This document shows positions 1-64,000 of a stretch of 64,000 nucleotides of DNA, piece after piece. Location: assembly GCF_004025965.2 (NCBI RefSeq), contig NZ_SAYU02000010.1:1-64000 (forward strand), written 5' to 3'. The stretch comes from Phycicoccus flavus (GTDB lineage: Bacteria; Actinomycetota; Actinomycetes; Actinomycetales; Dermatophilaceae). The translations under genes and the position numbers were made by a program. The notes under the pieces were generated by a model. It ran no database searches. It saw nothing but the letters and a program-made list of their open reading frames with translations, and was not told the DNA's origin. The stretch's first letter is position 1. The number at the start of each line of letters is the position of its first letter.

Positions 1-797
1 TTCGACCCCGGACACACCTCCAGCGCGACCCCCGCCCCGACGACCCGCTCCAGCACCCGCGGGTCCTCGACGGACCGCACCCCGTGCCCGAGGCGGTCCG
101 GCGCCGTCGCGTCGAGGGTCGCGGCCACGGCCGGCGCCCCCAGCAGCTCGCCGGCGTGCGGCACCGACGCCAGCCCCGCCCGGTGCGCGATCCGGAACGC
201 GGTACCGAACTCCGCCGTGTCGCCGCGCCGCTCGTCGTTGGACAGCCCGAACCCGACGACCGTCCCCGCCCCCTCGCCCGCGTGGCGCGCCGCCAGCCGG
301 GCCAGGGTCCGCGCCTCCAGCGGGTGGCGCATCCGCGAGGCCGCGACGACGACGGCCACCGACGCCGCCTCCGGCAGGGCCGACACCGCGGCGGCCTCGT
401 CGAGGACGATCTCCAGCGCCGGCGTGATCCCGCCGACGAAGGGCGCGTACGACGTGGGGTCGACCTGGATCTCCAGCCAGCGCGAGCCCTCCGCGCCGTC
501 GTCCAGCGCCGCCTCGCGTACGATCCGCCGCATGTCGGCCTCGCCCCGCACGCACGCCCGCGCCGCGTCGTAGAGGCGCTGGAAGCGGAACCAGCCGCGC
601 TCGTCGGCGGCCGCGAACCGGGGCGGGTAGTCGCCCCGTAGCGACGCGGGCAGCCGCAGACCGTGCTCGTCCGCGAGCTCGCGGACCGTCCCGACCCGCA
701 TCGAGCCGGTGAAGTGCAGGTGCAGGTGCGCCTTCGGCAGCGTCGTCAGCGCGCGCCCATCGGCCCCCGCCGACGACCCCGGACCGGCCCCGCTCAC
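1..797 (-). CDS. add: Adenosine deaminase family protein (3' end cut by window edge)
   Basis: Metal-dependent hydrolase that would deaminate adenosine (or a related purine) to inosine in the cytoplasm. About 265 codons are visible and the C-terminus lies left of the window. Visible family motifs are the N-terminal metal motif LPKAHLHLHFTGSMR (HxHxH at residues 24-28), HAGE at about residues 214-217 (catalytic Glu), LGHGVRSVEDP and LEVCPGS. The GTG start at 797 overlaps the upstream stop codon as GTGA, so translation is probably coupled to the DUF5709 gene and the aminotransferase before it. The final zinc-ligand Asp region is not visible. Substrate could also be adenine or another aminopurine, as the family contains several specificities. 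Confidence 0.85.
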   Translation of the reverse strand, partial: MSGAGPGSSAGADGRALTTLPKAHLHLHFTGSMRVGTVRELADEHGLRLPASLRGDYPPRFAAADERGWFRFQRLYDAARACVRGEADMRRIVREAALDDGAEGSRWLEIQVDPTSYAPFVGGITPALEIVLDEAAAVSALPEAASVAVVVAASRMRHPLEARTLARLAARHAGEGAGTVVGFGLSNDERRGDTAEFGTAFRIAHRAGLASVPHAGELLGAPAVAATLDATAPDRLGHGVRSVEDPRVLERVVGAGVALEVCPGS

Positions 798-1288
798 TCC
801 TCGGCGGTCTCCTCGTCGACGACGTGCACGGCGGCCTCCTCGGCCGACGCGCCCGCACCGTCGACGCCGACGTCCTCGCTGACCAGGTCCTTCTCGACGT
901 CCGTGCCGGCGCCCTCGTCCGGGGCGACGAGGCGGCCGGAGCGGTCGTCGCCGACCTCGGCGTCGCCGAGCCAGTCCTCGCCGGCGTCGATCGAGTCGGG
1001 GTCGTCGCCGCCGACCCGCTCCTCGTCGGGCTCCTCGAGCTCCTCCTCGGGACGGCCGTACGCCGTGCCGTCCTCGGGCTGCTCCTGGAGGACCCGGTCC
1101 TCGATGGTCTCGCCCTCGAGCTGCTCCTCGACCGTGGGGCCGTGCAGCTCGGAGCGGTCGACGTCCGGCGGGGAGTAGCCGCGATCGAGGACGTCGTCGA
1201 CGTCCTCCTGGACGAGGGTGTCCTCGGGCTGCAGCTGGCTCTGGTCGAGCGGGGCGGGGGAGTCGTGGTGCTGGGGGGTCTCCGACAT
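794..1288 (-). CDS. DUF5709 family acidic protein, unknown function
   Basis: 164-residue, very acidic, probably largely disordered cytoplasmic protein. The N-terminal half carries the pattern QLQPEDTLVQEDVDDVLDRG followed by YSPPD, and then EQLEGETIEDRVLQEQPED, which I recognise as the actinobacterial DUF5709 signature; no function is known to me. ATG at 1288 is chosen because AGGG lies 8 bases upstream. A GTG at 1297, which overlaps the aminotransferase stop as GTGA, would add three residues. It sits between the aminotransferase and the adenosine deaminase gene, with almost no spacing on either side, so the three are likely one transcript. Confidence 0.75.
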   Translation of the reverse strand: MSETPQHHDSPAPLDQSQLQPEDTLVQEDVDDVLDRGYSPPDVDRSELHGPTVEEQLEGETIEDRVLQEQPEDGTAYGRPEEELEEPDEERVGGDDPDSIDAGEDWLGDAEVGDDRSGRLVAPDEGAGTDVEKDLVSEDVGVDGAGASAEEAAVHVVDEETAEE

Positions 1289-1293
1289 GTCCG

Positions 1294-2595
1294 TCACCCT
1301 ACGTCGCCCACCAGCTGCTCGGCCGCGGCGAGGGCGACGCAGGTGGCGACCCCGGCCATCGCGGTCTCGACCTCCTCGAGCACCGGGAACGACGGGGCCA
1401 GGCGGATGTTCCGGTCACGCGGGTCGGTGCCGTACGGGAAGGACGCGCCGGCGGGCGTCAGCGCGATCCCGGCCTCCTTGGCCAGCCCCACGACGCGGCC
1501 CGCGCAGCCGTCGGGGACGTCGAGGCTCACGAAGTAGCCCCCGCGCGGACGCGTCCACTCGGCGACGCCGAGGCCGTCCAGCTCGGCGGTCAGCGCGGCG
1601 TCGACGGCCGCGAACTTCGGCGCGAGGATCTCGCGGTGGCGGCCCATGTGCTCCCGGACGCCGTCGGGGGAGCCGAAGAACTGGACGTGCCGCAGGTGGT
1701 TCACCTTGTCCGGCCCGATGGAGGCGTACTTCAGGTGCCCGAGGTACCAGCGGACCGTCTCGCGCGAGCCGGCGAGGAAGGCGACCCCGGCGCCGGCCAG
1801 GGTGATCTTGCTCGTCGAGGCGAAGACGACCGGCCGGTGCGGGTGCCCGGCGGCCGAGCCCAGGGACAGCACGTCCGCCGACTTCGCCTCGTCCTCGGTG
1901 AGGTGGTGCAGCGCGTAGGCGTTGTCCCAGAAGATCCGGAAGTCGGGGGCCGCGGTGGGCATGGCCGCGAGCCGGGCGGCGACCTCCTGGGTGACGACCG
2001 ACCCCGCCGGGTTCGCGTACGTCGGGACGATCCACATCCCCTTGACGCTCGGGTCGTCCCGCACGAGCGCCTCGACGGCGTCGACGTCCGGCCCGTCCTC
2101 GAGCATCGGCACCGTCACCATGTCGATGCCGTAGTGCTCGAGCATCGTGTAGTGCCGGTCGTAGCCGGGGACCGGGCAGACGAAGGTGACCTTCTCCTCG
2201 TCCTTCCACGGCCGGGGCGAGTCCACGCCGCCGTGGAGCAGGTGGAAGACGAGGACGTCGTGCATCATCGTCAGGCTCGCGTTGCCCCCGGCCACGATCT
2301 GGTCGGCGTCGACGCCCAGCAGCTCGGCGAACATCTCGCGCAGCTCGGGCATGCCCTCCAGCCCCCCGTAGTTGCGGACGTCGGCGCCCGCGCGGTCGCG
2401 GTGGCCCTCGGGCAGGGTGAGCAGCCGCTCGGAGAGGTCCAGCTGCTCGGCGCTGGGCTTGCCGCGGGTGAGGTCCAGCGAGAGCCCGCGCCCGACGAGC
2501 TCGTCGTAGTCGGCCCGCCGCGCCTCGAGGAACGAGCGCAGCTCGTCGGGGGAGCGGTCGGCCAGGGGGGTGCGTGCGGTGACGTCGGTGCTCAC
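1294..2595 (-). CDS. aspT: Type Ic aspartate aminotransferase-like PLP enzyme (AspT family)
   Basis: 433-residue fold-type I PLP enzyme expected to interconvert aspartate/2-oxoglutarate and oxaloacetate/glutamate. Seen in the sequence: LDLTRGKPS near the N-terminus, the substrate-loop glycines in NYGGLEGMPELRE, AGGNASLTMMHD, YANPAGSVV, WDNAYALHHL, and the PLP-lysine segment FASTSKITLAGAGVAFLAGS. This matches the actinobacterial AspT/PF12897-type group better than classical AspC. The GTG at 2595 is preferred over upstream starts because the family begins close to the ELRSFLEARRADYDEL helix. Its upstream region is divergent to the tRNA-Trp/secE transcription unit. Substrate specificity is inferred from the family. 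Confidence 0.85.
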   Translation of the reverse strand: MSTDVTARTPLADRSPDELRSFLEARRADYDELVGRGLSLDLTRGKPSAEQLDLSERLLTLPEGHRDRAGADVRNYGGLEGMPELREMFAELLGVDADQIVAGGNASLTMMHDVLVFHLLHGGVDSPRPWKDEEKVTFVCPVPGYDRHYTMLEHYGIDMVTVPMLEDGPDVDAVEALVRDDPSVKGMWIVPTYANPAGSVVTQEVAARLAAMPTAAPDFRIFWDNAYALHHLTEDEAKSADVLSLGSAAGHPHRPVVFASTSKITLAGAGVAFLAGSRETVRWYLGHLKYASIGPDKVNHLRHVQFFGSPDGVREHMGRHREILAPKFAAVDAALTAELDGLGVAEWTRPRGGYFVSLDVPDGCAGRVVGLAKEAGIALTPAGASFPYGTDPRDRNIRLAPSFPVLEEVETAMAGVATCVALAAAEQLVGDVG

Positions 2596-2720
2596 CCGTC
2601 CATCGTCGCAGAGCGCCCGCGGCCCCGGCCGCCCCCGTTCGCGGATCGGCCACCGCCGTCGGACGCCGGCCGGTGGGTCCTCGGGCACCGCGCGGTTCGC
2701 GCCCGCCCCGGGGCGTCCCG

Positions 2721-2726
2721 TATGCT
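2721..2726 (+). promoter_or_regulatory. Candidate -10 element for tRNA-Trp/secE-nusG transcript
   Basis: TATGCT lies 75 bases before the tRNA. The preceding bases GGGCGTCCCG are identical to those before the -10 element of the rplJ promoter (TACGAT at 6661). No good -35 hexamer is visible at 16-18 bases. Inference only; a primary 5' end near 2733 would support it. Confidence 0.45.
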
Positions 2727-2800
2727 GACCGTTCGGCGTCCACGATCTCGGCGTGCCCGCGATCGGCCGGCGCCGGGGTCCCGACCCAACAGGGGCCCAC

Positions 2801-2873
2801 AGGGCAGTGGCTCAATTGGTAGAGCACCGGTCTCCAAAACCGGCGGTTGGGGGTTCGAGTCCCTCCTGCCCTG
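2801..2873 (+). tRNA. trpT: tRNA-Trp (anticodon CCA)
   Basis: A complete cloverleaf can be drawn. The acceptor stem is AGGGCAG with CTGCCCT and discriminator G at 2873. The anticodon stem is CCGGT (2827-2831) with ACCGG (2839-2843), around loop CTCCAAA with anticodon CCA at 2834-2836. The T-loop is GGTTCGAGTCC. CCA is not encoded. The tRNA-Trp/secE/nusG/rplK/rplA order is the usual actinobacterial arrangement. Confidence 0.97.
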
Positions 2874-2976
2874 CGTCGCACGTGTGGTACGTCCACGATC
2901 CGCGGTCCTCCCCGGGCTGCCGTCGCCGGTCGTGCCGCGCGCGGCACCGACCAGCAGCACGAGGTGAAGAGGAACC

Positions 2977-3243
2977 GTGACCGACGTAGGGCAGACCAGG
3001 ACCCCCTCCACGCCCGCCAAGGGCAAGGAGAAGGCCGGCAACCCCGTGTCCCGGCGGTTCCGTGCCCTCGCGCTGTTCGTCAGCCAGATCCTCGACGAGC
3101 TCCGCAAGGTCGTGCGACCTACGCGCGCCGAGCTGTGGCAGTACACGATCGTCGTCATCGTGTTCGTCACGGTGATGATGGCGCTCGTGTCCGGCATGGA
3201 CTTCGGCTTCAGCAAGCTCGTCGGGCTCGTCCTCGGCTCCTGA
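2977..3243 (+). CDS. secE: Preprotein translocase subunit SecE
   Basis: 88-residue essential subunit that clamps SecY in the Sec translocon of the plasma membrane. Residues 1-30 are a charged cytoplasmic tail. Residues 38-55 hold the conserved amphipathic helix with ILDELRKVVRPTRAELWQYT, followed by one transmembrane helix (IVVIVFVTVMMALVSG) and a short tail. The single-membrane-span short form is typical of Gram-positive bacteria. GTG start at 2977 has GAGG-type ribosome binding sequence GAAGAGGAACC just upstream. It follows tRNA-Trp and precedes nusG by 63 bases; its partner secY is at 36.5 kb. Confidence 0.95.
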   Translation: MTDVGQTRTPSTPAKGKEKAGNPVSRRFRALALFVSQILDELRKVVRPTRAELWQYTIVVIVFVTVMMALVSGMDFGFSKLVGLVLGS

Positions 3244-3306
3244 CGCCGACCCGCGCCCCGCCCGACGTCCCGGGCCACCCCCGCACCACGAAGGAAGAGG
3301 TCATCC

Positions 3307-4215
3307 GTGTCCGAGCAGTGGACCGACACCCCCGAGCAGGCGTCCGACGCCGACGCTCCGGTCGGCGACACCACCGTGCAGGAGGCCGACCTCGCGGCCG
3401 CCGAGTCCTACGACGAGCAGGTCGAGGCCGGCAACGCGCCCGAGGAGCAGGAGGCGTCCGCGCCGGAGACCTCGCTCCTCGCTGATCCCGAGACGCCCGT
3501 CGACGACGACGGGGCCGAGTCCGACGAGGTCGCGGTCGGCGAGGACGCCGAGCCCGCCCCCACCGTCGACGAGGACGGCGACTCGCTGGCCGCCGTCGAC
3601 CCCGTCCAGGCGTTCAAGGACGACCTGGCCGGCAAGTTCGGCGACTGGTACGTCATCCACTCCTACGCGGGCTACGAGAACCGCGTGAAGGCCAACCTCG
3701 AGAACCGGACCCAGTCCCTCAACATGGAGGACTACATCTTCGAGGTCCAGGTCCCGATGGAGGAGGTCGCCGAGATCAAGGGCGGCCAGCGCAAGATGGT
3801 GCGCCGCGTCCGGATGCCCGGCTACGTCCTCGTCCGCATGGACCTCACCGACGAGTCCTGGGGCGCCGTGCGGCACACCCCAGGCGTCACCGGCTTCGTC
3901 GGCAACGCCCACCAGCCGGTGCCGCTCACCCTCGACGAGGTCTTCACGATGCTCAAGCCCGCCGACCTGGAGTCCCCGGCGCCCGCCGCGGCCTCCGGGG
4001 GCGGCACGGGCGGCGGCTCGGGCTCGGCCACGGAGACGACGGTCGTCGACTTCGAGGTCGGCGAGTCCGTCACCGTCATGTCGGGCCCCTTCGAGACGCT
4101 CCCGGCGACGATCTCCGAGATCAACGCCGAGACCCAGAAGCTCAAGGTGCTCGTCTCCATCTTCGGCCGGGAGACCCCGGTCGAGCTCTCCTTCGGCGAC
4201 GTCGCGAAGATCTGA
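3307..4215 (+). CDS. nusG: Transcription termination/antitermination factor NusG
   Basis: 302-residue RNA polymerase-associated factor that binds the elongating polymerase and links it to Rho and to the ribosome. Residues 1-105 form an acidic Ala/Glu/Asp-rich extension absent in E. coli NusG but usual in Actinobacteria. The NGN domain starts at [20 protein letters not shown] and includes [11 protein letters not shown] and [11 protein letters not shown] Gly/Ser-rich linker ([11 protein letters not shown]) then leads to the C-terminal KOW domain ([19 protein letters not shown]). GTG start with GGAAGAGG upstream. Located between secE and rplK as in most bacteria. Confidence 0.96.
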
Positions 4216-4230
4216 CCCGCCAGGAGCCCT

Positions 4231-4248
4231 GCCCCGGGGTCCCGGGGC
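4231..4248 (+). promoter_or_regulatory. Hairpin between nusG and rplK
   Basis: GCCCCGG (4231-4237), loop GGTC, CCGGGGC (4242-4248). There is no T-tract, only CTGCAAAGGGG after it. It could be a partial terminator or an RNA processing/L1 autoregulation site in front of the L11-L1 genes; only the stem is directly visible. Confidence 0.45.
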
Positions 4249-4304
4249 TGCAAAGGGGTCATCGCCCACGGCGTCGGCCCACCACCACCCACTGAAGGAC
4301 AGTC

Positions 4305-4736
4305 ATGCCCCCCAAGAAGAAGGTCTCCGGGTTCATCAACCTGCAGATCCAGGCCGGTGCCGCGACGCCGGCGCCGCCCGTCGGCCCCGCGCTCGGTCAG
4401 CACGGCGTCAACATCATGGAGTTCGTCAAGGCGTACAACGCGGCGACCGAGCACCAGCGCGGCAGCATCATCCCCGTCGTCATCACGGTCTACGAGGACC
4501 GCTCGTTCACCTTCATCACGAAGACCCCGCCGGCCAGCGAGCTCATCAAGAAGGCCGCGGGCGTGCAGAAGGGCTCCGGCGAGCCGCACAAGACCAAGGC
4601 CGGCAAGCTCAGCAAGGACCAGCTCCGCGAGATCGCGGAGACCAAGATGCCCGACCTCAACGCCAACGACGTCGACGCCGCGATGAAGATCATCGCCGGC
4701 ACGGCCCGGCAGATGGGCATCGAGACCGAGCTCTGA
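4305..4736 (+). CDS. rplK: 50S ribosomal protein L11
   Basis: 143-residue protein of the GTPase-associated centre, binding 23S rRNA domain II with L10/L12. Seen: the N-terminal Pro-rich region [20 protein letters not shown] and the C-terminal rRNA-binding half with [33 protein letters not shown] and GTARQMGIE. Length is standard. ATG start with GAAGGACAG upstream. Co-transcribed with rplA; in other bacteria L1 represses this pair by binding the leader. Confidence 0.97.
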
Positions 4737-4840
4737 GCCGGTCCGCGCCCGGGCCACCGGCCTCGGCGCAAACCCCCCAGTGGCAGGGCCGGCGCTGGCC
4801 CGACGACCACGACTCCACCACCACTCCCCAGGAGCAGCAC

Positions 4841-5557
4841 ATGAAGCGCAGCAAGGCCTACCGCGCCGCGTCGGCCACGGTCGACCCGGAGAAGGTCTAC
4901 ACCCCGATGGAGGCCGTCCGGCTCGCCAAGGGCACGGCGTCGGCCAAGTACGACGAGACCGTCGAGGTCGCCATGCGGCTCGGCGTCGACCCCCGCAAGG
5001 CCGACCAGATGGTCCGCGGCACCGTCAACCTCCCGCACGGCACGGGCAAGACCGCCCGCGTCCTCGTCTTCGCCAACGGCGACAAGGCGGCGGCGGCCGA
5101 GGCGGCCGGTGCGGACTACGTCGGCTCCGACGACCTGCTCGAGCGGGTGGCCGGCGGCTGGCTCGACTTCGACGCCGTCGTCGCGACGCCCGACCTCATG
5201 GGCAAGGTCGGCCGGCTCGGCAAGGTCCTCGGTCCCCGCGGTCTCATGCCGAACCCGAAGACCGGCACCGTGACGATGGACACCGGCAAGGCCGTGTCCG
5301 ACATCAAGGGCGGCAAGATCGAGTTCCGCGTCGACAAGCACGCGAACCTCCACTTCATCATCGGCAAGGTCTCCTTCGACGAGAAGGCGCTCGTCGAGAA
5401 CTTCGCCACCGCGCTCGAGGAGGTGCTGCGGCTCAAGCCGTCGTCCTCCAAGGGCCGGTACATCACGAAGGCGACCCTGTCGACGACGATGGGCCCGGGC
5501 ATCCCGCTGGACGCCAGCAAGACCCGCGGCCTCACCGAGGAGACCGTCGACGCCTGA
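4841..5557 (+). CDS. rplA: 50S ribosomal protein L1
   Basis: 238-residue protein of the L1 stalk, which moves deacylated tRNA out of the E site and in many bacteria represses its own operon. Seen: [15 protein letters not shown] at the start, [40 protein letters not shown] followed by MPNPKTGT, and the C-terminal [16 protein letters not shown]. Standard length. ATG preceded by AGGAGCAGCAC. A strong hairpin at 5579 closes the unit. Confidence 0.97.
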
Positions 5558-5578
5558 GCGTCCGCGAACGCCGCACGC

Positions 5579-5610
5579 GAGCCCGCCGTCCCGCCCGGGG
5601 CGGCGGGCTC
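5579..5610 (+). terminator. Terminator hairpin after rplA
   Basis: GAGCCCGCCG (5579-5588) pairs perfectly with CGGCGGGCTC (5601-5610) around a 12-base loop. There is no T-tract, as is common in high-GC Actinobacteria. It lies 22 bases after the rplA stop. Confidence 0.75.
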
Positions 5611-5637
5611 CGTCGTGCCCGAGGACGTCACCGACCG

Positions 5638-5667
5638 GTGACCGCGCGGCCCCGGCACCCGTACCCT
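5638..5667 (+). promoter_or_regulatory. Candidate promoter of the Met-rich lipoprotein gene
   Basis: GTGACC (5638-5643), an 18-base spacer and TACCCT (5662-5667). The start codon at 5723 follows 55 bases later. A moderate match to the actinobacterial housekeeping consensus. Confidence 0.4.
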
Positions 5668-5722
5668 GGCGGCCAGGACGGTGACATCCGGCCGTCCACG
5701 AACCACCCACCGGGGGAGCACC

Positions 5723-6568
5723 GTGAAGCGCGCAGTCCTCAGCACCGTCGCCCTGTGCGGCGCCCTGGCCCTCGGGGCCTGCGGCAGCACGGGGTCCACG
5801 GCCACCACCGGCGGCGACACCGCCGCCTCGTCCTCGCCCAGCGCCGCCGCGAGCGCGCAGGACGCGGCCGCCGTCGCCGAGGGCGACACCGTCCCGGTCT
5901 CCGAGCTCGGGAAGCGCAGCACCGCCGCCGTCGAGGCCGAGGGCACCGCGCACCTGACGATGACCGCGGGCGACGCCCAGGACATGGAGGCCCGGCTCGA
6001 TTACAGCGGCAAGGCCCCGAAGATGTCGATGACCATGACCAATCAGGGCGAGACCGTCGACATGGTCTACCTCGGCAACGTCATGTACCTCGGCAGTGAG
6101 TCCTTCGCCGAGATGACCGGCGGCAAGCGGTGGATCAAGATCGACCCCGACGGGACGGACATGATGTCCAGGATGATGGGGCCGCTCCTGGACGAGATGG
6201 CCTCCTCGATGGGCAACCCGGCGACGCAGCTGGAGACCTACGGGGACTCCGACGCCACCGTCGTGTCCGTCGAGGACGGGGTGACCACCTACGAGATCAC
6301 CGTCACCAAGGCGCAGATGAAGAAGGCGCTGAAGAACAGCGAGGCGACGATGCCCGGGGTCACCGAGGAGACCCTCGAGCACATCCCGGCCGAGGGCCTG
6401 ACGTACACGATGTCCTTCGACGAGCAGGACCTGCCCGTGACGATGAGCATGGAGGTCCAAAGCCAGTCCTTCGAGATGACGTACTCGAAGTGGGGAGAGC
6501 CGGTGGACATCGCCGCCCCGCCCGCGAAGGACGTCGGCACCCTCGAGCTGCCGACCGACGCCGGCTGA
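5723..6568 (+). CDS. Met-rich lipoprotein, possibly LppX/LprG-like
   Basis: 281 residues with a short lipoprotein signal ([20 protein letters not shown]; lipobox L-G-A-C at about residue 20), so the mature protein should be anchored outside the membrane. A Ser/Thr/Ala linker follows. The rest looks like a beta-rich barrel: repeated short strands such as [19 protein letters not shown] and [20 protein letters not shown]. Methionine content is unusually high. The fold resembles the LppX_LprAFG/DUF6612 type lipoproteins, which bind lipids, but I cannot confirm membership. GTG at 5723 is chosen for the signal peptide and GGGGGAG upstream. It has its own promoter and terminator, inserted between rplA and rplJ. 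Confidence 0.7.
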
Positions 6569-6600
6569 TCCCCGCGGGCCCGGCCCGGGCCACGACGCGT

Positions 6601-6630
6601 GCGGCGGTCTCCCCGACGGGAGGCCGCCGC
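6601..6630 (+). terminator. Terminator hairpin after the lipoprotein gene
   Basis: GCGGCGGTCTCC (6601-6612) pairs with GGAGGCCGCCGC (6619-6630) with one G-U pair and a loop of about six bases. It separates the lipoprotein gene from the rplJ promoter immediately downstream. Confidence 0.7.
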
Positions 6631-6633
6631 CCG

Positions 6634-6666
6634 CGATTTGGGGCCCGGCCGGGCGTCCCGTACGAT
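6634..6666 (+). promoter_or_regulatory. rplJL promoter with CGATTTGG -35 region
   Basis: CGATTTGGGG (6634-6643) contains the -35 hexamer TTGGGG. After a 17-base spacer comes -10 TACGAT (6661-6666). The CGATTTGG box recurs before rpsL, rpsJ and, in part, infA. Confidence 0.6.
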
Positions 6667-6673
6667 CGAGCCT

Positions 6674-6877
6674 GACCGAAGACCGCCGGTTGTCGCGTGC
6701 ACCCGCACGAGACCGAAGGCTCCGCGACGAGCGGGCGACCAGCGCAGGCCACGACGTACCGGACCACGGGCGCCATCGCGCGCCGCCGTGCCACCCGAGC
6801 CCCGTGCCCTGCGCCGGGGCTCGTGCTCTGTCCCGGGCCCTCCGCCGACGGTCCCGACCCGACGGAAGGAGGCCCGG
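6674..6877 (+). ncRNA. L10(L12) leader RNA region
   Basis: The roughly 200-base untranslated leader upstream of rplJ is where L10-L12 complexes bind and repress translation in other bacteria. The start (CCGAAGACCGCCGGTTGTCG) resembles the conserved leader sequence seen before actinobacterial rplJ. Near the 3' end GAGCCCCG (6797-6804) pairs with CGGGGCTC (6815-6822), which may act as an attenuator. GGAAGGAGG at 6864-6872 is the rplJ ribosome-binding site. I cannot run a covariance model search. Confidence 0.6.
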
Positions 6878-7492
6878 ATGTCACGTGCCGACAAGGCCGC
6901 GGCCGTCGCCGAGATCTCGGAGAAGCTCCAGAGCTCGCAGGCGGCCGTCCTCACGGAGTACCGGGGACTCTCGGTGGCCCAGCTCACCGAGCTGCGCAAC
7001 TCCCTGCGTGGCAACGCGACCTACGCCGTGGTCAAGAACACGCTCACCGAGCTCGCCGCGAAGGACGCCGGTGTCACGGCGTTCGACGGCCAGCTCGTCG
7101 GCCCCACCGCCATCGCCTTCGTCGAGGGCGACCCGGTGGAGGCCGCCAAGGGTCTGCGTGACTTCGCCAAGGCGAACCCCCTCCTCGTGATCAAGGGTGG
7201 CGTCATGGAGGGCCGTGCGCTCTCCGCCGCCGAGATCACGAAGCTCGCGGACCTCGAGTCCCGCGAGGTGCTCCTCGCGAGGCTGGCGGGCGCCATGAAC
7301 GCCTCGCTCAGCAACGCCGTCTCCCTCTTCGCCGCTCCGCTCTCGCAGGCCGCTCGCGCGGTCGAGGCGCTGCGCGCGAAGGTCGAGGCCGAGGGGCCGG
7401 CGGCCGCCGACGCCCCGGCCGAGGCCGCGGAGACCCCTGCCGAGGCGACCGCCGAGGCCACCGACGTCGCCGAGGGTGGCGACGAGAGCTGA
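6878..7492 (+). CDS. rplJ: 50S ribosomal protein L10
   Basis: 204-residue base of the ribosomal stalk, carrying L7/L12 dimers on its C-terminal helix and binding 23S rRNA next to L11. Seen: [20 protein letters not shown], the conserved [45 protein letters not shown] and GGVMEGR. Residues from about 175 on are an Ala/Glu-rich acidic tail, longer than in E. coli (165 residues) and usual in Actinobacteria. ATG start at 6878 with GGAAGGAGG. Confidence 0.96.
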
Positions 7493-7562
7493 CCCTCCGG
7501 GTCGGCTCACCCCCGATAACCGCCACTCACGGCACGAAACAGCACCAGAAAGGACGCCAGAC

Positions 7563-7952
7563 ATGGCCAAGCTCAGCACCGACGAGCTCCTTGACGCCTT
7601 CAAGGAGATGACCCTCATCGAGCTCTCCGAGTTCGTCAAGCAGTTCGAGGACACCTTCAACGTCACCGCGGCCGCCCCGGTCGCGGTCGCCGCGGCCGCC
7701 CCGGCCGGTGGCGACGGTGGCGCCGAGGCCCCCGCCGAGCAGGACGAGTTCGACGTGGTCCTCGAGGCCGCGGGCGACAAGAAGATCGCCGTCATCAAGG
7801 AGGTCCGCGCGCTGACCTCCCTCGGTCTCAAGGAGGCCAAGGACCTCGTCGACGGCGCCCCCAAGGCCGTCCTCGAGAAGGTCGACAAGGCCGCGGCCGA
7901 GAAGGCCAAGGAGCAGCTCGAGGGCGCCGGCGCCACCGTCACCCTCAAGTGA
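7563..7952 (+). CDS. rplL: 50S ribosomal protein L7/L12
   Basis: 129-residue multi-copy stalk protein that recruits and stimulates the translational GTPases EF-Tu and EF-G. The N-terminal dimerisation domain ([20 protein letters not shown]) is followed by a flexible Ala/Gly/Pro-rich hinge. The C-terminal factor-binding domain is [20 protein letters not shown] with [18 protein letters not shown] start with AGAAAGGACG upstream. Follows rplJ by 70 bases; the pair ends at a perfect terminator. Confidence 0.97.
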
Positions 7953-7982
7953 TCCCGTCCCCCGCTGGGGGATGATCTGCGC

Positions 7983-8018
7983 CCGGTGGGGCCCGACCGC
8001 ACGGTCGGGCCCCACCGG
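7983..8018 (+). terminator. Terminator after rplL
   Basis: A perfect 16-bp stem: CCGGTGGGGCCCGACC (7983-7998), loop GCAC, GGTCGGGCCCCACCGG (8003-8018). It is 31 bases after the rplL stop. Confidence 0.85.
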
Positions 8019-8103
8019 CGTGTCCGGGCCCGGCCGCAGCCCGTCCCGGGCCGCCGACGGGGTGGCTTCGGGCCGTGCGACGCGCGCGGAAATCCGGTTC
8101 TGC

Positions 8104-8131
8104 TTGACGGGGCGCGGTCCGGGGGCCATTC
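8104..8131 (+). promoter_or_regulatory. Candidate upstream rpoB promoter (P1)
   Basis: TTGACG (8104-8109), 16-base spacer, CATTCT (8126-8131). A good -35 and a fair -10. It would give a leader of about 245 bases. Confidence 0.5.
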
Positions 8132-8189
8132 TGTTCGCGTCGCCCGCTCCGGTGGGCGGCCGCACCGGGAGTCGGGGGACTTGACCCGG

Positions 8190-8219
8190 TTGGACGGTGC
8201 TGCCTTCTTCGGGTATGCT
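8190..8219 (+). promoter_or_regulatory. Candidate main rpoB promoter (P2)
   Basis: TTGGAC (8190-8195), 18-base spacer, TATGCT (8214-8219). The same -35 hexamer and spacer length occur before rpsJ. Confidence 0.6.
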
Positions 8220-8225
8220 AGCCCT

Positions 8226-8382
8226 TTGCGCTGCCCTCTTCCTGTCTCCGCTCGTCGCCGAGCCGTCTCGTCGCCATGCTCCCGGCTGTCCCGGGAGACC
8301 CGCGCCGGAGCGGCCGTCGTCGTCGAGCAGGGCGGGAGCAGCCGAACCGCAACGCCCACCAGGCCCGTGGAAGGAAGTCTCC
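8226..8382 (+). promoter_or_regulatory. rpoB 5' leader
   Basis: About 157 untranslated bases between P2 and the TTG start. CTCCCGGCTGTCCCGGGAG can fold into a short stem near 8280. GGAAGG at 8371-8376 is the ribosome-binding site. An open frame runs through the leader in phase with rpoB, but its coding character is poor and the family starts at the TTG. Confidence 0.45.
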
Positions 8383-11871
<3,489 letters not shown>

Positions 11872-11878
11872 CAGGTGA

Positions 11879-11914
11879 CCCCGGCCCGGGCGCCCACCAG
11901 CGCCCGGGCCGGGG
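11879..11914 (+). terminator. Perfect 15-bp hairpin between rpoB and rpoC
   Basis: CCCCGGCCCGGGCGC (11879-11893), loop CCACCA, GCGCCCGGGCCGGGG (11900-11914). As strong as the true terminators here, but inside an essential operon, so it may be an attenuator or a processing site. No T-tract follows and no clear promoter for rpoC alone is seen. Confidence 0.6.
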
Positions 11915-11971
11915 AGCCCGCCCGACTGCCAGTCAGACCACAGATTTCGTATCACTGAGAGAAGGAACCAC

Positions 11972-15859
<3,888 letters not shown>

Positions 15860-15874
15860 GCGGCAGGTCCCGCT

Positions 15875-15917
15875 GACGGCGGGCGTCCCGGTGGTCTGCA
15901 CCGGGGCGCCCGCCGTC
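15875..15917 (+). terminator. Terminator after rpoC
   Basis: GACGGCGGGCGTCCCGGT (15875-15892) pairs over 18 bp (one G-U) with ACCGGGGCGCCCGCCGTC (15900-15917) around a 7-base loop. It lies 15 bases after the rpoC stop. Confidence 0.85.
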
Positions 15918-15942
15918 GCCGTTCCGGGGGCAGGATGGGCGG

Positions 15943-16347
15943 ATGCGGGCACGGTGGGTCATGGGCGTCGGGGTGCTCCTCGCCCTCGCGGCCGCCGTCC
16001 TGCTGCTGCGGCTGCCGATGTACGACGTCGCCGCCGGGGGGACGGTCGGCGGGGTGGTGACCGACTCGGCGCGGCGGGCGACGATGGTCGAGGTGGAGGG
16101 GCTGTCGGTGCTGCCGCCGATGCTCCTGCCGGTGCTCGTCGCGCTCGTCGCCTGGGCCTCGCCGTGGACCTGGCTGCGCTGGACCCTCGTGGCGCTGCTC
16201 GCCCTGTTCTGCCTCCTGGGGCTGCTCACCGTCGGGCTGTTCTACCTCCCGGCCGCGGTCGCGCTCGCCGCGGGCGCGGCGCTGGCGCAGGCCGGCCCGC
16301 GCACCGGGCCACGGACGGCCGAGGGGTCGGCGTGGACGGCCCCCTGA
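15943..16347 (+). CDS. Small integral membrane protein, unknown function
   Basis: 134 residues, mostly hydrophobic. One helix spans roughly residues 5-25 (VMGVGVLLALAAAVLLLRL). A polar loop of about 35 residues follows (YDVAAGGTVGGVVTDSARRA), then two to three further helices (PPMLLPVLVALVAWASPW, LRWTLVALLALFCLLGLL, FYLPAAVALAAGAALAQ) and a short polar tail. I do not recognise a family. ATG at 15943; GGGGGCAGGATGGGCGG precedes it. Its end overlaps the next gene by 16 bases, so the two are probably co-transcribed. Confidence 0.6.
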   Translation: MRARWVMGVGVLLALAAAVLLLRLPMYDVAAGGTVGGVVTDSARRATMVEVEGLSVLPPMLLPVLVALVAWASPWTWLRWTLVALLALFCLLGLLTVGLFYLPAAVALAAGAALAQAGPRTGPRTAEGSAWTAP

Positions 16348-17015
16348 CCCTCGCGCACGAGAGCGACGAGGGCGGCGAGGTCGCGCTGCGCCGCCGCGGC
16401 GAGATCCTCGAGCTCGTCGTCGACGGTGTCTTCGCGATGGACAGCCTCGACCCCAGCACCGAGCGGGACCTCGCGACGCAGGCCCTCGCCCGCCACGACC
16501 GGCCCCGCACCGTGCTCGTCGGCGGCCTCGGCCTGGGGTTCACGACGCGGGCCGTCCTCGCCGACCCGCGCGTGGAGCACGTCGACGTCGTCGAGCTGTC
16601 GGCGCCGCTGGTCCGCTGGGCCCGTGCGGGGCTCGTGGCCGAGCTCGCCGGGCTCGAGGAGGAGCGCTGCCGGCTGCACGTCGCCGACGTCGCCGACGTC
16701 CTCACGGGCGGGCACGAGCCGCCCGGGCCGTGGGACCTGGTCCTCCTCGACGTCGACAACGGTCCGGGGTTCCTCGTCCACGCCGAGAACGCCGACCTGT
16801 ACCGCGTCCCGGGACTGGCGCGGGCCCGCGACGCCCTCGAGCCCGGCGGCGTGCTCGTCGTGTGGTCCTCGCACGTCGCACCGGACCTGCACGCCCACCT
16901 GCAGGACGTCGCCGCGCCGGGCGAGACGGTCGCGGAGGTCCCCATCCGGGTCCGGCGCGACGGGCGGTCCTTCACCTACGCGCTCTACGTCCTGCACCGC
17001 GGCGCCGCGGCCTGA
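16332..17015 (+). CDS. Spermidine synthase-like SAM-fold protein
   Basis: 227 residues with a class I methyltransferase-type Rossmann fold like the C-terminal domain of spermidine synthases: [19 protein letters not shown] (nucleotide-binding loop), [20 protein letters not shown] (acidic residue after strand 2), and [17 protein letters not shown] with the DVDNGP active-site-like segment. The usual polyamine-binding N-terminal domain is reduced to about 45 residues, so polyamine synthesis is not certain; a methyltransferase is an alternative. GTG at 16332 with GAGGGG upstream, overlapping the preceding membrane-protein gene. A paralogue lies on the minus strand at 38426-39133. Confidence 0.7.
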
Positions 17016-17093
17016 CGGGCCGCCGGGCGGAACATCCGGCCCGGGCCCGGCGTTGACCCCCAGTGCCGCCGTCCCGCGGCCTGCGCAGCGCAC

Positions 17094-17127
17094 CGATTTG
17101 GAGCGCCCGCGCGCGGGCCGGTATTCT
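17094..17127 (+). promoter_or_regulatory. str operon promoter with CGATTTGG -35 region
   Basis: CGATTTGGAG (17094-17103) contains -35 TTGGAG. After an 18-base spacer comes TATTCT (17122-17127). The same CGATTTGG box as at rplJ and rpsJ. Confidence 0.6.
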
Positions 17128-17133
17128 CGACTG

Positions 17134-17370
17134 CTGTGTCTGGCTAGGTCCGGACCAGGAGCCGGGACCGTCGCCGGGAGGCGACGGACACGGCACACGC
17201 CCACCTCTTGCCGGGCGCCCCGTCACCACCGTCCTCACGAGGATGACGCATGGGGAGTGCAGGGAGGAGCAGCCGGTGCGACACACCCGAGCGCGGGGGT
17301 CGCGGCGGCCATGACAAGGAGCCGGGGCACCGACGCCCCCGGCTTGACCAGACGACACGAAGGACTCAGG
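17134..17370 (+). promoter_or_regulatory. Structured leader of the str operon
   Basis: About 235 untranslated bases. Stems: CCGTCGCC-GGGA-GGCGACGG near 17167-17186 and AGCCGGGG (17320-17327) with CCCCGGCT (17337-17344), the second ending 27 bases before the rpsL start. A 23-codon frame (ATG 17243 to TGA 17314) lies between them but has no convincing ribosome-binding site. Function not known; attenuation is possible. Confidence 0.4.
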
Positions 17371-17745
17371 TTGCCTACCATCAACCAGCTGGTGCGCAAG
17401 GGCCGGCAGGACAAGACCACCAAGGTCAAGACTCCTGCCCTCAAGGGCTCCCCGCAGCGCCGCGGCGTGTGCACGCGCGTGTACACGACCACCCCGAAGA
17501 AGCCGAACTCCGCCCTCCGCAAGGTCGCCCGCGTGCGCCTCACGAGCGGCATCGAGGTCACCGCCTACATCCCCGGCGTCGGCCACAACCTCCAGGAGCA
17601 CTCGATGGTGCTCGTGCGCGGTGGCCGGGTGAAGGACCTCCCCGGCGTCCGCTACAAGATCATCCGCGGCGCCCTGGACACCCAGGGTGTGCGCGACCGC
17701 AAGCAGGCACGCAGCCGCTATGGCGCGAAGAAGGTGAAGGGCTGA
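17371..17745 (+). CDS. rpsL: 30S ribosomal protein S12
   Basis: 124-residue decoding-centre protein. TTG start at 17371 with GAAGGACTCAGG upstream; the protein then begins [15 protein letters not shown] as in other bacteria. The loops that set streptomycin response are wild type: [11 protein letters not shown] with Lys43 and [13 protein letters not shown] with Lys88. Stop overlaps the rpsG start as TGATG. Confidence 0.97.
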
Positions 17746-18215
17746 TGCCGCGCAAGGGTCCCGCCCCGAAGCGACCGCTCGTCGTCGACCCGGTCTACGC
17801 GAGCCCGCTCGTGACCGCGCTCGTCAACAAGGTCCTCCTCGACGGCAAGAAGTCCACCGCCGAGCGCATCGTCTACGGCGCGCTCGAGGGCTGCCGCGAC
17901 AAGACCGGCACCGACCCGGTGCAGACGCTCAAGCGCGCGCTCGACAACATCAAGCCGACCCTGGAGGTCAAGCCCCGCCGCGTCGGTGGTGCCACCTACC
18001 AGGTCCCCATCGAGGTCAAGCCGAACCGCGCGACGACGCTGTCGCTGCGCTGGCTCGTCGGCTACTCGCGCCAGCGTCGCGAGAAGACCATGACCGAGCG
18101 GCTCATGAACGAGATCCTCGACGCCTCCAACGGCCTCGGCGCCGCTGTCAAGCGCCGCGAGGACACGCACAAGATGGCCGAGTCCAACAAGGCCTTCGCC
18201 CACTACCGCTGGTGA
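17745..18215 (+). CDS. rpsG: 30S ribosomal protein S7
   Basis: 156-residue head protein that nucleates 30S head assembly and contacts E-site tRNA. Begins [20 protein letters not shown] and includes [54 protein letters not shown] and the C-terminal [20 protein letters not shown]. Standard length. ATG overlaps the rpsL stop (TGATG), giving translational coupling; in E. coli S7 represses this operon. Confidence 0.97.
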
Positions 18216-18323
18216 CCACCACCCGGGAGCCGGCCGCACCACCCCCGCGGCCGGCCCCGGGGCACCGGTGACACCACCGCGCACCGACACCGCACCCGAA
18301 GCGACGAGACGAGAGCACCGAAC

Positions 18324-20438
18324 GTGGCACAGGACGTCCTGACCGACCTCACGAAGGTCCGCAACATCGGCATCATGGCGCACATCGACGCCGGCAAGAC
18401 GACGGCGACGGAGCGCATCCTCTTCTACACCGGCGTCAACCGGAAGATGGGCGAGACGCACGACGGCGCCTCGACCACCGACTGGATGGAGCAGGAGAAG
18501 GAGCGGGGGATCACCATCACCTCCGCGGCGGTCACCTCCTTCTGGGAGGGCCACCAGATCAACATCATCGACACCCCCGGGCACGTCGACTTCACGGTCG
18601 AGGTCGAGCGCTCGCTGCGCGTCCTCGACGGTGCCGTCGCCGTGTTCGACGGCAAGGAGGGCGTCGAGCCGCAGTCCGAGACGGTGTGGCGCCAGGCCGA
18701 CAAGTACAACGTGCCGCGCATCTGCTTCGTCAACAAGATGGACAAGCTCGGCGCGGACTTCTACTTCACCGTCGACACCATCAAGGACCGCCTCGGCGCG
18801 GAGCCGCTCGTGCTCCAGCTGCCGATCGGCGCCGAGAACGACTTCGTCGGGGTCGTCGACCTCATCTACAAGCGCGCGCTCGTCTGGGAGGGCGACGCCA
18901 AGGGTGACGTGACCCTCGGCGCGAAGTACGAGATCCAGGACATCCCGGCCGACATGGTCGAGAAGGTCGAGGAGTACCGCCACCACCTCATCGAGCGGGT
19001 GGCCGAGTCCGACGACGCGCTCATGGAGAAGTACCTCGAGGGCGAGGAGCTCACGCCCGAGGAGATCAAGGCCGGCATCCGCAAGCTCACGATCGCCTCC
19101 GAGCTCTACCCGGTGCTGTGCGGCTCCGCGTTCAAGAACCGCGGCGTGCAGCCGATGCTCGACGCCGTCGTCGACTACCTGCCGGCGCCGGTCGACGTCC
19201 CCGCGATGCACGGGCACGCCCCGGGCAACGAGGAGGAGGAGATCACCCGCAAGCCGAGCAAGGACGAGCCGTTCTCCGCGCTCGCCTTCAAGGTCGCCGC
19301 GCACCCGTTCTTCGGCACGCTCACCTTCATCCGCGTGTACTCGGGCCACATCAGCTCGGGCACCCAGGTCATCAACAGCACGAAGATGAAGAAGGAGCGC
19401 ATCGGGAAGCTCTTCCAGATGCACGCCAACAAGGAGAACCCGGTCGAGGAGGCCATGGCGGGCCACATCTACGCCGCCATCGGCCTGAAGTCCACGACGA
19501 CGGGTGACACCCTCTCCAACATCGACCACCCGGTCGTGCTGGAGTCGATGACCTTCCCCGAGCCGGTCATCCAGGTGGCCATCGAGCCCAAGACCAAGGG
19601 CGACCAGGAGAAGCTGTCGACGGCCATCCAGCGTCTCGCCGAGGAGGACCCGACCTTCCAGGTCACCCTCGACGACGAGACCGGCCAGACGATCATCGCC
19701 GGCATGGGCGAGCTCCACCTCGACATCCTCGTGGACCGGATGAAGCGCGAGTTCAAGGTCGAGGCCAACGTCGGCAAGCCGCAGGTCGCCTACCGCGAGA
19801 CCATCAAGCGCGGCATCGACCGCTACGACTACACCCACAAGAAGCAGACGGGTGGGTCGGGCCAGTTCGCGAAGGTCCAGATCGCGCTGGCGCCGCTGGA
19901 CACCGCCGAGGGCGAGCTCTACGAGTTCGACAACAAGGTCACCGGTGGCCGCGTCCCGCGCGAGTACATCCCGTCGGTCGACGCCGGCATCCAGGACGCC
20001 ATGCAGTACGGCATCCTCGCCGGCTACCCGATGGTCGGGGTCAAGGCGACGCTCCTCGACGGTGCGGCGCACGACGTCGACTCCTCGGAGATGGCGTTCA
20101 AGATCGCCGGGTCGATGGCGTTCAAGGAGGCCGTCCGCAAGTGCGAGCCGGTCCTCCTCGAGCCGATGATGGCCGTCGAGGTGCGCACGCCCGAGGACTA
20201 CATGGGCGACGTCATCGGCGACATCAACGCCCGGCGCGGCCAGATCCAGGCGATGGAGGACATCAGCGGCGCGAAGATCGTCCGCGGTGTCGTCCCGCTG
20301 TCGGAGATGTTCGGGTACGTCGGCGACCTGCGGTCCAAGACCCAGGGTCGGGCGAACTACTCGATGGAGTTCGACTCCTACGCCGAGGTCCCCAAGTCGG
20401 TGGCCGAGGAGATCATCAAGAAGGTCAGGGGCGAGTGA
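18324..20438 (+). CDS. fusA: Elongation factor G
   Basis: 704-residue translocation GTPase. G motifs: [15 protein letters not shown] (P-loop), the switch-1 region with [29 protein letters not shown], and [10 protein letters not shown]. Domain IV includes [11 protein letters not shown]. Standard length. GTG start at 18324, 108 bases after rpsG. Fusidic-acid contact regions look ordinary. Confidence 0.98.
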
Positions 20439-20555
20439 CCGCTAGAGTGGTCGCCGGTCCCGGCTGAGAAGCACAGCACCACCCCCATAGACGACGCCAC
20501 GTCCTGCTGGTCGTAACGGCGTTCCCTGAAGAGAAGTCCTGAGGAGGACAAGCAA

Positions 20556-21752
<1,197 letters not shown>

Positions 21753-21783
21753 CCCCTCGCCGGTCCTGACCGGCAGCGTCTCC

Positions 21784-21821
21784 AAGGGCCCCGTTCCACC
21801 GCTCGGTGGGGCGGGGCCCTT
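21784..21821 (+). terminator. Terminator after tuf
   Basis: AAGGGCCCCGTTCCACC (21784-21800) pairs with GGTGGGGCGGGGCCCTT (21805-21821) over 17 bp including two G-U pairs, with loop GCTC. It is 31 bases after the tuf stop and ends the str operon. Confidence 0.85.
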
Positions 21822-21945
21822 CGCGTGCCCGGCGGCCGCGCACGGTTACGGTCGACCGGACCGGGGTAGGGACGGGGGCAGGCCGGCGCACGGCGTGCTG
21901 CGACGTGCCCGTGGCCCGACCGACCCGAGCCCGGTGAGGAGACCC

Positions 21946-23535
21946 GTGACGGAGCCCGACGCCCTCGTCGCCGGTCGCTACCGCCTCGTGCGCCGCATCG
22001 GCACCGGGGGGATGGGCACGGTCTGGCTCGCCCATGACGAGCGGCTGGACCGGGACGTCGCCGTCAAGCGGCTGCACCCGGACCGGACGGCCGACGAGGA
22101 GGAGGCCGCGCTCGGCGCCCGGCGCGCGATGCGCGAGGCGCGGATCACCGCCCGGCTGCACCACCCGCACGCCGTCACCGTCTACGACGTCGTCGAGCAC
22201 GAGGGCCGGCCCTGCCTGGTGATGCAGCACTTCCCGTCGGTGAGCCTCGCCGAGCTGAGCGCGAGGGAGCAGCCGCTCGGCCTCGAGGCCGTCGCCGCCA
22301 TCGGCGGGGAGGTGGCGTCGGCGCTCGCCGCGGCCCACGAGGAGGGCATCGTCCACCGGGACGTCAAGCCCGGGAACGTCCTCGTCGGACCGGACGGGAC
22401 GGCCAAGATCAGCGACTTCGGCATCGCCCACGCCCTCGACGACGTCTCGCTGACGAGCACCGGGCTGGTCAGCGGCACCCCGGCCTACCTGGCACCCGAG
22501 GTGGCGCGCGGGGAGGTGTCGACGCCGGCGTCCGACGTGTTCTCGCTCGGCTCGACGCTGTACACGGTCCTCGAGGGCCGGTCGCCGTTCGGCACGGACG
22601 AGAACCCGATGGCGCTGCTGTACCGGGTGGCCTCGGGGGAGGTCGAGCCGCCCGTCCGGTCCGGCAGCCTGACCCCGCTGCTGCTCTCGATGCTCGCGCT
22701 CGACCCCGCCGACCGGCCGCCGATGGCGCAGGTGGCGGCCCGGCTGTCCTCGCGCGGCGGCCCGGTGGCGTCGACCCCGGCCGTCGCGGCGGCGACCGCC
22801 GCGCTGCCGCAGGGCGCCGCCGGGTCCGAGGGCGCACCGGACGACGACCCGCTCTCGTCGTTCTGGGCGGAGCCGTCCGCACCGCCGGCCGGAGCGGGCA
22901 CCGGCCGGGGACGGGGCGGTGGGCGGCGCGTGCTGCCGGCGCTCGCCGTCGTGGCGGTCGTCGCCGGCCTGGTCGCCCTCGTGCTCACGCAGCGGTCGGA
23001 CGACCCGAGCACGGCGTCGCCGCCGTCGTCGACGTCCTCGGCCACGCCCAGCCCGACGCCGTCGACCACGGCGAGCCCGTCGGCCACGCCGAGCCCGTCG
23101 GCCACCCGGCGTCCGTCGGCCACGCCGAGCCCGTCGGCCACGTCGAGCCCGTCACCGACGCCGACACCGGCGCCGTCCACCCCGCCCCCGAGCGCGTCGT
23201 CCGGCACCCCGACGGCGGCGGAGCTGTCCCAGGCGGTGGCGGGGTACTACGGGCTGCTCCCGGGCGACCTCGACGCCGGCTGGCAGCGGCTCACCCCGCG
23301 CTACCAGCGCACGACGGCCGCGAACCGGGACACCTACGACCGGTTCTGGGGCGCCATCGACCGTGTGGGTGTCGCCGACGTCGAAGCGCAGGCGCCCTCC
23401 TCGGTCACCGCGACGATCACCTACGACTACGCCGACGGCCGCACCTACGTCGAGCGCACCGCCTACCGGCTCGTGCGGGACGACGGCCTGCTGAAGATCG
23501 ACGGCTCCGAGGTGCTCAGCAGCACCCAGCGGTGA
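21946..23535 (+). CDS. Transmembrane Ser/Thr protein kinase with a non-PASTA extracellular domain
   Basis: 529 residues. Residues 1-270 are a Hanks-type kinase: RRIGTGGMGTVWLAHDE (Gly loop), VAVKRLH (Lys), IVHRDVKPGNVLV (catalytic loop), KISDFGIAHAL, and GTPAYLAPEV with likely activation-loop Thr sites. A single membrane helix lies at RRVLPALAVVAVVAGLVALV (about residues 325-345). A Ser/Pro/Thr/Ala-rich spacer of about 60 residues follows, then an extracellular domain of about 105 residues (AVAGYYGLLPGDLDAGWQRL to the end) resembling NTF2-like/DUF4440-type folds and not PASTA repeats. Such a kinase would sense an unknown external signal. GTG at 21946 with GTGAGGAG upstream. Confidence 0.85.
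   Translation: MTEPDALVAGRYRLVRRIGTGGMGTVWLAHDERLDRDVAVKRLHPDRTADEEEAALGARRAMREARITARLHHPHAVTVYDVVEHEGRPCLVMQHFPSVSLAELSAREQPLGLEAVAAIGGEVASALAAAHEEGIVHRDVKPGNVLVGPDGTAKISDFGIAHALDDVSLTSTGLVSGTPAYLAPEVARGEVSTPASDVFSLGSTLYTVLEGRSPFGTDENPMALLYRVASGEVEPPVRSGSLTPLLLSMLALDPADRPPMAQVAARLSSRGGPVASTPAVAAATAALPQGAAGSEGAPDDDPLSSFWAEPSAPPAGAGTGRGRGGGRRVLPALAVVAVVAGLVALVLTQRSDDPSTASPPSSTSSATPSPTPSTTASPSATPSPSATRRPSATPSPSATSSPSPTPTPAPSTPPPSASSGTPTAAELSQAVAGYYGLLPGDLDAGWQRLTPRYQRTTAANRDTYDRFWGAIDRVGVADVEAQAPSSVTATITYDYADGRTYVERTAYRLVRDDGLLKIDGSEVLSSTQR
23041..23155 (+). repeat. 18-bp tandem repeat coding for the kinase's Ser/Pro spacer
   Basis: Imperfect copies of GCCGAGCCCGTCGGCCAC encode SPSAT-type hexapeptides in the wall-spanning spacer of the kinase. 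In-frame unit length means copy number can change without breaking the reading frame. Confidence 0.7.
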
Positions 23536-23589
23536 CCCGCAGGCGACCGAGGGCCTCCTCCAGGCCCCCGGCTGTGCCGGGCTCGTGGA

Positions 23590-24428
23590 GTGGCGGAGGA
23601 CCCGGACCCCGAGGCAGGGCTGCGCGACGCCGGGCTCACCGACGAGGGGCTGACCGCGGTGCTCGGCCTGGCCCGGCCGTCCGTGCTCCTGGCCCCCCGG
23701 CCGGAGGGTCCCTCCCGCGTCGGGGGGAGCCGCATCGGTGGCCTCCCGGACCTGCCGACGGGGACGTCCTGGCCGCAGCGCCCGACGGTGGAGCTCGATC
23801 GCGGGAGCGACGAGGACCGGCCGCCGCTGTCCTTCGTCGCCCAGGTCGACCTGGCCGAGGTGGCCGCGGCGGGGAGGCCCTCCCCGAGCTGCCGTCCACC
23901 GGTCGCCTGCTGCTGTTCTACGACGTCCAGGAGATGCCCTGGGGCTTCGACCCGGCCGACCGGGTGGGATGGCTGCTCCTCCACGACGACACCCCGGAGG
24001 ACGACCTGGCCCCCGTCGAGCCCCCCGCGGTGCTGCGCACGCCGGACCCCGACGGTGTCCTGCCCGAGCTGCCGCTGACCGCGACGGCGGCGAGGACCCT
24101 CCCCGAGGGCTTCACGCCCGCCGTGGAGGACGCCCTCGGCGCGTCGGACCGCGATGCGTACCGGGAGTGGTGGGTCGAGAGCATGGACCGGGCGTTCTTC
24201 GACACCCACCGGGTCGGCGGCCGGCCGAGCCAGGTCCAGGGGGAGATGACCGTGGAGTGCGCGCTGGGCTCCGCCGGGCATTCGACCGGCGACAGCAGCG
24301 CCTACGACGACGAGGAGGTGCTGGCCGCCGCACAGGCCGAGGCGCCGGAGTGGCGGCTGGTCCTCCAGGTCGCCTCCGACGACGACCGCGGGTTCATGTG
24401 GGGCGACTCCGGGTTCCTCTTCGTGTGA
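23590..24428 (+). pseudogene. DUF1963 (YwqG-like) gene interrupted by a one-base frameshift
   Basis: Two frames together give one DUF1963-type protein of about 279 residues. The first frame runs from GTG 23590 (AEDPDPEAGLRDAGLTDEGL ... SRIGGLPDLPTGTSWPQ ... PLSFVAQVDLAEVAA). At the G-run 23871-23874 the reading must shift to continue as EALPELPSTGRLLLFYDVQE ... GFDPADRVGW ... HRVGGRPSQVQGEM ... WRLVLQVASDDDRGFMWGDS. Adding one G (GGGG to GGGGG) restores GCG GCG GGG GAG GCC and a continuous protein. Unshifted, frame 1 ends at 24078 after unrelated residues. It may be a true pseudogene, phase-variable, or a homopolymer sequencing error. Function of DUF1963 proteins is unknown. Confidence 0.75.
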
Positions 24429-24528
24429 ATGAGGCGCGCGGACCTGGTCGCGCGTCGATTCGACCGCGCGCACCTGGTCCTCCAGTGCTGCTGACCCGCG
24501 CTCCCGGCCGGCCCGGGTGGCCTCGGGC

Positions 24529-25773
24529 TCAGACCGTCGCCGGCTCCGGCTGCGCGACCCGGGGGAGGGTGCGCACCGACCGGGCGGCGAGCAGCCCGAG
24601 GGCGACCGCGAGGTAGAGGACGCCGGCCGCCGTGACGACGGGGGCGAGACCGAACCGGTCCCCGAGGGGGCCGAAGAGCAGCTGGCCGACCGGCACCGCG
24701 ACCATCGACCCCAGTGCGTCGTAGGAGTAGGCCCGGGAGAGATGCTGCTCGGGCAGGTGCTCCTGCATGGCGAGGTTCCACCCCATCCCGAAGACCTCCA
24801 GCCCGACGCCGGCGACGGCCGCGGCCGCGACGAGCAGGACCACGTGGGGTGCCGCGCCGAGGACGACGAGGGGGACGCCGAGCAGCGACACGGCGACCAC
24901 CCCGAGGAGCAGCGGGCGCGGCAGCCGCACCCGCAGCAGCACCGCGGTCGCCACGAGGGCGCCGACCGCCTCGGCGGAGATCACCCACCCCCACTCCTGG
25001 CGGCCGATCGTCCGCTCCGCGAGGGCGGGGCCCAGGGTGAGCCAGGCGCCGCCGGTGATGGCGTTGAGGACCCCGAACGCGGCGACGACGAGCCAGAGCC
25101 ACGTCGTGGAGCGGAACAGGTCCCACCCCTCGCGCAGCTCGGTGACGACGCCGGCCCGCGGGGCGGCCGGTCGCGCCGTGACGTCGGCGAGCCGGCGCAC
25201 GGGGACGAGCAGCAGCGCGGCCACGCCCCAGGTGGCGGCGTCCGCGAGGACCGCCCAGCCGGAGCCGGCGGTGACGACGAGCAGTGTGCCGAGGCTCGGG
25301 CCGGCGATGGCCGTGAGGCCGCGCGACATGCTCACCAGGGCGTTGGCCCGCTGCAGCTCGGCGGCCGGGACGAGAGCGGGGACCATCGCGGCCATGGCCG
25401 GGAAGCCGACGCCGTTGGCCGCACCGAGCAGGGCCTGGAGGACGACGACCCCCCAGAGGGGCGCGTGCCCGGTGAGCAGGAGCACCGCCGTCACCCCCTG
25501 CAGCAGGGCGCTCGCGACGTTCGAGGCCTGGAGGACGAGCGCCCGGGGCAGCCGGTCGGCGAGGACCCCGCCGAAGAGGAGGAGGAGGACCATCGGCAGG
25601 GTGCGGGCCGCGAGCACCTGGCCGAGCGCCGTCGCCGAGCCCCCGAGGTCGAGCACCGCGAAGGCCAGCGCGACCGTGGCGGCCGTGGACCCGAGCAGGC
25701 CGACGGTCCGCGACCCGAGGTACCAGCGGAAGGCGGCGTACCGGAGCGGGGCGAGCGACGGGGACGACGTCAC
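24529..25773 (-). CDS. MFS transporter, probable drug/metabolite exporter
   Basis: 414-residue membrane protein with about 12 hydrophobic helices. It has the features of the enterobactin-exporter/MFS_3-like branch: LRYAAFRWYLGSRTVGLLGS at the start, the loop 2-3 motif GGVLADRLPRALVLQ, and GPLGDRFGLAPVV in the equivalent place of the second half. Substrate cannot be told. GTG start at 25773 overlaps the stop of the ArsR-type regulator gene as GTGA, so both are one operon and the exporter is probably induced when the regulator releases its operator. Confidence 0.85.
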   Translation of the reverse strand: MTSSPSLAPLRYAAFRWYLGSRTVGLLGSTAATVALAFAVLDLGGSATALGQVLAARTLPMVLLLLFGGVLADRLPRALVLQASNVASALLQGVTAVLLLTGHAPLWGVVVLQALLGAANGVGFPAMAAMVPALVPAAELQRANALVSMSRGLTAIAGPSLGTLLVVTAGSGWAVLADAATWGVAALLLVPVRRLADVTARPAAPRAGVVTELREGWDLFRSTTWLWLVVAAFGVLNAITGGAWLTLGPALAERTIGRQEWGWVISAEAVGALVATAVLLRVRLPRPLLLGVVAVSLLGVPLVVLGAAPHVVLLVAAAAVAGVGLEVFGMGWNLAMQEHLPEQHLSRAYSYDALGSMVAVPVGQLLFGPLGDRFGLAPVVTAAGVLYLAVALGLLAARSVRTLPRVAQPEPATV

Positions 25774-26318
25774 GCCCGTTCGCCCATCTCGAAGGCGAAG
25801 AGCGAGACCCCGACGCGCCGGGCGCCCTCGGTCCGCGGCGGCAGGGCCCGGTCGTGGACGAGGGCGGAGGCCTCCTCGAGCAGCGCCCGGGCCCGGGCCC
25901 AGGTGTCGTCGTCGACCCACAGCTCGGCGTCGGTGACGAGGCCGCCGCTGTCGGGGACCCGCTCGGCGTAGCGGCGCTGGACCTCGCCCGCCGCCGCTCG
26001 CACGAACAGGTCCGCGGCCTCGCGACGCTCGCCCGGCGTCGCCCCGGGCGCCCGGGCGGACCCGGCCGACCCCTCCACGCCACGCCAGTGGTGGCGGTAG
26101 CGCTTGGCGCGGCCGCCGCGGATCGTCTCCTCGCCGCTGACGACGACCTCGCCCGCGTTCTCGAGGAAGCGCAGGTGGTAGGAGGCGTTGGCGTGCGTCG
26201 TGCCGAGCTCGCGGGCGACGTCGGCCGCGGTGAGGTCGGCGCCGGTCAGCAGCGAGAGGATGCGCAGCCGGAGGGGATGGGCCAGGGCCCGGAGCCGGTC
26301 GCGGTCGTCGGGGGCCAC
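25770..26318 (-). CDS. ArsR-type winged-helix transcriptional regulator
   Basis: 182 residues. The N-terminal 85 residues are a winged helix: RALAHPLRLRILSLLTGADL, TAADVARELGTTHANASYHL (recognition helix) and RFLENAGEVVVSGEE (wing). The C-terminal 95 residues are an uncharacterised helical domain, as in the helix-turn-helix_20 group. No metal-binding CxC motif is present, so the ligand is likely not a metal. GTG at 26318 is chosen because GGAGGT sits 4 bases upstream; a longer frame to 26363 lacks such a site. Expected to repress itself and the coupled MFS gene. Confidence 0.8.
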   Translation of the reverse strand: MAPDDRDRLRALAHPLRLRILSLLTGADLTAADVARELGTTHANASYHLRFLENAGEVVVSGEETIRGGRAKRYRHHWRGVEGSAGSARAPGATPGERREAADLFVRAAAGEVQRRYAERVPDSGGLVTDAELWVDDDTWARARALLEEASALVHDRALPPRTEGARRVGVSLFAFEMGERA

Positions 26319-26324
26319 GTCTAC

Positions 26325-26393
26325 CTCCAAAGAAGTGTTGGACTGTCGCCGGCAGCCTGCCACGGCCGACGGCGACCGTCAAGCACATGTTGG
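26325..26393 (-). promoter_or_regulatory. Promoter/operator region of the regulator-MFS operon
   Basis: On the minus strand: TTGACG, 17-base spacer, CAGGCT as candidate promoter. Two related sequences, CCAACATGTGCTTGACGG (overlapping the -35) and CCAACACTTCTTTGGAGG (overlapping the ribosome-binding site), match at 12 of 18 positions and could be operator half-sites. Confidence 0.45.
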
Positions 26394-26456
26394 GGGGTGA
26401 CCGACGCGCCACGGTGGCGGGGCTGCCGGGGGAGGGGCGCGGCCTGATGTATCGGC

Positions 26457-26490
26457 CGATTTGGACACCCCCGCCGCGCTCTGGCACACT
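26457..26490 (+). promoter_or_regulatory. S10 operon promoter with CGATTTGG -35 region
   Basis: CGATTTGGAC (26457-26466) contains -35 TTGGAC. After an 18-base spacer comes CACACT (26485-26490). It is the third copy of the CGATTTGG box. Confidence 0.55.
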
Positions 26491-26496
26491 GACCAG

Positions 26497-26754
26497 GTTG
26501 CTTGGCGCGCGTGAGTGACCCTGCTGGGTCCTCCACGCCCACCGCCTCGAGAAGACGAACCGCCCTCGGGCGGGGCGGCTCGGGCGAAGAGCCAGGCCCC
26601 GGTCCCACCGGGCAGACGATCCCACGGACGTGGTGCGGGTTCCCGCACGCCGCTCGTGAGCGGAGCGAGGGCGACACGCCCGACCTCGGGGGTCGGAGGC
26701 GCGAGGGACCGGCACACAGACCAGTTGGACGGCGAGAGAGAGACGGAACATCAG
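26497..26754 (+). promoter_or_regulatory. Structured leader of the S10 operon
   Basis: About 258 untranslated bases with several short stems, including CCGCC-CTCG-GGCGG (near 26563), GTGCGG-GTTC-CCGCAC (near 26634) and CCGACC-TCGGG-GGTCGG (near 26680). No clear small ORF. In E. coli L4 controls this operon through the leader; whether this one does is unknown. GAGAGAGAGACGGAAC precedes rpsJ. Confidence 0.4.
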
Positions 26755-27063
26755 ATGGCGGGACAGAAGATCCGCATCCGGTTGAAGTCGTACGACCACG
26801 AGGTCATCGACAGCTCGGCGCGCAAGATCGTCGACACCGTGACCCGGGCCGGCGCGACCGTTGTCGGCCCGGTGCCGCTGCCGACCGAGAAGAACGTGTT
26901 CTGCGTCATCCGGTCGCCGCACAAGTACAAGGACAGCCGCGAGCACTTCGAGATGCGCACGCACAAGCGCCTCATCGACATCGTCGACCCGACGCCCAAG
27001 GCCGTCGACTCGCTGATGCGCCTCGACCTCCCGGCCGACGTCAACATCGAGATCAAGCTCTGA
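26755..27063 (+). CDS. rpsJ: 30S ribosomal protein S10 (NusE)
   Basis: 102-residue 30S head protein that also acts as NusE, binding NusB and NusG to couple transcription and translation. Seen: [40 protein letters not shown], and the tRNA-site loop [17 protein letters not shown]. Standard length. First gene of the S10 operon. Confidence 0.97.
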
Positions 27064-27071
27064 GGCTCGCG

Positions 27072-27728
27072 ATGACCACCACTGCCACGAAGACCCAGAA
27101 GGGTCTGCTGGGCACCAAGCTCGGCATGACCCAGGTGTGGGACGAGGACAACCGCCTCGTGCCCGTCACCGTGATCCAGGCCGGCCCGAACGTCGTGACC
27201 CAGGTCCGCGCCGCCGACACCGACGGCTACGCCGCCGTGCAGCTCGGCTTCGGCGCCATCGACCCGCGCAAGGTCACCAAGCCGCTGGCCGGTCACTTCG
27301 ACAAGGCCGGCGTCACGCCGCGCCGCTACCTCATCGAGATCCGCACCGCGGACGCCGCCGAGTACACCCTCGGCCAGGAGCTCGGTGCCGACACCTTCGA
27401 GCCCGGCTCGTCCGTCGACGTCAGCGCGACGACGAAGGGCAAGGGGTTCGCCGGCGTCATGAAGCGCCACGGCTTCCACGGCGTGTCGGCCTCGCACGGT
27501 GCCCACCGCAACCACCGCAAGCCCGGCTCGATCGGCGGGTGCGCCACCCCCGGTCGCGTCTTCAAGGGCATGCGCATGGCCGGCCGGATGGGCGGGGTGC
27601 GGCACACGACGCAGAACCTCACGATCCACGCCGTCGACGCCGACAAGGGCCTGCTGCTCGTCAAGGGCGCCGTCCCCGGTCCCCGCGGTGCGGTCGTCCT
27701 CGTCCGCTCGGCCGCGAAGGGGGCCTGA
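27072..27728 (+). CDS. rplC: 50S ribosomal protein L3
   Basis: 218-residue early-assembly protein whose long loop reaches the peptidyl transferase centre. Seen: [59 protein letters not shown] and [18 protein letters not shown] 8 bases after rpsJ. Confidence 0.97.
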
Positions 27729-27733
27729 CCCAC

Positions 27734-28363
27734 ATGGCTACCAAGACCCTCGACGTCACCCTCCCCTCGGAGATCTTCGACGTCCAGACCAACGTCCCGC
27801 TGATCCACCAGGTCGTCGTCGCCCAGCTCGCGGCCGCCCGCCAAGGCACGCACGCGACGAAGACGCGTGGTGAGGTCCGCGGTGGCGGTCGCAAGCCGTA
27901 CCGGCAGAAGGGCACCGGCCGCGCCCGCCAGGGCTCGACCCGCGCGCCGCAGTTCGCCGGCGGTGGCACCGTCCACGGCCCGCAGCCGCGCGACTACGCC
28001 CAGCGGACCCCGAAGAAGATGAAGGCCGCCGCCCTCCGCGGCGCCCTCTCGGACCGGGCCCGTCACGGCCGCATCCACGTCGTCGAGGCCATCGCCTCGG
28101 GTGACGCCCCCTCGACCAAGGCCGCGCGCGAGCTGTTCGCCGGCCTCACCGAGCGGCCGAACGTGCTCGTCGTCCTCGACCGGGCCGACGTCGTGTCGCT
28201 GAAGTCCGTGCGCAACCTCGCCGAGGTCCACGTGCTCGCGGTCGACCAGCTCAACACCTACGACGTGCTGTGCGCCGACGACGTCGTCTTCACCCAGGCC
28301 GCCTACGAGGCGTTCACGGGCCAGACGGTCGCCGGCAGCGGCAACGGGGAGGACCAGAAGTGA
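27734..28363 (+). CDS. rplD: 50S ribosomal protein L4
   Basis: 209-residue exit-tunnel protein. Seen: [20 protein letters not shown], the tunnel loop [20 protein letters not shown] and [20 protein letters not shown]. In E. coli L4 also represses the S10 operon. ATG five bases after rplC; stop overlaps rplW. Confidence 0.97.
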
Positions 28364-28656
28364 GCCAGACCAAGAACCCCCGCGACATCCTCATCGCGCC
28401 GGTCGTGTCGGAGAAGTCCTACGGGCTGCTCGACGAGGGCAAGTACACCTTCCTCGTCGACCCGCGCTCGAACAAGACGGAGATCAAGATCGCCGTCGAG
28501 CAGGTCTTCGGCGTCAAGGTCGACTCGGTCCACACGATGAACCGGCAGGGCAAGTCCCGCCGCACCCGCTTCGGGGCCGGCAAGCGCAAGGACACCAAGC
28601 GCGCCATCGTCACCCTCCGCGAGGGCTCGATCGACATCTTCGGCAGCGCGGTCTGA
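28360..28656 (+). CDS. rplW: 50S ribosomal protein L23
   Basis: 98-residue protein at the tunnel exit, docking site for trigger factor and SRP. Seen: [62 protein letters not shown] start overlaps the rplD stop as GTGA. Confidence 0.96.
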
Positions 28657-28680
28657 GAAGCGACAAAGGACTGAACAGAC

Positions 28681-29517
28681 ATGGCAATCCGTAAGTACAA
28701 GCCGACGACGCCCGGGCGTCGCGGGTCGAGCGTGGCCGACTTCGTCGAGGTCACCCGCACGACCCCCGAGAAGTCCCTCGTCCGCCCGCTGTCCAAGAGC
28801 GGCGGTCGCAACAGCAGCGGTCGCATCACGACCCGCCACATCGGTGGGGGCCACAAGCGCGCCTACCGCGTGGTCGACTTCCGTCGCCACGACAAGGACG
28901 GCATCCCCGCGAAGGTCGCGCACATCGAGTACGACCCGAACCGCACCGCGCGGATCGCGCTCCTGCACTACGCTGACGGCGAGAAGCGCTACATCCTCGC
29001 GCCGCGCGGGCTCGAGCAGGGCATGGCGATCGAGAACGGCCCCGGCGCCGACATCAAGCCCGGCAACAGCCTCCCGCTGCGCAACATCCCCACGGGTACG
29101 GTCGTCCACGCGGTCGAGCTCAAGCCCGGTGGCGGCGCGAAGATCGCCCGCTCGGCCGGGGTGCGCGTGCAGCTCGTCGCCAAGGACGGCCCGTACGCCC
29201 AGCTGCGGATGCCCTCGGGCGAAATCCGCAACGTCGACGCGCGCTGCCGCGCCACCGTCGGCGAGGTCGGCAACGCCGAGCAGTCCAACATCAACTGGGG
29301 CAAGGCCGGCCGCATGCGGTGGAAGGGCAAGCGCCCGACCGTCCGCGGTGTCGTCATGAACCCCGTCGACCACCCGCACGGTGGTGGTGAGGGCCGCACC
29401 TCCGGTGGACGCCACCCGGTGTCGCCGTGGGGCCAGCCCGAGGGCCGCACCCGTCGTCCTGGCAAGCCCAGCGACAAGCTCATCGTCCGTCGCCGCCGTA
29501 CCGGCAAGAAGCGCTGA
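28681..29517 (+). CDS. rplB: 50S ribosomal protein L2
   Basis: 278-residue core protein needed for subunit joining and peptidyl transfer. Seen: [40 protein letters not shown], and the C-terminal [20 protein letters not shown] with [17 protein letters not shown]. The His of [10 protein letters not shown] is the conserved functional residue. Confidence 0.98.
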
Positions 29518-29529
29518 GGAGCCTGACCC

Positions 29530-29811
29530 ATGCCTCGTAGCCTGAAGAAGGGCCCCTTCATCGACGACCACCTCCAGAAGAAGGTGGACGCCCAGAACGA
29601 AGCGGGCACGAAGAACGTCATCAAGACCTGGTCGCGCCGGTCGGTGGTCTCCCCCGACATGCTCGGCCACACCCTCGCCGTCCACGACGGCCGCAAGCAC
29701 GTCCCGGTGTTCGTCACCGAGGCGATGGTCGGCCACAAGCTCGGCGAGTTCGCACCGACGCGGACCTTCAAGGGTCACGTCAAGGACGACAAGAAGGGGC
29801 GTCGTCGCTGA
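29530..29811 (+). CDS. rpsS: 30S ribosomal protein S19
   Basis: 93-residue head protein in the intersubunit bridge region. Seen: [60 protein letters not shown]. Stop overlaps rplV as TGATG. Confidence 0.97.
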
Positions 29812-30206
29812 TGGCCACCGAGACCACCACCGTCGAGTCGCGGGCGGTCGCCCGCCACGTGCGGATCACGCCGATGAAGGCGCGCCGGGTCGTCGACCTC
29901 ATCCGCGGCAAGAACGCCGCCGAGGCCGTGTCGGTCCTGCGCTTCGCCCCCCAGGGCGCGAGCGAGCAGGTCCGCAAGGTCCTCGAGTCCGCGATCGCCA
30001 ACGCCCGCGTCCGCGCCGACGCCACGGCCGAGCGGTTCGACGAGCGCGAGCTCGTCGTCGCCAAGGCCTTCGTCGACGAGGGTCCCACGATGAAGCGGTT
30101 CCGCCCCCGGGCGCAGGGCCGCGCCAGCCGGATCAACAAGCGCACGAGCCACATCACCGTGGTCGTCGCCCCCAAGCCCACGACCCAGAACGGAGGCACT
30201 CGCTGA
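29811..30206 (+). CDS. rplV: 50S ribosomal protein L22
   Basis: 131-residue exit-tunnel protein. Seen: [35 protein letters not shown] and the tunnel hairpin [20 protein letters not shown]. The macrolide-contact hairpin looks wild type. Coupled to rpsS and rpsC by overlapping stop/start codons. Confidence 0.97.
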
Positions 30207-31000
30207 TGGGCCAGAAGGTCAACCCGCACGGCTTCCGTCTCGGGATCACCACGGACCACAAGAGCCGCTGGTTCGCCGACTCCACCAAGGAGGGTCAGCG
30301 CTACCGCGACTACGTCAAGGAGGACGTGGCGATCCGCAAGCTCATGTCCACGGGCATGGACCGCGCCGGCATCGCCCGCGTCGACATCGAGCGCACCCGG
30401 GACCGGGTCCGCGTCGACATCCACACCGCGCGTCCGGGCATCGTCATCGGCCGCCGCGGCGCCGAGGCCGACCGCCTGCGCGGCGAGCTCGAGAAGCTCA
30501 CCGGCAAGCAGGTCCAGCTGAACATCCTCGAGGTCAAGAACCCCGAGCAGGAGGCCCAGCTCGTCGCGCAGGGCATCGCCGAGCAGCTGTCGGCCCGTGT
30601 CTCCTTCCGCCGCGCCATGCGCAAGGGCATGCAGTCCGCCACCCGCGCCGGCGCCAAGGGCATCCGGGTCCAGGTCTCCGGCCGTCTCGGCGGCGCCGAG
30701 ATGAGCCGCACCGAGTTCTACCGCGAGGGCCGGGTGCCGCTGCACACGCTCCGCGCGCAGATCGACTACGGCCTGTACGAGGCCAAGACCACCTTCGGGC
30801 GCATCGGCGTCAAGGTGTGGATCTACAAGGGCGACATGACCGCGCGCGAGCTCGCGGCCCAGCAGGCCACCGCGCCGCGCCAGGGTCGTGGACCGCGTCG
30901 TGACGGCGCCGACCGCCCCGCCCGGGCCCGCCGGAACGCCCCCGCCGCCGCGGAGGGCCAGACCGAGCAGGCCCCGGCCGCGAAGACCGAGGAGTCCTGA
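30206..31000 (+). CDS. rpsC: 30S ribosomal protein S3
   Basis: 264-residue mRNA entry-channel protein. Seen: [20 protein letters not shown], the KH domain with [20 protein letters not shown], and [20 protein letters not shown]. Residues from about 225 on ([10 protein letters not shown]... to the end) are a basic then Ala/Glu-rich tail beyond the E. coli length (233), usual in Actinobacteria. Confidence 0.97.
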
Positions 31001-31002
31001 CC

Positions 31003-31422
31003 ATGCTGATTCCCCGACGGGTGAAGCACCGCAAGCAGCACCACCCCGGACGCTCCGGGATGGCCAAGGGCGGCACGACCCTCGCGTTCGGTGACTACGG
31101 GATCCAGGCGCTCTCGCCGGCCTACGTCACGAACCGGCAGATCGAGTCCGCCCGTATCGCCATGACGCGGTACATCAAGCGTGGCGGAAAGGTCTGGATC
31201 AACATCTACCCGGACCGTCCGCTGACCAAGAAGCCGGCCGAGACCCGCATGGGCTCCGGCAAGGGCTCGCCCGAGTGGTGGGTGGCCAACGTCAAGCCCG
31301 GCCGGATCATGTTCGAGCTCTCCGGTGTCCCGGAGGACGTCGCGCGCGAGGCCATGCGCCTCGCCATGCACAAGCTGCCGATGAAGTGCCGCTTCGTCCA
31401 GCGTGAGGGTGGTGAGTACTGA
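31003..31422 (+). CDS. rplP: 50S ribosomal protein L16
   Basis: 139-residue late-assembly protein positioning A-site tRNA. Seen: [60 protein letters not shown]. Stop overlaps rpmC. Confidence 0.97.
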
Positions 31423-31658
31423 TGGCAGTCGGTTCCAAGGACCTGAGCCCGAAGGAGCTGCGCGGCTTCGAGGACGACCGGTTGGTCGACGAGCTGCGCA
31501 AGGCCAAGGAGGAGCTGTTCAACCTCCGGTTCCAGTCGGCCACCGGCCAGCTGGACAACCACGGCCGGCTGCGCGCCGTCCGGAAGGACATCGCCCGCAT
31601 CTACACCGAGATGCGGGAGCGCGAGCTCGGCATCGGCGTGAAGGGTGGAGCGAAGTGA
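31422..31658 (+). CDS. rpmC: 50S ribosomal protein L29
   Basis: 78-residue two-helix protein near the tunnel exit. Seen: [60 protein letters not shown]. Stop overlaps rpsQ as GTGA. Confidence 0.95.
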
Positions 31659-31942
31659 GCGAGACGACGAAGGACGAGATGACCGGCACCGACCGCAGCT
31701 ACCGCAAGACCCGTCAGGGCTACGTGGTGAGCGACAAGATGGACAAGACCGTCGTCGTCGAGGTCGAGGACCGCGTCAAGCACGCCCTCTACGGCAAGGT
31801 GCTGCGCCGCTCGAGCAAGGTGAAGGCGCACGACGAGGGCAACAGCGCCGGCGTCGGCGACCGCGTCCTCATCATGGAGACCCGACCGCTGTCCGCCACC
31901 AAGCGCTGGCGCGTCGTCGAGGTCCTCGAGAAGGCCAAGTAA
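31655..31942 (+). CDS. rpsQ: 30S ribosomal protein S17
   Basis: 95-residue primary 16S-binding protein. Seen: [40 protein letters not shown], and [20 protein letters not shown]. The first 15 residues are an acidic extension. GTG at 31655 overlaps the rpmC stop; an in-frame ATG at residue 9 is an alternative start. Confidence 0.95.
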
Positions 31943-31947
31943 TGCCC

Positions 31948-32016
31948 TGCGGGGGCGCGTGCGCCCCCGCAACCCCAAGGCCCCCGTTCGGCCAGGCTCC
32001 GCCCCCGCGGGCGGAG
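31948..32016 (+). terminator. Two consecutive hairpins between rpsQ and rplN
   Basis: First stem TGCGGGGGC...GCCCCCGCA (31948-31971). Second stem CTCCGCCC (31997-32004), loop CCGC, GGGCGGAG (32009-32016). They occupy the only sizeable gap between rpmC and rplX and may partially terminate transcription or direct mRNA processing at the S10/spc boundary. Confidence 0.5.
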
Positions 32017-32043
32017 AACCAGCACGACATCTAGGAGATAACA

Positions 32044-32412
32044 GTGATCCAGCAGGAGTCGCGACTGCGAGTCGCCGACAACACCGGTGCGAAGGAGATC
32101 CTCTGCATCCGTGTTCTCGGTGGCTCCGGTCGTCGGTACGCCGGTATCGGCGACACGATCGTCGCCACCGTCAAGGACGCGATCCCGGGCGGCAACGTCA
32201 AGAAGGGCGACGTCGTCAAGGCGGTCGTCGTGCGGACCAAGAAGGAGCGCCGTCGCGCCGACGGGTCCTACATCCGCTTCGACGAGAACGCCGCGGTGAT
32301 CCTCCGAGGCGATGGCGACCCGCGCGGCACGCGCATCTTCGGCCCCGTCGGCCGCGAGCTGCGCGAGAAGCGCTTCATGAAGATCATCAGCCTGGCGCCG
32401 GAGGTGCTCTGA
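32044..32412 (+). CDS. rplN: 50S ribosomal protein L14
   Basis: 122-residue protein at the intersubunit face. Seen: [63 protein letters not shown] start with TAGGAGATAACA upstream. First gene of the spc segment. Confidence 0.97.
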
Positions 32413-32414
32413 CC

Positions 32415-32759
32415 ATGGCCACGAAGATCAAGAAGGGCGACACCGTCCAGGTGCTCGCCGGCAAGGACAAGGGCAGCACCGGCAAGGTCATCGCCGTCGA
32501 CCGGGAGCGCGGACGCGTCACCGTCGAGGGCGTCAACCGGGTGACCCGGCACACCAAGGCCGGCGAGTCCAGCCGCGGCAGCCGCACCGGTGGCCTCGTC
32601 GTCCAGGAGGCGCCGGTCCACGTGAGCAACGTGGCCGTCGTCGACCCGTCGGACAAGAAGCCCACCCGCGTCAAGACCCGCGTCGAGACCGTCGAGCGCG
32701 ACGGCCGCCAGAAGGCGAGCCGCGTCCGCGTCGGCGTGCGCTCGGGCAAGGACCTGTGA
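32415..32759 (+). CDS. rplX: 50S ribosomal protein L24
   Basis: 114-residue assembly initiator with a KOW motif: [20 protein letters not shown] then [18 protein letters not shown]. Two bases after rplN. Standard length plus a slightly longer basic tail. Confidence 0.96.
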
Positions 32760-32764
32760 GAGAG

Positions 32765-33325
32765 ATGGCAGACACCGCGACCAAGCCCCGCCTCAAGGCG
32801 CGCTACCAGGACGAGATCAAGTCCACGCTCCGGGACCAGTTCGGCTACCCGAACGTCATGCAGGTCCCCGGCGTGACCAAGGTCGTCGTCAACATGGGTG
32901 TCGGCGACGCCGCCAAGGACAGCAAGCTCATCGAGGGTGCCGTCCGTGACCTCACGGCGATCACCGGCCAGAAGCCGGTCGTCACCCGGGCCCGCAAGTC
33001 CATCGCCCAGTTCAAGCTGCGGGAGGGCATGCCCATCGGCACGCACACGACCCTGCGCGGCGACCGGATGTGGGAGTTCCTCGACCGGCTCGTCACCATC
33101 GCCCTGCCGCGCATCCGCGACTTCCGCGGGCTGTCGCCCAAGCAGTTCGACGGACGCGGCAACTACACCTTCGGTCTCACCGAGCAGTCGATGTTCCACG
33201 AGATCGACCAGGACAGGATCGACCGCGTCCGCGGCATGGACATCACGGTCGTCACGACCGCGACGAACGACGACGAGGGTCGTGCGCTGCTCAAGGCGCT
33301 CGGCTTCCCGTTCAAGGAGAACTGA
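32765..33325 (+). CDS. rplE: 50S ribosomal protein L5
   Basis: 186-residue protein of the central protuberance contacting 5S rRNA and S13. Seen: [83 protein letters not shown] 32765 chosen; a GTG at 32756 overlapping the rplX stop would add three residues. Confidence 0.96.
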
Positions 33326-33326
33326 G

Positions 33327-33512
33327 ATGGCCAAGACCGCGCTGGTCAACAAGTCCAACAAGAAGCAGAAGTTCGGGGTCCGGGCCTACACGCGCTGCCA
33401 GCGCTGCGGCCGCCCGCACTCGGTCTACCGCAAGTTCGGCCTGTGCCGGATCTGCCTGCGGGAGATGGCCCACCGCGGCGAGCTCCCCGGCGTGACCAAG
33501 AGCAGCTGGTAA
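33327..33512 (+). CDS. rpsZ: 30S ribosomal protein S14 type Z (zinc-binding)
   Basis: 61-residue S14 of the zinc form. The cysteines are in [10 protein letters not shown] and [10 protein letters not shown] (CxxC-x12-CxxC). Start [20 protein letters not shown]. One base after the rplE stop. The zinc-free paralogue is not in the window. Confidence 0.97.
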
Positions 33513-33572
33513 CAGACCCCCGCCGCACTCCCGCGGCACCCCCACGACCACACCATCTACATCGCAGGTCCG

Positions 33573-33590
33573 CCCGGCCGCACGGCCGGG
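33573..33590 (+). promoter_or_regulatory. Hairpin between rpsZ and rpsH
   Basis: CCCGGCC (33573-33579), loop GCAC, GGCCGGG (33584-33590), directly followed by AGGAAACCGC. In E. coli S8 represses the spc operon from a site near here; this stem does not obviously copy the S8-binding helix. Confidence 0.4.
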
Positions 33591-33624
33591 AGGAAACCGC
33601 GGTGAGAGAGGGCGGAGAAGCCCA

Positions 33625-34023
33625 ATGACCATGACAGACCCGATCGCGGACATGTTGACCCGCGTCCGGAACGCCAACTCGGCGCACAAGGACACCGTCT
33701 CCATGCCGTTCTCGAAGCTCAAGAGCCACATCGCCGAGATCCTCGAGGCCGAGGGCTACATCGCCGGCTGGACCGTCGAGGACGCCGAGGTGGGCAAGAC
33801 CCTCACGGTGAACCTCAAGTACGGCCCCAACCGGGAGCGCTCCATCGCCGGCCTGCGCCGCGTGAGCAAGCCCGGCCTGCGCGTGTACGCCAAGTCCACG
33901 AACCTGCCGAGGGTGCTCGGCGGGCTCGGCGTCGCGATCATCTCGACGTCCTCCGGCCTGCTCACCGACAAGCAGGCCGCCAACAAGGGTGTGGGTGGGG
34001 AAGTCCTCGCCTACGTCTGGTAA
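33625..34023 (+). CDS. rpsH: 30S ribosomal protein S8
   Basis: 132-residue primary 16S-binding protein. Seen: [40 protein letters not shown], and the RNA-binding [15 protein letters not shown] 33625 has GGAG seven bases upstream; ATG 33631 is an alternative. Confidence 0.96.
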
Positions 34024-34035
34024 GGGGTAGCAGCC

Positions 34036-34572
34036 ATGTCGCGAATCGGACGTCTCCCCGTCACCGTCCCCTCCGGTGTCGACGTGACCATCGACGGTCA
34101 GCACGTCACCGTGAAGGGCCCCAAGGGCGAGCTCTCCCACCTCGTCGCCACGCCGATCACGGTCGAGCAGGCCGACGGCACCGTCGAGGTCAAGCGGCCG
34201 GACGACGAGCGCGAGTCGCGCTCGCTCCACGGCCTCACCCGCTCGCTCATCAACAACATGGTGCTCGGCGTCACCCAGGGCTACGAGAAGAAGCTGGAGA
34301 TCCACGGCACCGGGTACCGCGTGCTCGCCCGGGGCTCCAACCTCGAGTTCGCCCTCGGCTACTCGCACTCGATCACCGTCGAGCCGCCGGCCGGGATCAC
34401 CTTCACCGTCGAGAACCCCACCCGGTTCACGGTCCAGGGGATCGACAAGCAGCTCGTCGGCGAGGTCGCCGCGAACATCCGCAAGCTCCGCAAGCCCGAC
34501 CCGTACAAGGGCAAGGGCGTCCGCTACGCGGACGAGCGCATCCGCCGCAAGGTCGGGAAGGCTGGTAAGTAA
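34036..34572 (+). CDS. rplF: 50S ribosomal protein L6
   Basis: 178-residue protein near the sarcin-ricin loop. Seen: [46 protein letters not shown] and the C-terminal [20 protein letters not shown]. Standard length. Confidence 0.97.
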
Positions 34573-34575
34573 CCG

Positions 34576-34950
34576 ATGGCACTCATCACCAAGCGCGCCA
34601 AGGGCAAGACGGCCGCCCGCACCCGTCGGCACGTCCGCGTCCGCAAGCAGGTCACCGGCACCGCGGTCCGTCCGCGCCTCGTCGTGACCCGCTCCGCCCG
34701 CCACGTCTTCGTCCAGGTCGTCGACGACACCGCCGGCACCACCGTCGCGTCCGCGTCGACGATGGAGGCCGACCTGCGCTCCTTCGACGGTGACAAGGTC
34801 GCCAAGGCCAAGAAGGTCGGCGAGCTCGTCGCCGAGCGGGCCAAGGCCGCCGGCGTCGAGGCCGTCGTGTTCGACCGCGGGGGCAACAAGTACCACGGCC
34901 GCGTCGCCGCCATCGCGGACGGCGCTCGGGACGGAGGGCTGTCGCTGTGA
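34576..34950 (+). CDS. rplR: 50S ribosomal protein L18
   Basis: 124-residue 5S rRNA-binding protein. Seen: [60 protein letters not shown]. Three bases after rplF. Confidence 0.97.
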
Positions 34951-34993
34951 TCGCTCCCCGGACCACCACGAACGTCGAGAAGAGGAACATCTG

Positions 34994-35638
34994 ATGCCAG
35001 GACCCCAGCGTCGAGGCACCCAGACCGGTCCCAACGACCGCAACAACGACCGTCGCGGCGGCCGCGACGACCGTCGCGGCGGGCGTGACGGTCGGGACGC
35101 CGAGAAGAACCAGTACCTCGAGCGCGTCGTGACCATCAACCGCGTCGCCAAGGTCGTCAAGGGCGGCCGGCGGTTCAGCTTCACCGCGCTCGTCGTCGTC
35201 GGTGACGGCGACGGCACCGTGGGCGTCGGCTACGGCAAGGCCAAGGAGGTGCCCGCGGCGATCGCCAAGGGTGTCGAGGAGGCGAAGAAGAACTTCTTCC
35301 GCGTCCCCCGCATCCAGGGCACCATCCCCCACCCCGTCCAGGGTGAGGCCGCCGCCGGTGTCGTCATGCTCCGCCCCGCCAGCCCCGGTACCGGTGTCAT
35401 CGCCGGTGGCCCGGTCCGTGCGGTGCTCGAGTGCGCCGGCATCCACGACGTGCTGTCCAAGAGCCTCGGCTCGGACAACGCGATCAACATCGTCCACGCG
35501 ACCGTCGAGGCCCTGCGCGGCCTGGAGCGCCCGGAGGCCGTCGCGGCCCGCCGCGGGCTCCCCGTCGACCAGGTCGCCCCGGCCGCCATGCTGCGGGCCC
35601 AGGCCGCCGGTCTGGCCGAGGCGAAGGCGGGTGCGTGA
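34994..35638 (+). CDS. rpsE: 30S ribosomal protein S5
   Basis: 214-residue fidelity protein at the mRNA entry. Residues 14-36 are an unusual Asn/Asp/Arg/Gly-rich stretch ([18 protein letters not shown]) common to actinobacterial S5. The S5 core starts at [20 protein letters not shown], with [20 protein letters not shown] and [18 protein letters not shown]. Stop overlaps rpmD as TGATG. Confidence 0.97.
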
Positions 35639-35820
35639 TGGGTCGTCTCAAGGTCACCCAGACCCGGTCCGGCATCGGAGGGAAGCAGAACCAGCGGAAC
35701 ACGCTGCGCTCCCTCGGCCTGAAGCGGATCGGTGACGTCGTCGTCAAGGAGGACCGCCCCGAGATCCGCGGCATGGTCCGCACGGTCACGCACCTCGTGG
35801 CCGTCGAGGAGGTTGAGTGA
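35638..35820 (+). CDS. rpmD: 50S ribosomal protein L30
   Basis: 60-residue protein: [59 protein letters not shown] overlaps the rpsE stop; its stop overlaps rplO. Confidence 0.95.
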
Positions 35821-36320
35821 GCATGGCCGACACCACGGCCGACACCACGTCGGACAAGGTCGCGACGCGTCAGGCGTCCGCGCTGAAGGTCCACCACCTG
35901 CGCCCGGCCCCGGGTGCCAAGTCCGCCAAGGTCCGCGTGGGCCGTGGTGAGGGTGGCAAGCGCGGCAAGACCGCCGGTCGCGGCACCAAGGGCACCAAGG
36001 CCCGCTACCAGGTGCCCGCGGGCTTCCAGGGCGGCACGACGCCGCTGCACATGCGGTTCCCGAAGCTCCGCGGCTTCAAGAACCCGTTCAAGACCGAGTA
36101 CCAGGTCGTGAACCTCGACAAGCTGTCCGCGCTCTACCCCGACGGTGGGGACGTGACGGTCGAGGACCTCGTGGCCAAGGGCGCCGTCCGCGACGGTCAC
36201 CCGGTCAAGGTCCTCGGCACGGGCGAGATCGGCGTCAAGGTCGCCGTGACCGCCCACGCGTTCTCGGCCAGCGCCAAGGACAAGATCGAGGCGGCGGGCG
36301 GTTCGGCGACCACCGCCTGA
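35817..36320 (+). CDS. rplO: 50S ribosomal protein L15
   Basis: 167-residue late-assembly protein. After a 20-residue acidic/Thr-rich extension come [20 protein letters not shown], the Gly-rich [40 protein letters not shown], and the C-terminal globular domain. GTG at 35817 overlaps the rpmD stop; ATG 35823 is an alternative start. Confidence 0.95.
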
Positions 36321-36342
36321 GCCCCCACCATGACCGCGGGTC

Positions 36343-36382
36343 GCAGGGCCTGCTCCGACCGACCGGTCGGAGCCGGCCCTGC
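36343..36382 (+). terminator. Terminator after rplO
   Basis: GCAGGGCC (36343-36350) and GCTCCGACC (36352-36360) pair with GGTCGGAGC (36365-36373) and GGCCCTGC (36375-36382), one T/C mismatch, loop GACC. Seventeen pairs in all, so secY probably relies on its own promoter. Confidence 0.8.
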
Positions 36383-36405
36383 GCCGCGTTCACCCCGCCG
36401 CTGCG

Positions 36406-36436
36406 TTCCGGGTGTCCCGGGACCGGCAGGTATGTT
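36406..36436 (+). promoter_or_regulatory. Candidate secY promoter
   Basis: TATGTT (36431-36436) is a good -10. TTCCGG (36406-36411) at a 19-base spacing is a weak -35. Placed just after the rplO terminator and 63 bases before the secY start. Confidence 0.4.
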
Positions 36437-36498
36437 GTGACGGATCGCTGACGACGCGGTCACCGACGACGTTCGGGACCGCACTCCTGGAGGACCCT

Positions 36499-37812
36499 GT
36501 GCTCACCGCTTTCGGCCGCGCGTTCCGGACGCCGGACCTGCGCAGGAAGCTGCTCTTCACGCTGTTCATCATCGTGATCTTTCGGCTGGGCTCGCACGTG
36601 CCGACCCCGGGCGTCAGCTACCCGCTGATCCAGCGGTGCATCGACGGCGCGGACAACAGCAACCAGCTGCTCGGGCTCATCAACCTCTTCAGCGGCGGCG
36701 CGCTGCTGCAGCTGTCGATCTTCGCGCTCGGGATCATGCCGTACATCACGGCGAGCATCATCGTGCAGCTCCTCACCGTCGTCATCCCGCGGTTCGAGGC
36801 CCTGAAGAAGGAGGGGCAGGCCGGTCAGGCGAAGATGACGCAGTACACGCGCTACCTGACCATCGGGCTCGCCGTCCTGCAGAGCTCGACGCTCATCACC
36901 TTCGCCCAGAACCCGGCGACGCTGTTCAACAACCCGTCGTGCACGAACATCCTCACCGACGACTCCATCGTCACCGTCCTCATCATGGTGCTGACGATGA
37001 CCGCCGGCACCGGCATGATCATGTGGCTCGGCGAGCTCATCACCGACAAGGGCGTCGGCAACGGGATGTCGCTCCTGATCTTCACCTCGATCGCTGCCCA
37101 GTTCCCGGTCTCCCTCTGGGGCATCCAGCAGCGCTCGGGCTGGGGCATCTTCCTCGCCGTCATCCTCCTCGGCTTCGTCGTCATCGCCCTCGTCGTCTTC
37201 GTCGAGCAGAGCCAGCGCCGCATCCCGGTGCAGTACGCGAAGCGGATGGTCGGGCGCCGGGTCTACGGCGGCACCTCGACGTACATCCCGCTCAAGGTCA
37301 ACATGGCCGGCGTCATCCCCGTGATCTTCGCCAGCTCGCTGCTGACCCTGCCGACGCTGCTCGCGCAGTTCAACCAGAGCTCGACCGGCGTCAACTCCGG
37401 GTGGGTGGACTGGATCAACGCCCACCTCGTGCGCGGGGACCACCCGTACTACATGGCGCTCTACACCGCGCTCATCCTCTTCTTCACGTTCTTCTACGTG
37501 AGCATCACGTTCAACCCCACCGAGGTCGCCGACAACATGAAGAAGTACGGCGGCTTCATCCCGGGTATCCGGGCCGGGCGACCCACGGCCGAGTACCTGC
37601 AGTACGTCCTCACCCGGATCACCGTGCCGGGCGCGATCTACCTCGCGCTCATCTCCCTCCTCCCGCTCATCGCGCTGGTCCTCATCGAGGCCAACCAGAA
37701 CTTCCCCTTCGGCGGCACCTCGATCCTCATCATCGTCGGTGTCGGCCTGGAGACGGTGAAGCAGATCGAGGCCCAGCTGCAGCAGCGTCACTACGAAGGG
37801 TTCCTCCGTTGA
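36499..37812 (+). CDS. secY: Preprotein translocase subunit SecY
   Basis: 437-residue channel protein of the Sec translocon with ten membrane helices. Seen: [20 protein letters not shown] at the start, the plug/helix 2 region with [20 protein letters not shown] then [55 protein letters not shown], and the C-terminal [20 protein letters not shown] loop. GTG 36499 with GGAGG five bases upstream and family alignment fix the start. Partner of SecE at 2977. Confidence 0.97.
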
Positions 37813-37858
37813 CGACTCCGCTCCCGCCCCGTCCCGCCCGTCGCGGAGGTGCCGCCTG

Positions 37859-38419
37859 ATGCGTCTCATCATCCTCGGCCCGCCCGGGGCGGGTAAGGGC
37901 ACGCAGGCCTCGCGGATCGCCGAGCACTACGGCATCCCCGCGATCTCCACCGGCGACATCTTCCGCGCCAACATCAAGGACGAGACCGACCTGGGCAAGC
38001 AGGTCAAGGAGATCCTCTCCAGCGGCGGCTACGTCTCGGACGACATCACGAACGCGATCGTCGCCGACCGCCTCGCGCAGGACGACTGCGAGCCCGGGTT
38101 CCTCCTGGACGGCTACCCGCGCACCCTCGCGCAGGTCGACGCCCTCGACGCCGTACTCGCCGGACAGGGCCACGCCCTGGACCGGGTGCTCGAGCTCGTC
38201 GTCGACGACGAGGTCGTCGTCGACCGGCTCATGAAGCGCGCGGAGACCGAGGGGCGCGAGGACGACACCGAGGAGGTCGTCCGCGAGCGGATGGCCATCT
38301 ATCACCGCGAGACCCGGCCGCTGTCGGACACCTACCGCGAGCGGGGGCTCCTCGTCGACGTCGACGGCGACGGCCCGGTGGACGAGGTCTTCGGGCGGAT
38401 CACCACCGCCCTGGGCTGA
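37859..38419 (+). CDS. adk: Adenylate kinase
   Basis: 186-residue enzyme, ATP + AMP to 2 ADP. Seen: [20 protein letters not shown] (P-loop), [29 protein letters not shown], and the short LID ([20 protein letters not shown]) without zinc cysteines, the form usual in Actinobacteria. ATG with GGAGGTG upstream. Follows secY as in many bacteria. Confidence 0.97.
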
Positions 38420-38425
38420 GCCCGC

Positions 38426-39133
38426 TCAGGCGTCGCCCGCCGGCGGCCGGCGCGCCACGTAGACGGTGTTCGCGGCCTCGCCCCCGGCGAGGTGGTTGCG
38501 GAAGGTCACGACGTGGGCCTCGGCGGGCCCGAGGGCCGCACCGAGCAGGTCGACGACGTCCGGCTCCGGCGGCTCGTCCGACCACAGCGCGAAGACCCCG
38601 CCCGGCGTGAGCAGGTCGGCGAGGCGGGCCAGGCCCGGGGCCGTGTACAGGTCGGCGTGGTCCGGGCGCAGCAGCCAGTCGGGGGCGTGGTCGATGTCGA
38701 GCAGCACGGCGTCGTAGCGCCCGTCGCCCCGCCCCGTGCGCACGAGGTCGAAGAAGTCGTCGAGCACGAGGGCGACCCGTGGGTCGGCGGCGAGCCCCCG
38801 GGTGTCCTCGAACAGGTCGCGCTCGTGCCACGAGACCACCGGGGCCAGCGCCTCGACCACGGTGAGGCTCGTGACCCGGGGGTCCTCCAGGGCGGCGCGG
38901 GCGGTGTAGCCGAGCCCGAGGCCGCCGACGAGCACCCGCAGGGAGTCCCCGTCGTGCGCGGCCAGGCCGATCCGGGCCAGCTCCTCCTCGCCGACGGTGA
39001 ACTGGCTGGACATGAGGTAGTCCTCGCCGAGCCGCACCTCGTGGACGAGGCGCCGAGTCACCGGGTCGGTGCGGCGGCGCAGGGTGACCGTGCCCCAGTC
39101 GGTGTCCGCCCGGTCCAGCTCCTCGATCCTCAT
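38426..39133 (-). CDS. Spermidine synthase-like SAM-fold protein (second copy)
   Basis: 235 residues. The Rossmann core matches the protein at 16332-17015: [40 protein letters not shown], and YDAVLLDIDHAPDWLLRPDH; the shared active-site segment here is DIDHAP. A Gly-rich C-terminal strand is HVVTFRNHLAGGEAANTVYV. Reaction uncertain: polyamine aminopropyl transfer or methylation. It is on the reverse strand between adk and map, which are neighbours in most bacteria, and its stop is 6 bases from the adk stop. Confidence 0.75.
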   Translation of the reverse strand: MRIEELDRADTDWGTVTLRRRTDPVTRRLVHEVRLGEDYLMSSQFTVGEEELARIGLAAHDGDSLRVLVGGLGLGYTARAALEDPRVTSLTVVEALAPVVSWHERDLFEDTRGLAADPRVALVLDDFFDLVRTGRGDGRYDAVLLDIDHAPDWLLRPDHADLYTAPGLARLADLLTPGGVFALWSDEPPEPDVVDLLGAALGPAEAHVVTFRNHLAGGEAANTVYVARRPPAGDA

Positions 39134-39189
39134 CCGGCGAGGCTAGCCCGCGCCCCGACGGCCCCGGGGGAGCGGCGCCGGCCGGCGGG

Positions 39190-39202
39190 TATCGTGCGCG
39201 CC
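39190..39202 (+). promoter_or_regulatory. -10 element of a possibly leaderless map transcript
   Basis: TATCGT (39190-39195) lies seven bases before the map ATG at 39203. Transcription would start at or next to the start codon. No ribosome-binding site is present. Confidence 0.4.
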
Positions 39203-40057
39203 ATGGGACTGTTCACGCGTGACCGCTGCGAGGGCAAGACGGCCGTGCAGCTGGCCGGCATGCGCACCGCCGGGCTGCTCGTCGGCCGGACGCTCGCGCT
39301 GCTCGCCGACGCGGTGCGCCCCGGCATGACGACCCTCGAGCTCGACACCCTGGCCGAGACCCACATCCGCGACCACGGCGGCGTCCCGAACTTCCAGCTC
39401 GTGCCCGGCTACCGGCACACCCTGTGCACGTCGGTCAACGACGAGATCGTCCACGGCATCCCGGGCAGCCGGGTCCTCCAGGAGGGCGACCTGCTCTCGA
39501 TCGACTGCGGCGCCCAGGTCGGCCGGTGGAACGGCGACGCGGCGATCAGCCTCGTCGTCGGCGGCCGGGAGCACGGCCGCCCCGAGGACCTCGAGCTCGT
39601 CGACGACACCGAGGCCTCGCTGTGGGCCGGCATCGGCGCCCTGCGCACCGGCGGCGCGCTCTACGACGTCGGCGCGGCGGTCGAGGACTCGCTCACCGCG
39701 TCCGGGTCCCGCCGCGGGCGGCAGTACGGCATCGTCGAGGACTACGTCGGCCACGGCATCGGCACCTCGATGCACATGGACCCGCAGGTCCCGAACTACC
39801 GGGTGTCCGGGCGCAGCCCGAGGGTCGTCGACGGCACGACGATCTGCATCGAGCCGATGGTCACCCTCGGCGACCAGGACAACACCGTGCTGGACGACGA
39901 CTGGACCATCGTCACCAAGGACGGCTCGCGGGCCGCGCACTGGGAGCACTCGGTGGCGGTCACCGACGCCGGGCTGCACGTCCTCACGGCGCTCGACGGC
40001 GGGGCCGAGCGGCTGGGGGCGATGGGGCTCCCCTTCGCCGCCATCGACCCCGCGTAG
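39203..40057 (+). CDS. map: Methionine aminopeptidase, type I
   Basis: 284-residue dinuclear metalloenzyme that removes the N-terminal Met from nascent proteins. Metal ligands are visible in SIDCGAQVGRWNGDAAISLV (two Asp), YVGHGIGTSMHMDPQVPNY (His), TICIEPMVTLG (Glu) and HWEHSVAVTD (Glu). Start ATG with MGLFTRDRCEGKTAVQLAGM. No SD sequence; likely leaderless. Normally followed by infA, here by the mut operon. Confidence 0.96.
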   Translation: MGLFTRDRCEGKTAVQLAGMRTAGLLVGRTLALLADAVRPGMTTLELDTLAETHIRDHGGVPNFQLVPGYRHTLCTSVNDEIVHGIPGSRVLQEGDLLSIDCGAQVGRWNGDAAISLVVGGREHGRPEDLELVDDTEASLWAGIGALRTGGALYDVGAAVEDSLTASGSRRGRQYGIVEDYVGHGIGTSMHMDPQVPNYRVSGRSPRVVDGTTICIEPMVTLGDQDNTVLDDDWTIVTKDGSRAAHWEHSVAVTDAGLHVLTALDGGAERLGAMGLPFAAIDPA

Positions 40058-40152
40058 GCCCGGCGCCGCGGCGGGTGACCCATCTCTCGCCGGCGTCCGC
40101 ACCGGGCGTGGCTAGGGTGACAGGCGGACACCACGCCGACGAGGAGGCTGCG

Positions 40153-42036
40153 ATGACGCGCTCGCCCGACGGAGGGCTCCTCGCCCTCGCCGACGGCTTC
40201 GAGCCCCGCACCCGGGCCGACTGGCAGCGTCTCGTCGCGGAGGTCCTCGACCGCCGGCGGACCGACGACGGGCACACCGCGCCGGAGGACGCCGAGCGGG
40301 CCCTCGTCACCGCCCTCGACGGTGGCCTGACGACCGACGGCCTCTACCTGCGCACCGACCGCGCCCTCGGCCGGCCCGGCGCCATGCCCTTCGTGCGCGG
40401 GCGGGTCGTGCGCGACGGCGCGGCGCCGTGGGACGTCCGGGCGCTGCACGACGACCCCGACGCCGCCCGCAGCCGTGCGCACGTCCTCGACGACCTCGAG
40501 CACGGCGTGACCTCGGTCTGGGTGCACGTGGGGGAGGACGGCGTGGCCGCCGCCGACCTGCCCGAGGTGCTCGCCGACGTCCGGCTCGACCTCGCACCAG
40601 TGCACGTGTCGTCCGTCACCGACCAGCCGGGTGCGGCCCGGGCCCTGCTGGACCACGTCGGGGACGCCCCGAGCGCCGGCGGCGGGCTCGGGCTGGACCC
40701 GCTCGGCGCCGCGTTGCGCACCGGCGCCGCCCCCGACCTCGACCCGCTCGCCGACCTGGCCCGCGCACTGGACGGGCGGACGGGGTGGAGCGCGCTCACC
40801 GTCGACGCGCGCGTCCTGCACGACGCCGGGGCCGCCGAGGTCGACGCCCTCGCGGCCGGTGTCGCCACCGCCGCCGTCTACGTCCGGCACCTGGCGGACG
40901 CCGGACTGGACCTCGCGCGGGCGTTCACGCTCGTCGACCTGCGGCTGCCGGCGACCGCCGACCAGTTCCTCACCGCCGCCGTGCTGCGGGCCGCGCGCCG
41001 GCTCTGGGCGCGCGTGGGCGAGGTCGCGGGCGTCCCGGAGGAGGTCCGCGGGCTGCGGACCCACGCCGTGACGAGCCTGCGGATGGCGACCCGCGAGGAC
41101 CCGTTCGTCAACGTCCTGCGCAGCACCCTGGCCGTCATGGGCGCCTCGGTCGGGGGCGCCGACGCCGTCACCGTCCTGCCGCACGACACCGTGGCGGGCC
41201 TGCCCGAGCGGTTCTCGCGCCGGCTGGCCCGCAACACCCAGATCCTCCTGGCCGCCGAGTCCAACGTCGGTCGGGTCACCGACCCCGGCGGCGGGTCCTG
41301 GTACCTCGAGACCCTCACCGACGACGTCGCCCGCCGGGCCTGGGCCCGGGTGCAGGAGGTCGAGCGGGCCGGTGGGGCCCTCGCGGCCGCCGGCGACGGG
41401 GTGTTCCACCGCTGGGCCGAGGACGCGCGCTCGGACCGCGACCGGCTGCTCGCCACCCGGGCCCGCCCCCTCACCGGCGTCTCGATGTTCCCGAACCTCC
41501 AGGACACCGCCGCCCCGCGCCGCCCCCGGCGGGAGCCGCGGACCGGCGACGGCGCGCTCGTGCCGCACCGCGACGCCGCCGCCTACGAGGCGCTGCGCGA
41601 CCGGGCCCGGGCCCTCGACCACCCGGTCGTCACCGTCCGCACCCTCGGCGAGCAGCGCGACTCCGGCCCGCGCCAGGGCTTCGTGCTCAACCTGCTCGCG
41701 GCGGGCGGGATCGCGGCCACCGAGGACCCCACCCCCGTCGCGGTCCTCGCCTCGAGCGGCCGGCAGTACGCCGAGCACGGCCGCGCCGCCGTCCAGGAGT
41801 TGCGGGCGGCCGGCGCGAGGCACGTCCTCGTCGCGGGTCGGGCCACCGAGCTGGGCGAGGCCGCGGACGCCGTCGACGGCGAGGTCCACGACGGCATGGA
41901 CGTCGTCGCCCTCCTCGGCGGGCTGCTCGACCGCCTCGGCGCCCCGGCGGACGGACCGGAGCCGGCCGCCCCCGACCCCGCCGAGACGGCCGTCCCCGGC
42001 GGGACGGACGGCGCCGGCGAGGAGGACCCGCGATGA
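40153..42036 (+). CDS. mutA: Methylmalonyl-CoA mutase small (beta) subunit
   Basis: 627-residue non-catalytic partner of the B12-dependent mutase. It has a TIM-barrel-like N-terminal domain ([60 protein letters not shown]) and a C-terminal flavodoxin-like domain that lacks the DxHxxG cobalamin-binding motif. ATG with GAGGAGGCTGCG upstream. Overlaps mutB by ATGA. Together with mutB and meaB it converts methylmalonyl-CoA to succinyl-CoA. Confidence 0.95.
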
Positions 42037-44192
42037 GCGGCGTGCCCGACCTGTCGGACGTCGACCTCGGCGACGCCGCCCCGGCGCCCCCACCCGAGCA
42101 CGCCGAGCGCCCCGCGCCGTGGCTCACCCCCGAGCAGATCCCGGTGGACGCCGTCCACACCGAGGCCGACCTCGAGGGCCTGGACTTCCTCGACACCGTG
42201 CCCGGTGCGCCGCCGTACCTGCGCGGGCCGTACCCGACGATGTACACCACCCAGCCGTGGACCATCCGCCAGTACGCCGGCTTCAGCACGGCCGAGGAGT
42301 CCAACGCCTTCTACCGTCGCAACCTCGCGGCCGGGCAGAAGGGCCTGTCGGTGGCCTTCGACCTCGCGACCCACCGCGGCTACGACTCCGACCACCCGCG
42401 CGTCGCCGGCGACGTCGGGATGGCCGGGGTGGCCATCGACTCCATCGCCGACATGCGCGTCCTCTTCGACGGCATCCCGCTGGACCGGATGTCGGTGTCG
42501 ATGACGATGAACGGCGCCGTCGTGCCCGTGCTCGCGCTCTACGTCGTCGCGGCCGAGGAGCAGGGGGTGAGCCCGGACCGCCTCACGGGGACCATCCAGA
42601 ACGACATCCTCAAGGAGTTCATGGTCCGCAACACCTACATCTACCCGCCCGAGCCCTCGATGCGGATCATCAGCGACATCTTCGCCTACACGAGCCAGGA
42701 GATGCCGCGCTTCAACTCCATCTCCATCTCCGGCTACCACATGCAGGAGGCCGGGGCGACGCAGGACCTCGAGCTCGCCTACACCCTCGCCGACGGCGTC
42801 GAGTACATCCGGGCGGGCAAGGCCGTCGGCCTGGACGTCGACCGCTTCGCCCCCCGGCTGTCGTTCTTCTGGGCCGTCGGGATGAACTTCTACATGGAGG
42901 TCGCGAAGCTGCGCGCGGCCCGGCTGCTGTGGGCGCGGCTCGTGCGCGACCAGGGCGGCACCCACCCGAAGTCGCTGTCGCTGCGCACGCACTGCCAGAC
43001 CTCCGGCTGGTCCCTCACCGCGCAGGACGTCTTCAACAACGTCGTGCGCACCTGCGTCGAGGCGATGGCCGCCACCCAGGGCCACACCCAGAGCCTGCAC
43101 ACCAACGCCCTCGACGAGGCCATCGCGCTCCCGACGGACTTCTCGGCCCGGATCGCCCGCAACACCCAGCTGGTCCTCCAGCACGAGTCGGGGACGACGC
43201 GGACCATCGACCCGTGGGGCGGGTCGGCGTTCGTCGAACGGCTCACCCACGACCTCGCCCGCCGGGCCTGGCAGCACATCGAGGAGGTCGAGGCGGCCGG
43301 CGGCATGGCCAGCGCCATCGGGGCCGGCATCCCCAAGATGCGCATCGAGGAGGCCGCCGCCCGCACCCAGGCCCGGATCGACGCCGGCCTGCAGTCGGTC
43401 ATCGGCGTCAACACCTACCCGGTCGACGAGGACGAGCCCATCGAGGTGCTGAAGGTCGCGGGCGACGAGGTGCGCCGCGGCCAGGTCGCCCGGCTGGAGC
43501 GGCTGCGGGCCGAGCGCGACGAGGAGGCCTGCCGGGCCGCGCTGGCGCGGATGACCGAGGCCGCCCGGGCGGGGTCGGACGGCTCGCTCGGGACCAACCT
43601 GCTGGCGCTCGCCGTCGACGCCGCCCGGGCGCAGGCGACCGTGGGGGAGATGTCGGCCGCCATGGAGGAGGCCTTCGGCCGCTACACCGCCCAGATCCGT
43701 ACGATCGGGGGCGTGTACGGCGCCGAGGCGGGGGAGGACGAGGCGGTCCGCGAGGCGCAGGCCGCGGTCGAGGCGTTCGAGGAGGCCGAGGGGCGGCGTC
43801 CGCGCATCCTCGTCGCGAAGATGGGCCAGGACGGGCACGACCGCGGGCAGAAGGTCATCGCCACCGCCTTCGCCGACCTCGGCTTCGACGTCGACGTCGG
43901 CCCGCTGTTCCAGACCCCCGAGGAGGTGGCCCGGCAGGCGGTGGAGGCCGACGTCCACGTCGTCGGGGTCAGCTCGCTGGCGGCGGGCCACCTCACCCTC
44001 GTCCCCGCCCTCCGGCAGGCGCTGGACGACCTCGGCCGCGAGGACCTCGTCATCGTCGTCGGCGGCGTCATCCCCGACCAGGACCACGACGCGCTGCGGG
44101 CGGCCGGCGCGGACGCGATCTACCCTCCCGGCACGGTCATCAGCCGGGCGGCCCTCGCCCTCGTCGCCGACCTGCGCGAGCGGCTCGGGTGA
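42033..44192 (+). CDS. mutB: Methylmalonyl-CoA mutase large (alpha) subunit
   Basis: 719-residue catalytic subunit. Seen: [20 protein letters not shown] (substrate tyrosine region), [40 protein letters not shown], the C-terminal B12-binding domain with [20 protein letters not shown] (lower ligand in D600-x-H602-x-x-G), [10 protein letters not shown] and [12 protein letters not shown] overlaps the mutA stop and its stop overlaps meaB as GTGA, so all three are coupled. Confidence 0.98.
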
Positions 44193-45205
44193 GGCCGGTC
44201 CCGACCTCGGACCTCGTCTCGGGGGTGCGCGACGGCTCGCGCCAGGCGGTCGCCCGGGCCATCACGCTGCTGGAGTCGCGCCGTCCCGACCACCGCGAGC
44301 AGGCCCGCGAGCTGCTGGCCGCCCTCGCCGACCGCACCGGTGGCGCCGTCCGGGTGGGGGTCTCCGGGGTGCCCGGCGCGGGGAAGTCGACCTTCGTCGA
44401 CGCCCTCGGCACCCGCCTGGTCGAGGCCGGGCACCGGGTGGCGGTCGTCGCCGTCGACCCCAGCTCGCGGCGCACCGGGGGCTCGATCCTCGGGGACCGC
44501 ACCCGGATGGCGCGGCTGGCGGCCAGCGACGACGCGTTCGTGCGCCCCAGCCCCGCCGGTCGCCACCTCGGCGGGGTGGCCCGGGCGACCCGGGAGTCGA
44601 TGCTCGTCCTCGAGGCCGCGGGCTTCGACGTCGTCGTCGTCGAGACCGTCGGGGTGGGCCAGAACGAGATCGCCGTGTCCGAGATGGTCGACACCTTCGT
44701 GCTGCTCACCCTGGCCCGGGCCGGCGACCAGCTCCAGGGCATCAAGCGCGGCATCCTCGAGCTCGCCGACGTCATCGCCGTGAACAAGGCCGACGGCGAT
44801 GGCGAGACCCCGGCCAAGGGCGCCGCCCGCGAGCTCGCCGGGGCGCTGCGGATCATGCTGCCGGGGGCGGACGTGCGCAGGCCGCCGGTCCTCACCTGCT
44901 CGGCGCTCACCGGGTCCGGGCTGGACGAGGTCTGGCAGGCGGTGCTCGACCACCGCGCGCACATCGAGGAGCACGGGTCGCTGGCCGCGCGGCGCGCCGG
45001 GCAGCAGGAGGACTGGATGTGGGCGATGGTCGACGCCGCCCTCGCCGACGGGGTCCGCGACTCCGCCGGCGTCCGGGCCGAGCGCGCGGACCTCGAGCGC
45101 GCCGTCCGTGAGGGGTCGCTGAGCGCGGTCGAGGCGTCGGCGCGGGTCCTCGCGCTCTACGCCGCCGACCTGCGGGCCGCGAGCGAGCACCCGCCGGAGG
45201 GCTGA
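44189..45205 (+). CDS. meaB: Methylmalonyl-CoA mutase-associated GTPase MeaB
   Basis: 338-residue G3E-type GTPase that protects and reloads the mutase with adenosylcobalamin. Seen: [20 protein letters not shown] (P-loop), [20 protein letters not shown] (switch region), [13 protein letters not shown], and [13 protein letters not shown] at 44189 overlaps the mutB stop (GTGA). The C-terminal helices are the dimerisation arm. Confidence 0.96.
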
Positions 45206-45207
45206 GC

Positions 45208-45229
45208 GCGGCGGCGCCGGCGCCGCCGC
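45208..45229 (+). terminator. Perfect palindrome after meaB
   Basis: A 22-base perfect inverted repeat made of GCGGCGGCGCC and its complement, starting 3 bases after the meaB stop. Probably ends the mut operon. Confidence 0.65.
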
Positions 45230-45278
45230 ACACCGGATCCGCGCGCTCCGTCGCAGCGGAACGCGGCGGACACCGTCC

Positions 45279-45337
45279 CAACGGCCGATGGCGCGGCGTC
45301 AACGGCCGATGTGCGCGGGTCCGAAGGGACCGATGTG
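45279..45337 (+). repeat. Triple CCGATG-containing repeat in the 45.2-45.5 kb gap
   Basis: AACGGCCGATGGCG, AACGGCCGATGTGCG and GGGACCGATGTG occur at about 21- and 24-base spacing, close to two helical turns. They lie about 200 bases before the secreted-protein gene and could bind a regulator. Apart from the palindrome at 45208 I see nothing else in this gap. Confidence 0.4.
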
Positions 45338-45531
45338 ACGGCGAGTGGCGTCCGGGCGTGTCGTCCCGTCGGAATCATCCATCCCAGCGACAACGACGAC
45401 GGTCCCGACCTCCGCATCAGGCGCATCCCCTGCACCACCTCTGCCTCTCGCCGCGGATCGAGGGACCGACCGGCTCGCCCCCGGTGCTCCGAGTCGCCAT
45501 TCCCTGCACCCATTCCTCAAGGAGCCCTGCC

Positions 45532-46212
45532 GTGCGTACCTCCACCATGTCCCGGGTGACCGCTGCCCTCGCAGCCTCGCTCGTCCTCCTCGCCGGCGCC
45601 GCCGGATCCGCCGAAGCCGCCAAGGGCGGCAACGGCGGCGGCGGCAAGGGCGGGGGCAAGCCCTCGTCCACCACCACCACCCTCACCGGCCCGGCCGCCA
45701 TCCAGGCCGCGCACGACGCCACCTGCCGCGTCGTCGTCGAGTACACCTCGTGCGCCTCGCTGACCGTGAAGATCGCCGACTTCGGCAACACCGGCTGGGC
45801 CGCCCAGTCCAGCCCGGCCACCGGCACCGTCACGTACAACAGCTACTACAAGACCGCCACCCAGGCCGACTGGAGCCACGTCGTCGCCCACGAGGTCGGC
45901 GGCCACGTCGACACCTGGAACGAGATCGTCGCCAAGGTCGGCGTCACCCAGGCCTGGACCGACTACTACGACGTGGACCGCTTCGCGCAGGGCTGGGCCA
46001 CGACCTCGTGGGGCACCCTCTCCACCGGCGCCCGGTCGTTCTCGACCTCCGACGCCAAGGAGGCCTTCCTCGACTGCGTCGGCCCGGTGGCCCACGGCTA
46101 CCGCGGAAACTACCTCTACACCTGGGGCCTCACGACGAGCACCCAGCAGAAGCGGTTCTGCACCGGCGTCGACACCGTGCTGAGCGCCGCCCTCACCTCC
46201 TCGCCGAGCTGA
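45532..46212 (+). CDS. Secreted protein with HEVGGH motif, putative metallopeptidase-like
   Basis: 226 residues. A signal peptide (TSTMSRVTAALAASLVLLAG, cleavage likely after AEA at about residue 29) is followed by a Gly/Lys-rich linker (AKGGNGGGGKGGGK). The mature domain has four Cys likely forming disulphides (DATCRVVVEYTSC, FLDCVG, KRFCTG). His120-Glu121-Val-Gly-Gly-His125 followed by VDTW resembles a zinc site, but the spacing is HExxxH, not HExxH. Third ligand unknown. GTG with CAAGGAGCC upstream. I recognise similar actinobacterial secreted proteins only as hypothetical. Confidence 0.7.
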   Translation: MRTSTMSRVTAALAASLVLLAGAAGSAEAAKGGNGGGGKGGGKPSSTTTTLTGPAAIQAAHDATCRVVVEYTSCASLTVKIADFGNTGWAAQSSPATGTVTYNSYYKTATQADWSHVVAHEVGGHVDTWNEIVAKVGVTQAWTDYYDVDRFAQGWATTSWGTLSTGARSFSTSDAKEAFLDCVGPVAHGYRGNYLYTWGLTTSTQQKRFCTGVDTVLSAALTSSPS

Positions 46213-46221
46213 CGAGGACCT

Positions 46222-46268
46222 GACGGGGCCCCCTGCACCCCGTCCCCGACGGGCCCCCTGCACCCGTC
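46222..46268 (+). repeat. Duplicated stem-loop after the secreted-protein gene
   Basis: GACGGGGCCCCCTGCACCCC plus GTC (46222-46244) and GACGGGCCCCCTGCACCCG plus TC (46248-46268) are near-identical and each can fold as GACGGG...CCCGTC. Tandem copies, 9 bases after the stop codon. Confidence 0.6.
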
Positions 46269-46272
46269 GACC

Positions 46273-46302
46273 GGGCCGGCCACGCACCCGCGTGGCCGGC
46301 CC
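46273..46302 (+). terminator. Terminator before infA
   Basis: GGGCCGGCCACGC (46273-46285), loop ACCC, GCGTGGCCGGCCC (46290-46302), followed by TTCGTC. A perfect 13-bp stem. Confidence 0.8.
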
Positions 46303-46318
46303 TTCGTCGCGTCCCCGC

Positions 46319-46352
46319 CGATTTCCGCTTCCGGCGCGTCCTGGCGTACCAT
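46319..46352 (+). promoter_or_regulatory. infA/alpha operon promoter with CGATTT box
   Basis: CGATTTCCGC (46319-46328) has the -35 region TTCCGC. After an 18-base spacer comes TACCAT (46347-46352). It shares CGATTT and the spacing with the rplJ, rpsL and rpsJ promoters. Confidence 0.5.
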
Positions 46353-46469
46353 CGAATGTCGGTCACGTGTGCGATCCGCATCGGGCAACCTCGCGGCAGC
46401 AGCACGGGACCGATTTCCATGGGCGGCCTCATGCATCGATGGGCCGCCCACCAAGCGGATTGAGAGGGT

Positions 46470-46691
46470 ATGGCCAAGAAGGACGGCGTCATCGAGATCG
46501 AGGGCACGATCGTCGAGGCTCTTCCGAACGCGATGTTCCGCGTGGAGCTGACGAACGGTCACAAGGTGCTCGCGCACATCTCCGGCAAGATGCGACAGCA
46601 CTACATCCGGATCCTCCCCGAGGACCGCGTGGTGGTGGAGCTGAGCCCGTACGACCTGACCCGCGGCCGCATCGTCTTCCGCTACCGCTGA
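46470..46691 (+). CDS. infA: Translation initiation factor IF-1
   Basis: 73-residue OB-fold protein that blocks the ribosomal A site during initiation. Seen: [69 protein letters not shown]. The leader of about 110 bases has no strong hairpin. First gene of the alpha segment. Confidence 0.98.
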
Positions 46692-46722
46692 GACACCAGA
46701 CCGACGAGACAGCAAAGGCACC

Positions 46723-46836
46723 ATGAAGGTTCAGCCGAGCGTCAAGAAGATCTGTGACAAGTGCAAGGTGATCCGCCGCAACGGGCGGGTCATGGTGATC
46801 TGCGACAACCTGCGCCACAAGCAGCGCCAGGGCTGA
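46723..46836 (+). CDS. rpmJ: 50S ribosomal protein L36
   Basis: 37-residue zinc-binding protein: [20 protein letters not shown] then [17 protein letters not shown]. The zinc set C-x2-C...C...H is complete. ATG 31 bases after infA with CAAAGG upstream. Too short for most gene finders but unmistakable. Confidence 0.97.
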
Positions 46837-46970
46837 CCGGAGTCAGCCGCAGGACACCGCCCCGTCCGGGGCCGCACGGGTCACGGAGACTCGAGCAACG
46901 CAGCACAGAAGAAGCACGCAGTACCCGATCCCCGTCGAGCCACCTGTAGGAGGTGGGCGCGGGACGTCAC

Positions 46971-46990
46971 CCCCGGCCCGGAGGCCGGGG
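46971..46990 (+). promoter_or_regulatory. Hairpin in the rpmJ-rpsM gap
   Basis: CCCCGGCC (46971-46978), loop CGGA, GGCCGGGG (46983-46990). It is in the 224-base gap, which also holds TAGGAGGTGGG at 46947 without a fitting start codon. Possible S4-type autoregulatory or processing site. Confidence 0.4.
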
Positions 46991-47060
46991 ACCGGACCAG
47001 GATGGGCCGGACCGGTACTGCACCAGACCTCCGGACACCACAGAACAGGAAACCATCCGC

Positions 47061-47438
47061 ATGGCACGTCTGATGGGCGTCGACCTCCCGCGCGACAAGC
47101 GCGCCGAGGTCGCACTGACCTACATCTTCGGAGTCGGGCGCACGAGCGCCCAGAAGGCCCTCGCGGCCACCGGCGTCAGCCCGGACACCCGGGTCAAGGA
47201 CCTCGGCGACGACGACCTGGTCAAGCTGCGCGACTGGATCGAGGACAACCTGCGGGTCGAGGGCGACCTCCGCCGCGAGGTCGCGTCCGACATCCGCCGC
47301 AAGGTCGAGATCGGGTCCTACGAGGGTCTGCGGCACCGCCGTGGCCTCCCGGTGCGCGGTCAGCGCACCAAGACCAACGCGCGCACCCGCAAGGGCCCCA
47401 AGCGCACCGTGGCCGGCAAGAAGAAGGCCGGTAAGTGA
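47061..47438 (+). CDS. rpsM: 30S ribosomal protein S13
   Basis: 125-residue head protein contacting tRNA and L5. Seen: [83 protein letters not shown] 47061 preferred over an upstream in-frame GTG (46953) because the family starts here. Confidence 0.97.
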
Positions 47439-47497
47439 CCTGCGCCTCCCCGCGCGTCACGCCACCTCATCCGAAGACTTCGTAGGAGAACACGCTT

Positions 47498-47902
47498 ATG
47501 CCTCCCAAGGGCCGCACGACCGGCGCCAAGAAGGTGCGCCGCAAGGAGAAGAAGAACGTCGCCGTGGGCCAGGCCCACATCAAGAGCACGTTCAACAACA
47601 CGATCATCTCGATCACCGACCCCACCGGTGCCGTCATCTCCTGGGCCTCCGCGGGCCAGGTCGGCTTCAAGGGGTCCCGCAAGTCCACGCCGTTCGCCGC
47701 GCAGACCGCCGCCGAGGCCGCTGCGCGCCGTGCCATGGAGCACGGGATGCGCAAGGTGGACGTCTTCGTCAAGGGCCCGGGGTCCGGTCGTGAGACCGCC
47801 ATCCGCTCCCTGACCGCGGCCGGCCTCGAGGTCGGCTCGATCCAGGACGTCACGCCGCAGCCGCACAACGGTGTCCGCCCGCCCAAGCGCCGCCGCGTCT
47901 GA
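47498..47902 (+). CDS. rpsK: 30S ribosomal protein S11
   Basis: 134-residue platform protein. Seen: [77 protein letters not shown]. Standard C-terminus. 59 bases after rpsM. Confidence 0.97.
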
Positions 47903-47937
47903 GCGCCGACAGACTTCGCGAAAGGTAAGAGAGAGAC

Positions 47938-48546
47938 ATGGCCCGTTACACCGGACCCATCACGAAGAAGTCGCGTCGCCTCAAGACCGACCTCGTCGGT
48001 GGTGACAAGAACTTCGACCTCCGCCCGTTCCCGCCCGGCCAGCACGGCCGCCGCCGGATGCAGGAGAAGGAGTACCTGACCCAGCTGCAGGAGAAGCAGA
48101 AGGCCCGCTTCACCTACGGCGTCATGGAGAAGCAGTTCCGTCGGTACTACAAGGAGGCGGCCAACCGCCCCGGCAAGACCGGCGAGAACATCCTGACGAT
48201 CCTCGAGTCCCGGCTCGACAACGTCGTCTACCGCGCCGGCCTGGCCCGGACCCGCCGCCACTCGCGCCAGCTCGTGAGCCACGGCCACTTCGAGGTCAAC
48301 GGCGTGCGCGTCGACGTCCCGAGCTACCGGGTCGAGCAGTTCGACATCATCACCGTGCGCAAGCAGTCGGTGGAGTCCTTCCCGTTCCAGCTCGCCCGCG
48401 AGACCTTCGGCGACCGCCCCACCCCGGCCTGGCTCCAGGTCGTCCCGGGCTCGCTGCAGATCCTCGTCCACCAGCTGCCGACGCGTGAGCAGATCGACAC
48501 GGTCCTCACCGAGCAGCTCATCGTCGAGTTCTACTCCAAGAACTGA
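47938..48546 (+). CDS. rpsD: 30S ribosomal protein S4
   Basis: 202-residue 16S assembly initiator without zinc cysteines. Seen: [80 protein letters not shown] (S4 domain). In this clade rpsD sits in the alpha operon, as here. Confidence 0.97.
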
Positions 48547-48579
48547 CCCTCGGGGGCCCCGCGCCCCCGCCCCGGGTCG

Positions 48580-48640
48580 CCCGGTGCCCCACGCACCGGG
48601 TGGCCCGTCCCAGGCCCGGCCACGGACGGATGTGGCCGGG
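48580..48640 (+). terminator. Two hairpins between rpsD and rpoA
   Basis: CCCGGTGC (48580-48587), loop CCCAC, GCACCGGG (48593-48600); then CCCGGCCAC (48615-48623), 8-base loop, GTGGCCGGG (48632-48640). Probably reduce read-through before the internal rpoA promoter. Confidence 0.55.
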
Positions 48641-48648
48641 ACGGCCGG

Positions 48649-48677
48649 TCGGACCGGCAGCGTGCGAGTCATATAGC
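48649..48677 (+). promoter_or_regulatory. Candidate rpoA promoter
   Basis: TCGGAC (48649-48654), 17-base spacer, TATAGC (48672-48677). It lies directly after the second hairpin and 27 bases before the rpoA start. Confidence 0.5.
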
Positions 48678-48704
48678 GGGCCGCACGAGAAAGAGAGATC
48701 CACC

Positions 48705-49739
48705 GTGCTCATCGCACAGCGTCCCGTCCTCAGCGAGGACGTCGTCTCCGACGCCCGGAGCCGTTTCGTCATCGAGCCGCTCGAGCCGGGCTTCGGCTAC
48801 ACCCTCGGCAACAGCCTCCGCCGCACCCTGCTCTCGAGCATCCCGGGGGCCGCGGTCACGAGCATCCGCATCGACGGCGTGCTCCACGAGTTCTCCACGA
48901 TCCCGGGCGTCAAGGAGGACGTCACCGAGATCATCCTCAACATCAAGAGCCTCGTCGTGTCCTCCGAGCACGACGAGCCGGTCGTCATGTACCTGCGCAA
49001 GCAGGGCGCCGGCGCCGTCACCGCCGCGGACATCGCGCCGCCGGCCGGGGTCGAGGTGCACAACCCCGACCTGCACATCGCGACGCTCAACGACAAGGGC
49101 ACCGTCGAGATGGAGCTCACCGTCGAGCGCGGCCGCGGGTACGTCTCCGCCGTGCAGAACAAGGCCGGCGACCAGGAGATCGGCCGCATCCCGGTCGACT
49201 CCATCTACAGCCCGGTCCTCACCGTGACCTACAAGGTCGAGGCCACCCGTGTCGAGCAGCGCACCGACTTCGACCGCCTCGTCGTCGACGTCGAGACCAA
49301 GAGCTCGATGGCCCCGCGCGACGCGCTCGCCTCCGCCGGCAAGACCCTCGTCGAGCTCTTCGGCCTGGCCCGCGAGCTCAACGTCGAGGCCGAGGGCATC
49401 GACATGGGCCCCTCGCCCACCGACGCCGCCCTGGCCGCCGACCTCGCGCTGCCGATCGAGGACCTCGACCTCACCGTCCGGTCCTACAACTGCCTCAAGC
49501 GTGAGGGCATCCACACCGTCGGCGAGCTCGTCGGCCGCAGCGAGGCCGACCTGCTGGACATCCGCAACTTCGGCGCGAAGTCCATCGACGAGGTCAAGGC
49601 CAAGCTGGCCGGCATGGGCCTGGCGCTCAAGGACAGCCCGCCCGGGTTCGACCCGAGCATGATCGCGGACCGGTACGACGACTTCACCTTCGGTGAGGGC
49701 GAGGACGACTCGGCGTACGCCGAGGACGAGCAGCTCTGA
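48705..49739 (+). CDS. rpoA: DNA-directed RNA polymerase subunit alpha
   Basis: 344-residue assembly platform of RNA polymerase. N-terminal domain: [20 protein letters not shown] then [20 protein letters not shown]-terminal domain (about residues 245-320) with [20 protein letters not shown] and [20 protein letters not shown] binds promoter UP elements and activators. Ends in an acidic tail. GTG start with AAGAGAG upstream. Confidence 0.98.
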
Positions 49740-49785
49740 CGCTCCCGCCTCCCGGCACTGTCACTGTCACAAGGAGAGATACGCA

Positions 49786-50526
49786 ATGCCCACCCCCACC
49801 AAGGGTCCCCGTCTCGGAGGCGGTCCCGCCCACGAGCGGCTCATCCTCGCGAACCTCGCGACCTCGCTGTTCGAGCACGACCGCATCACGACCACCGAGG
49901 CCAAGGCCAAGCGGCTGCGCCCGCTGGCCGAGCGGCTCGTCACCTTCGCCAAGCGCGGTGACCTCTCGGCCCGTCGCCGGGTCATGACCGTCGTCCGCGA
50001 CAAGGGCGTCGTCCACCGGCTGTTCGTCGAGATCGCCCCGGACATGGCCGAGCGCAACGGCGGCTACACCCGGATCACGAAGGTCGGCCCGCGCAAGGGC
50101 GACAACGCCCCGATGGCCGTCATCGAGCTCGTCCGCGAGCCGGTCGCGAAGAAGGCCACCGTCAAGGAGGCCGAGGCCGCGATCAAGCGCTCGGCCAAGG
50201 ACCGTGACGACGAGGCCGCCAAGCGCGAGGCCGCGCAGGAGGCCTCGAAGGAGGCCGCCGCCGAGACCGCCGCGGCCGAGGCCGACGCTCCCGAGGCCGA
50301 CGCACCGGAGGCCGGCGACGAGACGGCGGCGGAGGTGCCCGCGGGCGCCGTCGCCGCGAACGAGGACGGTTCCAGCCCCGACGCCGACCACACCGTCAAG
50401 GGCAACGCGGACTCGATGAAGTACCACGAGCCCGACGGCCAGTGGTACGAGCAGACCCAGGCCGAGTTCTGGTTCCGGACCGCGGCCGACGCCGAGGCCG
50501 CCGGCTACACCAAGGCCGGCTCCTGA
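49786..50526 (+). CDS. rplQ: 50S ribosomal protein L17, sunset-domain variant
   Basis: 246 residues, about twice E. coli L17. Residues 1-118 are the L17 core ([58 protein letters not shown]). An Ala/Glu-rich linker of about 80 residues follows. The end is a compact domain [20 protein letters not shown] then [20 protein letters not shown], the so-called sunset motif, here without its usual cysteines. This extended form is known in Actinobacteria; its role is unclear. ATG with AAGGAGAGATACGCA. Confidence 0.94.
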
Positions 50527-50547
50527 GCCGTCGCGCCACACCACGAC

Positions 50548-50580
50548 GAGGGCCGTCTCCCCGACCGGGAGGCGGCCCTC
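50548..50580 (+). terminator. Terminator after rplQ
   Basis: GAGGGCCGTCTCCC (50548-50561), loop CGACC, GGGAGGCGGCCCTC (50567-50580), one G-U pair. Ends the alpha operon. Confidence 0.85.
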
Positions 50581-50594
50581 GCCGCGTCCGGTCC

Positions 50595-50607
50595 TAGGCT
50601 GACCCGC
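50595..50607 (+). promoter_or_regulatory. -10 element of a possibly leaderless truA transcript
   Basis: TAGGCT (50595-50600) lies seven bases before the truA GTG, with no ribosome-binding site between them. Same geometry as at map. Confidence 0.4.
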
Positions 50608-51465
50608 GTGAGCGTGCGGCTGCGGATCGACCTCGCCTACGACGGGTCCGCGTTCTCCGGCTGGGCCGCCCAGCCCGGCCTGCGTACCGTCGAGGGCGTG
50701 CTCGGCGAGGCGCTGGCCACCGTCCTGCGCAGCCCGGCCCCGGTGCGCCTCGTCGTCGCCGGACGCACCGACGCCGGCGTCCACGCCCGCGGCCAGGTGG
50801 TGCACGCCGACGTCGACGAGGCCGCCTTCGCGGCGCTGCCCGGACGCTCGGACCGGGCGCCGGAGGTGGCGGCCGTCGCCCGGCTGGCCGGAGTGCTGCC
50901 GGACGACGTCGTCGTGCGGCGGGTCACGGTGGCCGCCGACGGCTTCGACGCCCGCTTCGCCGCGCTGCGCCGCCGCTACCGCTACCGGCTGGCCGACGAC
51001 CCCACGGCGCTCGACCCGCTGCGCCGCCACGACACCGCCGTCGTCCGCGGCCCGCTCGACGTCACCGCGATGGACGACGCCGCCGGCCGGCTCGTCGGCC
51101 TGCGCGACTTCGCCGCGTTCTGCAAGCGGCGGGAGGGGGCCGGGACCGTGCGCACCCTGCTGGAGTACCGCTGGGTCCGCGGCGAGGACGGCGTGCTCGA
51201 GGCCGCCGTCGTGGCCGACGCCTTCTGCCACTCCATGGTCCGCGCACTCGTCGGTGCCGTCGTCCCGGTGGGGGAGGGCCGCGCGCCGGTCGGCTGGCCG
51301 GCGCACGTGCTGGCCGCCGGCGTCCGCGACCCCCGGGTCAGAGTGATGCCGGCCCGCGGGCTGTCGCTGGAGGAGGTCGTCTACCCCGCCGATGGCGCGC
51401 TCGCCGACCGGGCGCGGGAGGCCCGCGCCGTCCGCACCCTCCCCGGCGAGGCGTCCGCCGGCTAG
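50608..51465 (+). CDS. truA: tRNA pseudouridine(38-40) synthase TruA
   Basis: 285-residue enzyme that isomerises U38-U40 in the tRNA anticodon stem-loop. Seen: RIDLAYDGSAFSGWAAQPGL, the catalytic VVAGRTDAGVHARGQVVHAD, DARFAALRRRYRYRLADD, CHSMVRALVGAVVPVGEGR. GTG start, no SD. Normally downstream of rplQ, as here. Its TAG overlaps the stop of the convergent gene. Confidence 0.96.
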   Translation: MSVRLRIDLAYDGSAFSGWAAQPGLRTVEGVLGEALATVLRSPAPVRLVVAGRTDAGVHARGQVVHADVDEAAFAALPGRSDRAPEVAAVARLAGVLPDDVVVRRVTVAADGFDARFAALRRRYRYRLADDPTALDPLRRHDTAVVRGPLDVTAMDDAAGRLVGLRDFAAFCKRREGAGTVRTLLEYRWVRGEDGVLEAAVVADAFCHSMVRALVGAVVPVGEGRAPVGWPAHVLAAGVRDPRVRVMPARGLSLEEVVYPADGALADRAREARAVRTLPGEASAG

Positions 51466-52292
51466 GTCCGACCGGCCCCTCGCGCCCGGAGCAGCAGGCC
51501 GCGGCGGGTGCCGAACGTCGCCTCGTCCCACACCGTGGCCGCGACGTAGAGATCCCCGTCCTCGGTCGCGGCGCACGAGAAGCCCCCGCGGTCCAGCGCC
51601 ACCTCGGCGAGCACCTCACCGCCCTCGCGGACCCGCCGGCAGCACCGGTTCGGGACGTCCGCGTACCAGACGGACCCGTCGGCGGTGAGGGCGATGCCGT
51701 CCGGCGCCGACCCGGGCACCTCGGCGAAGACCCGGCGGTCCGTGAGCCCGTCCGCGGTCACGGTGAAGGCGGTGATGCGGGACGCGTGCGACTCGGCGAC
51801 GAGCAGCGTCGCGCCGTCGGGACCGAGGGCCATCCCGTTGGGGAAGGCGAGGTCCCCGGCGACCTCGCGCACCGTGCCGTCGTCGGTGACGAGGGCGATC
51901 TGACCGGGGCCCGCGGGAGCGCCGCGCATCATGTCGAAGCCGATCCCGTTGACGAAGGCCGTGCCGGAGGGGTGGCCGACGACCTCGTTCCACGGGTACG
52001 GGGACACCGCCCCGAGGTCGGCGACGACGTCCGGCTCGCCGCCGCCGGCGTCGACCCGCAGGAGGCGGCCGCGCGCCCCCTCGACGACGAGCAGGCGGCC
52101 GCGGGCGTCCCAGTCGACGCAGACCGGCCCCGCCGAGACCGTGGCGTGCACGGTGCGGTCGCTCCCGTCGGGACGGACGCTGACGACCTCGCCGTCGCCC
52201 CAGTCGCAGAACCACACCCGTCCGTCGTGCCAGCGCACGGACTCGCCGAACGCGAGGTCCTCGACGACGGTCTCCAGGGGGTGCTCGGTCAT
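51462..52292 (-). CDS. SMP-30/gluconolactonase-like six-bladed propeller protein
   Basis: 276 residues. Family features: LAFGESVRWHDGRVWFCDWG (metal-ligand Glu), NEVVGHPSGTAFVNGIGFD, LAFPNGMALGPDGATLLVAE (conserved Asn), SAPDGIALTADGSVWYADVP (Asp). Members hydrolyse sugar lactones; the substrate here is unknown. ATG at 52292. The cytoplasmic location is inferred from the lack of a signal. Its TAG and the TAG of truA share the palindrome CTAG. Confidence 0.85.
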   Translation of the reverse strand: MTEHPLETVVEDLAFGESVRWHDGRVWFCDWGDGEVVSVRPDGSDRTVHATVSAGPVCVDWDARGRLLVVEGARGRLLRVDAGGGEPDVVADLGAVSPYPWNEVVGHPSGTAFVNGIGFDMMRGAPAGPGQIALVTDDGTVREVAGDLAFPNGMALGPDGATLLVAESHASRITAFTVTADGLTDRRVFAEVPGSAPDGIALTADGSVWYADVPNRCCRRVREGGEVLAEVALDRGGFSCAATEDGDLYVAATVWDEATFGTRRGLLLRARGAGRT

Positions 52293-52386
52293 TGCGTCGA
52301 CCCTTCCGTCACGGGGTGAGTCCCCGCGGGTGGGGCGGGTCCGTCCGATCCTCGCCGGTGCGGCGACTCGGCGCTACCGTCGGGGG

Positions 52387-52788
52387 ATGGCCCACCCGCC
52401 CCGGTTCGAGGAGGACGACCCGCTGCTCGCCCGGGTCCGGCAGATCGCGCTGGCCCTCCCGGGGGCGAGCGAGAAGGTGAGCCACGGTCGCCCGACGTTC
52501 TTCACGACGAAGGTGTTCGCCATCTTCGGCGGCGTCGTCAAGGGCGACCACGGCTCGGACGCGCTGCGGCAGGCCCTGGTCTTCCGGCCCGACGACGACG
52601 AGCGCCCCGCGCTGCTGGAGGACCCGCGGGTCAGCGTCCCCGGGTACGAGGGCGCCTCGGGGTGGCTGGCGCTGGACCTGCGCGCCACGCCCGACTGGGC
52701 CGAGGTCGCCGAGCTCGTCGAGTCCTCGTACCGGGCCACCGCGCCCGCCCGGCGCGTCGCCGAGCTCGACGCCCGCGGCACCGGATAA
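52387..52788 (+). CDS. MmcQ/YjbR family DNA-binding-fold protein
   Basis: 133 residues: RVRQIALALPGASEKVSHGR, PTFFTTKVFAIFGG, LVFRPDDDERPALLEDPRVS and GWLALDLRATPDWAEVAELV match the MmcQ/YjbR (PF04237) fold, whose members are small cytoplasmic proteins of unknown function. TACCGT six bases before the ATG suggests a leaderless or near-leaderless transcript. Divergent from the SMP-30 gene. Confidence 0.85.
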   Translation: MAHPPRFEEDDPLLARVRQIALALPGASEKVSHGRPTFFTTKVFAIFGGVVKGDHGSDALRQALVFRPDDDERPALLEDPRVSVPGYEGASGWLALDLRATPDWAEVAELVESSYRATAPARRVAELDARGTG

Positions 52789-52830
52789 CCGGGTGATCGA
52801 GGCGGCCCGCGTCCGGGAGGATGGTCGCTC

Positions 52831-54525
52831 GTGGGACATCTGGACATCGGCGCCGTCGGCTTCTCCCTGCCCGACGGGCGCCCGCTGCTGCGGGAGGTGA
52901 CCCTGCGCGTCGCGGACGGCGCCAAGGTCGCGCTCGTCGGCCCGAACGGCACCGGCAAGACGACGCTGCTGCGCATCCTCGCGGGAGACCTCACCGGCCA
53001 CGACGGGGCCGTGACCCGCAGCGGCGGTCTCGGGGTCATGCGCCAGTTCGTCGGCAGCGTCCGGGACGACTCCACCGTCCGCGACCTGCTCGTCTCCGTC
53101 GCGCCCGAGCGGGTGCGCCGGGCCGCCGCCGAGGTCGACCGCACCGAGCTGGCGATGATGGAGCGCGAGTCCGAGCAGGACCAGCTCGACTACGCCCAGG
53201 CGCTCGCCGACTGGGGCGACGTCGGCGGTTACGAGTGGGAGACGCTCTGGGACGTCTGCACCGTCGCGGCGCTCGGGACGCCGTTCGAGTCGGCGCAGTG
53301 GCGCAAGGTCACGACCCTGTCCGGCGGCGAGCAGAAGCGGGTCGTCCTCGAGGCGCTGCTGCGCGGCCCCGACGAGGTGCTGCTGCTCGACGAGCCGGAC
53401 AACTACCTCGACGTGCCGGCCAAGCGCTGGCTGGAGGAGCGGCTCGTGGAGTCGCCGAAGACCGTCCTGTTCGTCAGCCACGACCGCGAGCTGCTCGACC
53501 GGGTCGCCACCCGCATCGCCACCCTGGAGCCCGGCAGCGCCGGCAACACGGTCTGGGTGCACCCCGGACGCTTCGCCACGTACGACGACGCCCGCGCCGA
53601 CCGCAATGCCCGGCTCGACGAGCTGCGCCGCCGCTGGGACGAGGAGCACGACAAGCTCAAGGCGCTCGTCGTCATGTACCGGCAGAAGGCGGCCTACAAC
53701 GACGGCATGGCCTCGCGGCTGCAGGCGTCCGAGACCCGGCTGCGCAAGTTCGTCGAGGCCGGACCCCCGGAGGCCGTCCCGCTGCGGCAGAACGTCCGGA
53801 TGCGGCTGACCGGCGGACGGACGGCCAAGCGGGCCGTCGTCGCCACCGGGCTCGAGCTGCGGGTCGAGGGGCAGCGCCTCGTCGCCCCCTTCGACGACGA
53901 GGTCTGGTTCGGCGAGCGGCTCGGGGTGCTCGGCAGCAACGGGTCGGGCAAGAGCCACTTCCTGCGGCTGCTCGCCGCCGGCGGCAGCGACCCCGACCGC
54001 GAGCACGAGCCCGTCGGCGACCTGCGGCCGGCCCCGGTCGAGCACGCCGGCCGGGTCGTCCTCGGGTCGCGGGTGCGGCCGGGGTGGTTCGCGCAGACCC
54101 ACGACCACGCGGCGCTGCACGGACGGACCCTGCTGGAGATCCTCCACCGCGGCGACGAGCACCGCTCGGGGATGCCGCGCGACCTCGCGGCCCGGGCGCT
54201 GGACCGGTACGGCCTGGCCCGGGCCGGGGAGCAGACCTTCGACTCGCTGTCCGGCGGGCAGCAGGCGCGGCTGCAGATCCTCCTGCTCGAGCTGTCCGGC
54301 GCGACGCTGCTCCTGCTCGACGAGCCGACCGACAACCTCGACCTGCACTCGGCCGAGGCGCTGGAGGACGCGCTCGCCGCGTTCGAGGGCACCGTCGTCG
54401 CCGTCACCCACGACCGCTGGTTCGCCCGTGGGCTGGACCGCTTCCTCGTCTTCCGCCAGGACGGCACGGTGGTGAGCAGCGACACCCCGGTCTGGGACGA
54501 GGGGCGGGTCGTGCGACCACGCTGA
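52831..54525 (+). CDS. ABC-F family ATPase
   Basis: 564 residues, two ABC domains on one chain, no membrane span. Domain 1: VALVGPNGTGKTTLLRILAG (Walker A), TLSGGEQKRVVLEALLR (signature), VLLLDEPDNYLDVPAKRWLE (Walker B; DNYLD in place of the usual TNHLD). A charged inter-domain linker (RLDELRRRWDEEHDKLKALV) follows. Domain 2: GVLGSNGSGKSHFLRLLAAG, LSGGQQARLQILLLELSGA, LLLLDEPTDNLDLHSAEALE. ABC-F proteins act on the ribosome, some giving antibiotic resistance; the role of this one is not determinable. GTG start, SD weak (GGGAGGATGG). Confidence 0.9.
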   Translation: MGHLDIGAVGFSLPDGRPLLREVTLRVADGAKVALVGPNGTGKTTLLRILAGDLTGHDGAVTRSGGLGVMRQFVGSVRDDSTVRDLLVSVAPERVRRAAAEVDRTELAMMERESEQDQLDYAQALADWGDVGGYEWETLWDVCTVAALGTPFESAQWRKVTTLSGGEQKRVVLEALLRGPDEVLLLDEPDNYLDVPAKRWLEERLVESPKTVLFVSHDRELLDRVATRIATLEPGSAGNTVWVHPGRFATYDDARADRNARLDELRRRWDEEHDKLKALVVMYRQKAAYNDGMASRLQASETRLRKFVEAGPPEAVPLRQNVRMRLTGGRTAKRAVVATGLELRVEGQRLVAPFDDEVWFGERLGVLGSNGSGKSHFLRLLAAGGSDPDREHEPVGDLRPAPVEHAGRVVLGSRVRPGWFAQTHDHAALHGRTLLEILHRGDEHRSGMPRDLAARALDRYGLARAGEQTFDSLSGGQQARLQILLLELSGATLLLLDEPTDNLDLHSAEALEDALAAFEGTVVAVTHDRWFARGLDRFLVFRQDGTVVSSDTPVWDEGRVVRPR

Positions 54526-54557
54526 CCTGCGGAGCCGCCGACCCACCGCCCGGGTAA

Positions 54558-54604
54558 AGACTTCAGAAGAAGTCTGTACGGGCTCTTCATGTAAAGCGTT
54601 TACA
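54558..54604 (+). promoter_or_regulatory. Operator-like palindromes before the amylase gene
   Basis: AGACTTC-AGAA-GAAGTCT (54558-54575) is a perfect inverted repeat. TGTAAA-GCG-TTTACA (54590-54604) is a perfect LacI/cre-type inverted repeat, AT-rich against the surrounding sequence. They lie 75-120 bases before the start codon and likely mediate sugar-dependent control by a LacI-family repressor. Confidence 0.6.
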
Positions 54605-54678
54605 CCTCTAGGTTCCTCCTCGGACCACCCCACCGGACGCCAGGACAGCCGTCCGGACCGACCTCCCGAGGAGCAACG

Positions 54679-57600
54679 ATGCTTCGAGCCCGTCGCCGCC
54701 TGCCCGTGATCGTCGCGGGAGCCCTGCTCCTCGGGACGCCGGGGATGCTCGCCGCCACGCCCGCGGCCGCCGCGGCCGACTCGGTGGCCCTCGTCGGCGA
54801 CCTGCAGTCCGAGCTCGGGTGCCCCGAGGACTGGATGCCGCAGTGCCCCGACACCGAGCTGACCCGCGAGGCGGGCAGCGACCGGTGGAGCGCCACCTTC
54901 GAGGTGCCGAAGGGCACCTGGCAGTTCAAGGTCGCGCTCGACGACGGCTGGGCCGAGAACTACGGCGCCGGGGGTCAGGCCGACGGCTCGAACCTGTCGT
55001 TCACCCTGGCCGGCGACGCGCAGGTCGAGTTCGCCTACGACGACGCCACGCACGCCGTCACCTGGACCCCCGTCCTCACCGGCGGCACGAGCGCGACCGA
55101 CCGGTCGCTGGCGCTGGACAGCCTGCGCGAGCCGCTGACCCGCGAGCGGTTCTACTTCGTCATGGCCGACCGCTTCGCCAACGGCAGCACCGCGAACGAC
55201 CGCGGCGGCCTCACCGGCGGCAAGCTGACGACCGGCTTCGACCCCAGCGACAAGGCCTTCTACCACGGCGGCGACCTCAAGGGCCTCACCGGCAAGCTCG
55301 ACTACATCAAGGGCCTGGGCACGACGGCGATCTGGCTGACCCCGAGCTTCAAGAACAAGCCGGTGCAGGGCGGTCCCGGCCAGGAGAGCGCCGGCTACCA
55401 CGGCTACTGGATCACGGACTTCACCCGCATCGACCCGCACCTGGGCACGAACGCGGACATGAAGACCCTCATCGACGCCGCACACGCCAAGGGGATGAAG
55501 GTCTTCTTCGACATCATCACCAACCACACCGCGGACGTCATCGACTACCGCGAGGGCACCTACGGGTACCGGACGAAGAAGAACTACCCGTACAAGGACG
55601 CCGACGGCACGGTCTTCGACGACCGCGACTACGTCAACCAGACCTTCCCCGAGCTCGACCCGAAGGTCTCCTTCCCCTACACCCCGTTCCTGCACCCGGG
55701 TGACGAGGACGCCAAGACCCCGGCGTGGCTCAACGACGTGACGATGTACCACAACCGCGGCGACTCGACCTTCGCCGGCGAGTCCTCGACCTACGGCGAC
55801 TTCGTCGGCCTCGACGACCTGTTCACCGAGCGTCCCGAGGTCGTCGAGGGCATGGGCGAGATCTACAAGACGTGGGTCGACTTCGGCATCGACGGGTTCC
55901 GCATCGACACCGTCAAGCACGTGAACCTCGAGTTCTGGCAGAAGTTCATCCCGGACATCCTCGGCGAGGCCAAGGCGCGCAAGAACGACGACTTCTTCGC
56001 CTTCGGTGAGGTCTACGACGGCAACCCCGCCGTCATGTCGCAGTACACGACGGCCGGCAAGCTCCAGGCGACCCTGGACTTCGGGTTCCAGCAGCAGGGG
56101 GTCGACTTCGCCAAGGGCAACTCCGCCGCCGTCCTCGCCGACTTCTTCGCCAAGGACGACTGGTACACCGACGCCGACAGCAACGCCTACCAGCTGCCGA
56201 CGTTCCTCGGGAACCACGACATGGGCCGGGTGGCGATGTTCCTGAAGGACTCCTCCGCCGACGAGGCGCAGCTGCTGAAGCGGGTGCAGTTCGCGGACTC
56301 GCTCATGTACACGATGCGCGGCAACCCCGTGACGTACTACGGCGACGAGCAGGGCTTCATCGGCACCGGCGGCGACCAGCTGGCCCGCGAGGACATGTTC
56401 GCCAGCAAGGTCGACATCTACAACACCGAGCAGGTGCTCGCCGGGCCGGAGGGCTCGCGCGACCGCTTCGACACCGGCCACCCGCTCTACCGCCACATCG
56501 CGGCGCTGTCGGCGCTGCGGGCCAAGCACCCGGCGCTCGCCGACGGGGCGCAGGTGGCGCGGTACGCCGCCGACGGCGCGGGCATCTTCGCCGTCTCGCG
56601 GATCGACGCGACGAAGGGCTCCGAGTACCTCGTCGTCGCCAACAACGACACGAAGGCGGCGTCGGCGACCATCGACACCTGGACCACCCGCGGCGAGTGG
56701 GTGCCGCTCCTCGGCGGGAAGAAGCCGGTCAAGGGCACCAAGAGCGGTGCGGTGCGGGTCACCGTGCCCGGGCTGTCGGTCGCGGTCTACCGCGCCAGCG
56801 CGCCGATGCGGACCAAGGTCGCGGCGCCGGAGGTCACGGTCTCGCTCGACGGCGGGCCGGTGAGCGGGCGGGCCGAGGTCGGGGCCGACGTCGACTCCGA
56901 CACCTTCACCCAGGCGACGTTCTACGTCCGCCCGGTCGGCGCGTCCGACTGGACGCTCCTGGGCACCGACGACAACGCCCCGTTCCGCGTCTTCGACGAC
57001 GTGAGCGACGTGCCGGTCGGCACGCCCCTGGAGTACCGGGTCGTCGTGGAGGACGCGGCCGGCCGGGTCGCCGCCGACAGCGGCTGGGCCGTCGTGGCCT
57101 CGCCGCAGGCGGAGACCGGGGACGTCGAGCTCGGCGACCCGGTCGAGCAGCCGTCCGCGGTGAGCGTCCCCGGGACGCACAACTCCGAGATGGGCTGCCC
57201 CGTCGGCACCGGGGTCAGCGGTGACTGGGCCCCCGACTGCGACCAGGCCCAGCTGGCCCTCGACACCGAGGACGGGATCTGGAAGCGGCACTACACGATC
57301 CCGGCCGGCAGCTACGGCTACAAGGCCGCGCTCGACCGCGGCTGGACGGTGAACTACGGCGCCAAGGGCATTCAGGACGGCGACAACATCTCGTACGAGA
57401 CGCCCGACGGCGACGTGACGTTCTACTTCGACCCGACGACGCACTGGGCGACCTCGGACGAGGAGGGCCCGATCGTCACGGCGCCCGGCGCGTTCCAGTC
57501 CGAGCTCGGCTGCGCCGGTGACTGGGACCCGTCGTGCATGCGGCCCTGGCTCCAGGACAAGGACGGCGACGGCGTCTACACCTGGGCGACCGTGCGCATC

Positions 57601-57882
57601 CCGGCCGGCACCTACGAGTTCAAGATCGCCCACGGCCTGTCGTGGGACGAGAACTACGGTGACGGCGGCGCGCCGAACGGTGGCAACCTCAGCGTGACGG
57701 TGCCCTCGGACGGGGCGCGGACGACCTTCGTCTACGACTCCGCGACGCACGTGACGACCGTGTCGTCGGTGGCGGGCGGCGCCCCCGCGGGACCCCGCGT
57801 GGGGCGGGCCGAGCGGGTCAGGAGGCGCTCGGCCCGCCCGACGACGTCGCCGCGGGGCCGAGGTCGCCCCGCTGGACGGTGA
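54679..57882 (+). CDS. Secreted multi-domain GH13 alpha-amylase/pullulanase-like enzyme
   Basis: 1067 residues. Signal peptide about residues 1-33 (LPVIVAGALLLGTPGMLAAT, AAAA site). Residues 35-130 are a starch-binding X25-like module (SELGCPEDWMPQC, AENYGAGGQADGSNLSF). Residues about 150-560 are the GH13 barrel: FFDIITNHT, DGFRIDTVKH (nucleophile Asp410), AFGEVYDG (acid/base Glu444), FLGNHDMGR (Asp514). An Ig-like segment follows, then two more X25-like modules at about 834-930 and 939-1030. The last 30 residues (after PAGPR) are Arg-rich and read through a bidirectional terminator, so the natural stop may have been lost. Acts on starch outside the cell. ATG with CGAGGAGCAACG. Confidence 0.9.
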   Translation: MLRARRRLPVIVAGALLLGTPGMLAATPAAAAADSVALVGDLQSELGCPEDWMPQCPDTELTREAGSDRWSATFEVPKGTWQFKVALDDGWAENYGAGGQADGSNLSFTLAGDAQVEFAYDDATHAVTWTPVLTGGTSATDRSLALDSLREPLTRERFYFVMADRFANGSTANDRGGLTGGKLTTGFDPSDKAFYHGGDLKGLTGKLDYIKGLGTTAIWLTPSFKNKPVQGGPGQESAGYHGYWITDFTRIDPHLGTNADMKTLIDAAHAKGMKVFFDIITNHTADVIDYREGTYGYRTKKNYPYKDADGTVFDDRDYVNQTFPELDPKVSFPYTPFLHPGDEDAKTPAWLNDVTMYHNRGDSTFAGESSTYGDFVGLDDLFTERPEVVEGMGEIYKTWVDFGIDGFRIDTVKHVNLEFWQKFIPDILGEAKARKNDDFFAFGEVYDGNPAVMSQYTTAGKLQATLDFGFQQQGVDFAKGNSAAVLADFFAKDDWYTDADSNAYQLPTFLGNHDMGRVAMFLKDSSADEAQLLKRVQFADSLMYTMRGNPVTYYGDEQGFIGTGGDQLAREDMFASKVDIYNTEQVLAGPEGSRDRFDTGHPLYRHIAALSALRAKHPALADGAQVARYAADGAGIFAVSRIDATKGSEYLVVANNDTKAASATIDTWTTRGEWVPLLGGKKPVKGTKSGAVRVTVPGLSVAVYRASAPMRTKVAAPEVTVSLDGGPVSGRAEVGADVDSDTFTQATFYVRPVGASDWTLLGTDDNAPFRVFDDVSDVPVGTPLEYRVVVEDAAGRVAADSGWAVVASPQAETGDVELGDPVEQPSAVSVPGTHNSEMGCPVGTGVSGDWAPDCDQAQLALDTEDGIWKRHYTIPAGSYGYKAALDRGWTVNYGAKGIQDGDNISYETPDGDVTFYFDPTTHWATSDEEGPIVTAPGAFQSELGCAGDWDPSCMRPWLQDKDGDGVYTWATVRIPAGTYEFKIAHGLSWDENYGDGGAPNGGNLSVTVPSDGARTTFVYDSATHVTTVSSVAGGAPAGPRVGRAERVRRRSARPTTSPRGRGRPAGR
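57802..57839. terminator. Bidirectional terminator between the amylase and LmeA genes
   Basis: GGGCGGGCCGAGCG (57802-57815) pairs with CGCTCGGCCCGCCC (57826-57839), 10-base loop. It is inside the 3' ends of both convergent reading frames. Confidence 0.75.
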
Positions 57883-58528
57883 CGTCGGTCCCGTCGAGGC
57901 GGACGTCGAAGCCGGCGCCGCTCACCGACACCTCGCGCAGGACCATGCCCTCGGGCACGCCGGGGACCTCGAGCCGCAGCCGGACGAGGTCGCGGGCCAG
58001 GGCGGACGCCGCGGCGCCGACGAACCCGGGTCCGCCCACGTCCACGGTCTCCGGCTCCAGCACCAGCCGGCCGTCCTCGGCCCGGACCGTGCCGGTGGCC
58101 TGCACGACGAGGTCGCGGCCGAGCACCCGGGCCGGCCGCCGGAGCCCGACGAGGCCGCCGCTCACCGCGTAGAGCCTCGTGCCGTCGCCCACCTGCTCCG
58201 AGGCGGTGTCGAACGGGACGGTCGCCCGGATCGCGAGCGTCGCCGCCTCCAGGGCCTCCGGGCCGAAGCGCACGCCGGTGCCGGTCGCCTCGACGTCGAC
58301 GAGGTCACCGTCGGCCGACACGACCTCGCGGCTGCGCAGGTCGACCGCACCGAGCCAGGTCTGGTCGGCGGTCAGGTCGTCGGGCGGGGGGACCCTCACG
58401 CCGGACGGCGCGGGTGACGGCAGGGCCGGCGCCGGGCCCGCCCCGCCGCCGAGCGAGGCCAGGAGCGCGGCCCCGGCCAGGACGAGCACGACGAGGGTGC
58501 TGACGACACCGAGAAGGAACTGCCGCAT
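57818..58528 (-). CDS. LmeA-like DUF2993 lipid-binding protein
   Basis: 236 residues. An N-terminal membrane anchor (FLLGVVSTLVVLVLAGAALL) and a Pro-rich spacer are followed by the DUF2993 domain: DLRSREVVSADGDLVDVEAT, FDTASEQVGDGTRLYAVSGG, GAAASALARDLVRLRLEVPG. In mycobacteria LmeA binds phospholipids and supports lipomannan elongation; that function here is inferred. ATG at 58528; no clear SD in the GC-rich region upstream. Last 65 bases overlap the amylase frame. Confidence 0.8.
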   Translation of the reverse strand: MRQFLLGVVSTLVVLVLAGAALLASLGGGAGPAPALPSPAPSGVRVPPPDDLTADQTWLGAVDLRSREVVSADGDLVDVEATGTGVRFGPEALEAATLAIRATVPFDTASEQVGDGTRLYAVSGGLVGLRRPARVLGRDLVVQATGTVRAEDGRLVLEPETVDVGGPGFVGAAASALARDLVRLRLEVPGVPEGMVLREVSVSGAGFDVRLDGTDVTVQRGDLGPAATSSGGPSAS

Positions 58529-58593
58529 CCGCCCACCCTGCCACGCGGCGGCCGGTCGGCCGGGGCGCGGAGGGCGGCCGCCGTCGAACCCCC

Positions 58594-58622
58594 TTGCCCC
58601 CGGGCACGCTCCGGCCTAGCGT
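58594..58622 (+). promoter_or_regulatory. Promoter of the 58.6 kb structured RNA
   Basis: TTGCCC (58594-58599), 17-base spacer, TAGCGT (58617-58622). One of the better promoter matches in the window, with no annotated protein gene behind it on this strand. Confidence 0.6.
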
Positions 58623-58628
58623 GGCAGG

Positions 58629-58911
58629 ACACGTGAAAGGAGGTGGTCCAGAACATGCATTCTTCTCGGACTCGTGAGGTGGCTGCTCGCTAGCAGCCTT
58701 CGGCCGGACCGGAGTGCCGGCGAATCCACAGCAGTCACCCGACCCGCAGGTGCCCCGGAGAACGTCCGCCCGGGGAGGGCTCGACACCGAGCCACACCTG
58801 CGGGTCGCTGCTGTCCGGCCCCGGTACCCGGCCGCGGCCGCGGCCGCGGGGGCGGGGGACGGAACGGGTGGACACGGGAAACGCGGGGTTCGCCGGGGCG
58901 ATCTTCCCGTG
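58629..58911 (+). ncRNA. Candidate structured RNA with embedded 12-codon ORF
   Basis: From the predicted start near 58629 the RNA has, in order: a 17-base stretch complementary to the 16S rRNA 3' end (58635-58651), a 12-codon ORF, a stem at its stop codon (GGCTGCT-CGCT-AGCAGCC, 58681-58698), and a three-way junction. The junction has P1 ACCCGCAGGTG/CACCTGCGGGT (58742-58752/58795-58805), P2 CCCCGG/CCGGGG (58753-58758/58770-58775) and P3 GGCTCG-ACAC-CGAGCC (58778-58793). P1 is extended by CAGCAG/CTGCTG and GGCCGGAC/GTCCGGCC. A final stem CACGGGAA/TTCCCGTG (58873-58911) may terminate. No plus-strand gene follows; mftD converges. The rest of the 58529-58965 gap shows nothing else. Confidence 0.6.
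58655..58693 (+). CDS. 12-codon leader-peptide-like ORF
   Basis: ATG 58655 to TAG 58693 encodes MHSSRTREVAAR. The Shine-Dalgarno GGAGGT is 10 bases upstream, inside the long 16S-complementary stretch. The stop codon is inside a perfect 7-bp hairpin. A second, overlapping frame from GTG 58633 (VKGGGPEHAFFSDS) is also open. No conserved function known to me; coding status is inferred from the ribosome-binding site only. Confidence 0.45.
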   Translation: MHSSRTREVAAR

Positions 58912-58965
58912 CGGACCCCGGCGTTCCCGGAGGGGGCGGGAAAGTCGGGGCGCGAGGGGTGCGGG

Positions 58966-60144
58966 TCAGGCGCCGAGGGTGCGGGTGAAGCCGTCGGGGA
59001 CGAGGACGTCGTCGCGGCCCAGCTCCTGGACCGAGGACCTGCCGAGCCCGAGCAGCGCGGAGGAGATGCCGCCGGACATGATGTCGAGGACGTTCTCGAC
59101 GCCGGCCTGCCCGTTCGCCGACAGCCCCCAGAGGTAGGCGCGCCCGATCATCACGGCCTTGGCGCCGAGGGCCAGGGCCTTGACGACGTCGCTGCCGCGC
59201 CGGATGCCGCTGTCGAAGACGACCTCGACCTGGTCGCCGACGGCGTCGGCGATGCCCGGCAGCATCCGGATCGCGCCCGGCGTGCCGTCGAGGTTGTTGC
59301 CGCCGTGGGTGGAGACCGAGATGGCCGTGACGCCGGCGTCGACCGCCCGCTTGGCGTCGTCGATCCGGCTGATGCCCTTGACCATGAACGGCCCGCCCCA
59401 GGTCTCGCGCATCCAGGCGATGTCGTCCCAGGTGGGCGGCGGGGTGGTCATCCACTCGCCGTAGGCGCCGAAGAACGTCGGGCCCTTCTCGCCCGGGCCG
59501 CCCGCGAGGTTCGGCGTCGTGAGGTCCGGCAGGGCTCCTGAGCGCACGAAGCCCGTGAGCCAGCGCGGCTTGAGGAGCACCTCAGGCGCGAACCTGGCCA
59601 TCGCCTTTGGGTCCAGCTTCTCGGGGATGGCGGGGCTGCCCCAGTCCCGCCCGTGCGAGAACGTCCAGTCGAGGGTGGCGATGACGCCCTTGGCCCCGGC
59701 CGCGCGGGCCCGCTCCATCCGCGACTCGATGACCTCGCGCCCGCCGGACCAGTAGCTCTGGAAGAACACCTTGTCGTTGACGGCGCACACGTCCTCGATG
59801 GCCGAGGACCCGAACGAGCTGAGCCCCATCGCCGTGCCGCGGGCGGCGGCGGCCCGCGCGACGGCCACCTCGCCCTCGGGGTGGACGGCCTGGACGCCGG
59901 TCGGCGAGATGATGACCGGCAGGGCGAGGTCGACCCCCATGACGTGCGTGGAGAGCGAGCGCTCCGCCGACCCGCCCGCGACGTGCGGGGCGAACCCGAG
60001 CTCGGAGAACGCGGCGACATTGTCCTCGTAGGTGAGGCCGCGCTCGGACCCGGCGAGCAGCGCCTTGTAGACCGAGCGGGGCAGCCGTTTCTCGGCCCGG
60101 CGCTGGGCCTCGGCGACGGTCTCGAACCATCCGGTGCTGCTCAT
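58966..60144 (-). CDS. mftD: Pre-mycofactocin synthase MftD
   Basis: 392-residue FMN-dependent enzyme of the alpha-hydroxy-acid oxidase fold. In mycofactocin synthesis it oxidatively deaminates the AHDP intermediate (from the Val-Tyr end of MftA) to the redox-active pre-mycofactocin. Seen: RLPRSVYKALLAGSERGLTY, LPVIISPTGVQAVHPEGEVA, FMVKGISRIDDAKRAVDAGV (FMN Lys), ISVSTHGGNNLDGTPGAIRM (catalytic His) and VFDSGIRRGSDVVKALALGA. ATG 60144 with AAAGAGGATCCCG upstream; overlaps mftF as ATGA. It is last in the cluster here, not next to mftC. Confidence 0.93.
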   Translation of the reverse strand: MSSTGWFETVAEAQRRAEKRLPRSVYKALLAGSERGLTYEDNVAAFSELGFAPHVAGGSAERSLSTHVMGVDLALPVIISPTGVQAVHPEGEVAVARAAAARGTAMGLSSFGSSAIEDVCAVNDKVFFQSYWSGGREVIESRMERARAAGAKGVIATLDWTFSHGRDWGSPAIPEKLDPKAMARFAPEVLLKPRWLTGFVRSGALPDLTTPNLAGGPGEKGPTFFGAYGEWMTTPPPTWDDIAWMRETWGGPFMVKGISRIDDAKRAVDAGVTAISVSTHGGNNLDGTPGAIRMLPGIADAVGDQVEVVFDSGIRRGSDVVKALALGAKAVMIGRAYLWGLSANGQAGVENVLDIMSGGISSALLGLGRSSVQELGRDDVLVPDGFTRTLGA

Positions 60145-61589
60145 CGGGATCCTCTTTCGTGGGGTGCGCAGGACGGGGACGTGGCATGGGGGTCGACGGG
60201 CGCGGGGCCGCGGCGGACCGAGGGCAGGAGGGCGCGGACGGACCGCCGGCGCAGGCAGCCGGCCCACAGGCCAGCTCCGTAGGCGAGGTCCTCGGCCCGC
60301 TTGAGGGCGACGTAGCGCACCGGGTCCAGGTCGGGCCGGACGCGGCGGTGGTCCAGCACCCCGTCGACGACGACGGCGACGACGACGGCGCGGCGGGCTC
60401 GGGCGGACCCCAGCGCCAGCGCCGCGGTCAGCGGCCAGTGGTGGCGCACGAGCGCGGCCGCGGTCTGGGTGAGCGTCGCGTGCAGGCCCACGGCGAGGAC
60501 GGCGGCCGCCGCGCGGTACGGCCGGTCGCTCCCGTGCAGGCGCCGGGCCAGGGACACCTCGGCCACCGCGCCGGCGGCCAGGGCCACCGGCAGGCTCCAG
60601 CGTCGCTGGGCCAGGAGCGCGCCCGCGACGACGGCCGCCCACGGCGCCATGACGACCGGCGCGACGGCCGGGCCGTGCCGCTCGGCGAGCAGCGCGGCGC
60701 CGCTGCCGTAGAAGGCCTTGCGGGCGAGCCAGGCCCGGGTGCTCGTCCGGTGCTCGTGACGCACGAGCACCCCGGGGTCGTAGCGGACCGTGTGCTCGCG
60801 GGCGACCCGCCAGACGAGGTCGACGTCCTCGGCCACCTCGAGCGCCTCGTCGAAGCCGCCGCCGAGCGCGTCGCGGCGGGCCAGGAGGACCGCGCTCGGG
60901 ATGTACGAGACCCGGCCGTGCGGGTGGACGCGGGCGGGGGAGGGGCCGAGGTCGAGCGAGGAGCGGGCGGCCTCGTACCGGGCGAGGACGCCGCGGCCCT
61001 CGTCGAGCCCGAGGACCCGCGGGGCGACGAGCGCGACCCGCGGGTCGTCGAGGTGGCGGCGCAGCGCGGCGACGGCGGCGGTGTCGAGGACGACGTCGGA
61101 GTCGACGAACGCGACGACCGGCGTGCGCGCCGTGGCGAGGCCGGTGTTGCGGGCGGCGGCGGGCCCGCGCCGGGTGTCGTGCCGGACGTACCGCGCGTCG
61201 TGGCGCCGGCAGACGACGACGAGGGCGGCCGGGTCGCTCGACCCGTCGTCGACGACGACCGTGGCCAGGCCACGCAGGCCGCGCAGCAGCCGGTCCAGCT
61301 CGACCGGCCGGTCGAGGACGGGGACGACGACGGTGACGTCGGCGGGCGTGGCGTCGGCGGGCTCGGACCAGTAGGGGTGCGCCAGGCCGCGGTCCAGCAG
61401 CAGGCGGGCGACGGCGCCGGACGTGGCGTCCCGCACCTCGACCGCGCCGGATCCGTCGAGGCGGTCCAGGGCGGCGGGGCGCAGGTGGACCAGGCGCCCG
61501 GACGACCCGCCGAACAGGGTGCGGCCGTCGTCGCAGCGGTGGGCGTCGGCGGCCAGGCGGACCCGGAAGCCGCGGGGCAGCTCAGACAC
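60141..61589 (-). CDS. mftF: Mycofactocin glycosyltransferase MftF
   Basis: 482-residue GT2 enzyme that adds the beta-1,4-glucose chain to mycofactocin. The N-terminal 75 residues (FRVRLAADAHRCDDGRTLFG, LVHLRPAALDRL) are the MftF-specific part. The GT-A domain has VTVVVPVLDRPVELDRLLRG, TVVVDDGSSDPAALVVVCRR, VVAFVDSDVVLD (metal DxD), and YIPSAVLLARRDALGGGFDE. Two to three hydrophobic helices near residues 315-400 anchor it to the membrane. GTG 61589 overlaps the SDR stop by 8 bases. Confidence 0.92.
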   Translation of the reverse strand: MSELPRGFRVRLAADAHRCDDGRTLFGGSSGRLVHLRPAALDRLDGSGAVEVRDATSGAVARLLLDRGLAHPYWSEPADATPADVTVVVPVLDRPVELDRLLRGLRGLATVVVDDGSSDPAALVVVCRRHDARYVRHDTRRGPAAARNTGLATARTPVVAFVDSDVVLDTAAVAALRRHLDDPRVALVAPRVLGLDEGRGVLARYEAARSSLDLGPSPARVHPHGRVSYIPSAVLLARRDALGGGFDEALEVAEDVDLVWRVAREHTVRYDPGVLVRHEHRTSTRAWLARKAFYGSGAALLAERHGPAVAPVVMAPWAAVVAGALLAQRRWSLPVALAAGAVAEVSLARRLHGSDRPYRAAAAVLAVGLHATLTQTAAALVRHHWPLTAALALGSARARRAVVVAVVVDGVLDHRRVRPDLDPVRYVALKRAEDLAYGAGLWAGCLRRRSVRALLPSVRRGPAPVDPHATSPSCAPHERGSR

Positions 61590-62370
61590 GCCCGAACCCC
61601 GCGTCGGCCGGCAGCACCGTCCCGTGCAGCACCCGGCCCGCGGTCGCCGCGTGCTCGACGACGGCGGCGACGTCGTCCGGGTCCAACGGCGCGCGGCCCT
61701 GCTGGTGCTCGGCCAGCGGCGCGACGTCGTCGAGGCCGTAGAGCGCGGCGGTGGCCTCGAGCATCGCCGTGCCGGTGGCCCCGGGCGCGACGCCGCAGGC
61801 GGTCACGGCGGTGCCGACGAGGTCGGCGGCCAGGGCGCGCACCACCCCGACGGCGGCGTGCTTGGCGACGACGTAGCCGGCCAGGCCGTAGAGCCCCCGT
61901 GAACCGGCGACGGAGGTGAGGACGACGACCGTGGGCCGGGCCTGCGGGGGCCGGGTCAGCAGGTGGGGGACGGCGGCGGCCGCGAGGTTCCACGCGGTGA
62001 GGGCGTCGGCGGCGAGCAGCCCGTCGCGCACGGCCGGGTCGGTCTCCCAGAGGGGCACCCCGCCGGCGATCACGGACGCGCACGACACGGCGACGTCGAG
62101 CCGGCCGTGCTCGTCGGCCACGGCCGTCACCGCCGCCCGGGTGGCGTCGCCGTCGCGCAGGTCGACGGGGCGGACGGTGGCGCCGGCCTCCAGCGCCGCC
62201 GCGCCGTCGGCGTCTGTGGCGTGCCCGTAGCCGAGGGTGCTCCCGCCGAGGTCGTCGAGCACCGTCACCCGGTGACCGGACGCGACGAGCCGCCGCACCA
62301 CGGCCAGCCCGATGCCACGGGCGCCACCCCCGACGACCGCGACCCGGCCGGTCGTCCCGGGCCCGCTCAC
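61582..62370 (-). CDS. Mycofactocin-associated SDR oxidoreductase
   Basis: 262-residue short-chain dehydrogenase: VAVVGGGARGIGLAVVRRLV (nucleotide loop), VSCASVIAGG, VVVLTSVAGS (Ser), GLAGYVVAKHAAVGVVRALA (Tyr-x3-Lys). After VTVLDDLGG it has the insertion GYGHATDADGAAALEAGATV that marks the mycofactocin-coupled SDRs, which hold NAD tightly and need mycofactocin to recycle it. GTG 62370 overlaps the mftE stop (GTGA). Its physiological alcohol is unknown. Confidence 0.88.
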   Translation of the reverse strand: MSGPGTTGRVAVVGGGARGIGLAVVRRLVASGHRVTVLDDLGGSTLGYGHATDADGAAALEAGATVRPVDLRDGDATRAAVTAVADEHGRLDVAVSCASVIAGGVPLWETDPAVRDGLLAADALTAWNLAAAAVPHLLTRPPQARPTVVVLTSVAGSRGLYGLAGYVVAKHAAVGVVRALAADLVGTAVTACGVAPGATGTAMLEATAALYGLDDVAPLAEHQQGRAPLDPDDVAAVVEHAATAGRVLHGTVLPADAGFGRV

Positions 62371-63095
62371 GTCCTCGCCCCGTGCGCGGCGGGCCGGACG
62401 AGCCGGCCGTACTCGTCGGCGCGGGCGTCGCGGACCTGCCGGGCGACCCGCGCGACGAGGAGGTCCAGGTGCCGCGAGCCCTCGTCGGCGCTCGCGCCCC
62501 CGGGGTCGCCGAGGACACCGGAGGGGGACACCGCGGCCACCCCGGACTCGCGCAGGCGGGGCATGAGGTCGGCCACCGGCGCGTCCGCTCCGGCGACCGC
62601 GGCGTCGAGGTCGACGGCGGCCGGGTCGAGCGCCAGCGCCAGCGAGGTCTCGGCGCGGCCCGCGTGGGCGTCCCACCCGGGCTCGGCGCACGAGGTCCAC
62701 GCGACGTCGTGGCCCTCCCAGCGCAGCTGACGGGTCGCGGCCGACACCGCCGCGGCGTTGCCGCCGTGCCCGGTGACGAGCACGACCCGCCCGCACCAGC
62801 GCCGGGCGGACCGGACGAGCTCGACGACGACGTGCCGCAGCGCGTCGGTGCCGATGGAGACCGTGCCCGGGAAGTCCTCGTGCTCGCCGCTCGCGCCGTA
62901 CTCGACGGCCGGGGCGACGAGCACCGCGGGCCGGTCCGCGCCGAGCAGGCGCGCCACGCCGTCGCACACGGCCCGGGCCACGGCGGAGTCGGTGGCCAGC
63001 GGCAGGTGCGGCCCGTGCTGCTCCACCGCCCCCAGCGGGACGAGGACGGTCGCGCCGCGGAGGTCGTCGCCGGACACGCGCGAGCCGAGGTCCAC
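62367..63095 (-). CDS. mftE: Mycofactocin peptidase MftE (creatininase family)
   Basis: 242-residue metallopeptidase that frees the Val-Tyr-derived dipeptide from the modified MftA. Seen: VLVPLGAVEQHGPHLPLATD (metal Glu/His/Asp), VEYGASGEHEDFPGTVSIGT, VVLVTGHGGNAAAVSAATRQ and DPGGASADEGSRHLDLLVAR. GTG 63095, five bases after the mftC stop; GACGGGCGGC is a weak SD. Confidence 0.9.
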   Translation of the reverse strand: MDLGSRVSGDDLRGATVLVPLGAVEQHGPHLPLATDSAVARAVCDGVARLLGADRPAVLVAPAVEYGASGEHEDFPGTVSIGTDALRHVVVELVRSARRWCGRVVLVTGHGGNAAAVSAATRQLRWEGHDVAWTSCAEPGWDAHAGRAETSLALALDPAAVDLDAAVAGADAPVADLMPRLRESGVAAVSPSGVLGDPGGASADEGSRHLDLLVARVARQVRDARADEYGRLVRPAAHGART

Positions 63096-63100
63096 GGTGG

Positions 63101-64000
63101 TCAGCCGCCCGTCAGCGCGTCCCGGGCCGGTCCGACGGGGCTCTCGTCGCACGGGCTCGCCGGCGGACGGCGGGCGATCGTCACGGGCACCGGGGCGTTG
63201 CGCACCGGGCCGCGGTGGCTGTGGTCCTGGCTCGGCGCCGGCCGGGTGCCGTCCGCGACGGCGGCCAGCGAGCCGGCGGCGTTGCCCTTGACGCACTCGG
63301 GGTCCGGGCCGTCCAGCGGCAGGCCGGTGAAGAACTTCGCCGCCATGCAGCCGCCGCGGCACGCGTCGTACGCCGAGCACCGCGTGCAGGCGCCGCCGGT
63401 CTGCGGGGAGCGCAGCTCGCGGAAGAGCGGGGCGTCGCGCCACACCGGGGCGAACCCCTCGCCGCAGACGTTGCCGGCGAGGAAGCGGTCGTGGATGGCG
63501 AACGGGCAGGCGTACACGTCGCCGACGGGGTCGACGAGGCAGACGACCCGTCCGGCGCCGCAGAGGTTGAGGCCGGGCAGGGCGTCGCCGTAGGCCGCGA
63601 GGTGGAAGAAGGAGTCCCCGGTGAGGACGCCCTCGCCGTGGGCGACGAGCCAGTCGTAGAGCTCGCGCTGCTGCTCCGGGAGCGGGTGCAGCTCCTGCCA
63701 GACGTCGGCGCCGCGGCCGGCCGGGCGCAGGCGGGTGAGCCGCAGCATGGCGCCGTACTCGTCGGCGATCTCCTGGAAGCGGTCCAGCTGCGGGATGTTC
63801 TCGCGGGTGCAGACGACCGACAGCTTGGTGTCCCGCATGCCGGCGTCGCGCAGGTTGGCCAGGGCCCGCAGGGCGGCGTCGTAGGTGCCGGCGCCGCGGA
63901 CCCGGTCGTTGACCTCGGGCGTCGCGCCGTCGAGGGAGACCTGGACGTCGACGTAGTCGGTGGCGGCGATCCGCTCGGCCCGCTCCGGGGTGATGCGGAA
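63101..64000 (-). CDS. mftC: Mycofactocin radical SAM maturase MftC (5' end outside window)
   Basis: About 300 C-terminal residues of a radical SAM/SPASM enzyme that decarboxylates and cyclises the Val-Tyr end of MftA. The visible part has YVDVQVSLDGATPEVNDRVR, MRDTKLSVVCTRENIPQLDR, LRPAGRGADVWQELHPLPEQ, and the SPASM cysteines in NLCGAGRVVCLVDPVGDVYA, CPFAIHDRFLAGNVCGEGF, GGACTRCSAYDACRGGCMAA, ECVKGN. The last 45 residues (TRPAPSQDHSHRG... to the end) are a low-complexity tail. The CxxxCxxC radical SAM motif lies beyond the right edge. Confidence 0.93.
   Translation of the reverse strand, partial: FRITPERAERIAATDYVDVQVSLDGATPEVNDRVRGAGTYDAALRALANLRDAGMRDTKLSVVCTRENIPQLDRFQEIADEYGAMLRLTRLRPAGRGADVWQELHPLPEQQRELYDWLVAHGEGVLTGDSFFHLAAYGDALPGLNLCGAGRVVCLVDPVGDVYACPFAIHDRFLAGNVCGEGFAPVWRDAPLFRELRSPQTGGACTRCSAYDACRGGCMAAKFFTGLPLDGPDPECVKGNAAGSLAAVADGTRPAPSQDHSHRGPVRNAPVPVTIARRPPASPCDESPVGPARDALTGG

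Follow-up and report, generated by a model that had tools for sequence, protein, structure and literature searches.

Near the right end of a 64,000-nt stretch of Phycicoccus flavus DNA (contig NZ_SAYU02000010.1, positions 1 to 64,000; hereafter the window), an earlier note had described a plus-strand transcription unit in which a promoter, a strong ribosome-binding site and a 12-codon open reading frame (ORF) are followed by an RNA with a three-way junction, and by no gene. What is this RNA, and what does a ribosome-binding site do in it? The note could name no feature type for it. The object itself is real, and a name for it exists. A cmscan search of the surrounding 2.5 kb showed that positions 58629–58813 (+) are a full-length match to Rfam family RF02471, Ms_IGR-5 (model positions 1–184 of 184), with a score of 107.5 bits against a curated cut-off of 45 and an E-value of 1.2e-24. 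Sub-threshold matches to SAM-Chlorobi, asR3 and CC2171 in the same 2.5 kb were taken as chance, and a tRNA identity was rejected, the sole tRNA in the window lying at 2801–2874. The covariance-model search returned one RF02471 match in the 4.26-Mb assembly of the organism itself and located Ms_IGR-5 in 30 of 58 genomes of a set of relatives, own genome counted. In a set drawn from the class, 192 of 296 genomes carried it, 191 of them with one match and one (G140) with two. The 16S-complement pattern described below likewise occurs twice in G140, on C110 and C59. Membership of the window locus in Ms_IGR-5 is secure, and the family is a free-standing actinobacterial small RNA, usually present as a single copy. 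Among the interpretations offered before, a small regulatory RNA with an ORF agrees with these data and with those below, which describe a free-standing small RNA whose conserved frame is probably translated; a leader left behind by gene loss does not. The features of the locus are listed in the table.

Table. Coordinates of the features discussed (window positions)
Feature	Positions	Strand	Remarks
Extra segment with the RNA as its only recognized feature	58545–58968		Absent from the mftD/LmeA-like interval of five congeners; ends approximate
Promoter-like TTGCCC, 17-nt spacer, TAGCGT	58594–58622	+	TTG 58594–58596, TAGCGT 58617–58622; arrangement recurs before homologues
RNA gene, Ms_IGR-5 family	58629–58822	+	Rfam match 58629–58813; conservation fades by about 58822
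Extended Shine-Dalgarno sequence, 15-nt complement of the 16S rRNA 3′ tail, GAAAGGAGGUGGUCC	58635–58649	+	15 pairs, one G–U
Hairpin H1, GUCC 58646–58649 with GGAC 58668–58671	58646–58671	+	Start codon in loop; excludes pseudoknot
12-codon ORF MHSSRTREVAAR and stop TAG	58655–58693	+	Frame near-constant in homologues; probably translated
Pseudoknot, 5′ strand GGACU (ORF codons 5–6)	58668–58672	+	Covariation
Helix A, 5′ strand GGUGGCUGC (codons 8–11)	58678–58686	+	Covariation
Stop-codon hairpin, 58681–58687/58692–58698	58681–58698	+	Alternative to helix A
Helix B, 58689–58694 (includes stop codon)/58716–58721	58689–58721	+	Weaker support; one mismatch in window
Helix A, 3′ strand GCAGUCACC	58731–58739	+	Covariation
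Terminal three-way junction	58740–58807	+	P1 58740–58752/58795–58807; P2 58753–58775; P3 58778–58793
Pseudoknot, 3′ strand CGUCC (P2 loop)	58763–58767	+	Four pairs in window; U58672/C58763 mismatch

Most of the comparisons below, and all pseudoknot statistics, rest on 140 loci found with the covariance model (30 from the relatives set, own included, 30 from the class set and 80 more chosen from the class list), parsed with G[AC]GG[TC]G as anchor. This set was used for the pseudoknot because the pattern-selected loci, which are among the matches listed for a pattern fixing the binding site and GGACNCGTGAGGTG, hold these elements constant. A second, overlapping set of 160 loci, partly pattern-selected, shares or overlaps 60 with the 140 and makes up 175 homologues together with 15 pattern loci that have longer spacers. 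Its parse set aside 37 loci: those 15, four class loci that belong to the 140, and 18 that were duplicates or not homologous. For alignment, five loci were dropped for length or N, and 131 of 155 were kept as non-redundant.

The promoter that the note had proposed is present as TTGCCC, a 17-nt spacer and TAGCGT, and the arrangement TTG...TANNNT precedes 115 of the 140 homologues, compared with 0.6 expected from mononucleotide shuffles, although a strict sigma-70 consensus scan found no promoter at the locus. A strict terminator scan at the locus found nothing; in the homologues, a modestly U-enriched stretch comes after the terminal junction. A GC-rich palindromic run (58829–58849) lies just past the RNA, outside the conserved family. 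As the note had stated, no supportable plus-strand gene follows, and mftD (TIGR03966) converges on the RNA. The next ORF downstream of the homologues was codirectional in 57 cases and convergent in 63, and no cluster of neighboring ORFs exceeded 13 members; these figures come from 248 neighboring ORFs called by a GC3 heuristic, some of which look like antisense frames. Thus, the consistent codirectional downstream gene that would mark an attenuator leader was not found, mftD being convergent and the neighbors of the homologues mixed.

The ribosome-binding site proved far stronger than the note had claimed, since it can form 15 pairs with the tail of 16S rRNA. When up to two mismatches were allowed, GGATCACCTCCTTTC occurred at two places in the 4.26-Mb assembly, the 3′ end of 16S, which was confirmed as SSU rRNA, and 58635–58649 on the other strand. 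Every homologue was then scored against the 16S tail of the P. flavus genome: 15 consecutive pairs were kept in 139 of 140 and 14 in the remaining one. The predicted duplex with the tail amounts to −29.1 kcal/mol in the window and to a mean of −29.5 kcal/mol across homologues, and the spacing from the complement to the start position is 4–6 nt in 137 of 140. A related 16S-complement pattern was present in 116 of 197 class genomes, a count made by genome and not by RNA locus. This complementarity suggests that the RNA captures ribosomes by the 16S tail.

The 12-codon ORF reported by the note was confirmed, and its frame is held with little variation. An NTG start at a fixed place with exactly 12 codons is present in 135 of the 140 homologues; two have 13 codons, and the three without NTG at that place have ATG one codon upstream (two) or ATT (one). 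TTG (52), ATG (51) and GTG (34) serve as start codons, and TAG (129), TAA (6) and TGA (5) as stop codons. All 160 loci of the second set have the 12-codon frame, 159 of them with an NTG start, and NTG with 12 codons was also found in 15 of the 15 longer-spacer pattern loci. Start codons replace one another at one fixed place and stop codons at another, a pattern difficult to account for in an untranslated sequence, and we infer that the frame is translated. Its product may not matter. Across the 160 loci, residues 2–4 vary freely and the later, conserved codons coincide with base pairs, so that the peptide is conserved mostly at paired bases. Thr occupies position 6 in 130 of 140, and Glu-Val positions 8–9 in 140 of 140, the latter constancy being partly imposed because GAGGUG is the parse anchor. 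Also constant is the distance from the start codon to GGAC, which is fixed in 137 of 140 homologues and measures 14 nt in the window.

The three-way junction P1–P3 was recovered as the note had drawn it, with P1 as a perfect inverted repeat of 13 bp instead of 11 bp. P1 can be extended outward to 58702/58820 by segments that are 85% complementary, and use of this extension depends on the segment folded: it is part of the lowest-energy folds of 58620–58915 and 58629–58822 and absent from that of 58629–58813. Conservation is poor around 58702–58714, and what 58731–58739 conservedly pairs with is the ORF, not the extension. Compared with shuffles, the folding z-score was −2.4 for 58620–58915 and −3.5 for 58629–58813. 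Fixed alignment columns gave no support for the P2 stem, where the alignment is too gappy; a sequence-by-sequence search, permissive and without a control, found a hairpin with an RUCC loop in 134 of 140 homologues. Compensatory changes, which the note would have sought in P1–P3, do occur, the strongest of them in new pairings that were not drawn there.

One of these pairings is a pseudoknot between GGACN of codons 5–6 and N′GUCC in the P2 loop. The pair 58671:58764 is formed in 140 of 140 homologues (CG 130, UA 7, UG 3), against a mean of 133.5 and a maximum of 137 in shuffles, and among the nine RNAs with GGAU, seven have AUCC and the other two GUCC. The adjacent pair 58672:58763, which involves the third letter of codon 6, is formed in 100 of 138 (types GC, UA and AU; shuffles, mean 62.2, maximum 77), and its joint state changes 43 times on the tree by parsimony. 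Slid partners of 58672 were paired in 33 of 102 (−2), 60 of 138 (−1), 52 of 140 (+1) and 88 of 140 (+2), the last of these placing 58672 opposite the constant U58765. The shuffle controls ignore relatedness, whereas the slid controls preserve it. Three copies from the bacterium's own family (L028, L029 and L030) have a diverged 3′ domain and GGAAC or GGAAU in place of GGAC; GUUC or UUCC stands near the expected place of the loop and could still pair.

Helix A joins codons 8–11 to the segment just before P1. Each of its column pairs is formed in at least 123 of 140 homologues, and the strands make 8.74 of 9 pairs with their own partner, compared with 8.11 after a swap with differing strands. 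The pair types are UA 117, CG 18 and GC 1 at 58684:58733, and CG 87, UG 28, UA 18, GC 2 and AU 1 at 58686:58731. Clades with changes on both sides at several positions were seen, GGUGGCGGC with GCCGCCACC and GGUGUCCGU with ACGGACACC, the partner here being chosen by best pairing; the column-pair minimum of 123 and the whole-structure figures below come from alignments built without regard to pairing. Helix B, which takes in the stop codon, has 80.5% of its cells paired in alignment A1, whose 131 sequences are mostly pattern-selected. At two loci (L106 and L112) UGA replaces the UAG stop, and the bases opposite it in helix B apparently change with it; L125 has UAA. For the whole structure, 91.8% of the cells in A1 are paired, compared with 82.6% after shuffling and 34.6–46.2% after sliding, 25 of the 33 pairs changed on both sides, and the covariation score is 0.323, against 0.170 for shuffled and 0.050–0.066 for slid controls.

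The Rfam consensus for RF02471 agrees with this structure in the 5′ segment, the ORF region and the terminal hairpin, but pairs the binding site with the end of the ORF and contains neither helix A nor the pseudoknot. The columns of the Rfam helix are paired in 96–138 of 140 homologues, yet the pairs hardly covary, the binding-site strand being near-invariant and a two-sided change appearing in one sequence. Pairing of the binding site with 58732–58739 was tried and not adopted: six column pairs form in 110–140 of 140 and the next two in 24 and 3. Covariation in the homologues supports a resting RNA in which a pseudoknot ties codons 5–6 to the P2 loop and helix A holds codons 8–11 paired with 58731–58739, beside the terminal junction.

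Other shapes compete with this one. GGAC has two mutually exclusive partners, the end of the 16S complement (giving hairpin H1) and the P2 loop; since H1 and the pseudoknot share GGAC, its conservation alone favors neither. The 7-bp stem in which the note had placed the stop codon is visible in both sequence and fold. Helix A is present in the lowest-energy fold of 58629–58813. For 58629–58822, the helix A state has −94.7 kcal/mol, compared with −98.8 kcal/mol for the fold with the stop hairpin, H1 and the extended P1, a cost of 4.1; such energies leave the pseudoknot out, and which fold wins here varies with the choice of 3′ end. Native stop hairpins were better than chimeras in 107 of 140 homologues (mean, −12.2 versus −9.9 kcal/mol; mean z, −0.97), which lends modest support to the stop hairpin as an alternative state.

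The neighborhood of the locus indicates how the RNA may have arrived. No Ms_IGR-5 match at E up to 0.001, and no pattern match, was found in 11 congeners. A hidden copy was considered and rejected, because a search relaxed to E up to 5 matched six of the 11, all at 13.7 bits or less (cut-off 45), and none has the pattern. Five of the 11 have an mftD counterpart 84–88% identical to that of the window, and in all five the LmeA-like gene (PF11209) comes after mftD on the same strand with no RNA between them. The alignable parts of the two flanks are 5–6 bases apart in four of these congeners and 36 in the fifth. In the window, alignment extends to 58544–58548 (58519 for one congener) and resumes at 58969–58973 (58961 for the same one), and about 420 bp carrying the RNA separate mftD from the LmeA-like gene. 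No mobile-element gene was seen in the extra segment. Contamination of the assembly was rejected: the mftD of this contig is as close to the five congeners as stated and the LmeA-like gene is alignable too, which places the extra segment in a genuine contig of the genus. A blastn search found the segment closest to Nocardioidaceae-type loci. In a tree of 81 rows chosen from 241 aligned, the window copy fell with copies from Nocardioidaceae, Kribbella and Jiangella (30-row group, support 89/99), and its grouping with one Nocardioides MAG had support 97/67; of 17 own-family copies, 14 formed part of another group (85/86) and the other three stood apart on a long branch. The window copy belongs to no starred set in the tree. 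The empty congener sites, together with the Nocardioidaceae affinity in a moderately supported tree, point to horizontal gain, probably as a bare RNA gene. The window copy is therefore a new and probably horizontally placed member of a known family, and one species with the RNA against eleven sampled congeners without a detectable copy provides a natural gain-of-gene comparison.

Three further observations concern the flanks. The LmeA-like (PF11209) gene and mftD, at 57818–58528 and 58966–60144 of the window, adjoin each other in five of the five congeners with mftD, which suggests a shared transcript, interrupted here by the RNA segment. In one congener (G010:C1:248930-250098, locus L186) mftD was matched as two overlapping pieces, a possible frameshift. 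At the right end of the segment, 58949–58968 and 58969–58988 form a 20-nt direct repeat (80%), which may be chance or the trace of an insertion.

As a working model, to which we give a little less than an even chance, the RNA would be a ribosome-gated regulator whose active shape reports ribosome loading, a mechanism read from conserved sequence and pairing. A ribosome would load through the duplex between the 16S tail and 58635–58649 and translate the 12 codons, opening the pseudoknot (from ORF nt 14) and helix A. With scarce ribosomes, the compact fold would persist. Since a ribosome that runs to the stop must open both pairings, and the stop hairpin can take the place of helix A, translation would gate the fold and hence the stability of the 3′ domain or its availability to a partner.

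The same features could serve a different purpose: as a decoy of the 30S subunit and a ribosome counterpart of 6S-type RNA, the RNA might titrate or clamp ribosomes at initiation, its tail duplex lying 5′ of the start codon and its pseudoknotted block 3′ of it. With the first base of the start codon numbered 1, the pseudoknot begins at ORF nt 14, approximately where mRNA enters the initiating ribosome, given the length of the channel; the fixed distance from start to GGAC, the genome-unique and conserved complement of the full tail and a tail duplex of −29 kcal/mol fit such a role. However, neither the exact 12-codon frame nor its interchanging stop codons would be required of a pure decoy, and we consider this reading unlikely. 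Unlikely too, in our view, is a conventional base-pairing small RNA that meets its targets through the P2 loop or an internal loop near 58722–58728 and is translated incidentally: the RNA is free-standing, in one copy and with no conserved neighbor found, and has a 3′ hairpin with modest U enrichment, but the most conserved letters of the P2 loop are explained by pairing with the ORF, and the 16S complement and exact ORF length are left unexplained. A locus that exists to make the 12-residue peptide, with a fold that does no more than regulate its synthesis, is improbable; its near-constant length and the constancy of residues 6 and 8–9 (the latter partly imposed by the anchor) would agree with it, whereas the unconstrained residues 2–4, the coincidence of conserved residues with paired bases and the covariation of a wobble letter, 58672, with the P2 loop would not. 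Finally, an attenuator leader that lost its downstream gene, an option the note had also raised, shares the anatomy of short ORF, exclusive hairpins and terminal stem but is highly improbable, as the sites in all five congeners with mftD are empty of both the RNA and any missing gene, and the orientation or family of downstream genes in homologues (heuristic calls) is inconsistent.

Ribosome gating thus remains the reading we prefer. In the boldest reading, which we regard as speculative and unlikely, the RNA would be a ribosome sensor or clamp common to much of the actinobacteria. It would seize the initiating 30S subunit by the 16S tail and confront it, where mRNA enters the channel, with a covarying pseudoknotted block; ribosome supply would set its fold, the RNA would in turn tune translation, and its gene could pass from family to family as a bare unit of 0.4 kb.

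Ms_IGR-5 has appeared in several surveys. In S. lividans, RNA-seq supports an Rfam hit to the family (PMC8079986), and in S. avermitilis the RNA is listed as a small-RNA transcription unit (PMC8780764). It is also transcribed in M. smegmatis, where ncMSMEG15794c overlaps IGR-5 (PMC10454040). Ribosome-protected reads fall on it in M. abscessus and M. smegmatis, and such reads are common to the large majority of characterized E. coli ncRNAs (PMC4974804). Term searches found no mention of Ms_IGR-5 in PMC3828370 and nothing on it in PMC4633059. Among titles and the beginnings of abstracts, with subscription papers and supplements outside the search, no description was found of a 16S complement, a 12-codon ORF or a pseudoknot in Ms_IGR-5. 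The family is widespread, yet the accessible papers merely list it, and the present findings turn it into a testable hypothesis of ribosome sensing. The window copy itself occupies a site that is empty in five congeners.

Among known systems, the leader-peptide attenuators of trp and his operons combine a short ORF, mutually exclusive hairpins and a terminator-like stem. The window RNA shares this anatomy, but is free-standing and has neither a downstream gene nor a regulatory codon run. Long complementarity to the 16S tail is shared with the extended Shine-Dalgarno motifs of Staphylococcus aureus mRNAs, as described in PMC13009471; those motifs occur in many mRNAs, whereas here a single genomic site is fused to a structured domain. 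The tisB mRNA of E. coli (PMC7708055) likewise has a pseudoknot in an RNA for which ribosome access matters, but it encodes a toxin and its pseudoknot serves upstream standby binding. In the window RNA, the pseudoknot would instead tie the ORF to the terminal hairpin. 6S RNA binds RNA polymerase. Ms1 also does so (PMC10454040). The role that the window RNA may share with both is that of a decoy of a central machine; their partner is RNA polymerase, whereas its putative partner is the ribosome.
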